The notes below the pieces were generated by a model. That model made no database searches and was not told where the DNA came from. It saw only the letters and a program-made list of their open reading frames with translations. Positions 1-64,000 of a stretch of DNA of 64,000 nt are shown here, in pieces. Numbering within the stretch: position 1 is the first letter of the stretch; every line of letters starts with the position of its first letter. Both the position numbers and the translations under genes were made by a program. The DNA is from Burkholderia pyrrocinia (lineage in GTDB: Bacteria > Pseudomonadota > Gammaproteobacteria > Burkholderiales > Burkholderiaceae): NCBI RefSeq assembly GCF_022809715.1, contig NZ_CP094459.1, forward strand, positions 124,001 through 188,000, read 5' to 3'.

Positions 1-483
1 GGCATCCAGCGCCTGCTCGACGAGTTCGGTTTCACGCACGAACAGGCGGCCGAATCGGTCGGCCGTTCGCGCAGCGCGGTGTCGAACCTGCTGCGCCTGC
101 TGAACCTCGCTTCGCCGGTGCAGACGATGCTGCTGGCCGGCGATCTCGACATGGGGCACGCGCGCGCGCTGCTCGCGGTCGATGCGGCAACGCAGATCAC
201 GCTCGCCCATCAGGTCGTCAACAAGCGCATGTCGGTGCGCGAAACCGAGAAGCTCGTCGCACATACGACGAAGGAAGCGCCCGCCGTGAAGGCTCGCGCG
301 AAGGACGACGGCGGCCGCGACACGCGCCGTCTCGAGGAGGAGTTGTCTGACCTGCTCGCGTCGACGGTGAAGATCAAGCTCGGCCGCCGCGGGCGAGGGC
401 AGGTGATGATCGACTTCGGCAACCTCGATGCGCTCGAGGGCATTCTCGCGCGGCTGCGCGGCAACGTAGCGACCGAAGAGTAA
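1..483 (+). CDS. parB: Chromosome partitioning protein ParB, C-terminal part (5' end outside window)
   Basis: The open frame runs from base 1 without a start codon, so the gene is cut by the window edge; about 160 residues remain. The first part reads as the ParB helix-turn-helix (FGFTHEQAAESVGRSRSAVS, then NLLRLLNL), followed by the conserved DMGHARALL segment and a basic linker. The tail after about residue 100 is the dimerisation domain (VKIKLGRRGRGQVMIDFGNLDALEGILARL). ParB binds parS sites near the origin and works with the ParA ATPase in chromosome segregation. Position directly upstream of a permease and the atp operon matches the origin-proximal arrangement I recall for Burkholderia chromosome 1. 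No parS site was recognised inside the window. Confidence 0.95.
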   Translation, partial: GIQRLLDEFGFTHEQAAESVGRSRSAVSNLLRLLNLASPVQTMLLAGDLDMGHARALLAVDAATQITLAHQVVNKRMSVRETEKLVAHTTKEAPAVKARAKDDGGRDTRRLEEELSDLLASTVKIKLGRRGRGQVMIDFGNLDALEGILARLRGNVATEE

Positions 484-493
484 CGAGTTGGCG

Positions 494-1624
494 ATGACTG
501 AGACGGGCGCACCGGCGCCGCGCCGGTGGCTCGGATGGCTTGCGCAGGAGCCCGTGCTATCGGTGCTCGTGCTTGGCCTGATCGTGCTGCAATGGGTGCG
601 TCCGCAACCATTTTCCGTACTCGCCGGCCGCGTCGACTGGCAGACGGTCGCGACGCTCGCGGGCCTGCTGATGCTGACCAAGGCGCTCGAGTTGTCCGGC
701 TGCCTGATGTGGCTCGCGCACCGCATCGTGCATCACGTGCATTCCGAGCGCGGGCTCGCGATGCTGCTCGTCGTGTTCGCGGCGGTGCTGTCGATGTGGC
801 TGACCAACGACGTCGCGCTGTTCGTCGTCGTGCCGTTGATGGTGTCGTTGCGCGCGCTGACGCCGCTGCCGTTCCGGCGGCTCGTGATTGTCGTCGCGCT
901 GGCCGTCAACGCGGGGTCCGTCGCGACGCCGCTCGGCAATCCTCAGAATCTATTCCTGTGGCAATTGAGCGGCATGTCGTTCGGCCGATTCGTGGTCACG
1001 CTCGGGCCGCTCGCGATCGCGCTGATGGCGCTGCTGCTCGCGCTGACCGCGTGCGCGTTTCGCGCAAAACCGCTCGACCTGTCCGGCGACGTCGTCGCAT
1101 TGCCCGTGCAGCGCATGCACGCGCTGATCGCCGCGGTGCTGTTCGCGGCATTCGTGCTGCTCGCCGATGCGCACCATCCGCTGCCGGGTCTGGTGGCGGT
1201 CGCGATCGTGCTGTTCGTCGTAAAACGTGACGCAGTCCTGAAGATCGACTGGCTGCTGCTGCTGATCTTCGTCCTGATGTTCGTGGTGCTGCGCAGCGCG
1301 GCTGCGCTGCCCGTCGTTCACGACGCGATTGCGCATGCGCGTCTCGATTCGCCGCTGCGCGTATTTGCGGCCGGTGCCGTCCTGTCGCAAGGGATCAGCA
1401 ACGTGCCGGCCGCGATCCTGCTATCGGAATTCACGCACGACTGGCGTGCGCTCGCGTTCGGCGTATCGGTCGGCGGTTTCGGTTTCGCGATCGGTTCGCT
1501 CGCGAACCTGATCGCGGTGCGTCTCGCGAAGGAGCCGCGCATGTGGCTGCCGTTCCACCTGGTCTCGATTCCGTTCGCGCTCGTGAGCGCGGCACTCGGC
1601 GCGTGGCTGCTCGTGCACGGTTGA
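494..1624 (+). CDS. Anion permease of the ArsB/CitMHS (SLC13-like) superfamily
   Basis: This is a 376-residue, very hydrophobic protein with about ten predicted membrane helices and no signal peptide. The hallmark is a TPLGNPQNLFLW stretch near residue 155, the GNPQN motif seen in the two halves of ArsB/CitMHS/NhaD-type transporters. A second half-repeat motif (QGISNVPAAILL) lies near residue 300. A TTG six bases upstream (488) could also start the frame; ATG at 494 is preferred. The substrate cannot be told from sequence (arsenite, di/tricarboxylate or sodium/proton exchange are all seen in the superfamily). It starts 10 bp after parB and may be co-transcribed with it. It is probably not part of the atp operon, because a 566-bp gap with its own promoter follows. 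Confidence 0.8.
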   Translation: MTETGAPAPRRWLGWLAQEPVLSVLVLGLIVLQWVRPQPFSVLAGRVDWQTVATLAGLLMLTKALELSGCLMWLAHRIVHHVHSERGLAMLLVVFAAVLSMWLTNDVALFVVVPLMVSLRALTPLPFRRLVIVVALAVNAGSVATPLGNPQNLFLWQLSGMSFGRFVVTLGPLAIALMALLLALTACAFRAKPLDLSGDVVALPVQRMHALIAAVLFAAFVLLADAHHPLPGLVAVAIVLFVVKRDAVLKIDWLLLLIFVLMFVVLRSAAALPVVHDAIAHARLDSPLRVFAAGAVLSQGISNVPAAILLSEFTHDWRALAFGVSVGGFGFAIGSLANLIAVRLAKEPRMWLPFHLVSIPFALVSAALGAWLLVHG

Positions 1625-2080
1625 GCGTTGCGGATGCGTGCGGCACTGGCGTGCCGTTCGAGTGGCGGGGAGGGGGCGCGACGTTCGCGATGATTGCGAG
1701 GCTGTTGATAAGGGCTGCGATTCACAGTCGATCGCCTGTGGTGGTGCGACAACTGATTGGATGATTCGACGCGTCGGCATCCGATCGAATTTCGTGCATC
1801 GGGCACGGTTGACCGGCCACAGTGTTTTGCTTGTCCCGGGTGTCGGGCCGAGTCGTTCCGGGCAGCTGCTTCACAGCGGTTTTTCGACGGCGATCGTGCC
1901 GCTTCGTTCGAGCCCGCGTCGGGCATCGCTTCCACGCCATCTACCATCACCGGACATTTTTCGAGCAAGAAATACCGGTGCAAAAATTCGACCTTACAAC
2001 TGTCATCGTACGTCGTCGAATCGCGTGTTTTTCACATGATGAGGCGTCGTTTTACGCAGGTTTTTGTCGCGTCTAAAGCC
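1625..2080. other. Intergenic region upstream of the atp operon
   Basis: No credible gene is seen here. The short open frames have no recognisable protein similarity and poor codon bias. From about 1950 onward the base composition becomes clearly more A+T-rich than the flanking genes, as expected for a promoter region. No clear terminator for the permease gene was found. Confidence 0.5.
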
Positions 2081-2109
2081 TTGAATCACTTGCAACTATC
2101 GCTTACAAT
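2081..2109 (+). promoter_or_regulatory. Predicted sigma70 promoter of the atp operon
   Basis: TTGAAT at 2081-2086 and TACAAT at 2104-2109 are separated by exactly 17 bp, in the A+T-rich stretch before atpI. Transcription would begin near 2116, giving a leader of about 75 nt. That leader contains AAGCTT twice (about 2140-2157), able to form a short hairpin. The promoter is inferred from sequence only. Confidence 0.65.
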
Positions 2110-2190
2110 CGCCCGGATTTGTTAGCTAGGCACCCCTGAAAGCTTTCGGAAAGCTTGGGGCCGGGTTCAAGGATTTTGCGGAAGATTGCG

Positions 2191-4021
<1,831 letters not shown>

Positions 4022-4150
4022 GGTTCCTCGGAAATTTGCGTCCGGCGTGAGCCGGCGCAGGGCGGAACGGAGACTTGGGGCGCTGATCGAATGCAACTCG
4101 ATGAGCGCCTTACCGTTTCATTTTTCCGGAATAGCAGATAAGGAAACACC

Positions 4151-4621
4151 GTGAATCTCAACGCAACTCTGTTTGCGCAAATGGTCGTGTTCCTGGTCCT
4201 CGCGTGGTTCACGATGAAGTTCGTGTGGCCGCCGTTGATCAACGCCCTCGACGAACGTTCGAAGAAGATCGCCGACGGCCTCGCCGCCGCGGAGAAGGGC
4301 AAGGCGGAACTCGACGCAGCGCACAAGCGCGTGGACCAGGAACTCGCGCAGGCCCGCAACGACGGCCAGCAGCGCATCGCCGACGCTGAAAAGCGTGCCC
4401 AGGCGGTCGCCGAGGAAATCAAGGCCAACGCCCAGGCTGAAGCCGCCCGCATCGTCGCCCAGGCGAAGGCGGAAGCAGAACAGCAAATCGTGAAGGCGCG
4501 CGAAGCGCTGCGTGGCGAAGTCGCCTCGCTGGCCGTGAAGGGCGCCGAGCAGATCCTGAAGCGCGAAGTCGATCAAACGGCCCACGCCCAACTGCTGAAT
4601 CAACTGAAAGCCGAGCTCTGA
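4151..4621 (+). CDS. atpF: ATP synthase Fo subunit b (peripheral stalk)
   Basis: The 156-residue protein starts with GTG behind AAGGAA. One N-terminal membrane helix ([20 protein letters not shown]) is followed by a long charged, alanine-rich helix (residues 35-155) expected to form the dimeric coiled-coil stator. The motif FVWPP after the helix is typical of bacterial b subunits. A 129-bp gap separates it from atpE, and atpH starts 2 bp after its stop, so b and delta are likely translationally coupled. Confidence 0.96.
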
Positions 4622-4623
4622 TC

Positions 4624-5163
4624 ATGGCCGAACTTGCAACCATCGCCCGCCCTTACGCAGAAGCGCTGTTCCGCGTGGCCGAGGGCGGTGACATCGCCGC
4701 CTGGTCCACGCTCGTGCAAGAGCTGGCCCAGGTTGCGCGTCTGCCGGAAGTACTGTCGGTCGCGTCGAGCCCGAAGGTGACGCGCACGCAAGTAGCCGAG
4801 CTGCTGCTTGCTGCGGTGAAGTCGCCGCTCGTGGCCGGCGCCGAAGCGAAGAACTTCGTGCAGATGCTGGTCGACAATCATCGCATCGCGCTGCTGCCGG
4901 AAATTGCCGAGCAGTTCGAGGCGCTCAAGAACGAACGTGAAGGTGCTGCCGACGCCGAGATCGTGAGCGCGTTCCCGCTGAACGGCGCGGATCTCGAAAG
5001 TCTCGTCTCGGGCCTCGAACGCAAGTTCAAGCGCAAGCTGAAACCGACGGTCGAAGTCGATTCGTCGCTGATCGGCGGCGTGCGCGTGACGGTCGGCGAC
5101 GAAGTGCTCGACACCTCGGTTCGCGCGCGCCTCGCATCGATGCAGGCTGCCTTGACCGCCTGA
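4624..5163 (+). CDS. atpH: ATP synthase F1 subunit delta
   Basis: The 179-residue soluble protein connects the top of F1 to the b stalk. The N-terminal [15 protein letters not shown] is the family signature. The C-terminal block ([41 protein letters not shown]) is highly conserved and binds subunit b. ATG 4624 follows the atpF stop by two bases and precedes atpA by 44 bp. Length and motifs are normal, with no oddities. Confidence 0.96.
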
Positions 5164-5207
5164 GCGCCACGCCGGCACGCAACAGAATTGACTATCAGGA
5201 GCGAATA

Positions 5208-6749
5208 ATGCAACTCAATCCCTCTGAGATCAGCGAGCTGATCAAGAGCCGGATCCAGGGCCTTGAAGCGAGCGCAGACGTTCGCAACCAGGGCACCGTG
5301 ATCTCCGTGACCGACGGTATCGTGCGTATCCACGGCCTGTCGGACGTGATGCAGGGCGAAATGCTCGAGTTTCCGGGCAACACGTTCGGCCTCGCGCTGA
5401 ACCTCGAGCGCGACTCGGTCGGCGCGGTGATTCTCGGCGAATACGAACACATCTCGGAAGGCGACGTCGTCAAGACGACGGGTCGCATTCTGGAAGTCCC
5501 GGTCGGCCCGGAACTCGTCGGCCGCGTGGTCGATGCGCTCGGCAACCCGATCGACGGCAAGGGCCCGGTCAACGCGAAGCTGACCGACGCGATCGAAAAG
5601 ATCGCCCCGGGCGTGATCTGGCGCAAGTCGGTGTCGCAGCCGGTGCAGACGGGCATCAAGTCGATCGACGCGATGGTGCCGATCGGCCGTGGCCAGCGTG
5701 AGCTGATCATCGGCGACCGTCAGTGCGGCAAGACCGCGGTGGCGCTCGACGCGATCATCAACCAGAAGGGCAAGGACCTGATCTGTATCTACGTCGCGAT
5801 CGGCCAGAAGGCTTCGTCGATCATGAACGTGGTTCGCAAGCTCGAAGAAACGGGCGCGATGGAATACACGATCGTCGTCGCCGCCACGGCATCGGATTCC
5901 GCAGCAATGCAGTATCTGGCACCGTACGCCGGCTGCACGATGGGCGAATATTTCCGCGACCGCGGCCAGGACGCGCTGATCATTTATGACGACTTGACCA
6001 AGCAGGCTTGGGCATACCGTCAGATCTCGCTGCTGCTGCGCCGCCCGCCGGGCCGTGAAGCGTACCCGGGCGACGTGTTCTATCTGCACTCGCGTCTGCT
6101 GGAGCGTGCGGCTCGCGTGTCGGAAGAGTACGTCGAGAAGTTCACGAACGGCGAAGTGAAGGGCAAGAGCGGTTCGCTGACGGCACTGCCGGTCATCGAA
6201 ACGCAGGCAGGCGACGTGACCGCATTCGTTCCGACGAACGTGATCTCGATTACCGACGGCCAGATCTTCCTGGAAACCGACCTGTTCAACGCAGGCATCC
6301 GCCCGGCAATCAACGCCGGCGTGTCGGTGTCGCGAGTCGGTGGCGCCGCTCAGACGAAGGTCGTGAAGAAGCTGTCGGGCGGTATCCGTACCGACCTCGC
6401 GCAGTACCGTGAACTGGCCGCATTCGCGCAGTTCGCATCGGACCTCGACGAAGCGACCCGCAAGCAGCTCGAGCGCGGCCGCCGCGTGACGGAACTGCTG
6501 AAGCAGCCGCAGTACCAGCCGCTGCAGGTGTGGGAACTGGCTGTGTCGCTGTACGCCGCGAACAACGGCTACCTCGACGACCTCGACGTGAAGCAAGTGC
6601 TGCCGTTCGAGAAGGGCCTGCGCGAAAGCCTGAAGACCAGCAACGCTGACCTCATCAAGCGCATCGAAGACACCAAGGATCTCTCGAAGGACGACGAAGG
6701 CGCACTGCGCTCGGCGATCGAATCCTTCAAGAAGTCCGGTGCCTATTGA
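5208..6749 (+). CDS. atpA: ATP synthase F1 subunit alpha
   Basis: The 513-residue regulatory nucleotide-binding subunit of F1 forms the alpha3beta3 hexamer. The beta-barrel domain covers residues 1-95. The Walker A motif is GDRQCGKT at residues 169-176, with Cys where E. coli has Thr. The family signature [24 protein letters not shown] and the C-terminal helical domain follow. GAATA before ATG 5208 includes a GGAG ribosome site (TCAGGAGCG). All expected segments are intact. Confidence 0.98.
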
Positions 6750-6818
6750 TCCGCGAGTGACACACTGAGGCCGCGCGGGTGCTGATGCGCCCGCGCCGCT
6801 TCGGTCAAGGAGCAAGCT

Positions 6819-9154
<2,336 letters not shown>

Positions 9155-9167
9155 GGGTCATGTGATC

Positions 9168-9380
9168 GGAGTAAGCGCTGAAGCGCTAACTCCCGTCGAC
9201 CGCCGCAGGGCAAGAGTAAGCGCTGAAGCGCTAACTCTTGCCAACCGCGGCATGGGGCGGGAGTAAGTGCTGAAGCACTAACTCCGGTCGACCGCCGCGG
9301 GGCAAGAGTAGACGCTGAAGCGCCAACTCTTGCCAACCGCGGCATGGGACGGGAGTAAGCGCTAAAGCGCTAACTCCCGT
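9168..9380 (+). repeat. Array of five related hairpins between atpD and atpC
   Basis: Five imperfect palindromes lie at about 9168-9193, 9211-9240, 9260-9285, 9301-9334 and 9349-9380, spaced alternately by 43 and 48-49 bp. Each has an outer arm (GGAGT...ACTCC or CAAGAGT...ACTCTTG), an A-A mismatch, an inner arm AGCGCT paired with AGCGCT and a two-base loop (GA or AA). Copy 3 has AGTGCT paired with AGCACT, a compensated change. The two arm types alternate, so the real unit is about 92 bp (two hairpins) repeated 2.5 times. The spacers (CGTCGACCGCCGC and CCAACCGCGGCATGGG) are also repeated. The array lies inside the atp transcript and ends 14 bp before atpC. A role in mRNA stability or in setting the epsilon level is plausible but inferred. 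Confidence 0.9.
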
Positions 9381-9394
9381 CGACAGGAGTCGAT

Positions 9395-9820
9395 ATGGCA
9401 ACCATCAAAGTAGACGTCGTCAGCGCGGAAGAGCAGATCTTCTCGGGCGAGGCGAAATTCGTCGCGCTGCCGGGCGAAACGGGTGAGCTGGGTATTCTGC
9501 CGGGCCACACGCCGCTGATCACGCGGATTCGTCCGGGTGCGGTGCGCATCGAAGTCGAGGGCGGCAACGACGAATTCGTGTTCGTCGCGGGCGGCATTCT
9601 CGAAGTGCAGCCGGGCGCCGTGACGGTGCTCGCCGATACCGCGATCCGCGGCAAGGACCTCGACGCGGCGAAAGCCGAGGAAGCGCGCAAGCGTGCCGAG
9701 GAAACGCTGCAGAACGCGAAGTCGGATCTCGACCTCGCGAAGGCGCAATCCGAGCTCGCGACCGCGATGGCGCAGCTCGAGGCGATCCAGCGTCTGGCGA
9801 AGATCCGCAGCCGGCACTGA
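9395..9820 (+). CDS. atpC: ATP synthase F1 subunit epsilon
   Basis: The 141-residue protein couples the gamma shaft to the c-ring and can inhibit ATP hydrolysis. The N-terminal beta-sandwich (about residues 1-85) contains the conserved [18 protein letters not shown], and the C-terminal half is two charged helices ending [11 protein letters not shown]. The ribosome site AGGAG (9385-9389) directly follows the last hairpin of the upstream array. This is the last gene of the operon, with an intrinsic terminator 27 bp later. Confidence 0.96.
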
Positions 9821-9846
9821 GCCGCGCCGCGTATCCCGCGAAAGGA

Positions 9847-9872
9847 AAGCAGCCTTCGGGCTGCTTTTTTTT
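9847..9872 (+). terminator. Intrinsic terminator of the atp operon
   Basis: AAGCAGCC and GGCTGCTT pair around a TTCG tetraloop and run into an uninterrupted stretch of T. It sits 27 bp after the atpC stop codon, a classic rho-independent structure. Confidence 0.92.
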
Positions 9873-10063
9873 CGCCTGTCCTTTGCGTGCCGCGGTGTTT
9901 CGTCCGGTCGTGCTATTTCATCCGTCCGCCGCGAATTGATGTCAGAGTGTCGTCAGCGGAGCGCGTCATCATCCGCAGTCCGGCCGCCCGTCGCGAGTGT
10001 GGCGACGGAGGCGGGCGCAGCAAGCGCCCGCGGTCCGATCAGACAAAAAAGACGGAGACATTC

Positions 10064-11791
10064 ATGGCAGCAGACCTTGGCGTGGGGGCGCTGATCGCGC
10101 CCGAAAACGGACTGTCGTATGTGCGCGGCGCGACCGACGTGCCGCTATCCGAAGCGACGATCGGCAGGTTCCTGCGCGATACCGCCGGCCGCTTTCCCGA
10201 CCGTCCGGCGGTCGTGTTCCGCGAGCAGCAGGTGCGCTGGACCTGGCGCGAATTCGCGGACGAGGTCGACGTGCTCGCGGCCGGCCTCGCCGCGCTCGGG
10301 ATCGTGAAGGGCGACCGCGTCGGCATCTGGTCGCCGAACCGCAGCGAATGGCTGCTCACGCAGTTTGCGACCGCGCGTATCGGCGCGGTGCTCGTCAACA
10401 TCAACCCGGCCTACCGGCTGTCGGAACTCGAATACGCGCTGAACAAGGTCGGCTGCAAGGCCGTGATCGCGGCCGAGCGCTTCAAGTCGTCGGCGTATGT
10501 CGAGATGCTGCAGACCATCGCGCCGGAGCTCGCGACCGCGACGCCGGGCGACCTGCAGGCGGCACGCGTGCCGAGCCTGCGTACGGTCGTGTCGATGGGC
10601 GACGTCGCGCCGGCCGGCATGTTCCGTTTCGCGGACGTGATGACACGCGGCCGCCAGGCCGTCGACCCCGCGCTGCTCGATGCGATCGGCGCGACGCTCG
10701 AGTCCTCCGACGCGATCAACATCCAGTTCACGAGCGGCACGACGGGCAGCCCGAAGGGCGCGACGCTCACGCACCGCAACGTCGTCAACAACGCGCGCTC
10801 GATCGCGATGGCAATGCGCTTCACCGAGCAGGATTCGCTTTGCATCCCGGTGCCGCTGTATCACTGCTTCGGGATGGTGCTCGCGGTACTCGCGTGCGTA
10901 TCGAAGGGTGCGGCGATGGTGTTCCCGGGCGAAGCATTCGACCCGGTCGCGACGCTCGCGGCCGTGGCCGACGAACGCTGCACCGCGCTGCACGGCGTGC
11001 CGACGATGTTCATCGCCGAGCTCGATCACCCCGAGTTCCCGACATTCGACCTGTCGACGCTGCGCACGGGGATCATGGCCGGCTCGCCGTGCCCGATCGA
11101 GACGATGAAGCGCGTCGTGTCGCAGATGCACCTGTCGGAGATCACGATCGCATACGGGATGACGGAGACGAGCCCGGTGTCGTTCCAGAGCTCGACCGAC
11201 GATCCGCTCGAGAAGCGCACGACGACGGTCGGCCGCATCCAGCCGCATCTCGAAGTGAAGATCGTCGATCCGAGCGGCGACATCGCGCCGGTCGGCGCGA
11301 CGGGCGAGCTGTGCACGAAGGGCTACTCGGTGATGCTCGGCTACTGGGACGACGACGCGAAGACGCGCGAGGTGCTGGTCGACGGCTGGATGCATACGGG
11401 CGACCTCGCGACGCTCGACGCGGACGGCTACTGCAACATCGTCGGCCGGCTGAAGGACATGGTGATTCGCGGCGGCGAGAACGTCTATCCGCGCGAGATC
11501 GAGGAATTTCTGTTTCGGCATCCGAAGATCCAGAGTGCGCAGGTGTTCGGCGTGCCCGATGCAAAATACGGCGAGGAGCTGTGCGCGTGGATCGTGCTGC
11601 GCGCGGACGAGCAGATGACCGAGGACGACGTGCGCGCGTTCTGCAACGGGCAGATCGCGCACTACAAGATTCCGCGCTACATCCGCTTCGTCGACGAGCT
11701 GCCGATGACGGTGACGGGCAAGGTGCAGAAATTCGTGATGCGCGACCGGATGATCGAGGAACTGAAGCTCGACGTGCAGAAGACCGCGTAA
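10064..11791 (+). CDS. Acyl-CoA synthetase (AMP-forming, FadD/ACSF2-like)
   Basis: The 575-residue enzyme of the acyl-adenylate superfamily activates a carboxylic acid with ATP and joins it to CoA. The P-loop [10 protein letters not shown] is at residues 223-232. [13 protein letters not shown] (A5), [26 protein letters not shown] (A7/A8 hinge) and the C-terminal [11 protein letters not shown] with the catalytic lysine are all present. The overall pattern, including the insert-rich N-terminus [18 protein letters not shown], resembles the medium/long-chain ACSF2-type ligases often annotated as AMP-binding protein in Burkholderia. ATG 10064 follows GACGGAGA; the upstream open frame is leader sequence. 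It is a single-gene unit, and the chain-length preference is unknown. Confidence 0.85.
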
Positions 11792-11853
11792 GTTGGCCTG
11801 CGGCCCGGCGGCGGAAAAACGCGGCGGCCTGCGGGCCGTTGCGTTTTCGATGG

Positions 11854-11882
11854 ACGAAAAAAAGCGGGCTTATTAGCCCGCT
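11854..11882 (-). terminator. Intrinsic terminator, oriented for minus-strand transcription
   Basis: AGCGGGCTTATTAGCCCGCT (11863-11882) is a perfect 8-bp stem with a four-base loop. Read on the minus strand it is followed by a run of seven T. On the plus strand the following bases are AAAAACC, so it is a poor terminator for the acyl-CoA synthetase gene. It implies a minus-strand transcript ending here, arriving from the 12.1 kb segment or beyond. Confidence 0.7.
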
Positions 11883-12130
11883 AAAAACCACACGCTACGG
11901 GGTTAGCGCGAGGAGACCAAAGATGAAACCGAGTCCGGCGGGGGGCCGGAAACGACTCCAACAGGGATGCCCCTGGGAAGGGCTTCGGTACGTGACCGAC
12001 TGGCTCGCAGCGCTTCGCGTCCGCTCACACTTGGCACACGAGACCGCATCCGTGTTGAAACCGTTGAGGCCATTGTGGGCGAATTACCGACCCATCGCGG
12101 TAACAAAGTGTTTCAGGTTGTAACGCCCGC
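11883..12130 (-). ncRNA. Candidate structured small RNA (or small-ORF transcript)
   Basis: This 250-bp segment has lower G+C than its neighbours, lies outside any known gene and abuts a minus-strand terminator. It can form strong stems: CCGGC...GCCGG flanked by GAGT...ACTC at about 11934-11963, and CGCTA...TAGCG near 11893. No match to 6S, 4.5S, tmRNA, RNase P, cobalamin, TPP, FMN or glycine motifs was recognised. A minus-strand RNA is favoured because of the terminator, but the opposite strand carries a 66-codon frame with a ribosome site (separate entry). Function is unknown. Confidence 0.35.
11923..12123 (+). CDS. Possible small protein, unknown (66 codons)
   Basis: ATG 11923 is preceded by GCGAGGAGACCAAAG, a good ribosome site at proper spacing. 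The product would be basic and tryptophan-containing (MKPSPAGGRKRLQQGCPW...), without signal peptide, membrane helix or recognisable domain. The reading frame overlaps the candidate minus-strand RNA, so only one of the two readings need be real. Codon use lacks the strong G/C third-position bias of neighbouring genes, which argues against a conserved protein. Confidence 0.2.
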   Translation: MKPSPAGGRKRLQQGCPWEGLRYVTDWLAALRVRSHLAHETASVLKPLRPLWANYRPIAVTKCFRL

Positions 12131-12519
12131 CAGATAAGGCTTTCCGGGATTTTTTGCTGTTTTCGGGGTCCTGAAAAAGGTCATTTTTACCCATATTTTC
12201 CGCAGCGTTTTCATCATATGCATACGGCGCGTTTTTCACGCGTATCGGGCGCGATGAATTGCCGATTTACACGTGAGAAAACGCACCGCGCGGCAGATAC
12301 CGCGCATGACGATTCATTCGTCGGAAAGATTTTGAAACGTGATCGGGATGTGTGGAAGTCGGCCGTTTGGCCGATTCGGGTGATTTCGCGCGGCCGCGGA
12401 GTGCCGGGGCAAGGTGGCGATGTGTAACTGCAGCAGGCCGGCCGCCGCCGCGCAGCGATTTCAGCGGGCAGCGGCCACGGGGTCGGTGCCCGTCATCGGC
12501 CGCCGCAAAACATGCGCGC
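12131..12519. other. A+T-richer intergenic stretch
   Basis: No gene is supported. The stretch 12130-12320 is clearly richer in A and T than its surroundings (several T5-T6 runs) and could hold the promoter of the minus-strand RNA. The remainder up to 12519 is the region downstream of the dehydratase gene and shows no clear terminator. Confidence 0.4.
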
Positions 12520-13320
12520 TTACTTCAGCCACTTGTCCGAAATCGCCTGGTATTCGCCGGTCGACAGTGCGAGATGCAACCACTGGTCGACGTACTGCTG
12601 GAACGCGACATCGCCGCGCGGCACCATGTACGCCTTCTCGCCGAACTGGAACGGCTTGTCCGGATGGACCGAGCACAGCCCCGGATTCAGTTTTTGCTGC
12701 AGCTGCGTCTCGGACGCATCCGTCACCATCACGTCCGCCTTGCCCGCGAGGATCTGCTTGAAGATCGTCACGTTGTCCGGATAGACGGTCAGGTTCGCGT
12801 GCGTGAAGTACTGCTTCGCGAAACGTTCGTTGGTGCCGCCCGGGTTCACGATCACGCGTGTTTCGGGCCGGTCGATCTGCGCGACGGTCTGGTATTTGTC
12901 GGCGTCCGCGCAGCGCACGATCGGCGTCTTGCCGTCGACGACGTACGGCTGCGTGAAGAACACGCGCTTCTGGCGCTCGAGCGTCGTCGATATGCCGCCC
13001 ACCGCGACGTCGCATTTCGCGACGAAATCGCCGGTCAGGTTCGACCAGCTCGTCTTCACGTAGTCGGCCTTCACGCCGAGCGACTTCGCGAGCGATTCGG
13101 CCATGTCGATGTCGATGCCCTCGAAGCGGCCGTCCGCGCGGTAGTACGAATACGGCTTGTAGTCGCCCGTCGTGCAGACGCGCAGCGTGCCGCGCGCGAG
13201 CACGTCGTCGAGCCGCGAGCCGGCGCCCGGGGCGGCAGGGGCGCTGCCCGCGCCGGTCTGCGCGTGCGCGGCGGCGCAGCAAAGCAATGCGGCCGCGGCG
13301 AGCGTGGCGAATGTCTTCAT
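12520..13320 (-). CDS. pheC: Periplasmic cyclohexadienyl (arogenate/prephenate) dehydratase-like protein
   Basis: The 266-residue protein has a signal peptide (MKTFATLAAAALLCCAAAHA) and the type-3 solute-binding-protein fold. It matches Pseudomonas aeruginosa PheC, as I recall it, almost throughout: LRVCTTGDYKPYSYYRADG, TSWSNLTGDF, GGISTTLERQ, DGKTPIVRC, IVNPGGTNERFA, PDNVTIFKQILAGKADVMVTD and YVDQWLH. In PheC the acidic residue shortly after the VTDA segment is catalytic, and Glu is present here in TDASE. PheC converts prephenate to phenylpyruvate or arogenate to phenylalanine in the periplasm. An ordinary amino-acid-binding protein is the alternative, but no permease or ATPase genes adjoin. 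GGAGGAGACCG precedes ATG 13320. Confidence 0.75.
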   Translation of the reverse strand: MKTFATLAAAALLCCAAAHAQTGAGSAPAAPGAGSRLDDVLARGTLRVCTTGDYKPYSYYRADGRFEGIDIDMAESLAKSLGVKADYVKTSWSNLTGDFVAKCDVAVGGISTTLERQKRVFFTQPYVVDGKTPIVRCADADKYQTVAQIDRPETRVIVNPGGTNERFAKQYFTHANLTVYPDNVTIFKQILAGKADVMVTDASETQLQQKLNPGLCSVHPDKPFQFGEKAYMVPRGDVAFQQYVDQWLHLALSTGEYQAISDKWLK

Positions 13321-13469
13321 CGGTCTCCTCCTTCGTTCGGTTCGATATGAGCGTCCGATCATAACGGAGCCATCGCGCGCGTCATATGGCCGCCATCGCA
13401 TCGGCATGCGCAGCCTGACGCCGGCTGTCCGGTAAAATGCCGCTTTGCCTTCGCATCGTCGCTCCTACC

Positions 13470-14564
<1,095 letters not shown>

Positions 14565-14571
14565 ACGCAAG

Positions 14572-14605
14572 CGCTGTCATGCTGCACTGCGGGGTGACAG
14601 CGTTT
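14572..14605 (+). terminator. Possible hemE terminator
   Basis: CGCTGTCA (14572-14579) and TGACAGCG (14595-14602) form a perfect 8-bp stem with a 15-base loop, followed only by TTT. It lies 8 bp after the hemE stop. The short T tract makes it a moderate candidate. Confidence 0.5.
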
Positions 14606-14672
14606 CGCTGCCGGCGCTAAACAGGGCGCAACCCCGTACCGGTTGCCGATTCGTTGCTTGTCAAGACTTGAC

Positions 14673-14871
14673 TTATACACATTTTCCACGTTGCAGCGCG
14701 GTAGAGCCCTGTGTCGGTCAAATTGTCTCGCTATGGTTTGGTAATTTGAATAGCAGCCTTATGGAATAAGGCTCCGCGGGGCACCGCCGCAAACGGCGGA
14801 AAACCGCGGAAAACACGGCCCGGCGCGCGTTGCGGCCATTGAGCGGCGAGTTCTCAACAAAGTTATCCACA
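14673..14871 (+). promoter_or_regulatory. Two DnaA boxes between hemE and priA
   Basis: TTATACACA at 14673-14681 and TTATCCACA at 14863-14871 both match the DnaA box consensus TTATNCACA exactly. A third box, in the opposite orientation (TGTGGATAA, 15597-15605), lies inside priA. The 448-bp gap that holds the first two (14565-15012) contains no gene and, apart from the hemE hairpin, nothing else recognised. The boxes may make priA transcription DnaA-responsive, titrate DnaA, or be chance. Confidence 0.6.
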
Positions 14872-15012
14872 GGCTGGGCAGGGTATACGGCGATTCCTAA
14901 TGCGAATCCAAAACTTAGCGCCGAATCTGAAGTTTTACTTTAAGTTCGCTGCCGCGATGCGGGTGCGAGTGCAAGCCGTCCATGCGGCACGTACCGCCGC
15001 CGGGGCGCCGTG

Positions 15013-17274
15013 ATGAACGGCACCTACCTGCGCGTCGCGCTCGACCATCCGCTCGCGACCCTGTTCGACTACCGCTGCGATGCGCAACCGGCACCCGTGC
15101 CCGGCACGCTCGTGCAGGTGCCGTTCGGCAAGCGGCAGGCCGTCGGGCTCGTCTGCGAAGTGACGACTCACACCGACGTGCCGCCGTCCCGGCTGCGCGC
15201 GATCGATGCGATCTGCACCGACTTGCCGCCGCTGTCGGCGGACTGGCTCGCGCTCGTGTCGTTCGCGGCCGACTACTATCAGCGCGGGCGCGGCGAGGTC
15301 GCGCTGCCGGCGCTGCCGCAGGCGCTGCGCGACGCCGGACGCTGGGGGCGGCTGCTGGCGCCCGAGGTGCGCTACCGGCCGACGGAAGCCGGTCGTGCGG
15401 CACTGCCCGATGCGTTGCCCGCACGCGGGGCCGCGCTGCGACGGCTCGCGCAGGCGCTCGTCGACACCGGCTCGCTGGGGCTGCCCGACGCGCGCGCGCT
15501 GCATCCGAAGGCGGCTGCGACGCTCGACGACTGGGCGGCGCGCGGCTGGGTCGACGTCGAGGAGATCGGCTGGAACGACGCGCCTGTACCCAAAGCTGTG
15601 GATAACCTGTTGACAACCGGTGGACGAGCCGTGCCGCCGGCGCTCACCGACCAGCAGGCCGAGGCGCTCGACGCGATCCGCGCTGCGCAGGGTTTCGCGC
15701 CGTTCCTGCTGCACGGCGTGACGGGCAGCGGCAAGACCGAGGTCTATCTGCATGCGCTTGCGTCGCTGCTCGACGCGCGACCGGACGCGCAGGCGCTCGT
15801 GCTCGTCCCTGAAATCAACCTGACGCCGCAGTTCGAGGCCGCGTTTCGCGCGCGCTTCGCGGGTGCGCTCGCCGACGACGCGATCGTCACGCTGCACAGC
15901 GGGCTTGCCGAGGGCGAGCGCGCGCGCAACTGGCTTGCCGCGCACACGGGCCGCGCGCGGATCGTGCTCGGCACGCGCCTCGCGGTGCTCGCATCGATGC
16001 CGACGCTCGCGTTGATCGTCGTCGACGAGGAGCACGAGCCCGCGTACAAGCAGCAGGAAGGGCTGCGCTACTCGGCGCGCGATCTCGCCGTGTGGCGCGC
16101 GAAGCAGCTCGGCATCACGGTCGTGCTGGGCTCGGCGACGCCGTCGCTCGAAACCTGGTGGCAGGCCGAGCAGGGCCGCTACACGCGGCTCACGCTGTCG
16201 CGCCGCGCGGTGGCCGACGCGACGCTGCCGACCGTGCGGCTGATCGATCTCGAGGAGGAGCGGCGGCGCGGGCGCGCGTCGATGGGCGGGCTGTCGGGGC
16301 CGCTCGTCGGCGCGCTGAAGGCGCGGCTCGAGCGTGGCGAGCAAAGCCTCGTGTTCCTGAACCGGCGCGGCTACGCGCCGCAACTCGCGTGCGACGCATG
16401 CGGCTGGGTCGCGGGCTGCCCGCGCTGCAGCGCGTACGTCGTGCTGCACAAGCCCGAGCATGCGCTGCGCTGCCATCACTGCGGCTGGGAGGCGCGCATT
16501 CCGCGGTCGTGCCCCGAGTGCGGCAACGTCGACATCGCGCCGCTCGGGCGCGGCACGCAGCGCATCGAGGAGGCGCTCGCCGAGGCCGTGCCGGGCGCGC
16601 GCGTGCTGCGGATCGACGCGGACAGCACGCGCCGCAAGGGCAGCGCGCAGGCGCTCTTTTCCGACGTGCACGCGGGCGAGGTCGACATCCTCGTCGGCAC
16701 GCAGATGATCGCGAAGGGGCACGACTTCCAGCGCGTGTCGCTCGTCGGCGTGCTCAACGCCGACACCGCGCTGTTCTCGCACGACTTCCGTGCGAGCGAA
16801 CGGCTGTTCGCGCAGCTGATGCAGGTGAGCGGCCGCGCGGGCCGCGCCGGGCTGCCGGGCGAGGTGATGGTGCAGACGCGCTACCCGCGTCACGCGCTGT
16901 ACCACGCGCTCGGGCGGCAGGATTACGTCGGCTTCGCGAATTCGACGCTCGGCGAGCGCCGCGACGCGCACCTGCCGCCGTTCGTCTACCAGGCGCTGTT
17001 GCGCGCCGAAGGGCGCACGCTCGACGCGGCGCTCGCGTTCCTGCTGCAGGCCGCGGCCGCGTTGCCGGGGCTGCCGGGCGCCGATCGCGTGACCGTGTAC
17101 GACGCGGTGCCGATGACGATCGTCAAGGTCGCGAACGTCCACCGCGCGCAGTTGCTGCTCGAAAGTGCGTCGCGGGCGGCGCTGCAGCATGCGCTGCGCG
17201 CATGGCAGCCGGAGCTGCGTGCGCTGAAGGGCGTGCTGCGGTGGAGCGTCGAAGTCGATCCGCTGGATATCTGA
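15013..17274 (+). CDS. priA: Primosomal replication restart helicase PriA
   Basis: The 753-residue 3'-5' helicase reloads the replisome at collapsed forks. The N-terminal DNA-binding domain spans about residues 1-200. The Walker A motif GVTGSGKT is at 235-242 and the DEEH box (VDEEHEPAYKQQ) at about 338-341. An eight-cysteine zinc region starts at Cys460 (CDACGWVAGCPRC...CHHC...CPECGN). The helicase motif GTQMIAKGHDF and the C-terminal domain follow. ATG 15013 is preceded by an in-frame GTG (15010). The linker region VPKAVDNLLTTGG is encoded by the DNA containing the third DnaA box. It is an isolated gene in the plus orientation. Confidence 0.95.
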   Translation: MNGTYLRVALDHPLATLFDYRCDAQPAPVPGTLVQVPFGKRQAVGLVCEVTTHTDVPPSRLRAIDAICTDLPPLSADWLALVSFAADYYQRGRGEVALPALPQALRDAGRWGRLLAPEVRYRPTEAGRAALPDALPARGAALRRLAQALVDTGSLGLPDARALHPKAAATLDDWAARGWVDVEEIGWNDAPVPKAVDNLLTTGGRAVPPALTDQQAEALDAIRAAQGFAPFLLHGVTGSGKTEVYLHALASLLDARPDAQALVLVPEINLTPQFEAAFRARFAGALADDAIVTLHSGLAEGERARNWLAAHTGRARIVLGTRLAVLASMPTLALIVVDEEHEPAYKQQEGLRYSARDLAVWRAKQLGITVVLGSATPSLETWWQAEQGRYTRLTLSRRAVADATLPTVRLIDLEEERRRGRASMGGLSGPLVGALKARLERGEQSLVFLNRRGYAPQLACDACGWVAGCPRCSAYVVLHKPEHALRCHHCGWEARIPRSCPECGNVDIAPLGRGTQRIEEALAEAVPGARVLRIDADSTRRKGSAQALFSDVHAGEVDILVGTQMIAKGHDFQRVSLVGVLNADTALFSHDFRASERLFAQLMQVSGRAGRAGLPGEVMVQTRYPRHALYHALGRQDYVGFANSTLGERRDAHLPPFVYQALLRAEGRTLDAALAFLLQAAAALPGLPGADRVTVYDAVPMTIVKVANVHRAQLLLESASRAALQHALRAWQPELRALKGVLRWSVEVDPLDI

Positions 17275-17395
17275 GCGGCGCCCGCGCAGCCGTCGCGCGG
17301 TGCGCCGCCGCGTTGAAGCCCGGGCCGCCGGGCCCCCTCCGAACCGTCTCTCGTCGCGCGCTCATACCAGGCGGCACACTCGTCGCCACACCCAG

Positions 17396-17574
17396 TGCAA
17401 CCCGTTTTCGTCCGCCGCCGTGCGCGCCGGAGGTTGCACGCGCATGTCGAATCGGCTCGATCAGGGAAAACACCGATCCCCGGACCGCGGGCAACTCCTA
17501 GGTTGCAACCTTCTAAGTGGCTGATTATATTGACTAACTCAAGGGTGCAACCCATCTCTCAATTTGGTTGCACC
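17396..17574 (+). promoter_or_regulatory. Predicted PutA operator cluster and putA promoter
   Basis: The motif GTTGCA or its complement TGCAAC occurs at 17396-17401, 17433-17438, 17501-17510 (as the palindrome GGTTGCAACC), 17546-17551 (inside GGGTGCAACCC) and 17567-17572 (GGTTGCACC). GTTGCA is the known recognition element of the ribbon-helix-helix domain of E. coli PutA. TTGCAA (17503-17508) and TATATT (17526-17531) are 17 bp apart and make a good sigma70 promoter that overlaps the palindrome, so PutA binding would block polymerase. The rest of the 377-bp gap (from 17275) shows nothing else. Confidence 0.75.
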
Positions 17575-17651
17575 TTTTTATTGCGTGCCGTAGGATTTCG
17601 CGCATCCTCTCACACCACATTGCCGGGCTCGCACCGGCGCACGAACCCACC

Positions 17652-20600
17652 ATGGCAAGCACGACTCTCGGCGTCAAAGTCGACGACATTCTCCGCTCGC
17701 GCCTCAAGGACGCCGCCGCGCGTCTGGAGCGCACTCCCCACTGGCTGATCAAGCAGGCGATCTTCGCGTATCTCGAGCGGATCGAGCACGGCCAGCTGCC
17801 GCCCGAGCTGTCGGGCCACAGCGGTGTCACGGAGCTCGCCGACGGTCAGACTGCGGACGGCGACGACGACAACTCGCCGCATCCGTTCCTCGAGTTCGCG
17901 CAGAACGTGCAGCCGCAGTCGGTGCTGCGCGCGGCGATCACGGCCGCGTACCGCCGCCCCGAGCCGGAATGCGTGCCGTTCCTGCTCGGCCAGGCGCGCC
18001 TGCCCGCGAACCTGCAGGCGGACGCGCAGGCGCTGGCGACGAAGCTCGTCGAGGCGCTGCGCGAGAAGAGTTCGGGCGGCGGCGTCGAAGGGCTGATCCA
18101 CGAATTCTCGCTGTCGAGCCAGGAGGGCGTCGCGCTGATGTGCCTCGCCGAAGCGCTGCTGCGCATTCCCGATCGCGCGACGCGCGATGCGCTGATCCGC
18201 GACAAGATCAGCAAGGGCGACTGGCGCTCGCACGTCGGCCATGCGCCGTCGCTGTTCGTCAACGCGGCGACCTGGGGGCTGATGATCACCGGCAAGCTCG
18301 TGACGACCAACAGCGAAGCGGGCCTGTCGTCGGCGCTCACGCGCCTGATCGGCCGCGGCGGCGAGCCGCTGATCCGCAAGGGCGTCGACATGGCGATGCG
18401 CCTGATGGGCGAGCAGTTCGTCACCGGCGAAACGATCTCCGAAGCGCTGGCCAACAGCCGCAAGTACGAAGCGCGCGGCTTCCGCTACTCGTACGACATG
18501 CTCGGCGAAGCGGCGACGACCGAAGAGGACGCACAGCGCTACTACGCATCGTACGAGCAGGCGATCCACGCGATCGGCAAGGCGGCCGGCGGCCGCGGCA
18601 TCTACGAAGGCCCGGGCATCTCGATCAAGCTGTCGGCGCTGCACGCGCGCTACTCGCGCTCGCAGCAGGACCGCACGATGAGCGAGCTGCTGCCGCGCGT
18701 GCGCGCGCTCGCGCTGCTCGCGCGCCGCTACGACATCGGCCTGAACATCGACGCGGAAGAAGCCGACCGCCTCGAACTGTCGCTCGACCTGCTCGAGGCG
18801 CTGTGCTTCGATCCGGATCTCGCGGGCTGGAACGGCATCGGCTTCGTCGTGCAGGGCTACCAGAAGCGCTGCCCGTTCGTGATCGACTACCTGATCGATC
18901 TCGCGCGCCGCAGCCGTCACCGCCTGATGATCCGCCTCGTGAAGGGCGCGTACTGGGATAGCGAGATCAAGCGTGCGCAGGTCGACGGCCTCGAAGGCTA
19001 TCCGGTCTATACGCGCAAGATCTACACCGACGTGTCGTACCTCGCGTGCGCGAAGAAGCTGCTCGCGGCGCCCGACGCCGTCTACCCGCAGTTCGCGACG
19101 CACAACGCATACACGCTGGCCGCGATCTACCAGCTCGCGGGCCAGAACTACTACCCGGGCCAGTACGAATTCCAGTGCCTGCACGGGATGGGCGAACCGC
19201 TGTACGAGGAAGTCACGGGCCGCGACAAGCTGAACCGCCCGTGCCGCGTGTACGCGCCGGTCGGCACGCACGAGACGCTGCTCGCGTACCTGGTGCGCCG
19301 CCTGCTCGAGAACGGCGCGAACACGTCGTTCGTGAACCGCATCGCGGATAAAACCGTGTCGGTGAAGGAGCTGGTCGCCGATCCGGTCGATGAAGCGATG
19401 AAGGTCGTGCCGCTCGGCGCGCCGCACGCGAAGATTCCGCTGCCGCGCAACCTGTACGGCGACGAGCGTCCCAACTCGATGGGCCTCGACCTGTCGAACG
19501 AACACCGTCTCGCGTCGCTGTCGTCCGCGCTGCTCGCGAGCGCGCATTTCCCGTGGCGCGCGGCGCCGATGCTCGCCGACGACGCGCTCGCCGACGCGCC
19601 GGCCCGCGACGTGCGCAACCCGGCCGACCAGCGCGATACGGTCGGCACGGTCAGCGAAGCGACGGCCGAACACGTGAGCGCGGCGCTCGCGCACGCGGTG
19701 GCCGCCGCGCCGATCTGGCAGGCGACGCCGGTCGACGCGCGTGCCGATTGCCTGGTGCGTGCCGCCGACCTGCTCGAAGCGCAGATGCATACGCTGATGG
19801 GCCTGATCGTGCGCGAAGCCGGCAAGTCGCTGCCGAACGCGATCGCCGAGATCCGCGAAGCGGTCGACTTCCTGCGCTACTACGCCGCGCAGATCCGCGA
19901 CGAATTCTCGAACGACACGCACCGCCCGCTCGGCCCCGTGGTCTGCATCAGCCCGTGGAACTTCCCGCTCGCGATCTTCATGGGCCAGGTGGCGGCGGCG
20001 CTCGCAGCCGGCAACACGGTGCTCGCGAAGCCGGCCGAACAGACGCCGCTGATCGCCGCGCAAGCCGTGCGCCTGCTGCGCGAGGCCGGCGTGCCGGCCG
20101 GCGCGGTGCAACTGCTGCCGGGCGACGGCGAGACCGTCGGCGCGGCGCTGGTCGCCGATCCGCGCACGCGTGCGGTGATGTTCACGGGTTCGACCGAAGT
20201 CGCGCGCCTGATCAACAAGACGCTCGCCGCGCGCCTCGATCCGGACGGCAAGCCGATTCCGCTGATCGCGGAAACGGGCGGCCAGAACGCGATGATCGTC
20301 GATTCGTCGGCACTCGCGGAGCAGGTCGTCGCGGACGTGATGCAGTCGTCGTTCGACTCGGCCGGTCAACGGTGTTCGGCGCTGCGCGTTCTGTGTCTGC
20401 AGGACGATGTCGCGGACCGCACGCTGACGATGCTCAAGGGCGCGATGCACGAGCTCGCGCTCGGCAACCCCGACCGTCTGTCGACGGACGTCGGCCCGGT
20501 GATCGACGGCGAAGCGAAGCAGACGATCGATACGCACGTCGCGGCGATGAAGGACAAGGGCCACGCGGTCACGCAGCTGCCGACGCCCGATGCGTGCGCG

Positions 20601-21584
20601 CACGGCACGTTCGTGCCGCCGACGCTGATCGAGATCGGCAGCATCGACGAGCTCAAGCGTGAAGTGTTCGGCCCCGTGCTGCACGTCGTGCGCTACCGCC
20701 GCAACCAGCTCGACAAGCTGCTCGAGCAGATCCGCGCGACGGGTTACGGCCTGACGCTCGGCATCCACACGCGGATCGACGAGACGATCGCGCACGTGAT
20801 CTCGAACGCACACGTCGGCAACATCTACGTGAACCGCAACGTGATCGGCGCGGTGGTCGGCGTGCAGCCGTTCGGCGGCGAAGGGCTGTCGGGCACGGGC
20901 CCGAAGGCCGGCGGCGCGCTGTACCTGCAGCGCCTGCTCGCGACGCGTCCGTCGGGCCTGCCGCGCTCGCTCGCGCAGACGCTGATTGCGGACGGCGCGG
21001 TCGAAGGCGATGCGCGCGGCAACCCGGCGGCGGCGCTCACGACGCTGCGCGACTGGCTGATCGAGCAGCGCGAACCGGCGCTGGCCGCGCGTTGCGACGG
21101 TTATCTCGCGCAGGTGCCGGCCGGCGCGACCGCGGTGCTGACCGGCCCGACGGGCGAACGAAACACGTATACACTCGGCCCGCGCGGCACGGTGCTGTGT
21201 GTCGCGGCGACGCCGGGCGGCGCGCGCGCGCAGTTCGCGGCGGTGCTCGCGACCGGCAACCGCGCGTTGTTCGCCGGCGCGGCCGGCGAGGCGCTCGTCG
21301 CCGCGCTGCCGGCGTCGCTGAAGCCGCACGCGGCCGTGCGCAAGCAGGCCGACGCGGCGTTCGACGCGGTGCTGTTCGAAGGCGACAGCGACGAACTGCA
21401 GACGCTCGTGAAGGACGTCGCGCAGCGGCCGGGCCCGATCGTGTCGGTGCAGGGCGTGTCGGTGGGCGCGTTCGAGAACGGCGACGCGGAAGACTACGCG
21501 CTGGAGCGGCTGCTGACCGAGCGCTCGGTCAGCGTGAATACGGCCGCGGCGGGCGGCAATGCGAATTTGATGACGATCGGCTGA
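17652..21584 (+). CDS. putA: Trifunctional PutA: DNA-binding repressor, proline dehydrogenase and P5C/glutamate-semialdehyde dehydrogenase
   Basis: The 1310-residue protein oxidises proline to glutamate. Residues about 1-45 form a ribbon-helix-helix (TTLGVKVDDILRSRLKDAAA) making it an autogenous repressor. The FAD-dependent proline dehydrogenase barrel follows (YEGPGISIKLSALHARYSR, RLVKGAYWDSEIKRAQVDG, EFQCLHGMGEPLYEEV). The aldehyde dehydrogenase domain occupies about 640-1120, with the general-base Glu in LIAETGGQNAM (Glu874) and the catalytic Cys in AGQRCSALRV (Cys908). A C-terminal domain typical of long PutA proteins ends the chain. ATG 17652 begins MASTTLGVKV, the expected N-terminus. 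The substrate intermediate is channelled between the two active sites in this family. Confidence 0.96.
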   Translation: MASTTLGVKVDDILRSRLKDAAARLERTPHWLIKQAIFAYLERIEHGQLPPELSGHSGVTELADGQTADGDDDNSPHPFLEFAQNVQPQSVLRAAITAAYRRPEPECVPFLLGQARLPANLQADAQALATKLVEALREKSSGGGVEGLIHEFSLSSQEGVALMCLAEALLRIPDRATRDALIRDKISKGDWRSHVGHAPSLFVNAATWGLMITGKLVTTNSEAGLSSALTRLIGRGGEPLIRKGVDMAMRLMGEQFVTGETISEALANSRKYEARGFRYSYDMLGEAATTEEDAQRYYASYEQAIHAIGKAAGGRGIYEGPGISIKLSALHARYSRSQQDRTMSELLPRVRALALLARRYDIGLNIDAEEADRLELSLDLLEALCFDPDLAGWNGIGFVVQGYQKRCPFVIDYLIDLARRSRHRLMIRLVKGAYWDSEIKRAQVDGLEGYPVYTRKIYTDVSYLACAKKLLAAPDAVYPQFATHNAYTLAAIYQLAGQNYYPGQYEFQCLHGMGEPLYEEVTGRDKLNRPCRVYAPVGTHETLLAYLVRRLLENGANTSFVNRIADKTVSVKELVADPVDEAMKVVPLGAPHAKIPLPRNLYGDERPNSMGLDLSNEHRLASLSSALLASAHFPWRAAPMLADDALADAPARDVRNPADQRDTVGTVSEATAEHVSAALAHAVAAAPIWQATPVDARADCLVRAADLLEAQMHTLMGLIVREAGKSLPNAIAEIREAVDFLRYYAAQIRDEFSNDTHRPLGPVVCISPWNFPLAIFMGQVAAALAAGNTVLAKPAEQTPLIAAQAVRLLREAGVPAGAVQLLPGDGETVGAALVADPRTRAVMFTGSTEVARLINKTLAARLDPDGKPIPLIAETGGQNAMIVDSSALAEQVVADVMQSSFDSAGQRCSALRVLCLQDDVADRTLTMLKGAMHELALGNPDRLSTDVGPVIDGEAKQTIDTHVAAMKDKGHAVTQLPTPDACAHGTFVPPTLIEIGSIDELKREVFGPVLHVVRYRRNQLDKLLEQIRATGYGLTLGIHTRIDETIAHVISNAHVGNIYVNRNVIGAVVGVQPFGGEGLSGTGPKAGGALYLQRLLATRPSGLPRSLAQTLIADGAVEGDARGNPAAALTTLRDWLIEQREPALAARCDGYLAQVPAGATAVLTGPTGERNTYTLGPRGTVLCVAATPGGARAQFAAVLATGNRALFAGAAGEALVAALPASLKPHAAVRKQADAAFDAVLFEGDSDELQTLVKDVAQRPGPIVSVQGVSVGAFENGDAEDYALERLLTERSVSVNTAAAGGNANLMTIG

Positions 21585-21611
21585 TCATCCTTGCCGTTCG
21601 GATCAAACAAA

Positions 21612-21641
21612 GAAGCGGCAAGGCGATCCCGAAGCCGCTTC
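21612..21641 (+). terminator. Hairpin after putA
   Basis: GAAGCGGC (21612-21619) and GCCGCTTC (21634-21641) form an 8-bp stem 27 bp after the putA stop and 26 bp before the next start codon. It has no T run, so it may be a weak terminator or an mRNA-processing structure. Confidence 0.4.
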
Positions 21642-21667
21642 ATTTACCCTGGTACCAAGGAGATGCT

Positions 21668-22807
21668 ATGCAACACACGATGAAAAAGGTGGCAGGCGCG
21701 ACGTTCGTCGCGGTCATGTCGCTGGCGGGGACGGCCCATGCGGATGACGTGAAGATCGGTTACGCAGGGCCGATGACGGGCGCGCAGGCGCACTACGGCA
21801 AGGATATGCAGAACGGGATCGTGCTCGCGCTGGAAGACTTCAACGCGACGAACCCGAAGATCGGCGGCAAGCCGGTGAAGTTCGTGCTCAGCACGCAGGA
21901 CGACCAGGCTGACCCGCGCACGGGCACGACGGTCGCGCAGAAGCTCGTCGACGACGGCATCAAGGGCATGCTCGGCCACTTCAACTCGGGCACGACGATC
22001 CCGGCTTCGCGCATCTACGCGAATGCGGGCATTCCGGAAATCGCGATGGCGACCGCGCCGGAATACACGCAGCAAGGCTACAAGACGACCTTCCGCATGA
22101 TGACGTCCGACACGCAGCAGGGCTCGGTGGCCGGCACGTTCGCGTCGAAGGATCTCGGCATGAAGAAGATCGCGATCGTCGACGACCGCACGGCCTACGG
22201 CCAGGGTCTCGCCGACCAGTTCGAGAAGGCCGCGAAGGCCGGCGGCGCGACGATCGTCGACCGCGAATTCACGAACGACAAGGCAGTCGACTTCAAGGCG
22301 ATCCTGACCAAGCTGAAGGCGGCGAAGCCGGACCTCGTCTACTACGGCGGCGCGGATTCGCAGGCAGCGCCGATGGTCAAGCAGATGAAGGCGCTCGGCA
22401 TCGCGGCACCGCTGATGAGCGGCGAAATGGTGAAGACGCCGACGTTCCTGAAGATCGCGGGCAACGCATCGGAAGGCACGATCGCTTCGCTGGCGGGCCT
22501 CCCGCTCGAAGAGATGCCTGGCGGCAAGGCCTACGCCGACAAGTACAAGAAGCGCTTCGGCGAAGAAGTGCAGACCTACTCGCCGTACGCCTACGACGGC
22601 GCGATGGCGATGCTCAACGCGATGAAGAAGGCCGATTCGACCGATCCGGCGAAGTACCTGCCGGTGCTCGCGAAGAGCGACATGGCGGGTGTCACGTCGA
22701 CGCACGTCGCGTATGACGCGAAGGGCGACCTGAAGAACGGCGGCATCACGATGTACAAGGTCGAGAAGGGCGAGTGGAAGCCGCTGAAGAGCATCGGCGG
22801 CAAGTAA
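21668..22807 (+). CDS. Branched-chain amino-acid-type ABC transporter substrate-binding protein
   Basis: The 379-residue periplasmic protein has a signal peptide (MQHTMKKVAGATFVAVMSLAGTAHA). It is of the LivK/BraC class: VKIGYAGPMTGAQAHYGKDMQNG, then GHFNSGTTIPASRIYANAGI with the ligand-binding Ser/Thr cluster, and VDDRTAYGQGLADQFEKAAKA. AAGGAG at 21658-21663 is a near-perfect ribosome site for ATG 21668. No liv permease or ATPase genes adjoin, so it either serves a transporter encoded elsewhere or acts alone. Placement behind putA hints at an amino-acid ligand, but the ligand is not determined. Confidence 0.88.
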   Translation: MQHTMKKVAGATFVAVMSLAGTAHADDVKIGYAGPMTGAQAHYGKDMQNGIVLALEDFNATNPKIGGKPVKFVLSTQDDQADPRTGTTVAQKLVDDGIKGMLGHFNSGTTIPASRIYANAGIPEIAMATAPEYTQQGYKTTFRMMTSDTQQGSVAGTFASKDLGMKKIAIVDDRTAYGQGLADQFEKAAKAGGATIVDREFTNDKAVDFKAILTKLKAAKPDLVYYGGADSQAAPMVKQMKALGIAAPLMSGEMVKTPTFLKIAGNASEGTIASLAGLPLEEMPGGKAYADKYKKRFGEEVQTYSPYAYDGAMAMLNAMKKADSTDPAKYLPVLAKSDMAGVTSTHVAYDAKGDLKNGGITMYKVEKGEWKPLKSIGGK

Positions 22808-22860
22808 GCAGCCTGTGAATCGCGGGCGGCGGCGAAGGTCGCTGCCCGGCCGATCATGCG

Positions 22861-22898
22861 AAAAAGCCACCGGGCCGTCGGGCCTGGTGGCTTTTTTT
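22861..22898. terminator. Bidirectional intrinsic terminator between convergent genes
   Basis: AAAAAGCCACC pairs with GGTGGCTTTTTTT around a G+C-rich inner stem (GGCC...GGCC). A run on one side and T run on the other let it work for both the binding-protein gene and the convergent AMP-ligase gene. Confidence 0.88.
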
Positions 22899-22915
22899 AT
22901 CGGCGTGAGCGGACG

Positions 22916-24424
22916 CTACTCCTTGCGCACGCGCAGCAGGAATTTCTGCAGCTTGCCGGTCGGCGTGCGCGGCAGCGCCTGCGCGAACGCGAACTCGCGC
23001 GGGATCTTGTACGCGGCGAGCCGCTCGCCGCAGAACGCGCGCAGCGCGTCCGCGTCGGGCGCCGCGCCCGCACGCATCACGACGTGCGCGACGACCGTCT
23101 CGCCCCAGTCCGGATGCGGGACGCCGACGACGGCCGCCTCGGCGATGTCCGGATGCGCGCCGAGCACGTCCTCCACTTCCTTCGAATAGACGTTCTCGCC
23201 TCCGGTCACGATCATGTCCTTCAGCCGGTCGACGATGAACAGGTAGCCATCCTGATCGATTCGCGCGACGTCGCCGGTGCGATACCAGCCGCCCGGTGCG
23301 AACGCGGCGCGCGTCGCGGCCGCGTCGTCGAGATAACCGAGCATCATGCTGTCTGCCTTCAGCCAGATCTCGCCGGTCTCGCCCGGCTGCGCATCGATGC
23401 CGTCCATCCGCACGACGCGCAGGTCGACGCCCGGGCCGCCGTGGCGGCCGATCGAACCGGCCTTCGCGATCTGCTCGTCCGGATACAGCGTCGTGCCGGC
23501 CGGCCCCGTTTCCGTCATCCCGTACACGTGGAAGAACGCGTCGCTGCGATACGCGCGCGCGAGCCGTTCGGCCTGCGCGGCGCCGATCGGGCCGCCGCCG
23601 TACAGCCACGCGCGCACGCTCGACAGGTCGAACGCCGCGAAACCGTCGATCGTGTCGAGCGGCAGCGTGTACGACACCGGCGCGCCGAAATACAGCGTCA
23701 CGCGCTCGCGCTCGACGGTTTGCAGGAAGCGTAGCGGATGGTATTCGCGCAGCAGCACGACGGTGCCGCCCGCGACCAGCGTGCCGCCGAACCAGTTGTT
23801 GAGCGGCGACGAATGCCAGATCGGCATCGCCATCAGCGTGCGCTCGTTGCGGCCGATGCCGATCGCGAGCGCCGCCGACATCGCCGCAAGCGTCACGGTG
23901 CGGTGGCTGTGCACGCAGCCTTTCGGGCGGCCGGTCGTGCCGGACGTGTAGAGGATCTGCGCGACATCGCCGTCGGCCGGTTCGATGCCCGCGACGCCGT
24001 CCATCGTCGCGCACATCGTGTCGAAGCACGGCACGCCGTCGAGCTCGCCTTCGGTCACGAGCCGCCGCGCCGGATGAACGATGCGTTCGATCACCGGCGC
24101 GAGCGCCACGTCGAACAGCAGCGCCTTGCTGCGGCTGTGTTCGAGCACGTAGTCGACTTCCGGCGCCTGCAGCTTGTGGTTGACCGGCACGAACGTCGCG
24201 CCGAGCCGCCACACGCCGAACATCAGGTCGACGAAGGCCGGCGTGTTGAAGCACATCGCTGCGACGCGGTCGCCGGCCGCGATGCCGAGCGCGCTCAGCA
24301 CGGCCGCTGCGCGGTGCGAGCGCTCGCGCGCGGCCGCATAGGTGATCGTCGCGGATTCGCTGATGAGGAACGGCTTGTCGGGCGTCGCGCGGGCGGCGCG
24401 GTCGAGGGCGGCGACGAGGTTCAT
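22916..24424 (-). CDS. AMP-dependent acyl-CoA synthetase/ligase
   Basis: The 502-residue member of the acyl-adenylate family has P-loop YTSGTTGRPKG at about 159-169 and YGMTETGPAGT (A5). The hinge stretch GWYRTGDVARIDQDGYLFIVDRLKDM and the C-terminal PTGKLQKFLLR lysine motif are present. It is shorter than the ligase at 10.1 kb and of a different subgroup (closest in feel to crotonobetaine/carnitine- or medium-chain-type ligases). It lies 51 bp downstream of the AidB-like dehydrogenase on the same strand and is probably co-transcribed, suggesting activation of an acid followed by acyl-CoA oxidation. The substrate is unknown. Confidence 0.85.
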   Translation of the reverse strand: MNLVAALDRAARATPDKPFLISESATITYAAARERSHRAAAVLSALGIAAGDRVAAMCFNTPAFVDLMFGVWRLGATFVPVNHKLQAPEVDYVLEHSRSKALLFDVALAPVIERIVHPARRLVTEGELDGVPCFDTMCATMDGVAGIEPADGDVAQILYTSGTTGRPKGCVHSHRTVTLAAMSAALAIGIGRNERTLMAMPIWHSSPLNNWFGGTLVAGGTVVLLREYHPLRFLQTVERERVTLYFGAPVSYTLPLDTIDGFAAFDLSSVRAWLYGGGPIGAAQAERLARAYRSDAFFHVYGMTETGPAGTTLYPDEQIAKAGSIGRHGGPGVDLRVVRMDGIDAQPGETGEIWLKADSMMLGYLDDAAATRAAFAPGGWYRTGDVARIDQDGYLFIVDRLKDMIVTGGENVYSKEVEDVLGAHPDIAEAAVVGVPHPDWGETVVAHVVMRAGAAPDADALRAFCGERLAAYKIPREFAFAQALPRTPTGKLQKFLLRVRKE

Positions 24425-24475
24425 CGGGGCTCCGGGCGGGGCGAACGAAGGCGAACGAAGGCGAGCGAACCGGCG

Positions 24476-26128
24476 TCAGGCCGGATACGCGCGCTGCAGC
24501 AGCGCGGCGACGTCGATCGCATGCGGATCGAAGCCGCCCGCGATGCGGCCCCAGTCGGGCGCCGCGAGCCGCGTCACGACGAACGCGTCGGCGACGGCCG
24601 CCGGCGCATCGCGGCGCAGCAGGCACGCCTGCGCGACGATCGCGAGCCGCTGCGCGAACACGCGGCCCGACGCCTCGAGCGTGTCGGCCGGCGCGGCAAG
24701 CATCGCGCGCAGCGCATCGAGCGCCGCGCGGATGCGCGGTTCGCCCGCACCGAGGTCGGCGAGTTCGGCGAACAGCGCGGCGGCCGCGTCGGGCTCGCGC
24801 GACACCGCGCGCAGCACGTCGAGGCACATCACGTTGCCCGAGCCTTCCCAGATCGAGTTGACGGGCGCCTCGCGGAACAGCCGCGCGATCGGGCCGTCGT
24901 CGACGTAGCCGTTGCCGCCGAACACTTCCATCACCTCGCCGGTCAGCTCGACCGCGCGCTTGCAGACCCAGAATTTCGCAGCCGGTGTGACGATGCGCTT
25001 CCACGCGCGTTCGCGCGGCGAGTCGTCGCGCTCGAACGCGTCGGCAAGACGCATCGCGAGTACGAGCGCGGCCTCGCTTTCGAGCGCGAGATCGGCGAGC
25101 ACGGTGCGCATCAGCGGCTGTTCGGCGAGCGCGCGGCCGAACGCGTGGCGCTGGCGCGTGTACGCGATCGCCTGCACGACGCCCTGGCGCAGCATCGCCG
25201 CGCTGCCGAGCACGCAATTCAGCCGCGTATAGGTGGCCATCTCGATGATGGTCGGAATGCCGCGGCCTTCGTCGCCGAGCATGATCCCCCACGCGTCGTT
25301 CAGCTCGATCTCGCTGCTCGAGTTGCTGCGGTTGCCGACCTTGTTCTTCAGCCGCTGGATCTCGACCGCGTTCTTCGTGCCGTCCGGTCGCCAGCGCGGC
25401 ACGTAGAAGCACGACGGGCTGCCGCCTTCGGTGTGCGCGACGACGAGGTGCGCATCGCACATCGGCGCGGAGAAGAACCACTTGTGGCCGCGCAGCAGGT
25501 ATTCGCCGCCGCGCCCGCCCGCGCCGACGGGCGTGGCGAGCGTCGTGTTCGCGCGCACGTCGGAGCCGCCCTGTTTCTCGGTCATCCCCATGCCGAACCA
25601 GATCGAGCGCTTGTCGGCGACCGGCACGTCGCGCGGGTCGTAGTCGTCGCTGTAGAGCTTGTCGCGCAGCAGGTTCCACAGCGCGGGCTCCTTCTGCAGC
25701 ACGGGAATCGCGGCCTGCGTCATCGTCGCCGGGCACAGCGTGCCGGCCTCGATCTGGCCGTGCAGGTAGAAGCCGGCCGCGGTCGCGGCCCAGCGGCCGC
25801 GGCGCGTATCGCGGAACGCGAGCGACACGAAGCCTTCGTGGCGATACTGGCCGAGCAGCGCGTGCCACGCCGGGTGGAAATCGACGCGGTCGATGCGCCG
25901 GCCGCGCCGGTCGAACGCGTTCAACTCCGGCGGGTGCTGGTTCGCTTCGTCGGCGAGTTGCGCGGTGTCGGCGCTGCCGAGCCGCGCGCCGTACGCATCG
26001 AGCTGCGGCATGGCCCAGTCGGCGCCGGCGCGGGCGAGCGCGTCGCGCAGCGCGACGTCCGTCGCGAAGAGGTTATAGTCGACCAGTTCGTCGAACTGGT
26101 TCGTGATGGCGTGAGTCGATTCGGTCAT
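24476..26128 (-). CDS. AidB-like acyl-CoA dehydrogenase
   Basis: The 550-residue flavoprotein matches E. coli AidB closely in recalled sequence: HPAWHALLGQYRHEGF, GSLCP-type LCPATMTQAAIPVL, GMGMTEKQGGSDVRANTT, GHKWFFSAPMCDAHLVVAHT, LKNKVGNRSNSSSEIE and REAPVNSIWEGSGNVMCLDV. AidB binds FAD and DNA and protects against alkylation in E. coli, although homologues are often called isovaleryl-CoA-type dehydrogenases. Start ATG 26128 has GGAGA nine bases upstream; an in-frame ATG at 26149 is less well placed. It pairs with an AMP ligase downstream and is divergent from a TetR regulator, which points to a metabolic role here. Confidence 0.85.
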   Translation of the reverse strand: MTESTHAITNQFDELVDYNLFATDVALRDALARAGADWAMPQLDAYGARLGSADTAQLADEANQHPPELNAFDRRGRRIDRVDFHPAWHALLGQYRHEGFVSLAFRDTRRGRWAATAAGFYLHGQIEAGTLCPATMTQAAIPVLQKEPALWNLLRDKLYSDDYDPRDVPVADKRSIWFGMGMTEKQGGSDVRANTTLATPVGAGGRGGEYLLRGHKWFFSAPMCDAHLVVAHTEGGSPSCFYVPRWRPDGTKNAVEIQRLKNKVGNRSNSSSEIELNDAWGIMLGDEGRGIPTIIEMATYTRLNCVLGSAAMLRQGVVQAIAYTRQRHAFGRALAEQPLMRTVLADLALESEAALVLAMRLADAFERDDSPRERAWKRIVTPAAKFWVCKRAVELTGEVMEVFGGNGYVDDGPIARLFREAPVNSIWEGSGNVMCLDVLRAVSREPDAAAALFAELADLGAGEPRIRAALDALRAMLAAPADTLEASGRVFAQRLAIVAQACLLRRDAPAAVADAFVVTRLAAPDWGRIAGGFDPHAIDVAALLQRAYPA

Positions 26129-26248
26129 CGAAGTTGTCTCCGGTCTCATGCTTCGCGGGCGGCCGGCGTCATGCAACACGGGTGGCGCTGCGGCGCTGGT
26201 TCCGGCTCCCGGTAAACGCATTCCCTGCTGAATTCCAGAGTAGCAAAT

Positions 26249-26917
26249 ATGCCGCCGCGACATGTTCAGGTTCCGGCGCCGCCCGGCCAGCCGGCGGCGC
26301 AACCCGCGCCCGCGTTGCGCCGCCGGCCGCGCCAGTCGCGCGCACAGGCGAGCTCCGACGCGCTGCAGCAGGCGTTCGTTCAGCTTTTGCTCGAACGCGG
26401 CTACGCGAAGGCGACGATTCGCGAGATCGCGGCCGTCGCGGGCGTCAGCATCGGCACCTTCTACGAGTATTTCGGCGACAAGCAGAGCCTCGCGGCGCTC
26501 TGCATCCACCGGTATGTGCTGGCGATGGCCGACCGGCTGCGCGATGTGGCGCAGCGGCTGCGCGGCGCGCCGCGGGCCGAACTCGCCGTGGCGCTCGTCG
26601 ACCTGCAGGTCGACGCGATCGGCGCCGACGCCGCGCTGTGGAGCGCGTTCTTCGCGCTGGAGCGGCAGGTGTCGCCGCTCGCCGCATACCGCCGGCATTA
26701 CGACGCATATGTCGCGCTGTGGCGCGACGCGCTCGCGCACGCGGCCGATCCGCCGCCGGCCGCGCGGCTCGACGGGCTCGCACGGATGGCGCATACCGTC
26801 TGCTACGGCGGCCTCTCGCAGGCATTGCTGACGCTCGGGCCCGCGCTCGACTTTGCCGCGCTGCGTGGCGAGCTGCGGGCCGTGCTGCTCGCGTATCTGG
26901 CGGCGGCGGGCGCGTAG
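26249..26917 (+). CDS. TetR-family transcriptional regulator
   Basis: The 222-residue protein has a proline/arginine-rich N-terminal tail (about 30 residues). A TetR helix-turn-helix follows at about residues 36-82 (FVQLLLERGYAKATIREIAA, then VAGVSIGTFYEYFGDKQSL), and the C-terminal part is an alpha-helical ligand-binding domain. It is divergent from the AidB-like/AMP-ligase unit across a 120-bp gap, so it probably controls that unit, perhaps with an acyl-CoA as inducer. No clear operator palindrome was identified in the gap. Confidence 0.9.
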   Translation: MPPRHVQVPAPPGQPAAQPAPALRRRPRQSRAQASSDALQQAFVQLLLERGYAKATIREIAAVAGVSIGTFYEYFGDKQSLAALCIHRYVLAMADRLRDVAQRLRGAPRAELAVALVDLQVDAIGADAALWSAFFALERQVSPLAAYRRHYDAYVALWRDALAHAADPPPAARLDGLARMAHTVCYGGLSQALLTLGPALDFAALRGELRAVLLAYLAAAGA

Positions 26918-27128
26918 CATCCCTTACGGGTAATGCCTGATTCGCATGTCAGGCCGGCAGGCTGGCCTTGCCGCTGCGTGCTTCATACCTTGAGCCATGA
27001 GAAAAATGCATGGCCGCCATGACGAACTTTCGATTGTCCGCCGATATTGGCTGGGGCTAAATCATGCGGCAGATGCAGGGCCGCGCGTGTCGCGCGGGCC
27101 AGCCCGAAGGACATCAGAAGGAGGAGTC

Positions 27129-28283
27129 ATGCGAAGCGCCACCGCGCCCCGTTCGAAACTGCCCGACGTCGGCACGACGATCTTCACGGTGATCGGCCAG
27201 CTGGCCGCGCAACACGATGCGTTGAACCTGTCGCAGGGCGCGCCGAATTTCGCGCCCGATCCGGTGCTCGTCGAAGGCGTCGCGCGCGCGATGCTCGACG
27301 GGCACAACCAATACTCGCCGATGGCCGGCGTGATGGCGCTGCGCGAGCGGCTCGCCGAGAAGACCGAGGCGCTGTACGGGGCGCGCTACGACCCGGCGAC
27401 CGAGATCACGGTGATCGCGAGCGCGAGCGAAGGGCTGTACGCGGCGATCAGCGCGCTCGTGCATCCGGGCGACGAAGTGATCTATTTCGAGCCGTCGTTC
27501 GACAGCTATGCGCCGATCGTGCGGCTGCAGGGCGCGACGCCGGTCGCGATCAAGCTGTCACCCGAGCATTTCCGCGTGAACTGGGACGAGGTGGCCGCGG
27601 CGATCACGCCGCGCACGCGGATGATCATCGTGAACACGCCGCACAACCCGACCGCGACCGTGTTCTCCGCCGACGATCTCGAGCGGCTCGCGCAGCTCAC
27701 GCGCGACACCGGCATCGTGATCCTGTCCGACGAGGTCTACGAGCACGTCGTATTCGACGGCGCGCTGCACCAGAGCGTGGCGCGCCACCGCGAGCTGGCC
27801 GAGCGCAGCGTGATCGTGTCGTCGTTCGGCAAGTCGTTCCACGTGACCGGCTGGCGGGTCGGTCATTGCCTGGCGCCCGCCGAGCTGATGGACGAGATCC
27901 GCAAGGTGCACCAGTTCATGGTGTTCGCGGCCGACACGCCGATGCAGGTCGCGTTCGCGGAGATCCTCGCGCGGCCGGACAGCTATCTCGGCCTGTCCGC
28001 GTTCTACCAGGCCAAGCGCGACCTGCTCGCACGCGAGCTGGCCGATTCGCGTTTCGAGCTGCTGCCGAGCGAAGGTTCGTTCTTCATGCTCGCGCGCTTC
28101 CGGCACTTCTCGGACGAAAGCGACAACGATTTCGTGCTGCGCCTGATCCGCGACGCGCGCGTCGCGACGATTCCGCTGTCGGCGTTCTATACCGACGGCA
28201 CCGACGCCGGCGTGATCCGGCTCAGTTTTTCGAAGGACGACGCGACGCTGGTCGAAGGCGCGCGGCGGCTGCGTTCGCTGTAA
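27129..28283 (+). CDS. PLP-dependent aminotransferase, methionine aminotransferase (YbdL/MtnE) type
   Basis: The 384-residue fold-type I aminotransferase has FVIPYP-like segments replaced by ALNLSQGAPNFAPDP at the N-terminus, NTPHNPTATVFSADDL, SDEVYEHVVFDG, and the PLP lysine in SSFGKSFHVTGWRVG (Lys235). This pattern, with the Q-rich LSQGAPNF start, is that of E. coli YbdL, which prefers methionine, histidine and phenylalanine. AAGGAGGAG just before ATG 27129 is a strong ribosome site; the longer frame from 26997 is rejected. It heads a plus-strand set with a binding protein and an FAD oxidoreductase. Confidence 0.88.
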   Translation: MRSATAPRSKLPDVGTTIFTVIGQLAAQHDALNLSQGAPNFAPDPVLVEGVARAMLDGHNQYSPMAGVMALRERLAEKTEALYGARYDPATEITVIASASEGLYAAISALVHPGDEVIYFEPSFDSYAPIVRLQGATPVAIKLSPEHFRVNWDEVAAAITPRTRMIIVNTPHNPTATVFSADDLERLAQLTRDTGIVILSDEVYEHVVFDGALHQSVARHRELAERSVIVSSFGKSFHVTGWRVGHCLAPAELMDEIRKVHQFMVFAADTPMQVAFAEILARPDSYLGLSAFYQAKRDLLARELADSRFELLPSEGSFFMLARFRHFSDESDNDFVLRLIRDARVATIPLSAFYTDGTDAGVIRLSFSKDDATLVEGARRLRSL

Positions 28284-28335
28284 GTAAGGAAACCGGCGAC
28301 GAGGACGTCGCATCGACCAGACCCAGGAGATCACG

Positions 28336-29124
28336 ATGAAGCACACGGCAACCCTGAAACTCGCATTCGCACTCGCGTGCGCAATCGGCTCCGGCGCGGC
28401 GCTCGCCGATACGCAGACGCTGCGCTTCGGCCTCGAGGCGCAATACCCGCCGTTCGAATCGAAAGCGCCGAACGGCGACCTGCAGGGCTTCGACATCGAC
28501 GTCGGCAATGCCGTCTGCCAGACGGCGAAGCTGTCGTGCAAATGGGTCGAGACGTCGTTCGACGGCCTGATTCCCGCGCTGAAGGGCCGCAAGTTCGACG
28601 CGATCAACTCGGCGATGAACGCGACCGAGCAGCGGCGCCAGGCGATCGACTTCACGACGATCATCTATCGCGTGCCGACCCAGCTGATCGCGCGCACCGG
28701 CAGCGGCCTGCTGCCGACGCCCGAATCGCTGAAGGGCAAGCGCGTCGGCGTGCTGCAGGCGTCGATCCAGGAAACCTTCGCGAAGGCGCACTGGGAACCG
28801 GCCGGCGTCGCGGTCGTCGCGTACCAGGACCAGAACCAGGCGTATGCGGACCTCGTGGCGGGCCGCCTCGACGCGACGCTGGTGCTCGCGCCGTCCGGCC
28901 AGCGCGGCTTCCTGTCGCGCCCGGACGGCAAGGGCTTCTCGTTCGTCGGCCAGCCCGTGCACGACGACCGGATCCTCGGCAGCGGCATCGCATTCGGCCT
29001 GCGCAAGGGCGACGACGCGCTGAAGGCGAAGCTCGACGCGGCGATCGACAAGCTGAAGGCGGACGGCACGGTGAAGTCGCTCGGCCTGAAGTATTTCGGC
29101 GATATCGACATCTCGACGAAGTAA
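28336..29124 (+). CDS. Polar amino-acid ABC transporter substrate-binding protein
   Basis: The 262-residue type-3 solute-binding protein has a signal peptide (MKHTATLKLAFALACAIGSG ending at ALA). The family signature LRFGLEAQYPPFESKAPNGD is followed by LQGFDIDVGNAVC and the two-lobe layout of lysine/arginine/ornithine/histidine-binding proteins, including AINSAMNATEQRRQAIDFTT. It begins 52 bp after the aminotransferase and ends 15 bp before the oxidoreductase, so all three appear to be one operon. No permease or ATPase genes follow, so it must borrow a transporter or act otherwise. Confidence 0.88.
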   Translation: MKHTATLKLAFALACAIGSGAALADTQTLRFGLEAQYPPFESKAPNGDLQGFDIDVGNAVCQTAKLSCKWVETSFDGLIPALKGRKFDAINSAMNATEQRRQAIDFTTIIYRVPTQLIARTGSGLLPTPESLKGKRVGVLQASIQETFAKAHWEPAGVAVVAYQDQNQAYADLVAGRLDATLVLAPSGQRGFLSRPDGKGFSFVGQPVHDDRILGSGIAFGLRKGDDALKAKLDAAIDKLKADGTVKSLGLKYFGDIDISTK

Positions 29125-29139
29125 GCGGGGCCGCGCGCG

Positions 29140-30570
29140 ATGCAGAACCCGAACCCGGCCGCCGCGGGCGGCGAACAGGGCGGCGCGCCGCTGTCGGACG
29201 ATGCGCTCGATGCCGTGCTCGTCGCCGAACTGGGCGACGCGCTCGTCACGCGCGCGGCCGACATCGATCCGCGCTACTTCACCGCGTACAACGAGCCGGC
29301 CGGCGTGCGACCGCGTGCGCTGGTGCGCCCGCGCAGCGTCGACGACGTGTCGCGCACGCTCGCGCTGTGCACGCGGCTCGGCCAGCCGGTCGTGCCGCAA
29401 GGCGGGTTGACGGGGCTCGCACGCGGCGCGGTCGCGCTCGGCGGCGAGGTGGTGTTGTCGATGGAACGCTTCACGGGTATCGAAGCGCTCGACGCGGCGG
29501 CCGGCACGATGACCGTGCGCGCCGGGACGCCGCTGCAGACGGTGCAGGAAGCCGCGGAAGCGGCGGGCTTCACGTTCGGCGTCGATCTCGGTGCGCGCGG
29601 CTCGTGCCAGATCGGCGGCATGCTCGCGACCAATGCGGGCGGCACGCGCGCGATCCGCTACGGGATGATGCGCGAGCAGGTGCTCGGGCTCGAGGCCGTG
29701 CTCGCGGACGGCACGGTCGTGTCGTCGATGAACCGGATGTTGAAGAACAACGCGGGCTACGACCTGAAGCAGCTGTTCATCGGCAGCGAGGGGACGCTCG
29801 GCGTCGTCACGCGCGCCGTGCTGCGGCTGCATCCGTTGCTCGCCGCGCCGGCCACCGCACTCTGCCGCGTGCGCGACTACGACGCGGTGGTCGGATTGTG
29901 GAACCGCGTGCGCACGCTGCCCGAGGTCGTCAGCTTCGAGGCGATGTGGCCGGCGTTCTATGACTACGTCGCGCGCCACACGCCGGGCGTCACTGCGCCA
30001 TTCGCAGGTGACGGCGGTTTCGCGGTGCTGATCGAGTGCGCGACGAGCGCGCCGGGCGGCGATGCGCATCACGCGCTGGAAACCGGCCTCGCGGCGGGGA
30101 TCGATGCAGGGCTCGTGGACGATGCGGTGCTCGCGACGTCGGAGCGGCAGGCGCGCGACCTGTGGACGCTGCGCGAAGGCCTCGCGATCGATGCGCTGCC
30201 GCAACTCGTCAACTTCGACGTGAGTTTGCCGACGGGCGAGCTCGGCGCGTTCGCCGAGCGCTGCGAGGCGGCGCTGCGCTCGCGCTGGCCGGCGCTCACG
30301 TGCCTGTTCTTCGGCCATGTCGGCGACGGCAACGTGCATATCGGCGTGTCGCTGGCCGGGATGACCGACGCGGACGCCGACGCGCTCGATCACTGCGTGT
30401 ACGCGGTGGTGCGGGACATGGGTGGCTCGGTGTCGGCCGAGCACGGGATCGGGGTGCTCAAACGTCCTTATCTCGCGCACACGCGCAGCGACGCTGAAAT
30501 CGGGCTGATGCGGTGCCTGAAGGCTGCGCTGGACCCGCGCGGCATCCTGAATCCCGGCAAGGTGCTTTGA
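29140..30570 (+). CDS. FAD-linked 2-hydroxyacid dehydrogenase (GlcD / D-2-hydroxyglutarate dehydrogenase family)
   Basis: The 476-residue protein has an FAD-binding type 4 domain (RPRSVDDVSRTLALCTRLGQ, then PVVPQGGLTGLARGAVALGG and GARGSCQIGGMLATNAGGTR). The FAD-oxidase C-terminal domain ends with the conserved FFGHVGDGNVHIG metal-site segment and VSAEHGIGVLKRPYL. The family oxidises D-lactate, glycolate or D-2-hydroxyglutarate and passes electrons to quinone or another carrier. With an aminotransferase in the same operon, a plausible role is handling a 2-hydroxy/2-oxo acid derived from an amino acid, but the substrate cannot be read from sequence. Confidence 0.87.
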   Translation: MQNPNPAAAGGEQGGAPLSDDALDAVLVAELGDALVTRAADIDPRYFTAYNEPAGVRPRALVRPRSVDDVSRTLALCTRLGQPVVPQGGLTGLARGAVALGGEVVLSMERFTGIEALDAAAGTMTVRAGTPLQTVQEAAEAAGFTFGVDLGARGSCQIGGMLATNAGGTRAIRYGMMREQVLGLEAVLADGTVVSSMNRMLKNNAGYDLKQLFIGSEGTLGVVTRAVLRLHPLLAAPATALCRVRDYDAVVGLWNRVRTLPEVVSFEAMWPAFYDYVARHTPGVTAPFAGDGGFAVLIECATSAPGGDAHHALETGLAAGIDAGLVDDAVLATSERQARDLWTLREGLAIDALPQLVNFDVSLPTGELGAFAERCEAALRSRWPALTCLFFGHVGDGNVHIGVSLAGMTDADADALDHCVYAVVRDMGGSVSAEHGIGVLKRPYLAHTRSDAEIGLMRCLKAALDPRGILNPGKVL

Positions 30571-30615
30571 CCGAGGCGATTCCCGTTGCTGGCGGGAGTC
30601 AGCCTTCGTTACTTG

Positions 30616-31188
30616 TCAGCCGTCCACCCAGCGCAGCGCGCCGATCTTCAGGTGTTCGACGACGCTGCGCGCCCAGTCGAGCTCCGCATTGAGCAGCACG
30701 AGCGCGTGTTCGTTCTGCAGCAGGAACAGGCGCGGCACCTGGTCGGCCTGCGCGGCGTTGCGCAGCGCTTCCAGACGCTCGCGCTCGGCGTCGAGCCGGG
30801 TAATCCGGAGTTCGAGCTGGTGTCGTGCATCTTCGGCATCGAGCAGCGGCAGGAACGCGAGGCCGGCACCGAACACCGGATATTCGCGCGCGGGCTCTGC
30901 GAGCAGTGCATGCAGCCACGCCTGGCCCGCCGTGTGCCCGGCCTCGGTCAGCGCATACAGCGTGCGCTCGGGAAAGGCGCCGTCGCGCTCGGTGTCGTGC
31001 ACGGCGATCAGCCCGTCGCGCAGCAGCCGGTCGATCGTCTGATAGAGGCTCGTGCGCTGCCGCACGTTGACGACTTCGTCGTATCCGCGGGCCTTCAGTT
31101 GCTGCAGCATCCCGTACGGATGCATCGGCGTTTCGGTGAGCGTCGCGAGGACGGCCAGTGCGAGCGGGGACGGGCGGCTCGTTGACAT
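30616..31188 (-). CDS. PadR-family transcriptional regulator
   Basis: The 190-residue protein has the PadR winged helix at its N-terminus (SPLALAVLATLTETPMHPYG, then MLQQLKARGYDEVVNVRQRTSLYQTIDRL) and a helical C-terminal dimerisation domain (Vir_C type) from about residue 95. It lies downstream of the CadR-type gene on the same strand, 68 bp away. A perfect inverted repeat lies only 1 bp from the start codon, leaving no room for a ribosome site between operator and ATG. The transcript may therefore be leaderless or start within the repeat. The regulated target is unknown, and autoregulation is likely. Confidence 0.88.
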   Translation of the reverse strand: MSTSRPSPLALAVLATLTETPMHPYGMLQQLKARGYDEVVNVRQRTSLYQTIDRLLRDGLIAVHDTERDGAFPERTLYALTEAGHTAGQAWLHALLAEPAREYPVFGAGLAFLPLLDAEDARHQLELRITRLDAERERLEALRNAAQADQVPRLFLLQNEHALVLLNAELDWARSVVEHLKIGALRWVDG

Positions 31189-31189
31189 G

Positions 31190-31225
31190 AATAGTTATGC
31201 GGTATCTAGTAAGAATATAACTATT
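31190..31225 (-). promoter_or_regulatory. Inverted repeat, predicted PadR operator
   Basis: AATAGTTAT (31190-31198) and ATAACTATT (31217-31225) are perfect complements with 18 bp between them, in a strikingly A+T-rich 40-bp stretch directly upstream of the PadR-type gene. Position and symmetry suit autoregulation. Confidence 0.65.
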
Positions 31226-31256
31226 CTCAATCAGACCATCTTATTTCACAAGGGTT

Positions 31257-31688
31257 TCAGCCGAGGTGCGAGCGCTTCGCGGCCGGCGCGACGGTTTCCA
31301 TCGTCGCGAGACCGTGCACGATTCCGCAATCCTCGACCGAATGCTCGCCGACACACTGGCGGCGCAATTCGGTGAGCTGGTCGCGCAGATGCGTGAGTTC
31401 CGCGAGGCGCGCGTCGACGTGTCCGATGTGGTCGTCGAGCAGCGAATTGATCGAATCGCAGCGGTCGGCAGGCGTGTCGGTGAGCCGCAGCAGTGCGCGA
31501 ATCTCGTCGTGCGCCATGTCGAGCGCGCGGCAGTTGCGGATGAAGCGCAGCCGTTCCACGTGCACGTCGGTGTAGTTGCGGTAGTTCGCGTCGGTGCGCT
31601 CCGCGTCCGGCATCAGCCCCTCTTTCTCGTAGAAACGGATCGTCTCGGGCGTGCAGCGGGCCGCTTTGGCCAGTTCGCCAATCTTCAT
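31257..31688 (-). CDS. cadR: MerR-family Cd(II)/Pb(II)-responsive regulator (CadR/PbrR type)
   Basis: The 143-residue regulator has the MerR winged helix (MKIGELAKAARCTPETIRFY), then EKEGLMPDAERTDANYRNYT. A long dimerisation helix and three metal-ligand cysteines at 77, 112 and 121 follow (RCDSIN, RRQCVGEH, EDCGIV), the ligand set of the CadR/PbrR subgroup. It is divergent from the metal ATPase gene, with its operator in the intervening 81 bp. In this family metal binding untwists a 19-20-bp promoter spacer and activates the exporter. Cd/Pb/Zn selectivity is inferred from the subgroup only. Confidence 0.92.
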   Translation of the reverse strand: MKIGELAKAARCTPETIRFYEKEGLMPDAERTDANYRNYTDVHVERLRFIRNCRALDMAHDEIRALLRLTDTPADRCDSINSLLDDHIGHVDARLAELTHLRDQLTELRRQCVGEHSVEDCGIVHGLATMETVAPAAKRSHLG

Positions 31689-31708
31689 GCCTTTCTCCCG
31701 TGTAAGGG

Positions 31709-31739
31709 TTGACCTTGTAGTGGCTTCAGGGTGTTAACT
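31709..31739 (+). promoter_or_regulatory. MerR-type promoter/operator of the metal ATPase gene
   Basis: TTGACC (31709-31714) and TTAACT (31734-31739) are 19 bp apart, the stretched spacer typical of MerR-controlled promoters. The spacer is covered by the dyad ACCTTGTAG-TGG-CTTCAGGGT (31712-31732), seven of nine positions paired. Confidence 0.8.
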
Positions 31740-31769
31740 CTACACCGTCAAGCCATAAAGGAGGTTGTC

Positions 31770-34376
<2,607 letters not shown>

Positions 34377-34386
34377 GGAGCGTGCG

Positions 34387-34746
34387 ATGAGTTTTCTGAA
34401 ACGGATCCTGGGTGGGCACGGCAGCGGGCACGGCGGTGGGCACGGCAACAGCGGTGGCGGGCATCACGGCGGGCAGCGCCGGGACGGGCACGGCGGCCAC
34501 GATGCGCGTGGCCGCGATCGTCACGGCTGGGGCTGGCAGGCACCGACCGATGGTCAAGGCGGCCAGGGCGGCAACGCGCCGCTGAGCCAGCTCGCCTGCG
34601 CGGGCTGCGGCGCGCTCAACGCGGCGGATGCGCGCTTCTGCGCGCAGTGCGGTACGGCGCAACGCGGCAGGGCTTGCAGCCGCTGCCACGCGGCGCTGGC
34701 CGCCGACGCGCGCTTCTGCCCGGGCTGCGGGACACAGGCCGGCTAA
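34387..34746 (+). CDS. His/Gly-rich zinc-ribbon protein, unknown function
   Basis: This 119-residue protein has an N-terminal half that is almost entirely Gly, His, Arg and Asp (residues 9-50). The C-terminal half contains two CxxC...CxxC zinc ribbons (CAGCGALNAADARFCAQCG and CSRCHAALAADARFCPGCG). There is no signal peptide or membrane helix, so it is probably cytosolic. It starts 10 bp after the metal ATPase stop, with GAGGAG as ribosome site overlapping that stop, so it is almost certainly in the same metal-induced operon. A metal buffer or metallochaperone is suggested, not shown. Confidence 0.75.
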   Translation: MSFLKRILGGHGSGHGGGHGNSGGGHHGGQRRDGHGGHDARGRDRHGWGWQAPTDGQGGQGGNAPLSQLACAGCGALNAADARFCAQCGTAQRGRACSRCHAALAADARFCPGCGTQAG

Positions 34747-34861
34747 CGTGCAATCGCCGGCCTGGTTGCCCGCGTCAGAATCGTCGCCGACGGCATGGCC
34801 TCTGGAACTGGCGTCGCCCTGGAACAGCGCGCCGGCTCGCCCAAGCGTCCCGGCCCTTCGA

Positions 34862-35740
34862 TCAGCGCAGCGGCAGGTAAATCTCGGTGCGCAGGTCGGC
34901 CGGCGCCGCATCCATCGGCGTATTGAGGTACAGCTCGAACGGCGGTGCGTCGGCGGCTTCGCGGCCCGAGTGACGCAGCCAGTCGCCGTAGAGCCACTGG
35001 TAGGCCGTCTTCAGGTCCGCATACGGCCCCGTATGCAGCAGCACCGCGTATTCGCCGCCCGCTACCGTCGCGCGTTCGACGGGCGGCACGGGCTTGACGT
35101 CCGGCGCACCGTCGGCCGGCATGAAACAGGCCTTCGCGCGCAACTGCGGTTCCGGCGTCGTGTCCGGATCGTCGTAGAAAATGCCGATCATCTTCGCACC
35201 CGGGCCGATCAGCCCGTGTTGCCCGACCCACGCGCCGATCCGCGCGAACGCGTCGCCGACCTTCAGGTACGCGCCCGTGTGCGCCACCGCGTAGCCGCGC
35301 AGTTCCGGCAGGCGCCGGATCTCGACTTCATGCTTGAACATGTCTTCCTCTCCTCTCTGTAGCGGATAGATGGGCCGGTGAACGCCCGTGCGCCGGTGCT
35401 GCGCGGGCAGTACGCCGTATGCGTCGCGAAACGCCCGGGCAAACGCGTGCGTCGAACCGTAGCCCGCGCGCCGCGCGATCTCGTCGAGCGGCCGCGCCGT
35501 GCAGACGAGATCCTCGGACGCACGCACGATCCGCATCCGCCGCACCGTCAGCACGATCGACTCGCCGTACAGCGCGCGGTAGACGCGCTGCCAGTGATAC
35601 GGCGACAGGCACGCGACCTCGGCGAGCCGGTTCAGGTCGAGCGGGCCGTCGAGGTGCGCGCGGATGTATTCGTGGACGCGCGCCACGCTGGCCGCATAGC
35701 GGACCCATGCGGGCTTTTCGGTTTTCGTTTCGACTGTCAT
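34862..35740 (-). CDS. AraC-family regulator with C-terminal GyrI-like effector domain
   Basis: The 292-residue protein has the AraC DNA-binding domain first (about residues 10-115: LDLNRLAEVACLSPYHWQRV and ARRAGYGSTHAFARAFRDAYG), then a GyrI-like/SOUL small-molecule domain (about 135-292). This is the architecture of Rob/SoxS-like drug-responsive regulators. ATG 35740 (MTVETKTEKPAW) is chosen; the 27 upstream codons lack similarity. It converges on the zinc-ribbon gene and has no obvious partner gene. Confidence 0.88.
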   Translation of the reverse strand: MTVETKTEKPAWVRYAASVARVHEYIRAHLDGPLDLNRLAEVACLSPYHWQRVYRALYGESIVLTVRRMRIVRASEDLVCTARPLDEIARRAGYGSTHAFARAFRDAYGVLPAQHRRTGVHRPIYPLQRGEEDMFKHEVEIRRLPELRGYAVAHTGAYLKVGDAFARIGAWVGQHGLIGPGAKMIGIFYDDPDTTPEPQLRAKACFMPADGAPDVKPVPPVERATVAGGEYAVLLHTGPYADLKTAYQWLYGDWLRHSGREAADAPPFELYLNTPMDAAPADLRTEIYLPLR

Positions 35741-36014
35741 CGGCGTGTCCGGGCAAGAACCGAAGGCACGGTAGCACGGCCCGAATGGATAAATCTTGCG
35801 GAAATGCGTAGCGGTCGACAAATCCGCCCCTTTTTATTTGCCGAAATGGGGTCTTGTCCCCCTGCGATCTATGACTAAAGTTAAAGACGGTGAAATCGGG
35901 TGAAGGCGTCATTTTTCTCGGGTAAGTTGCTCAAGCGGCAACGCGCGCCATTCGAAGTACGCAGGTAGTTCGTCGATGTTCAATCGCAACGCCACGTTTT
36001 CGGGAGAACAAGAA

Positions 36015-37478
36015 ATGGATGCTTCCAGCTTCATCACGTCGCTGCAGACCACGCTAGGCGGATATCTGCCGAAGATCGCCGGCGCGATCGGCATCCTGGT
36101 GATCGGCTGGCTGATCGCGGTGGTGGCGCGGGCCGGCGCGCTGCGCTTGCTCAGCGCGCTGAAGGTCGATCAGCGGATCAACGAAAGCACCGGCCAGGGC
36201 GCGTACGTCGAGCGGATCATCGCCGGCGGCCTGTTCTGGCTCGTGCTGCTCGTCACCGCGGTGGGCATCTTCAACGTGCTCAACCTGTACGCGGTTTCCA
36301 ATCCGTTCTCGCTGCTCGTCACGCATATCGTCAACTACCTGCCGAACCTGATCGGCGGCGCGGCGCTGACGCTGATCGCGTGGCTGATCGCGTCGCTGCT
36401 GCGCAGCCTCGCGAACCGCGCGTTGAGGGCCAGCAAGATCGACGACAAGCTGTCCGAAGGTGCGGGCATGCAGCCGATGAGCGGCTATCTCGGCGACGTG
36501 CTGTTCTGGCTCGTGATCCTGATGTTCCTGCCGGCGATCCTCGCGTCGTTCGCGCTGTCGGGCCTGCTGTCGCCGGTGCAGGGGATGGTCGACAAGCTGC
36601 TCGCGATCGTGCCGAACCTGTTCGCGGCCGCGGTGATCGGCTTCGTCGGCTGGGTCGTCGCGCGCGTGCTGCGCGGCCTCGTGACGAACCTGCTCGTCGC
36701 CGCCGGCGCCGACCGCCTCACGCAGCGTCTCGACAGCCCGACGCCGGTGCGCGTGTCGAGCCTGATCGGCACGATCGTCTACGTGTTCGTGTTCGTGCCG
36801 ACGCTGATCTCCGCGCTCGATGCGCTGAAGATCGACGCGATCTCGGGCCCCGCGACCAACATGCTGAACCAGTTCCTCGGCGCGGTGCCGGACATCGTCG
36901 CGGCGATCGTGATCGTGCTCGTCACGTTCTACTTCGCGCGCTTCGTCGCGTCGCTCGCGCAGAAGCTGCTGGAAGCCGCCGGCGTCGACGGGCTGCCGGC
37001 CGTGCTCGGCGTCGAGCGCGTGTTCTCGGGGATCCTGCAGCCGTCGGTGCTGGTCGCGCGGCTGATCGTGTTCTTCGCGATGCTGTTCGCGTCGGTCGAA
37101 GCCGCGAACCGGCTCGGCTTCTCGCAGGTGCGCGACGTCGTCACGCTGTTCATCGAATTCGGCGGCCATGTGCTGATGGGCGGCGTGATCCTCGTGATCG
37201 GCGTGTGGCTCGCGGGCCTCGCGCGCCGCGTGATCGAGCAGGCCGATCGCGAGCACAGCGTGCTGTTCGCGCGCATCGCGCAATTCGCGATCCTCGGCCT
37301 CGTGTTCGCGATGGGGCTGCGTGCGATGGGCATCGCGAACGAGATCGTCCAGCTCGCGTTCGGCCTCGTGCTCGGCGCGATCGCGGTGGCCGTCGCGCTG
37401 TCGTTCGGCCTCGGCGGCCGCGAAGCGGCCGGCAAGCTGCTTGACCGCTGGTTCAACCAGCGCAGCGGCGGCCAGTAA
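36015..37478 (+). CDS. Membrane protein with repeated conserved TM helices (mechanosensitive-channel-like)
   Basis: The 487-residue integral membrane protein contains about five copies of a helix pattern with a following amphipathic linker (IGILVIGWLIAVVARAGALR, LTLIAWLIASLLRSLANRAL, VIGFVGWVVARVLRGLVTNL, IVIVLVTFYFARFVASLAQK, VILVIGVWLAGLARRVIEQA). This is the conserved TM helix repeat family, often annotated as a small-conductance mechanosensitive channel relative. The MscS beta domain is not evident, so channel function is unproven. ATG 36015 (MDASSFITS) is preferred over 36... upstream ATG 35976, which would add 13 unrelated residues. It stands alone. Confidence 0.75.
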   Translation: MDASSFITSLQTTLGGYLPKIAGAIGILVIGWLIAVVARAGALRLLSALKVDQRINESTGQGAYVERIIAGGLFWLVLLVTAVGIFNVLNLYAVSNPFSLLVTHIVNYLPNLIGGAALTLIAWLIASLLRSLANRALRASKIDDKLSEGAGMQPMSGYLGDVLFWLVILMFLPAILASFALSGLLSPVQGMVDKLLAIVPNLFAAAVIGFVGWVVARVLRGLVTNLLVAAGADRLTQRLDSPTPVRVSSLIGTIVYVFVFVPTLISALDALKIDAISGPATNMLNQFLGAVPDIVAAIVIVLVTFYFARFVASLAQKLLEAAGVDGLPAVLGVERVFSGILQPSVLVARLIVFFAMLFASVEAANRLGFSQVRDVVTLFIEFGGHVLMGGVILVIGVWLAGLARRVIEQADREHSVLFARIAQFAILGLVFAMGLRAMGIANEIVQLAFGLVLGAIAVAVALSFGLGGREAAGKLLDRWFNQRSGGQ

Positions 37479-37489
37479 GCGTGGGGGAC

Positions 37490-37510
37490 CCGGCCGCCTC
37501 GTGCGGCCGG
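37490..37510 (+). terminator. Strong G+C hairpin after the TM-repeat gene
   Basis: CCGGCCGC and GCGGCCGG form a perfect 8-bp stem with a CTCGT loop, 12 bp after the stop. There is no T tract, so termination efficiency is uncertain. Confidence 0.45.
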
Positions 37511-37664
37511 ATGGCACGCGCGACGACCGCGGTTGGCGTTTCCGCAAGCGAAATGTCAGCCGCGATCTTTGCCGAATTTCGATAACACGTCGTTTAATGA
37601 CTCTCTAGCATCGATTCTCAGTCGCGCAGGCCGTCAGGCCCGGCGCATTTGAGGAGAAAGTCCG

Positions 37665-39077
37665 ATGAAAGCAGAGTCGAATGGCCGGCCCGCCGCCGGC
37701 GCCAAGTCGTCCGGCCAGCCCGCGCTGCAGCAGACGCTCGGGACCTGGCAACTGTGGGGCATCGCGGTCGGCCTCGTGATTTCCGGCGAATACTTCGGCT
37801 GGAGCTACGGCTGGGCGAGCGCCGGTACGCTGGGTTTCGTCGTCACCGCGCTGTTCGTCGCGGCGATGTACACGACCTTCATTTTCAGCTTCACCGAGCT
37901 GACGACGTCGATCCCGCACGCGGGCGGCCCGTTCGCGTATGCGCGCCGCGCATTCGGCCCGACCGGCGGTTATCTCGCCGGTGCGGCGACGCTCGTCGAG
38001 TTCGTATTCGCGCCGCCCGCGATCGCGCTCGCGATCGGCGCATACCTGCACGTGCAGTTTCCGGGGCTCGAACCGAAACACGCGGCGATGGGCGCGTATC
38101 TCGTGTTCATGGCGCTGAATATCGTCGGCGTGCAGATTGCCGCGACGTTCGAGCTCGTCGTCACGCTGCTCGCGATCTTCGAGCTGCTGGTGTTCATGGG
38201 CGTCGTGTCGCCGGGCTTCGCGTGGAGCAACTTCATGAAGGGCGGCTGGTCGGGCGCCGATCATTTCAGCGTCGGCGCCTTCCACGGGATGTTCGCGGCG
38301 ATCCCGTTCGCGATCTGGTTCTTCCTCGCGATCGAGGGCGTCGCGATGGCCGCCGAGGAAGCGAAGAACCCGAAGCGCTCGATTCCGATCGCCTACGTGG
38401 CCGGGATCCTGACCCTCGTCGCGCTCGCGATCGGCGTGATGGTGTTCGCCGGCGGCGCGGGCGACTGGACCAAGCTCGCGAACATCAACGACCCGCTGCC
38501 GCAGGCGATGAAGTACATCGTCGGCGCGAACAGCGGCTGGATGCACATGCTCGTGTGGCTGGGGCTGTTCGGTCTGGTCGCATCGTTCCACGGGATCATC
38601 CTCGGCTATTCGCGCCAGATCTTCGCGCTGGCCCGCGAAGGCTACCTGCCGGAGTGGCTCGGGAAGGTGCATCCGCGCTTCAAGACCCCGCATCGCGCGA
38701 TTCTCGCGGGCGGCGTGGTCGGCATCGCGGCGATCTACAGCGACGAGCTGATCCAGTTCGGCGGGCAGACGCTGACCGCGAACATCGTGACGATGTCGGT
38801 GTTCGGCGCGATCGTGATGTATATCGTGAGCATGGCGTCGCTGTTCAAGCTGCGCCGCTCGCAGCCGAACATGGCGCGGCCGTTCCGCGCACCGCTGTAC
38901 CCGATCTTCCCGGCATTCGCGATTCTTGCGGCGCTCGTCTGTCTCGCTACGATGGTGTACTTCAACGGGCTGGTCGCGCTGGTGTTCGTCGGCTTCCTCG
39001 CGGTGGGCTACGCGTACTTCCTCGCGACCCGTTCGCAGCGCGCGAGCGCGCCCGGCGACGCGCTGCTGGAGGAGTGA
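37665..39077 (+). CDS. eat: Ethanolamine permease
   Basis: The 470-residue APC-superfamily transporter has about 12 membrane helices. The N-terminal stretch LGTWQLWGIAVGLVISGEYF-GWSYGW, then PHAGGPFAYARRAFGPTGGY, IEGVAMAAEEAKNPKRSIP and the SRQIFALAREGYLPEW loop are characteristic of ethanolamine permeases. GAGGAGAAAG precedes ATG 37665. It is followed 95 bp later by eutB and eutC, giving a compact uptake-plus-cleavage unit with no bacterial microcompartment genes. Confidence 0.92.
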   Translation: MKAESNGRPAAGAKSSGQPALQQTLGTWQLWGIAVGLVISGEYFGWSYGWASAGTLGFVVTALFVAAMYTTFIFSFTELTTSIPHAGGPFAYARRAFGPTGGYLAGAATLVEFVFAPPAIALAIGAYLHVQFPGLEPKHAAMGAYLVFMALNIVGVQIAATFELVVTLLAIFELLVFMGVVSPGFAWSNFMKGGWSGADHFSVGAFHGMFAAIPFAIWFFLAIEGVAMAAEEAKNPKRSIPIAYVAGILTLVALAIGVMVFAGGAGDWTKLANINDPLPQAMKYIVGANSGWMHMLVWLGLFGLVASFHGIILGYSRQIFALAREGYLPEWLGKVHPRFKTPHRAILAGGVVGIAAIYSDELIQFGGQTLTANIVTMSVFGAIVMYIVSMASLFKLRRSQPNMARPFRAPLYPIFPAFAILAALVCLATMVYFNGLVALVFVGFLAVGYAYFLATRSQRASAPGDALLEE

Positions 39078-39172
39078 GCATGGCGAAGGTAAACGGCCGT
39101 TCCTGACGGCATCCGGCGCGCCCCGTCGAACGGGCGCGCCGTCGGCTTTTGGCAAGGAAGGAGACTCGCACG

Positions 39173-40570
39173 ATGTCCTATACGGAGACGATCGGTCCGC
39201 GCACGTACCGCTTCGCGGACCTGAAGACGCTGCTCGCGAAGGCGAGCCCGCTGCGTTCCGGCGACCAGCTCGCCGGCGTCGCGGCGGCAAGCGAGGAGGA
39301 GCGCGTCGCCGCGAAGATCGCGCTCGCGGGCGTGCCGCTGAAGGCGTTCCTGAACGAAGCGGTGATCCCGTATGAAGACGACGAGGTCACGCGCCTGATC
39401 GTCGACGATCACGACGCTGCCGCGTTCGCGGAAATCTCGCATCTCACCGTCGGCGACTTCCGCAACTGGCTGCTGTCGCCCGCGGCCGACGGTGCGGCGC
39501 TCGAACGGATCGCGCCGGGCCTCACGCCGGAGATGGTCGCGGCCGTGTCGAAGCTGATGCGCAACCAGGACCTGATCGCGGCCGCGCGCAAGCGCCGCGT
39601 GGTCACGCGCTTTCGCAACACGGTCGGGCTCGCCGGCCGGATGTCGGTGCGGCTGCAGCCGAACCACCCGACCGACGACGTGAAGGGGATCGCCGCGTCG
39701 ATGCTCGACGGGCTGATGTACGGCTGCGGCGACGCGATGATCGGCATCAACCCGGCGACCGACAGCCTCGCGGCGATCGTGAAGCTGCTCGCGATGATCG
39801 ACGGGTTCCGCGAACGCTACGGCGTGCCGACGCAGTCGTGCGTGCTCACGCACGTGACCAACACGATCGCGGCGATCGAGAAGGGCGCGCCGGTCGATCT
39901 CGTGTTCCAGTCGATCGCGGGTACCGAGAAAGCGAACGCGAGCTTCGGGATCTCGCTCGCGCTGCTCGGCGAGGCGCGCGAGGCCGCGTTGTCGCTGAAG
40001 CGCGGCACCGTCGGCAACAATCTCATGTACTTCGAGACGGGCCAGGGCAGTGCGTTGTCGGCGAACGCGCATCACGGCGTCGACCAGCAGACCTGCGAAG
40101 TGCGCGCGTATGCGGTAGCGCGCAAGTTCGAGCCGTTCCTCGTGAACACGGTGGTCGGCTTCATCGGGCCCGAATACCTGTACGACGGCAAGCAGATCAT
40201 CCGCGCGGGGCTCGAGGATCACTTCTGCGGCAAGCTGCTCGGCGTGCCGATGGGCTGCGACATCTGCTACACGAACCACGCGGAAGCCGACCAGGACGAC
40301 ATGGATACCTTGCTGACGCTGCTCGGTGCGGCCGGCATCAACTTCATCATGGGGATTCCGGGCGCGGACGACGTGATGCTGAACTATCAGAGCACGTCGT
40401 TCCACGACCAGCTCTACGTGCGCGAGGTGCTCGGCCTGCGCCGCGCGCCGGAGTTCGAGGAGTGGCTGGAGACGATGGAGATCGCCGATGCGCACGGCGC
40501 GCTGCGTGCCGCGTCGGCTCGCGTGCCGCTTCTGGCCGGCGCGAACGACTGGATGGGGTTGTCAGCATGA
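39173..40570 (+). CDS. eutB: Ethanolamine ammonia-lyase, large subunit
   Basis: The 465-residue adenosylcobalamin-dependent subunit cleaves ethanolamine to acetaldehyde and ammonia. Family stretches are intact: VRLQPNHPTDDVKGIAASML, GCGDAMIGINPATDS, HVTNTIAAIEKGAPVDLVFQ, GQGSALSANAHHGVDQQTCE and the C-terminal GADDVMLNYQSTSFHD. AAGGAAGGAGAC precedes ATG 39173. The stop codon overlaps the start of eutC (ATGA), so the two subunits are translationally coupled. No eutA reactivase or cobalamin adenosyltransferase is adjacent. Confidence 0.96.
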   Translation: MSYTETIGPRTYRFADLKTLLAKASPLRSGDQLAGVAAASEEERVAAKIALAGVPLKAFLNEAVIPYEDDEVTRLIVDDHDAAAFAEISHLTVGDFRNWLLSPAADGAALERIAPGLTPEMVAAVSKLMRNQDLIAAARKRRVVTRFRNTVGLAGRMSVRLQPNHPTDDVKGIAASMLDGLMYGCGDAMIGINPATDSLAAIVKLLAMIDGFRERYGVPTQSCVLTHVTNTIAAIEKGAPVDLVFQSIAGTEKANASFGISLALLGEAREAALSLKRGTVGNNLMYFETGQGSALSANAHHGVDQQTCEVRAYAVARKFEPFLVNTVVGFIGPEYLYDGKQIIRAGLEDHFCGKLLGVPMGCDICYTNHAEADQDDMDTLLTLLGAAGINFIMGIPGADDVMLNYQSTSFHDQLYVREVLGLRRAPEFEEWLETMEIADAHGALRAASARVPLLAGANDWMGLSA

Positions 40571-41361
40571 GCGATGCCGTCGAAAAAAATCCGTGGGGCC
40601 AGCTGAAGTCGTTCACGAACGCGCGGATCGCGCTCGGCCGCGCGGGCAACAGCCTGCCGACCGCGCCGCTGCTGGCCTTCAACCTGTCGCACGCGCAGGC
40701 GCGCGACGCCGTGCACCAGCCGCTCGACGCCGATGCGCTGCGGCGCGAAATCGAGGCGGCCGGCCTGCTGCCGACGCTCGGCGTGCAGAGCGCCGCGCCG
40801 GACCGCGACCACTATCTGCGCCGGCCCGATCTCGGCCGCAAGCTTTCCGATGACAGCCGCGGGCTGCTGGCCGGTTACGGCGCGGCGCTCGACGAGGCGC
40901 CCGACGTCGTGTTCGTGGTCGGCGACGGGCTGTCGGCGTTCGCGGCCGCGAAGCAGGCGCTGCCGCTGCTGCAGGCGGTGCGCCCAAGGCTCGACGCGGA
41001 CGGTTGGCGGATCGGCCCGGTGGTGGTCGCGAAGCAGGCGCGCGTCGCGCTCGGCGACGAGATCGGCGAGCTGCTGCGCGCGAAGGTGGTTGCGATGCTG
41101 ATCGGCGAACGGCCGGGGCTCAGCTCGCCGGACAGCCTCGGCGTGTACCTGACGTGGGCGCCGAAGGTCGGCTGCCACGACGCGCTGCGCAACTGCATCT
41201 CGAACGTGCGGCCCGAAGGGCTGCCGCACGCGGCCGCCGCGCACAAGCTGCATTACCTGATGACGCATGCGCGCAGGCTCGGGCTGACCGGCGTCGGGCT
41301 GAAGGACGACAGCGACGCGCTGCTGCCGCAGGCGGAAGCGGAGCGGATCGGGGCGGCGTGA
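40567..41361 (+). CDS. eutC: Ethanolamine ammonia-lyase, small subunit
   Basis: The 264-residue partner of EutB completes the B12-binding site. Conserved stretches are TNARIALGRAGNSLPTAPLL, DRDHYLRRPDLGRKL, VGDGLSAFAA and the ERPGLSSPDSLGVYLTWAPK stretch, followed by NCISNVRPEGL. The start codon overlaps the eutB stop by four bases. It converges with a LysR gene 30 bp after its stop; a G+C-rich dyad lies in that gap but no good terminator. Confidence 0.95.
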   Translation: MSDAVEKNPWGQLKSFTNARIALGRAGNSLPTAPLLAFNLSHAQARDAVHQPLDADALRREIEAAGLLPTLGVQSAAPDRDHYLRRPDLGRKLSDDSRGLLAGYGAALDEAPDVVFVVGDGLSAFAAAKQALPLLQAVRPRLDADGWRIGPVVVAKQARVALGDEIGELLRAKVVAMLIGERPGLSSPDSLGVYLTWAPKVGCHDALRNCISNVRPEGLPHAAAAHKLHYLMTHARRLGLTGVGLKDDSDALLPQAEAERIGAA

Positions 41362-41391
41362 CAGCGCGGTGCGCGACTGCGTGCGCCGCGG

Positions 41392-42276
41392 CTACCTGAA
41401 CAGCCGCTCGCACAGGAAATCGACGAACACGCGCAGCTTCGGCGACAACTGCCGGCTCGACGGCCACACGATCGAGAACTGTCCCGGCGCGATCCGGTAG
41501 TCGTCGAGCACGGTCACGAGCGCGCCGTGTTCGAGCGCGTCGCGTGCGAGGAAATCGGGCATGTAGCCGATGCCGAGCCCCGCGAGCACGGTGCCGCGCA
41601 GCGCTTCCATGTTGTTGCAGGTCATCGCGGTGCGCAGCTTCAGCGGCGTGCCGTCGTCGGCCGCGAGTGCCCAGTCCTGCAGCTTGCCGGTAGTCGGGAA
41701 GCAATAGCGCACGCATTCGTGCGCTTCGAGATCGCGCGGCGTGTGCGGCGTGCCGGCCCGCGCGAGATACGCAGGCGTCGCGCACAGCACGAATGCGAAC
41801 GGGCCGAGCCGCCGCGACATCAGGCTCGAATCCGACAGCGGGCCGCTGCGGATCACAGCGTCGAAGCCGCCTTCGACGACGTCGACCATCCGGTCGTTGA
41901 AATCGAGATCGAGCTCGACGTCCGGATAGCGCTGCCGGAACTCGGGCAGCACCGGCAGCAGGAAGCGGTAGCCGATCACCGGCAGGCTCACGCGCAGCTT
42001 GCCGCGCGGGCGCTGCGCCGATGCCGTCACGGTCGCTTCCGCATCGCGGAAATCCTCGAGGATCCGCTGGCAGCGTTCGTAGAAGTGCCGCCCCTCTTCA
42101 GTGAGCGTGACGCGCCGCGTCGTGCGGTTGAACAGGCGCACGCCGAGCGACTGCTCGAGTTTCGCGATCGTCTTGCCGACCGCGGACGCCGAGATGCCGA
42201 GCGCACGGCCGGCCGCGACGAAGCTCAGCGCTTCGGCAGTGCGGACGAAGGCGACGATGCCGGTCAGGTTTTCCAT
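41392..42276 (-). CDS. LysR-family transcriptional regulator
   Basis: The 294-residue regulator has the LysR winged helix at residues 1-60 (MENLTGIVAFVRTAEALSFV then GRALGISASAVGKTIAKLEQ) and the periplasmic-binding-like effector domain (IDFFERR-type region RYPDVELDLDFNDRMVDVVEG, then FDAVIRSGPL). It belongs to the large CrgA/DhcR-like subgroup. ATG 42276 is favoured, with an in-frame ATG at 42291 as alternative. It is divergent from an MFS exporter across about 150 bp, the usual arrangement for a regulator and its target. Confidence 0.9.
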   Translation of the reverse strand: MENLTGIVAFVRTAEALSFVAAGRALGISASAVGKTIAKLEQSLGVRLFNRTTRRVTLTEEGRHFYERCQRILEDFRDAEATVTASAQRPRGKLRVSLPVIGYRFLLPVLPEFRQRYPDVELDLDFNDRMVDVVEGGFDAVIRSGPLSDSSLMSRRLGPFAFVLCATPAYLARAGTPHTPRDLEAHECVRYCFPTTGKLQDWALAADDGTPLKLRTAMTCNNMEALRGTVLAGLGIGYMPDFLARDALEHGALVTVLDDYRIAPGQFSIVWPSSRQLSPKLRVFVDFLCERLFR

Positions 42277-42428
42277 CGAATCGAAGTGCATGCGCCGACG
42301 AGCGCGGCTGAGGGGATTGCGGAATTCTAGTCCGTTATATGTGGAACTTCGCGTGGTTTTTCGCGGATTGAATCGGATTTATCTTCTGTCGCTCTGGCGG
42401 CGCATCCGCGCCGGCTTTTCGAGGAGCG

Positions 42429-44042
42429 ATGATGGATCACCCGTTTTCAGCCGTATCGGCGGTTTCGGCGCGCCGGCGCGCGTGGGTGCTGGCCGCCGTT
42501 TGCATGGCCGCCGTCGCGCTGCCGCTGTCGTTTTCGGGCGGCGCGGTCGCGACGCCGGCGATCGGCCGCGACCTGCATGGCGGCACGGTCGCGATGAACT
42601 GGATCACCAACGCGTTCATGCTCGCGTTCGGCAGTTTCCTGATGGCGGCCGGCGCGCTGGCCGACCAGTTCGGCCGCAAGCGGCTGTTCGCGATCGGCGT
42701 CGGCGGTTTCACGTTGATGTCGGTTGCGCTCGCGTTCGCGCCGTCGATGCTCGCGGTCGACCTGCTGCGCGCCGCGCAAGGGCTCGCGGCGGCCGCGGCG
42801 CTCGCGGGCGGCACGGCCGCGCTCGCGCAGGAGTTCGACGGCGCGGCGCGCACGCGCGCGTTCAGCCTGCTCGGCACGACCTTCGGCATCGGGCTCGCGT
42901 TCGGGCCCGTGCTGGCCGGCGGCCTGATCGGGCACTACGGCTGGCGCGCGATCTTCGTCACGAGCGCGGTGGCCGGCGTGCTGTCGCTCGCATTCGGGCT
43001 GCCGCGCATGCATGAGTCGCGTGACCCGCATGCGACGGGGCTCGACTGGCCCGGCACGGCCGCGTTCACCGCCGCACTGACGCTATTCACGTTCGGCGTG
43101 ATCGAGGCGCCCGCGCGCGGCTGGACCAGCGTGCTCGTGATCGTGCTGCTGGCCGGCGCGGCGCTCGGCGCATGCGCGTTCGTGACGATCGAGACGCGCG
43201 TCGCGCGGCCGATGCTCGACCTGTCGCTGTTCCGCATCGCGCGCTTCGTCGGCGTGCAGGTGCTGCCGGTGTCGACCTGCTGCTGCTACATCGTGCTGCT
43301 CGTCGTGCTGCCGCTGCGCTTCATCGGCATCGACGGCTTCAGCGAGATCGACGCCGGCTGGCTGATGCTCGCGATCTCCGCACCGATGCTCGTCGTGCCG
43401 TTCGCCGCGGCGACGCTCACGCGCTGGCTGTCGGCCGGCGTGATCTCGGCGCTCGGGCTGGTGGTCGCGGCCGGCGGGCTTATGTGGCTGGGTGAAGCGC
43501 TGCGCGGCGGCGCGGGGCCGGCGGCGATCGCGCCGATGCTTGCGATCGGCGTCGGCGCCGGGATGCCGTGGGGGCTGATGGACGGGCTGTCGGTGAGCGT
43601 CGTGCCGAAGGAGCGCGCGGGGATGGCGACGGGGATCTTCAGCACGACGCGCGTGGCCGGCGAGGGGATCGCGCTCGCGATCGTCGGCGCGGTGCTGGCC
43701 GCGCTCGCTCAGACGGGGCTGCGGCAGGCGGCTGGTGCTGCCGGCACGCCCGATGCGACGCTGCGTGCGGCTGCGCGGCTCGCGGCCGGCGATCTCGCGG
43801 GCGCGGCTGCTGCGTTGCCGGGCGTCGGTCATGCGGCGCTGCTCGCGAGCTATACGCATGCGTTCGACCGGTTGCTGACCGGGCTGGCCGTCGTCACGGT
43901 GCTGTGCGCGGTGGTGGTGTTCGTGTTTCTCGGCGGGCGGCCGGCGGCTGAAGCGGGCGACGACGCGGACGGGCATGCGCCTGCCGACGCGCCCGCGCGC
44001 AGCCGGATCGAACCGGCCTGTGCGGAGACGCACGGGCGATGA
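42429..44042 (+). CDS. MFS multidrug-type exporter (DHA2 / EmrB-QacA family)
   Basis: The 537-residue transporter has about 14 membrane helices. Motif A is seen as GALADQFGRKRLFAIG and motif C as GIGLAFGPVLAGGLIGHYGW, both normal. A hydrophilic tail of about 35 residues (acidic, then Arg/Pro) closes the protein. ATG 42429 is followed by a second ATG, either of which may start. It is divergent from the LysR gene that probably regulates it. No membrane-fusion (EmrA-type) partner is present, so it may act alone in the inner membrane. The substrate is unknown. Confidence 0.88.
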   Translation: MMDHPFSAVSAVSARRRAWVLAAVCMAAVALPLSFSGGAVATPAIGRDLHGGTVAMNWITNAFMLAFGSFLMAAGALADQFGRKRLFAIGVGGFTLMSVALAFAPSMLAVDLLRAAQGLAAAAALAGGTAALAQEFDGAARTRAFSLLGTTFGIGLAFGPVLAGGLIGHYGWRAIFVTSAVAGVLSLAFGLPRMHESRDPHATGLDWPGTAAFTAALTLFTFGVIEAPARGWTSVLVIVLLAGAALGACAFVTIETRVARPMLDLSLFRIARFVGVQVLPVSTCCCYIVLLVVLPLRFIGIDGFSEIDAGWLMLAISAPMLVVPFAAATLTRWLSAGVISALGLVVAAGGLMWLGEALRGGAGPAAIAPMLAIGVGAGMPWGLMDGLSVSVVPKERAGMATGIFSTTRVAGEGIALAIVGAVLAALAQTGLRQAAGAAGTPDATLRAAARLAAGDLAGAAAALPGVGHAALLASYTHAFDRLLTGLAVVTVLCAVVVFVFLGGRPAAEAGDDADGHAPADAPARSRIEPACAETHGR

Positions 44043-44146
44043 GTGTTGCGTCGTCACGCATGGGTGCTTTGGCGATGGCGGCCGGAGCGCCCGTGCAGTG
44101 CTGTATCACCGCCTTCGCACGCTGACGATCCGCCAATCGCATCACA

Positions 44147-44575
44147 TCACGCCAGCACCAGCGGCGGCAGTGCCGCATCCATGCGCACCTGCGCGTGCTC
44201 CACCTCGATCACCACATAGCGCCGCGCGTCGGGCCACAGATGCGCGCGGCTTCCCGCATCCTCGTCGATCGTCGCGCGGCCCTGCACGAGCCAGGTCGTC
44301 TGGCGTACGAAATCGACGAACAGCAGCGCGACGGCCGGATTCACGAGCAGGTTGCCGATCGTGTTGAACAGATTGTTGCCTGCGAAGTCGGGCAGCACGA
44401 GCGTGCGGCGGTCGGGGATGTCGACGAGCGGTTCGAACGCGCCGTCGGCGCGCGGCTGGCGGCCGCGGTACGAGCAGTCGCTGTCGCCCGTCGCGTCGGC
44501 GGTCGCGACGATCAGGAACGCCTGCTCGCGGATGAACGCGACGGCGTCGTCGGTCAGGGGGGCCGGGTCGCTCAT
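44147..44575 (-). CDS. Pyridoxamine 5'-phosphate oxidase-like flavin-split-barrel protein
   Basis: The 142-residue protein has the pattern [20 protein letters not shown], then [64 protein letters not shown], typical of PPOX-class proteins that bind FMN, F420 or haem rather than true PdxH. ATG 44575 is used. It converges with the MFS gene and is divergent from the aldehyde dehydrogenase gene. A related protein lies on the other side of that gene (46.8 kb), sharing the LLFVDFVR segment and a following GRATI/L. Function is unknown. Confidence 0.78.
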
Positions 44576-44691
44576 GGTGTCGGCCGGCGCGAACGCCGCT
44601 GCGTGTGGACGGGATGCGCGATTCGCACGCAAGCGACATGCCATGCGTCGCGACCTGTATGCCTGTGCGGTCCGGCACAGCCGCTGTGGAA

Positions 44692-44737
44692 ATTCAGAAC
44701 ACCGGCTACCCCGCTGCGCAGTCGCGGTGTTCCGAAT
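44692..44737 (+). promoter_or_regulatory. Inverted repeat, predicted enhancer site upstream of the sigma54 promoter
   Basis: ATTCAGAACACCG (44692-44704) and CGGTGTTCCGAAT (44725-44737) are inverted copies with one mismatch, separated by 20 bp. A further half-site GAACACGG occurs at 44764-44771. The centre is about 130 bp upstream of the -12 element, a usual distance for an enhancer-binding protein such as AcoR. No such activator gene is adjacent. Confidence 0.6.
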
Positions 44738-44829
44738 CGGCACACCCGCCGTGCTGCGTGCGTGAACACGGCACGGCGCGCACGCGGGCCGGCCGTGGTC
44801 GTCGTGCTTCCGTTCCGCTCCCGTCCGTT

Positions 44830-44845
44830 TGGCACGCATGTTGCG
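44830..44845 (+). promoter_or_regulatory. Sigma54 (-24/-12) promoter of the aldehyde dehydrogenase gene
   Basis: TGGCAC-GCATG-TTGC matches the sigma54 consensus TGGCAC-N5-TTGC perfectly, with GG and GC exactly 10 bp apart. Transcription would start near 44856, 55 bp before the ATG at 44911. The 335-bp gap from 44576 contains this promoter and the inverted repeat but no gene. Confidence 0.85.
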
Positions 44846-44910
44846 TAAACCGATGCAGCGCGATCCAACCGGCGCTGTACTTACACAAGCACGATGAACA
44901 GGAGACATGT

Positions 44911-46437
<1,527 letters not shown>

Positions 46438-46773
46438 CCCGATCGTCAACGCAGTGGCGAAGCGCCGGGACCGGCCGGTCGGCAAAGCAGCGCCGGCAGT
46501 ACGGTTGCCGGTGTTCGGCGGTGACACGCGTGATGCGCGGGCTGCGTAGAACGTTCGACGGCCGGGCGATGTTTGCCCGCCCGTCGCGCGGCTCACGCGC
46601 GGGTGCGATGTGCTGACTGCCTGCCATCCGGTCACCCGGCACTTCGCCATTTTCGACTTCGACATCCGACACCCGGCGCAGGCCTCGCACCGTCGCGGCC
46701 AGCGCCGGAAACGATACCGGCCGCCGCGGGTTCGCTGCGGCCCGGTGTGCCGATGCGTGTAACGAAAACCGGC
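46438..46773. other. Gap after the aldehyde dehydrogenase gene
   Basis: The 336-bp stretch has no supported gene. The reading frame of the next gene is open across part of it, but its residues are Arg/Pro/Ala-rich and lack similarity. A GGTGTTC near 46510 resembles half of the upstream inverted repeat. No convincing terminator was found. Confidence 0.4.
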
Positions 46774-47313
46774 ATGGCAGACCTTCCCCGATCCTTTCCG
46801 CGCCACCCCGTATTCCACGCGGGCGAACTCGACGCACAGCACCGCTTCGGCGTGGCGGACGAAGCCGAGCGGATGAGCGACGCCGTCACGACGCGCGTGA
46901 GCATCGGCGTGCGGCAGTTCGTCGAAACGCAGCCATTCATGTTCGTCGGCACTGCATGCGGGGGGCGCGCAGCCGTGACCTGTGACATCGTGCAGAGCCT
47001 GCGCGACGCGAACGGCGACCTGCTGCCCGTCGTCCGCGTGATCGACACGAAGACGCTGCGGTTCGCGTTGCCCGCGCACGGCGACGGCCGGCTCGACGCG
47101 ACAGCGTGCGACGGCAGCGGGGTCGGATTGCTGTTCGTCGATTTCGTGCGCGGCATCCGCTACCGGATCAACGGCCGCGCGACGCTGCGTGCCGATTTGC
47201 CCGAAGCGGACGCGGCGCCCTGGCCGGCCGGCAGCGCGATCGTCGAGCTGGCGGTCGCGCAGGCGTACGGCAACTGCGGCACGCGGGTCGTGCGGCTGAA
47301 ACCGGCCGGGTAG
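46774..47313 (+). CDS. PPOX-class flavin-split-barrel protein, larger paralogue
   Basis: The 179-residue protein has MADLPRSFPRHPVFHAGELD, QPFMFVGTACGGRAAVTCDI, then [30 protein letters not shown]. The last part aligns with the small protein at 44.1-44.6 kb, and the overall layout is that of pyridoxamine-phosphate-oxidase-like domains. Start choice is uncertain: ATG 46774 is used, with ATG 46753 as an alternative. It is on the same strand as the aldehyde dehydrogenase gene and may be its operon partner. Cofactor and substrate are unknown. Confidence 0.65.
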   Translation: MADLPRSFPRHPVFHAGELDAQHRFGVADEAERMSDAVTTRVSIGVRQFVETQPFMFVGTACGGRAAVTCDIVQSLRDANGDLLPVVRVIDTKTLRFALPAHGDGRLDATACDGSGVGLLFVDFVRGIRYRINGRATLRADLPEADAAPWPAGSAIVELAVAQAYGNCGTRVVRLKPAG

Positions 47314-47470
47314 CCGGTATTCGGTAGCCGGTGGCGACGGCGGCGAATATGCGCGGTCGCGGCGCGGATCGCACCGGCGGCGTGCGCGGCACGCCGCCTT
47401 CGGGTGCGCCCGTATCGCGCGAGCCGGCCGGGTAGCGTGAAATGACGGGTTGTGCGCCGGGCCGCGCGGT

Positions 47471-47487
47471 TCGGCACGGGACTTGCG
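47471..47487 (+). promoter_or_regulatory. Sigma54-like promoter before the EutR-like gene
   Basis: TCGGCAC-GGGAC-TTGCG keeps the invariant GG (47473-47474) and GC (47485-47486) with 10 bp between them and matches most of the sigma54 consensus. It lies 38 bp before the start codon. Confidence 0.55.
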
Positions 47488-47524
47488 TGACAGATGCGGT
47501 TCCGGGCAGGTGAGGGAGAACACG

Positions 47525-48559
47525 ATGGATCAACACGTGGCGAGTATCGAAGAACCGACGGCCGAAGACACGCGTCGCAACGCGCAAGGCGACGACGCGC
47601 TGGCCGGGCAGGCCGTCGTCAGCGTCGCGCACGACGCGGACGAGCAGGCGCGCAACCTGATCGGCTGGCGGCAGACCTACGACCAGCTCGCGGCCGGCCG
47701 CTTCGTCGGCACGCTGACCGAGCTGCCGCTCGACACGATGAAGCTGTTTCGAGAATCGACGAGCCACCTGCTGCGCCAGGCATGCGAGGTGCGCGGCGAT
47801 GCATACTGGTTCGGCATCCCGCTCGTGTGCGACGGTACGGCACGCGTCGATGCATGCCGGATCGGGCCCGGCGCGCTCGCGTTCCGGCCCGGCAACGTCG
47901 AATTCGAGCTGCTGACGCCCGCGCAGTTCTCGATCTACGGCGTCGTCGTGCGCGGCGACGTGCTGCGCCGCTATGCGGAGGAGGTCGAACGCCGCGCGCT
48001 CGACGAGCGGCTGTTCACGCAGCGCGTGATGCAGGTCGGCGATGCGCGGCTCGCGCGCCTGTGCGCGCTGCTCGGCCGCCGGCTCGACGGCGCGGTGGCC
48101 GTGGCCGGCCCGCTGCCAGATGCGCAGCGCGACGATCTGCAGGCCGAGGTGCTGGCCGCACTGTTCGATGCGTGCGCGCAACCGGGCGACGACGGTGCCG
48201 GCCGCGCGCCGTCGACGCGCCGCTGGATCGTCGAGCAGGCGCGCGACTACGTGCTTGCGCACCGCACGCGCCCGGTCGGCGTGCCCGAGCTGTGCGAACA
48301 GCTGCACGTGAGCCGGCGCACGCTGCAGTACTGCTTTCAGGACGTGCTCGGGATGGCGCCCGCGACCTATCTGCGCACGCTGCGGCTGAACGGCGCGCGG
48401 CGCGATCTGTGCGGGCGCGCGGCCGGCTCGGTGCAGGACGTCGCGGAGGCGTGGGGCTTCTGGCATCTCAGCCAGTTCGCGACCGATTACCGAAGGCTGT
48501 TCGGCAAGCGGCCGTCGGAGACGCTGCGCGATCGCGCGGCGATGGTCGCGGCGGGGTGA
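47525..48559 (+). CDS. eutR: AraC-family regulator, EutR-like
   Basis: The 344-residue protein resembles E. coli EutR along most of its length in recalled sequence: IGWRQTYDQLAAGRFVGTLT, FGIPLVCDG, RPGNVEFELLTPAQFSIYGV. The C-terminal AraC domain begins around residue 235 (LCEQLHVSRRTLQYCFQDVL), with QDVAEAWGFWHLSQFATDYR. EutR activates ethanolamine genes in response to ethanolamine plus adenosylcobalamin. Location beside the acetaldehyde dehydrogenase and near eat-eutBC supports the same role. The start is ATG 47525 after GAGGGAGAACACG. The N-terminal 30 residues are variable and acidic. Confidence 0.82.
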   Translation: MDQHVASIEEPTAEDTRRNAQGDDALAGQAVVSVAHDADEQARNLIGWRQTYDQLAAGRFVGTLTELPLDTMKLFRESTSHLLRQACEVRGDAYWFGIPLVCDGTARVDACRIGPGALAFRPGNVEFELLTPAQFSIYGVVVRGDVLRRYAEEVERRALDERLFTQRVMQVGDARLARLCALLGRRLDGAVAVAGPLPDAQRDDLQAEVLAALFDACAQPGDDGAGRAPSTRRWIVEQARDYVLAHRTRPVGVPELCEQLHVSRRTLQYCFQDVLGMAPATYLRTLRLNGARRDLCGRAAGSVQDVAEAWGFWHLSQFATDYRRLFGKRPSETLRDRAAMVAAG

Positions 48560-48595
48560 TCACGGCGTTCCGGCTGGCTGCCGCGCGCTGTTTTC

Positions 48596-49684
48596 TTATC
48601 CGGTGATCGCCGCCGCTTCGCGCGGCGCCGGCCACGCGAGCGCATCCCAGTCGATCGCGCGATACGTGGCCTCGACCGCCGCGAGATCGTCCGGCCGCTC
48701 GCTGCGATGCAGCCCGTGCAATTCGGCCGGCACGTCGAGCGCGACCGGCACGCAATGCGGATAGTCGCGCACGCGCAGCGCCGGCCCGATCGTCGTGAAA
48801 CACGCGAGCGTCGGCACGTCGAAACCGTCGGCGAGATGCAGCGCGGCCGTGTCGGGCGCGAACAGCAGGCTGGCACCCTTGATCCATGCGATGAAGCGCG
48901 CGGTGTCGGTCGCGTCGCCGCTCACGTCGGTGTAGGCCGGATGCGCGACGGGGTCGAACCCGGCCACCGGCAGCCCGTAGCGTTGCGCGAGCCGTTCCAC
49001 GAACGCCGCGCGTAGCGCGGGCGGCACGCTGCGCACCGCGGTGCTCGCATTCGGACAGAACAGCACGTACGGCCGCTGCCATGCGGCCGGCAGCGCGGGC
49101 AGCGGCAGCCGCGCGAGCCAGCGGTTGCGCTTCGCGGCGGCCGGCACGGCGGCCGGGTCGGCGCCGAGCGCGTCGAGGAAGAAATCGATCATCGGCAGCC
49201 GCGCGAACGCGGGCCAGTACAGGTGATTGCCGACGTCGATGCACGGCGCGTCCGCGGGCAGCGCGTCGACGGCGCACGGCAGCGTGCGCGACGGCGCGAC
49301 GACGTCGGCCGCGAGCGCATACAGCGCGTCGACATAGCGCGGCGTGCGGGCCGGCCGGTACAGCGTGAAACGCAGGCCCGCGTGCGCCGCGCGCAGTGCG
49401 GCGAGCGCGGTCAGCCCGATCACCGAATCGCCGAGCGTGACGCCCATCCCGTTGATCACGTGCACATGCCGCGCGGCGTCGTAGTCGAGCCGGAATGGCC
49501 GATGCGCGGCATGCAGCAGGCCGAGCGCGGGCGCGGCAGGCACGTGGCCGACTGCGCGGGTGCTGCCGTGCTCGACGTCGTACGGCGCGACGAGCGTGCC
49601 GTCCGGCGCGAGCAGCGTGCCGGGGAGCACGAGCGCGTCGTCGTGCGACAGCGCGACGCCGGACGGCGCGGTGCGCGTTTCCAC
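48596..49684 (-). CDS. Glycosyltransferase family 9 (heptosyltransferase-like) protein
   Basis: The 362-residue protein has an unusual first 70 residues (LVLPGTLLAPDGTLVAPYDV, resembling neither a signal nor a known domain). A two-Rossmann-fold region then follows: HVINGMGVTLGDSVIGLTAL, YVLFCPNASTAVRSVPPALR and LLFAPDTAALHLADGFDVPT, the last recalling the GPMHLA-type nucleotide-sugar motif of ADP-heptose transferases. The start is GTG 49684, two bases after the stop of the TPP-enzyme gene, indicating tight coupling. No other LPS genes are nearby, so the acceptor is unknown and the enzyme may modify a small molecule. Confidence 0.7.
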   Translation of the reverse strand: METRTAPSGVALSHDDALVLPGTLLAPDGTLVAPYDVEHGSTRAVGHVPAAPALGLLHAAHRPFRLDYDAARHVHVINGMGVTLGDSVIGLTALAALRAAHAGLRFTLYRPARTPRYVDALYALAADVVAPSRTLPCAVDALPADAPCIDVGNHLYWPAFARLPMIDFFLDALGADPAAVPAAAKRNRWLARLPLPALPAAWQRPYVLFCPNASTAVRSVPPALRAAFVERLAQRYGLPVAGFDPVAHPAYTDVSGDATDTARFIAWIKGASLLFAPDTAALHLADGFDVPTLACFTTIGPALRVRDYPHCVPVALDVPAELHGLHRSERPDDLAAVEATYRAIDWDALAWPAPREAAAITG

Positions 49685-49686
49685 CG

Positions 49687-51390
49687 TTATCCGCCGCGCG
49701 CGCGGCGGCCCTGCTCGCGGATCTGTTCTAGCGTCGCGGCCGGCGTGCTGGCGTCCTGCGGGATGCGGATCTCGATCAGCGCCGGCAGCCCGCAGGTCAG
49801 TGCGCGCTCGAGCGCGGGCGCGAAATCGGCGGTGCGCTCGACCGTCTCGCCATGCGCGCCGAACGCGCGCGCATACGCGGCGAAATCGGGATTCGTGAGC
49901 CCCGTGCCGTGCACTCGGCCCGGGTAGTTGCGCTCCTGATGCATGCGGATCGTGCCGAAATGCCCGTTGTTGACGACGATCGCGACGATGTTCAGTCCGT
50001 ACTGCATCGCGGTGGCAAGCTCGTTGCCGGCCATCATGAAGCAGCCGTCGCCCGCGAGCGCGACGACGGCCCGCGACGGGTACAGCGATTTCGCGGCGAG
50101 CGCGGCCGGGATGCCGTAGCCCATCGCGCCGCTCGTCGGCGCGAGCTGCGAGCGGAAGTGCCGGTACGCGAAGTGGCGATGCAGCCAGATCGCATAGTTG
50201 CCGGCGCCGTTGGTCAGGATCGCGTCGTGCGGCAGGCGCTCGCGCAACTGCACCATCACGTCGCCGAGCTGGACGTCGCCGGGCATCGGCAGCGGCGCAT
50301 GCCATTCGCGGTACGCGCGATGCGCGTCGGCGGCCGTGCCGGCCCACGCGGGGTGATCGGGCGGTTCGAGCGCGGCGAGCGGCGCGGCGATCTCGGGCAT
50401 CCCCGACACGATCGGCAGGTCGGCCGCATACACGCGGCCGAGCTCGTCCGCGCCCTGGTGCACGTGGATCAGCGTCTGGCGGGTCTTCGGGATGTCGAGC
50501 AGCGTGTAGCCGCCGGTCGTCGCTTCGCCGAGGCGCGGCCCGATCACGAGCAGCAGGTCGGCGTCGCGGATGCGCTTCGCGAGCGCCGGATTGATCCCGA
50601 GCCCGACGTCGCCCGCATAGTTCGGGTGCGCGTTGTCGATCGTGTCCTGATAGCGGAACGCGCACGCGACCGGCAGTTGCCAGCGCTCGACGAAGGTGCG
50701 CAGGTTCGCGCACGCGTCGGGTGTCCAGCCGCTGCCGCCGACGATCGCGAACGGCCGCTCCGCGCGCGCGAGCCGCTCGCGCAGTTCGTCGATCTGCGCG
50801 GCCGACGGCGCGGCGGCGACGCGTTTCGCGGCCGGCACGACGGGCTGCGGCGCGCACGCTTCGGACAGCACGTCTTCCGGCAGCGCGAGCACGACCGGGC
50901 CCGGACGGCCCGACATCGCGACGTGGAACGCGTGGCTCAGGTATTCGGGGATGCGGCGCGGGTCGTCGATCTGCGCGACCCATTTCGCCATCTGGCCGAA
51001 CATCCGGCGGTAGTCGATTTCCTGGAAGGCTTCGCGGTCGAGGTGCTCGCGTGCGCACTGGCCGACGAACAGGATCATCGGCGTCGAATCCTGGAATGCG
51101 GTGTGCACGCCGATCGACGCATGCGTCGCGCCGGGCCCGCGCGTGACGAACGCGATGCCGGGGCGGCCCGTCAGCTTGCCGACGGCCTCGGCCATGTTCG
51201 CGGCGGCCGCCTCGTGGCGGCAGACGACCGTCTGGATGCGCGCGGTGTCGTCCGCCAGCGCATCGAGTACGGCGAGGAAACTCTCGCCCGGCACGCAGAA
51301 CACGCGTTCGACGTGATTGGCGAGCAACGCATCGACGAGCAGTCGCGCACCGGTGGTGGCGCGCGGCTCGAGATCCTTGGAATGCGACAT
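49687..51390 (-). CDS. Thiamine-diphosphate-dependent enzyme (acetolactate-synthase-like)
   Basis: The 567-residue protein has the three-domain layout of the POX/ALS family. The TPP-activating Glu is in VVCRHEAAAANMAEAVG (about residue 62), the central domain carries FAIVGGSGWTPDA, and the cofactor motif is GDGCFMMAGNELATAMQYGL ending in NN. It lacks features that would name a substrate. Acetolactate synthase, benzaldehyde lyase-like, oxalyl-CoA or phosphonopyruvate-type activities are all possible. A second subunit (IlvN) is absent, arguing against a biosynthetic acetolactate synthase. It is the first gene of a two-gene unit with the glycosyltransferase. Confidence 0.83.
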   Translation of the reverse strand: MSHSKDLEPRATTGARLLVDALLANHVERVFCVPGESFLAVLDALADDTARIQTVVCRHEAAAANMAEAVGKLTGRPGIAFVTRGPGATHASIGVHTAFQDSTPMILFVGQCAREHLDREAFQEIDYRRMFGQMAKWVAQIDDPRRIPEYLSHAFHVAMSGRPGPVVLALPEDVLSEACAPQPVVPAAKRVAAAPSAAQIDELRERLARAERPFAIVGGSGWTPDACANLRTFVERWQLPVACAFRYQDTIDNAHPNYAGDVGLGINPALAKRIRDADLLLVIGPRLGEATTGGYTLLDIPKTRQTLIHVHQGADELGRVYAADLPIVSGMPEIAAPLAALEPPDHPAWAGTAADAHRAYREWHAPLPMPGDVQLGDVMVQLRERLPHDAILTNGAGNYAIWLHRHFAYRHFRSQLAPTSGAMGYGIPAALAAKSLYPSRAVVALAGDGCFMMAGNELATAMQYGLNIVAIVVNNGHFGTIRMHQERNYPGRVHGTGLTNPDFAAYARAFGAHGETVERTADFAPALERALTCGLPALIEIRIPQDASTPAATLEQIREQGRRARGG

Positions 51391-51666
51391 GGGCTGCCGT
51401 CTCCCTGGGTAGCGGGACGTACAGCTTACGCCTGTCGGCGGGGCCGTGAAAAGTGTCGGAACACGGAGTGATCCGGACGGCGCGTCGCCCGTGTTGGCCG
51501 GATGCGGTTGGCCGAAAGGGTGACTTGTGCGTGATCGCTCGAGCTACGGATGTCGAGGCGAATGCGGGTCTCGATCATCGATGCCGCACCTCCCAAGTAA
51601 CAATAAAACGGGAGGCCATTCAATAGTAAAATTTCCCGGGATGACTAACGGTATCGAGAATCCATC

Positions 51667-52128
51667 ATGGCAACCGAAACGATCGATCAAAAGACGCTCG
51701 TCCAGCTCGTCGAGGCCGGCGCCGTGCGCGCCGCGCGCGTGATCGGCTGCGGCAACGGCTGGGCCGTTTCGGCCCGTTGCGGCACAAGCGAACGGCTCCT
51801 GTCGGCCAAGCGCGGCGACGTGCGCGTGTTCCGCCGTTTTGAAACGCTGGTCGGGTTTCTGCGCGAAATAGGCATCAGCCGGTTCGATGTGGACGCGTCG
51901 GATTTCGACCCGGATGCAGCCGGCCGGGCGACCCGGCCCGATCGTGCGGCCGCGCTGAAAGCGGCCCATGAAGCGGCCGTCCACGACCGCTGGTTTCGCG
52001 AGCAGGTGCAGCAGGCGCTGGACGATCCGCGCCCGTCGATTCCCGATGCCGAGGTCAGCGCAGAGTTTGCGTCGCGCCGTGCCGCGCTGCGTCAACGGAT
52101 CGCGGGCAAGCGGGGTAATGCTGCTTGA
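51667..52128 (+). CDS. Putative antitoxin, ParC-type partition-associated/RelB-like protein
   Basis: The 153-residue protein has an N-terminal part (TIDQKTLVQLVEAGAVRAAR, then GWAVSARCGTSERLLSAKRGDVRVFRRFETLVGFL) that resembles plasmid ParC-type accessory proteins. The C-terminal part (AAHEAAVHDRWFREQVQQAL, then DDPRPSIPDAEVSAEF) is the toxin-wrapping tail usual for antitoxins of RelE/ParE toxins. Its stop overlaps the toxin start (TTGA). The upstream 270 bp is A+T-rich for this genome (51590-51660) and probably holds the promoter. ATG 51667 is used. Confidence 0.75.
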   Translation: MATETIDQKTLVQLVEAGAVRAARVIGCGNGWAVSARCGTSERLLSAKRGDVRVFRRFETLVGFLREIGISRFDVDASDFDPDAAGRATRPDRAAALKAAHEAAVHDRWFREQVQQALDDPRPSIPDAEVSAEFASRRAALRQRIAGKRGNAA

Positions 52129-52409
52129 CCCTCGCGCTGCATTGGCACCCGAAGGCGCGCGAGGACCGCGCCGCGATCATGGACTACATCGGCCGGGACG
52201 ACCCGCTGGCCGCGCTCGAACTGGACGAGCGATTGGAGGAGCGGGCCGCGGCGTTGCCCGCGTGCGCCGAACTGTATCGGCAAGGGCGCGTGGCGGGCAC
52301 ACGCGAGCTGGTGGTCGCGCCGAACTACGTGCTCGTGTATCGCATCCGGCCGGCCGACAACATCGTGGAGATCCTCCGCGTATTGCATGCGCGGCGGCAA
52401 TGGCCGTGA
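52125..52409 (+). CDS. RelE/ParE-family toxin
   Basis: The 94-residue protein has the compact toxin fold pattern: LHWHPKAREDRAAIMDYIGR, then DDPLAALELDERLEERAAAL, VAGTRELVVAPNYVLVYRIR and IVEILRVLHARRQWP. The last two are the characteristic ParE/RelE core strands and C-terminus. It begins with TTG overlapping the antitoxin stop by four bases, which fits coupled translation and low toxin output. The target (gyrase for ParE, ribosome-bound mRNA for RelE) cannot be told from the sequence. Confidence 0.82.
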   Translation: MTLALHWHPKAREDRAAIMDYIGRDDPLAALELDERLEERAAALPACAELYRQGRVAGTRELVVAPNYVLVYRIRPADNIVEILRVLHARRQWP

Positions 52410-52598
52410 TGCATCGCGCCGGGCTCGGTGCTCGACGCTATTCACCAAGTGTCGGAACGGGGCTGAATCAAGCCATCAAGCACCGGAGGAACATCATGAC
52501 GGGAGGGGAAAGATGGAAGTGCCAGTGTTCGCTTACGGATCGAGGCACCGCCCATTGAGCATACCGCTGCCGAACGGATCGTCATGTACACACATGGA
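52410..52598. other. Gap between two toxin-antitoxin modules
   Basis: No firm gene is seen. A 20-codon frame at 52496-52558 (MTGGERWKCQCSLTDRGTAH) has a good ribosome site (GGAGGAACATC) and might be a leader peptide or a remnant. The base composition is more A+T-rich than the core genome on either side. Confidence 0.35.
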
Positions 52599-52645
52599 TT
52601 TACATGATATCGGAAACGATCTAAAGTACATCCGACGTACATCCG
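52599..52645 (+). promoter_or_regulatory. Promoter and direct-repeat operator of the vapBC module
   Basis: TTTACA (52599-52604) and TAAAGT (52622-52627) are 17 bp apart. GTACATCCG is repeated directly at 52626-52634 and 52637-52645, an 11-bp period that places both copies on one face of the helix, just downstream of the -10. This suits autorepression by the VapBC complex. Confidence 0.65.
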
Positions 52646-52659
52646 GATCGGAGATCGAC

Positions 52660-52896
52660 ATGCATACCACCAGGGTATTTCGGAACGGCAACTCGCAGGC
52701 CGTACGGATTCCAGCAGACCTTGCTTATGAGCGTAGCGATATCGAGCTGGAAATCGAGCGGGTGGGTGACGAAATCCGTATTCGGCCTATGCGGCGGCCT
52801 CTGACCTGTGTGCTCGAGAAGTTTGCGAAATTCGGGCCGGATTTCATGTCCGAAGGACGCGGCGATCAGGAGCAGGCTGAGCGCGAGGGTCTGTGA
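52660..52896 (+). CDS. vapB: VapB-type antitoxin (SpoVT/AbrB fold)
   Basis: The 78-residue protein has the swapped-hairpin AbrB DNA-binding domain at the N-terminus (MHTTRVFRNGNSQAVRIPAD) and a C-terminal tail (FAKFGPDFMSEGRGDQEQAE) expected to wrap the toxin. ATG 52660 follows the operator repeats. The frame is open further upstream, but the extra residues are non-conserved and would lie within the promoter. Its stop overlaps the start of the toxin gene. Confidence 0.9.
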   Translation: MHTTRVFRNGNSQAVRIPADLAYERSDIELEIERVGDEIRIRPMRRPLTCVLEKFAKFGPDFMSEGRGDQEQAEREGL

Positions 52897-53306
52897 TGCC
52901 GCGCTACATGCTCGACACCAACATGTGCATCTATCTGATGAGGAATCAGCCGGAGCAGGTCGCAAGACGGTTTGCGCAGTGTTACACGGGGGACGTCGTG
53001 ATGTCGGCGGTCACGTATGCCGAGCTCGAGTACGGTGTCGCGGTGTGCGCGAATCCTGACCGGGAGCGTCTAAATCTTGCCGCGCTGGTCGAGGATATTC
53101 CCGTTGCGCCGTTCGATGTGGCGGCTGCGCAAGCGTACGGTCCTGTTCGCGACGCGACCCGCGAACGGAAGAAGGATCATCTCGACAAGCTGATCGCGGC
53201 CCACGCTGTGTCGCTCGATGTCGTCCTCGTGACCAACAACGAGCGGGACTTCGCGAGCTATCCGGGGTTGCGACTGGAAAACTGGCTGAACGATTCGTGT
53301 CCGTGA
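52896..53306 (+). CDS. vapC: VapC-type PIN-domain toxin ribonuclease
   Basis: The 136-residue PIN domain has the four acidic positions in YMLDTNMCIYLMR, TYAELEYGV, KDHLDKLIAAHA and TNNERDF; the end PGLRLENW is typical of VapC. The family cleaves specific RNAs, usually initiator tRNA or rRNA. Its ATG (52896) overlaps the antitoxin TGA by one base; a GTG three bases earlier is an alternative. The usual glycine just before the third acidic residue is replaced by the basic stretch RERKK, a small departure from common VapC sequences. Confidence 0.9.
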   Translation: MPRYMLDTNMCIYLMRNQPEQVARRFAQCYTGDVVMSAVTYAELEYGVAVCANPDRERLNLAALVEDIPVAPFDVAAAQAYGPVRDATRERKKDHLDKLIAAHAVSLDVVLVTNNERDFASYPGLRLENWLNDSCP

Positions 53307-53364
53307 CTACGTCCGGCGGTAATGCGGGACGTCAATCCGCCTCGCGTTACCGTCGGACCCGGCA

Positions 53365-54753
<1,389 letters not shown>

Positions 54754-54784
54754 TTCGATACCTGCCTTGCTTATAAGAGTAGTG

Positions 54785-55921
54785 CTAGCGCGCCTGCAAT
54801 GGCAGGCACGCGGCGAGCCATGCGGGCGGCGTCGGGGAAAGCTGCTGCGCGACGCGGGCATAGCGCCCGTCCAGCCGCGCGGCCAGATGAAAGAGTTCGG
54901 TGGCGTTTTTCGGGTCCCACTGCCCCGTGTAGCCCGGCAGGCCGGCCTCGCGGCGCTTCGCGTCGAACGGCACCGGCGAATTCACGAATTCCTCGTGGGT
55001 TTTCTCGCCGAGCGCGTACGGCACGAGCCAGTCGAGCGCGGCCGCGAGCGTCGCGCCGTTCGCGCCGCGCTCGCGCAGCCAGTTGCGGTTGAAGCGGCGC
55101 GCGGCGAGCGCAGCCGTCACCAGCGGCTGCAGGTCGTACACCGCGTAGTGCAGCGCATCGCGTTCCTCGAAGTCCCACGTCTTGCCGTCCGGGCCGATGT
55201 TGTCGGCGAGATGCTCGACGAACAGCCGCTGCGCGGCGTTCATCATCCTGCGGTCGCCGAGCGTGAACGCGGACAGCGCGATCAGCTTGATCCGGTGGCT
55301 CTGCCAGTTGTTGCGCCAGGTGCCGGTGAGCGGACGCTTCTGCGCATCGATCTGCGCGACATAGGCGGCGCCGAGCTTCGCGATGAACGCGGCCGTCGCG
55401 TTGCGGGTCTTCACCGGCAGCGCGCTCGCGGTCATGTCGTACGCGATGATCAGGCTTTCGAAGCGCGTCTCGTCGATCGGGTTGAAGCTCGGCTGGTAGG
55501 TCGCGACCCACGCGGACAGGAAGCGGTCGACGAGCTGCAGGTAGCGCGGCGCGTTCGTCACGCGCCAGGCGAGCGCCGCGTCGCGCATCAGGTCCATGTC
55601 CTTCAGCGCGGCGGCGCTCTGGTCGTAGATGCCTTCGTGCGGCAGCGTGCCCTCGGTGTGCACGCGCGGCATCGCCTTCGGCTGCTCGCCGATGCGCGCG
55701 TCGACGCTGCGGATCAGCGCCTGCACGCCCGGCTCGGCCTGGGTCGTCTCGCTCGCCTGCAGTGCCGGCGCCGCGCAGAAATTCATCGCCGCGCGCGCGC
55801 TGCCGGCCGCGCCGAGGCCGGCAGCGGCGAACGACAGCGACGCGACGAGCATCGGCACGAACCGGCGCGTGCGCGGCCGCTTCTGCGTTGCACCATGGCC
55901 CGGAAACATCGGACGCACCAT
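54785..55921 (-). CDS. Secreted alginate-lyase-family (PL5-like) protein
   Basis: The 378-residue protein has a basic N-terminus then a hydrophobic signal segment ([20 protein letters not shown], cleaved near SARAA). The body is an alpha/alpha-toroid lyase of the alginate_lyase family ([32 protein letters not shown] [14 protein letters not shown], and [20 protein letters not shown]). NNW.SH is the active-site motif of the family. ATG 55921 is chosen because AAGGAG lies 7 bases upstream; an in-frame ATG at 55936 is alternative. Substrate polysaccharide is unknown. Its position between gcvP and sdaA is odd for a lyase. Confidence 0.78.
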
Positions 55922-56003
55922 GCGGAACTCCTTCATTGGCTGGATCGCGTGTGATGTTAGCCGGATTGGCGGACGAACGCGCACCGGTTCCGGCGGCGAA
56001 CGC

Positions 56004-56036
56004 AAAAACCGCACGCAACACGGAGTTGCGTGCGGT
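56004..56036 (-). terminator. Intrinsic terminator after gcvP
   Basis: On the minus strand CCGCACGCAAC and GTTGCGTGCGG form a perfect 11-bp stem with a five-base loop followed by five T. It ends the gcvTHP transcript about 37 bp after the gcvP stop and separates it from the lyase and sdaA genes. Confidence 0.9.
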
Positions 56037-56072
56037 GCGATCACCATCGGACGGCTCGGGGCCTGGCGCGCG

Positions 56073-59000
<2,928 letters not shown>

Positions 59001-59065
59001 GGCGTGACTCTGGTCCCGCGCGGGACGGGGCGGCTGGCCGGCCCCGCGCGGTTCGGGTAAGGAAA

Positions 59066-59446
59066 TTAGTCGATCAGCTTGGTGTAGGCGGCAGCGTCGA
59101 TCAGCTTGTCGGTCGATGCGCCGGCCGCGAGCTTGATCTTGAAGAGCCAGCTCGCGTACGCGTCGCCGTTGACCTGATCCGGCGCGTCGACGATCGCGCC
59201 ATTGACTTCGACGATCTCGCCGGACACCGGCGAGTAGATGTCGGATGCAGCCTTCACCGATTCGACGACGCCGACCGCGTCGCCCGCGGTCACCGACTTG
59301 CCGACTTCGGGCAGTTCGAGGAAGACGATGTCGCCGAGCGTGCTCTGCGCGTGATCGGTGATGCCGACCGTCAGCGTGCCGTCTGCTTCGGTGCGGATCC
59401 ACTCGTGTTCGTCGGTGTATTTCAGATCGGCCGGGACGTTGCTCAT
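59066..59446 (-). CDS. gcvH: Glycine cleavage system H protein
   Basis: The 126-residue lipoyl carrier has the lipoylation lysine at Lys65 in [20 protein letters not shown]. The N-terminal [11 protein letters not shown] is the family signature. It shuttles the aminomethyl intermediate among P, T and L proteins. ATG 59446 follows GGAGCATCCG. It is 117 bp after gcvT and before gcvP on the same strand. The L protein (lipoamide dehydrogenase) is not encoded here and is usually shared with other complexes. Confidence 0.97.
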
Positions 59447-59563
59447 CGGATGCTCCTGGATAAAAGGGTGTGATTCGTTCTGCTGGCGTGCCGCCGGGGC
59501 GCGCCGGATGTGGTTTGCGCCGGGCGCCATCTCCCGGCTTCCCGGGAGGAGGCCCCCCGGCCG

Positions 59564-60682
59564 TTACGCAGCGAGGACCTTGCCGTTGCGCACGAACGGC
59601 AGTTTTACCACGCGCGCGGGAAGATTCTTGTCGCGAATTTGCACCTGGACCGTGTCGCCGACCTGGACGGCCGCCGGCACGCGTGCGAACGCGATCGATT
59701 CCTGCATCGACGGCGAGAACGTGCCGCTCGTGATCTCGCCTTCGCCGTGCGGCGTGACGACCTTCTGGTGTGCGCGCAGCACGCCGCCCGCCTTGCCGTT
59801 TTCCTTCTGCAGGATCAGGCCGACGAACGCGGCGCGCGTGCCGTCGCGTTCGAGCGCGGCGCGGCCGATGAAGTCGCGCGGCGCGGTGAGGTCGACCGTC
59901 CACGCGAGGCCCGCGTCGAGCGGCGACACGGTGTCGTCCATGTCCTGGCCGTACAGGTTCATGCCGGCCTCGAGGCGCAACGTGTCGCGCGCGCCGAGCC
60001 CGCACGGGCGCACGCCGTTTTGCTGCAGTGCGTTCCACAGCGCTACGACGTGCACGGCCGGGACGATCACCTCGAAGCCGTCTTCACCGGTATAGCCGGT
60101 GCGCGCGACGGTGAGATCGCCGAACGGCGTGCCGGCGACCTGCGCGGCGTTGAACGGCTTCAGCTCGCTCGTCGCGGCGCGCGCGGCGGGCACCGTCGTC
60201 CAGACCTTTTCGCGGGCGTTCGGGCCCTGAACGGCGACGATCGCGAAATCGCGGCGCGGCGCGATCGTGAGGCCGTAGCCGCCTTGCTCGTTGAGCGTGT
60301 TGAACCACGCGATGTCTTTCTCGGCGGTGCCGGCATTGACGACGACGCGGAAGAAATCTTCGGTGAAGTAATAGACGATCAGGTCGTCGACGACGCCGCC
60401 CTGCGGATTGAGCAGGCACGTGTAGAGCGCCTTGCCGGGCGTCTTCAGCTTGCCGACGTTGTTCGCGATCGCGTGCTCGAAGAACGCGCGCACGCGGCTG
60501 CCGGTGAAATCGACGACGCACATGTGCGACACGTCGAACATGCCGGCGTCGGTGCGCACGGCTTCGTGTTCTTCGATCTGCGAGCCGTAGTTGACGGGCA
60601 TGTCCCAGCCGCCGAAGTCGACCATGCGGGCATTGAGCGCGCGGTGCGCGGCGTTGAGCGGGGTGTGATTCAGTGCAGTCAT
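59564..60682 (-). CDS. gcvT: Glycine cleavage system T protein (aminomethyltransferase)
   Basis: The 372-residue enzyme releases ammonia from the H-protein intermediate and transfers the one-carbon unit to tetrahydrofolate. Its marks are [24 protein letters not shown] [30 protein letters not shown] with the conserved Asp, and [13 protein letters not shown] 60682 lies 89 bp downstream of the glycine riboswitch, so the whole gcvTHP unit is expected to respond to glycine. Length and motifs are complete. Confidence 0.97.
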
Positions 60683-60771
60683 CGAGGCCTCAGGCAAGGC
60701 GCTTGCGCGCGGATCAGAACGGCCATGTGCCGACCACCGCGGCCGACGGGCTGCGAGCGATCCGGTACATG

Positions 60772-61031
60772 CCCCTCTGTCCTCGATACCTGAGAGATTG
60801 CGCCGCGGGCAAAGCCCGGCGAGCGCGCGCCCCTTCGGTGGGCAGCTTGCCCGCGCAGCATGTGCGCAGCGGGCTACTGCCGCTCTCCAGAGTGCGGGGA
60901 GTGCGGCCCGCGCAATGCGCGGACGGGATTCCCCGACGCGGTCGGTCCTTTTGCCTGAGAGTTTGCGGGTGTGCCCCTTCGGCGGCGCGACCGGCGTTGC
61001 AGCAACGCGGTCACACGCTCTCCCGACGCGT
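60772..61031 (-). promoter_or_regulatory. Tandem glycine riboswitch controlling gcvTHP
   Basis: On the minus strand two aptamers occur in series. The first (about 61031-60945) has GGGAGAGCGT, GCCGAAGGGGCA and ACTCTCAGGCAAAAGGACCG. The second (about 60895-60772) has CTGGAGAGCGG, CACCGAAGGGGCG and TCTCTCAGGTATCGAGGAC. These are the conserved blocks of the glycine riboswitch, and the double-aptamer form with a short linker is the classic arrangement upstream of gcvT. In other bacteria it switches expression on when glycine is high. A predicted promoter begins transcription at its 5' edge. Confidence 0.95.
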
Positions 61032-61038
61032 GCGGGCG

Positions 61039-61067
61039 ACTGTACGCGAGCGGGTGGGCCTTGTCAA
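61039..61067 (-). promoter_or_regulatory. Sigma70 promoter of the gcvTHP transcript
   Basis: Read on the minus strand, TTGACA (61067-61062) and TACAGT (61044-61039) are 17 bp apart, a near-consensus promoter. The start of transcription would fall at about 61032, exactly at the 5' end of the riboswitch. Confidence 0.88.
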
Positions 61068-61074
61068 TTTGGGC

Positions 61075-61121
61075 AAAAAAATGTCGCTTCACGACAAGCG
61101 GCGGCAACCGGTGCCGCCGCT
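61075..61121 (-). terminator. Terminator of the small lipoprotein gene
   Basis: On the minus strand a 10-bp stem (AGCGGCGGCA with TGCCGCCGCT) is followed by a second short stem (TGTCG...CGACA) and seven T. It ends the upstream minus-strand gene just before the gcv promoter. On the plus strand the larger stem also runs into a T run, so it may work both ways. Confidence 0.75.
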
Positions 61122-61149
61122 TTTTTCCACTCCGGCGGGCGCCGGCGCG

Positions 61150-61512
61150 TTACTCGCCGATCGCGCGCGCGGCCGTGTCGAGTTCCTGGTTCAGCACGCG
61201 CTGCTCGTCGCCGGACAGGCCGCCGCTGTGCTGCGCGGCCATGTCGTTCGCTTCCTGGCGGATCACGTCGAGGCGGTGGTGAAGCTGCGCGCCGTACGGC
61301 GGCGGATAGTAGCCGCCGTTCACGCGCGCATCGATGCGGCGGTGCAGGTTGTCGATCCGGCCCTGGATCTGTTGCGCCCGTTCGTTCGCGACGACCTGTG
61401 GATTCGGCCGCGGCGGGGGCGCCTGACGGACCGGCTGCTGCGGCTGCACGATACAGGCCGCGAGCGAGGAAACCAGCACGCAGCACACTGCTGCGCGAAT
61501 CAACCGTTGCAT
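61150..61512 (-). CDS. Small predicted outer-membrane/periplasmic lipoprotein
   Basis: The 120-residue protein has a lipoprotein signal (MQRLIRAAVCCVLVSSLAAC, lipobox LAAC). A Pro/Gln-rich linker (QPQQPVRQAPPPRPNP) and a charged helical domain follow, with YYPPPYG in the middle. ATG 61512 is chosen because AGGAGA lies at proper spacing, while the ATG at 61518 abuts the ribosome site. No characterised domain was recognised. It is monocistronic, with its own terminator. Surface or periplasmic location is inferred from the lipobox. Confidence 0.8.
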   Translation of the reverse strand: MQRLIRAAVCCVLVSSLAACIVQPQQPVRQAPPPRPNPQVVANERAQQIQGRIDNLHRRIDARVNGGYYPPPYGAQLHHRLDVIRQEANDMAAQHSGGLSGDEQRVLNQELDTAARAIGE

Positions 61513-61669
61513 CAACATTCTCCTGACGGATTGGTGTCGGATCGACTTTTTTGAGAAACGCGTCAGACACGTGTACCGCTGACTTTCGTTCCCGCGGCAT
61601 TTGTAACCGAATGTTCCGGTTGCCCCGGTACACGCGTGCCGGCCGGCTGCAACCGGCCAGCGCGCGGTG

Positions 61670-62722
61670 TCAGACCATGCGGCGCACGAACGGCAGCCGG
61701 CGGCCGTCGTGCTCGCTCTGCGCGGCGAGCTCGATGATCGTCATCACGTCGACGGCGTCCTGCGCGGTGACGGGGAACGGCGCGCCGTCGCGGATCGACG
61801 CGGCGAGCGCGCGGTAGAACTCCGCGTACTGGCCGTCGAGCGTCGGCACCGGGCGCTCGACTTCGATTTCGCCGTCGAGCACGCGCAACAGGCCGGGCGG
61901 GTTGCCGCCGCCGAACTCGACGTCGTCCGCGGTGAGGCCGGCCTTGAGCTGGTCTTCCTGCGTGTCGAGCCCGAACTTCTGGTAGCTGCCGCGCGTACCG
62001 TGCAGCGTGAAGCGCGCGGGTTCGATCGCCGACAGCGCGCTCGCGTGCAACGCAACGTCCTTGTCCGGATAGCCGAGCAGCAGGTGCACGAAATCGGGCG
62101 CCGTGCCGTTGTCGCGGCGCGTCTTGACGGTCGCGCTCACTGTTTCCGGCACGCCGAACAGCGCGAGCGCCTGGTCGATCAGGTGCGGGCCGAGGTCGAG
62201 CAGCAGGCCGCCGCCGCGGGCGGGCTCCTCGCGCCAGCGCGTGCGCGGCGTCGGCCGGAAGCGGTCGAAGTGCGACGCGAAGTAGGTGAGCCGGCCGAGC
62301 TCGCCCGATTCGATGACACGGCGCACGGTCAGGAAATCGCCGTCCCAGCGGCGGTTGTGGAACGGCGCGAACAGCCGGCTGCGCGCGTTCGCGAGCCGCG
62401 CGAGCGCAAGTGCTTCGTCGGCGGTGAGCGTGACCGGCTTGTCGACGACCACGTGACGGCCGGCTTCGAGCACCTGGCGTGCGAGCGCGAAGTGCGTGTC
62501 GTTCGGCGTGGCGATCACCACGCACTCGATGTCGTCGAGGCCGAGCAGCGTGTCGAGGTCGGGGACGACGCGCGCGCCCGGATACGCGGCCCGTGCGCGA
62601 TCGGGCTGGCCCGTCGCGATCGCGGCGACTTCAGTGCGGCCGCTCGTGGCGATCACGGGCGCGTGGAACGTCGCGCCGGCGAAACCGAAACCCATCAAAC
62701 CAATCCTGAGCAATGACGACAT
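61670..62722 (-). CDS. Gfo/Idh/MocA-family NAD(P)-dependent oxidoreductase
   Basis: The 350-residue protein has an N-terminal Rossmann domain (LRIGLMGFGFAGATFHAPVI), the conserved catalytic-lysine segment VVVDKPVTLTADEA, and a C-terminal domain starting around residue 125 with the GGGLLLDLGPHLIDQAL active-site His motif. It resembles E. coli YdgJ-type enzymes, which act on sugar or inositol-like alcohols. The true substrate is unknown. ATG 62722 is used. It is 157 bp upstream of the lipoprotein gene on the same strand and probably separate. Confidence 0.88.
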   Translation of the reverse strand: MSSLLRIGLMGFGFAGATFHAPVIATSGRTEVAAIATGQPDRARAAYPGARVVPDLDTLLGLDDIECVVIATPNDTHFALARQVLEAGRHVVVDKPVTLTADEALALARLANARSRLFAPFHNRRWDGDFLTVRRVIESGELGRLTYFASHFDRFRPTPRTRWREEPARGGGLLLDLGPHLIDQALALFGVPETVSATVKTRRDNGTAPDFVHLLLGYPDKDVALHASALSAIEPARFTLHGTRGSYQKFGLDTQEDQLKAGLTADDVEFGGGNPPGLLRVLDGEIEVERPVPTLDGQYAEFYRALAASIRDGAPFPVTAQDAVDVMTIIELAAQSEHDGRRLPFVRRMV

Positions 62723-62955
62723 GGCAATTCCTGGCTGCGAAGGAAATTAAAGGATGGCGCGCCGAGGCGGCGCGAAGACGACCGGCTATTTTGGCATGGC
62801 GCCGCCGCTCGTACTGGCGCGTTGGGCGAAATGCGCGGAGAGACGCGGCGCATGCGCAAAGGAAGCCGGCATTTGCGCGAGACCGCGCACCGTGCGCGCG
62901 TGGCTGCCTGCCCGGCTTCGCGGTAAACGGCGCGTCGCGCGGGCGCTGAGCCGTG

Positions 62956-63663
62956 TCATGCGGCCGCCCGCTGCCGCACGGCGGCCGCGACCTGTGCGGC
63001 CCACACGGCGCATGCGGCTGCGCCGGGGTGGAAGCCGTCCGCGGCCATCAGGTGGCGCTCGAGCGGCAGCGCGACCCGCAGGAACGTGCAATGCGGCTGC
63101 GCGGCGGCCCAGCCGGCGAGCGCCGCGTTGAGCCGTTTCGCGCGCAGCCCGAGATACCACGCGAGCGGCTGCGGCAGCGCCGGAAAGCGTTCCATCGGCG
63201 GTACTGCCGACAGGATCACGTGCCCGACCCGGAAGCGCCCGGCGAGCGTCCGGACGAGTTCTGCCTGCGCCGCCTGCCAGCGCGCCGGCGGCACGCCGCC
63301 CGTCACGTCGTTGACGCCGAGCGACGTCACGGCCACGTCGAACGGCTCGGCCGGCTCGGCAGCGAGCCAGTCGACGAGATCCCGGGTGGTCAGGCCCGTG
63401 CGTGCGAGCAGCTTCCAGCTCACGCGGTGCGTGGCCGCCAGTTCGCTCGCCAGTTGCCCGGACAGCGCGTCGCGCTGCGTCGCGACGCCGACGCCCGCGG
63501 CGGCCGAATCGCCGACCACCAGCACGCGCAGCGGCGGGCCGTCGCCGGCCACGCCGTCGCGCGGGCCGGCCGCCTCGGGCAGCCGCGGCGTGACGCGCCG
63601 CACGTAGCGCCCCTGTGCGAACAGCAGCGGGCCGAGGGCGGCGGTGGCGAGCGGGTATCCCAT
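62956..63663 (-). CDS. SGNH/GDSL-family hydrolase
   Basis: The 235-residue protein has the four SGNH blocks: block I RVLVVGDSAAAGVG with the Ser nucleophile, block II with Gly in LLARTGLTTRDL, block III SLGVNDVTGG with Asn, and block V DGFHPG with the catalytic Asp-His. The N-terminal hydrophobic segment (GYPLATAALGPLLFAQGRYV) may be a membrane anchor or uncleaved signal. ATG 63663 is chosen; the upstream codons (MKRLKHHRIDT) are possible but unsupported. It is likely an esterase or lipase-type hydrolase of unknown substrate. Confidence 0.85.
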   Translation of the reverse strand: MGYPLATAALGPLLFAQGRYVRRVTPRLPEAAGPRDGVAGDGPPLRVLVVGDSAAAGVGVATQRDALSGQLASELAATHRVSWKLLARTGLTTRDLVDWLAAEPAEPFDVAVTSLGVNDVTGGVPPARWQAAQAELVRTLAGRFRVGHVILSAVPPMERFPALPQPLAWYLGLRAKRLNAALAGWAAAQPHCTFLRVALPLERHLMAADGFHPGAAACAVWAAQVAAAVRQRAAA

Positions 63664-63959
63664 GGTGTCGATCCGGTGGTGTTTCAGACGTTTCAAGCGG
63701 TTCAGGCGGGCCCGGCACGGGGCGCCGCCGGTGTGTGCGTATTGTGGCCGATCGGTGCGCGAACGGGGCCGGATTGGCCGGACGGACGGGGTGCGACCGG
63801 CCGATCCGCCCGCACGGCCCCGTCCGGCGGCGCTCCCGAAATACGCGCCGCCGACGTGTTAACATGCGCGTCCTGCCCGCGTGTCCGCCTGCTTCGCCAG
63901 CCTGCCGCGCACGGCATCCTCCCGGCGTTCCGCCGTCAACCGCAACACCATCCGCCATC
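63664..63959. other. Divergent promoter region between the SGNH hydrolase and the helicase gene
   Basis: The 296-bp gap has no supported gene. A TAACAT at 63860-63865 is a possible -10 element for the helicase gene, but no good -35 was seen. Confidence 0.35.
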
Positions 63960-64000
63960 ATGTCCGCAGGCCTCAATTCCGCCCAGAACGAAGCGGTGCG
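63960..64000 (+). CDS. rep: ATP-dependent DNA helicase Rep (UvrD/Rep family), first codons only
   Basis: Only the first 13 codons fall in the window (MSAGLNSAQNEAV...). The LNSAQNEAV start is the Q-motif region of UvrD/Rep superfamily 1 helicases, and the exact form matches the Burkholderia Rep N-terminus as I recall it. The rest of the gene lies beyond the right edge, so the call rests on a short match and on orientation. Confidence 0.65.
   Translation, partial: MSAGLNSAQNEAV

Follow-up and report, generated by a model that had tools for sequence, protein, structure and literature searches.

A dispersed family of 43-nt hairpins situated mostly on the sense strand directly before Shine–Dalgarno sequences in Burkholderia, with a five-unit array between atpD and atpC

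The hairpin array between atpD and atpC of Burkholderia pyrrocinia belongs to a dispersed family of 43-nt hairpins and is not a device of the atp operon. The defining feature of this family is its position and strand: The units mostly precede the ribosome-binding sites of many unrelated genes in one direction and are therefore candidates for a widespread element of RNA control or RNA stability. Judging from the sequences compared, we lean towards the reading that the array belongs to a dispersed, REP-like hairpin that has been retained as an RNA element at ribosome-binding sites. The original prediction, which was based on the array, had missed the link to the Shine–Dalgarno (SD) sequence of the next gene.

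Within the window, by which we mean the whole analyzed stretch of 64,000 nt, a covariance model resolves the atpD–atpC gap into five hairpin units of 43 nt that occupy positions 9158–9384 (Table 1), and thereby bears out the five palindromes that had been proposed before the epsilon gene. The arm types alternate in the order A-B-A-B-A, as had been noticed, and the third copy is indeed altered in both arms; the supposed rhythm of 43 and 48–49 bp has to be replaced by start-to-start spacings of 45, 47, 45, and 47 nt. The first unit begins 3 nt after the stop codon of atpD, whose protein we take to start with MSTAALVEG, and the array ends 1 nt before the GGAG of the atpC SD. The consensus unit comprises GCATGG, nine outer base pairs, a 1×1 A·A mismatch, five inner base pairs, a URAA loop (UGAA or UAAA, closed by a C–G pair), and the tail GAC. 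The predicted fold of the 246-nt array stretch amounts to −157.1 kcal/mol compared to −92.9 kcal/mol (sd 5.1) for 200 dinucleotide shuffles (z = −12.5), and 0/200 shuffles reached the fold energy of the array. With up to three mismatches, the core pattern occurs 14 times on both strands of the window against 1.5 expected, ten of these matches being the five atp units counted on each strand. Promoter-like or terminator-like consensus sites were not found in 9100–9450, nor was an intrinsic terminator with a GC-rich stem and a T run (0 found), and both functions were rejected on these grounds. The array has no match in Rfam, as all matches at relaxed thresholds lie far under the gathering scores; elsewhere in the window, Rfam recognizes the Bp1_781 sRNA and two adjacent glycine riboswitch aptamers on the minus strand (11856–12082 and 60767–61035).

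Table 1. Features of the atpD–atpC region in window coordinates.
Feature	Position	Strand	Basis and remarks
atpD (F1 beta), 464 aa	7760..9154	+	within longer mechanical ORF 7439–9154; stop codon 9152–9154
Hairpin unit 1, type A	9158..9200	+	arms GGAGT/ACTCC, tail GTCGAC; 59.6 bits, covariance model
Hairpin unit 2, type B	9203..9245	+	arms GGCAAGAGT/ACTCTTGCC, tail CCAAC; 56.5 bits, covariance model
Hairpin unit 3, type A	9250..9292	+	inner arms altered on both sides, GTGC/GCAC; 62.9 bits, covariance model
Hairpin unit 4, type B	9295..9337	+	inner stem in part unpaired (AGACGC/GCGCC); 55.0 bits, covariance model
Hairpin unit 5, type A, SD-proximal	9342..9384	+	tail GTCGAC up to 9384; 70.5 bits, covariance model
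Shine–Dalgarno AGGAG of atpC	9385..9389	+	sequence; directly 3′ of unit 5
atpC (F1 epsilon), 141 aa	9395..9820	+	ORF; ATG at 9395

A genome-wide search for the repeat core, as suggested at the outset, was rewarded: Using a covariance model built from 36 units of the B. pyrrocinia genome, we found at least 70 units at 36 places in this genome at E-values up to 0.006 (150 of 5068 candidates scored), weak echoes of the palindrome on the other strand starting at E 0.008. The family has a period of 49 nt, or of 92 nt for A–B pairs, and six of the 36 places are in rRNA operons. A restriction of the repeat to one strain, which the original prediction had named as speaking against it, was not seen: According to the covariance model, units are present in 37/37 genomes of the genus and in 0/24 genomes from other families. 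Within the Burkholderiaceae, at least 60/150 genomes and at least 8/25 genera carry units (up to 42 candidates scored per genome), and an order-wide draw yielded units in at least 4/399 genomes, all four from the same family (up to 16 candidates scored per genome). The named records with units belong to Burkholderia, Paraburkholderia, and Caballeronia; further ones are a metagenome-assembled genome labelled Pandoraea and Trinickia soli, where the unit is not in the atpC gap. Twenty matched records are plasmids or chromids, and a single array in genome G129 contains 14 units. A phage origin was rejected, as a 238-nt query had no match in a phage collection of 50,697 records.

The relation to the SD was assessed by a strict test, according to which a GGAG has to lie at most 12 nt from the last unit and be followed after 3–12 nt by a start codon that opens a reading frame of at least 60 codons. 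Among the 34 arrays of the B. pyrrocinia genome outside rRNA operons, of which 30 belong to the 36 places and four are weaker, 26 pass this test, compared to 0/34 on the mirror strand read from the opposite end and to 198 of 19887 intergenic points (1.0%) as background, the latter with crude gene calls in the window alone; by the same calls, 17/47 intergenic GGAG sites in the window are such starts. The commonest distance between tail and GGAG is 1 nt (14/26 passing arrays). Two of the 26 passes are thin, one array (L041) passing only by a TTG start and the other (L044) by a 61-codon ORF with no Pfam match. The eight failing arrays are of several kinds: L040, L043, and L148 have a GGAG at 1–3 nt without a long ORF in frame, L143, L146, L150, and L151 stand before Pfam-recognized genes with an SD that is different or farther away or with a misplaced unit end (L150), and L051 has no SD at that place. 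The array of L043 (C1:3309559–3309601) is followed by a good SD and an ATG whose frame ends after 11 codons.

From 30 starts read by eye, 28 downstream proteins were long enough to be scanned, and a Pfam family was recognized in 27 of these. The products include allantoicase, a GMC oxidoreductase, two acyl-CoA dehydrogenases, NadA, two aldehyde dehydrogenases, a thiolase, ExbD, a member of the citrate synthase family (methylcitrate synthase-like, PrpC), PrpF, a hydroxyisobutyrate dehydrogenase-like protein, permeases, and a RidA-like protein, among others. Of the 20 plasmid or chromid records matched, 16 named loci were read and 11 passed the strict test; in L313, L319, and L326 a start codon is present by eye but its SD is weaker or lies farther away, and in L318 and L322 there is no start after the unit. 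The upstream neighbor, judged crudely by third-position GC, points in the same direction at atpD and before mmsB and is apparently divergent at some other sites. At nadA, a terminator-like GGGGTTTTTT is located upstream of the unit in L285 and L299 and is present somewhere in 30/30 nadA loci, and the unit there therefore seems to be situated within a leader. Units away from SDs are found in rRNA spacers, on the antisense strand, and, in G093, in the interior of another repeat. The units in rRNA operons are antisense to the rRNA and tRNA genes; five with identical sequence are in tRNA-Ile/tRNA-Ala spacers (L137–L141) and one is between the 23S and 5S rRNA (L144).

Two direct effects on the SD were considered and rejected. 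Over 23 loci, the predicted accessibility of the SD is 0.49 with the array present, 0.53 with the array removed, and 0.45 with the array shuffled (p = 0.96 and 0.31; 12 mononucleotide shuffles per locus), so that no difference is predicted that would make the hairpin an opener of the SD. Sequestration of the SD by the 3′ arm (ACTCC vs GGAGT) fits atpC and, as judged by eye, misfits the loci with other arms.

The arms of the units vary from copy to copy yet pair with each other, also at the fixed sites atpC and nadA. Across the 36 units of the B. pyrrocinia genome, 93.5% of the cells are paired compared to 80.8% (sd 0.9) in shuffles, 10/14 pairs display double changes, and the covariation score is 0.419 compared to at most 0.115 with slid partners, which pair in at most 37.1%. 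A second set, drawn mostly from other genera and comprising 104 units (51 distinct), is paired in 94.6% compared to 86.2% (sd 0.5) in shuffles, its alignment being fitted by the model and hence biased towards it. Covariation between species is also seen in the orthologous atpC hairpin, which is represented here by unit 5: From 110 parsed gaps, the others being empty or missed by the pattern, 58 rows were obtained after removal of two false ones (L085 and L087) from 60, and the 55 distinct hairpins are paired in 93.7% compared to 80.0% (sd 1.0) in shuffles, with 76 double-changed cells against 27 (sd 3.6, maximum 40) and pairing of 29–52% with slid partners. At nadA, the hairpin is present in 29/30 loci (the best-matching 30 of 46 genomes); its 26 distinct versions, without the empty L299 and including L309, which is one base out of register, are paired in 95.9% compared to 85.5% (sd 0.9), with 45 double changes against 12.7 (sd 3.3) in shuffles and with further pair types (15 vs 14.2) not above the shuffles. 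The loop, the inner stem, and the ends are near-fixed, the middle of the outer stem is variable, and the A·A mismatch is conserved in 26/36 and 21/26 copies and pairable in only 3/36 and 1/26. The proposed selection on structure has thus gained support, as the covariation exceeds both shuffles and slid partners, these controls leaving shared descent in so that relatedness inflates the shuffle-based values; selection would then act on the form of the RNA.

The atpD–atpC gap illustrates how units are gained, lost, and multiplied at a fixed site. No intact unit is present in 19 of 61 Burkholderia genomes, and the remaining gaps contain one (25 gaps, counting L224, by eye, and the nested-looking L232 as one unit each), two (1), three (14), five (1, our B. 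pyrrocinia genome), or 13 units (1). The A(BA)n pattern with mostly odd numbers suggests that these arrays grew by 92-nt BA blocks. In 6/61 genomes, CTCAACC is followed directly by AGGAGTCGAT with the same SD and no hairpin, whereas other genomes carry a unit exactly in between; these hairpin-less relatives show that the unit lies exactly before the SD. The motif ATGAGAT[TC]GGAG occurs in 13/61 gaps, including 12 of the 19 that lack an intact unit, and appears to be a remnant in which the 5′ half of the unit is fused to the SD via the common GGAGT. The unit at atpC is often lost and is not essential there, since its absence from 19/61 genomes makes it dispensable. In a wider search, 25/50 loci, of 80 named, had a unit in this gap (model, E up to 0.1). 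In L252 (G203) the gap is reduced to 9 nt, all else being gone. The gap of many species also carries another, unrelated inverted-repeat stretch upstream (by eye). In L070, L084, L085, L087, and L093, extra units occur about 2.5 kb upstream of atpC, near the locus starts, probably in another gap of the atp operon. The mmsB site is filled in 7/30 loci (the best-matching 30 of 46 genomes); here, the B. pyrrocinia genome has four units and G024 none, although the two genomes agree to 99% in the first 251 nt of the gene. The genome-wide copies and the gain and loss at fixed sites speak for the mobile repeat family that had been proposed, of which only the label intercistronic seems too narrow in view of nadA.

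Units also insert as wholes. In L175, L176, and L180, one unit is nested with sharp ends within the loop of another, and the hairpin therefore moves as a unit. In G093, L174, and L186, a unit lies inside a GC-rich repeat, and 17 of the 21 such repeats found open with an SD-like stretch and an ATG when read on the other strand; a recurring short ORF in these repeats (L152–L170 in G093, L174, L186) crosses the hairpin in antisense. The 20 loci taken from G093 contain 23 identical units. As to a mobilizing enzyme, no unit was found in the 6.3-kb loci around either of the two Y1_Tnp genes of the B. pyrrocinia genome, and mobilization by a RAYT was rejected on this basis. A RAYT-like protein encoded at C1:381171–381881 (L056:2972–3685) has QVQ at the expected position of the HUH motif and is possibly domesticated. 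Its homologues occur in 134/150 genomes of the family compared to 60/150 for the hairpin; as they are far more widespread than the hairpin, co-occurrence proves nothing.

The main rival to a hairpin retained for use is a selfish palindrome of the REP or MITE type, useless to the cell, that inserts into single-stranded or hairpin DNA and near GGAG; purging of copies within genes, of those separating an SD from its start codon, and of wrongly oriented ones would then leave the copies that abut an SD. This possibility, which we take seriously while doubting it, is in keeping with the nested units, the insertions into the GC-rich repeat and the identical copies in G093, the recent gain or loss at mmsB, and the copies in rRNA spacers. 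Purging alone, however, fails to put units beside the SD where the gap offers room upstream, as at atpC and nadA, and fails to yield the complete absence of mirror-strand passes; moreover, only about a third of the intergenic GGAG sites in the window are starts, no transposase is linked to the units in the B. pyrrocinia genome, and the hairpin at nadA is kept with paired changes in nearly all of the best-matching loci. The selfish reading may hold for the spreading of the units while the retained copies are used.

A different objection is directed at the paired changes, which would be unselected if template switching during replication mended the palindromes and conversion homogenized the units. 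Whole-block differences between arms (GACGGG vs GATCGG at atpC) are frequent and within a site the units of several arrays are uniform, as this process would have it. Mending should, however, erase the central A·A mismatch, whose retention therefore disfavors simple palindrome mending, and inner changes such as GTGC/GCAC are single paired changes; we consider an origin of this kind quite unlikely. Hardly credible is the notion, raised in the original prediction, of a device peculiar to the atp operon that adjusts the synthesis of epsilon to that of beta: It draws on the location between atpD and atpC and on the second inverted-repeat stretch in that gap, but the same units precede many unrelated genes and nearly a third of the genus genomes lack an intact unit at atpC, which makes it improbable, and the genome-wide copies led us to discard it.

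For the retained RNA element that we favor, the following course is plausible. Units would be deposited by some copying process, multiply in tandem at a site, and persist chiefly where transcription runs through them in sense and an SD follows their end directly. In the mRNA they would most likely form a 5′ structural element of the downstream cistron and thereby affect its translation or stability, serving as a nuclease barrier and/or as a site for a factor that recognizes the URAA loop, the stem with its A·A mismatch, and the GCATGG/GTCGAC ends; the middle of the stem would be free to vary as long as pairing persists. A bolder version, which we advance as a rather unlikely conjecture, is that an RNA-binding factor binds to the units and that these make up a post-transcriptional regulon, which would comprise about 30 mRNAs in this genome and similar sets elsewhere in the Burkholderia clade; a mobile hairpin would have built it by bringing a finished control site, singly or in up to 14 copies, to the front of a gene. 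One candidate reader is the HUH-less RAYT-like protein, although genera that lack the hairpin have homologues of it as well. Should the units act at the ribosome-binding site, one RNA element is being distributed by a mobile repeat to dozens of catabolic and housekeeping genes across a large clade; copy number would then be a ready dial, and whether palindromic repeats of bacteria are parasites or regulators would become testable gene by gene on natural filled and empty alleles.

In the open-license papers that we found, the family is undescribed, and only one contains its core sequence. The covered passages of two B. cenocepacia transcriptome papers (PMC5688073, PMC4603805) hold no description of it, and a search of PMC12306157 found no mention of Burkholderia names. 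The earlier sighting in print is a table of software-called, putative CRISPR repeats without cas genes in Paraburkholderia terrae, where a 25-nt repeat equals the unit core with GCGT/ACGC arms (PMC5968390, table). The unique spacers of a CRISPR array are missing, as the sequence between units is short and recurrent, and this automated call can accordingly be corrected.

Similar in kind are the REP/BIME palindromes, which carry GTAG or CGTC tags and which, as described in the main text of PMC3733652, resemble the units in being short, extragenic, palindromic, present in many copies and in clusters, with heterogeneous stems and variation between species; Burkholderia is not mentioned in that main text. 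The units share with REPs that they are short extragenic palindromes in many copies (70 in the B. pyrrocinia genome, E up to 0.006). They differ in that they lack an unpaired GTAG or CGTC, the unpaired ends of the consensus being GCATGG and GAC; in that array units in the B. pyrrocinia genome run head to tail on one strand instead of alternating in orientation; in that this genome has no RAYT flanked by the repeat as in the GTAG type; and in that they are tied to the SD of the downstream gene. In their placement they recall the TAACTGA direct repeats of marine Beggiatoaceae, for which a post-transcriptional role is proposed and arrays are described just upstream of the start codons of unrelated genes in forward orientation (PMC4679880). 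Those repeats are heptamers and overlap the place where ribosome binding is expected, a canonical SD being rare there (PMC4679880), whereas the Burkholderia units are 43-nt hairpins. The latter end beside an intact SD. Stable hairpins just upstream of an SD are also familiar from intercistronic stabilizers and standby sites in polycistronic or leader RNAs; these are single, unrelated structures, whereas the units all belong to one sequence family that stands in front of many genes across several genera. With exceptions, the units display the sense-strand location, the short distance to the SD, and the covarying structure of cis-acting mRNA elements. Outside the REP class and with no match in Rfam, they are best read as a REP-like dispersed hairpin.
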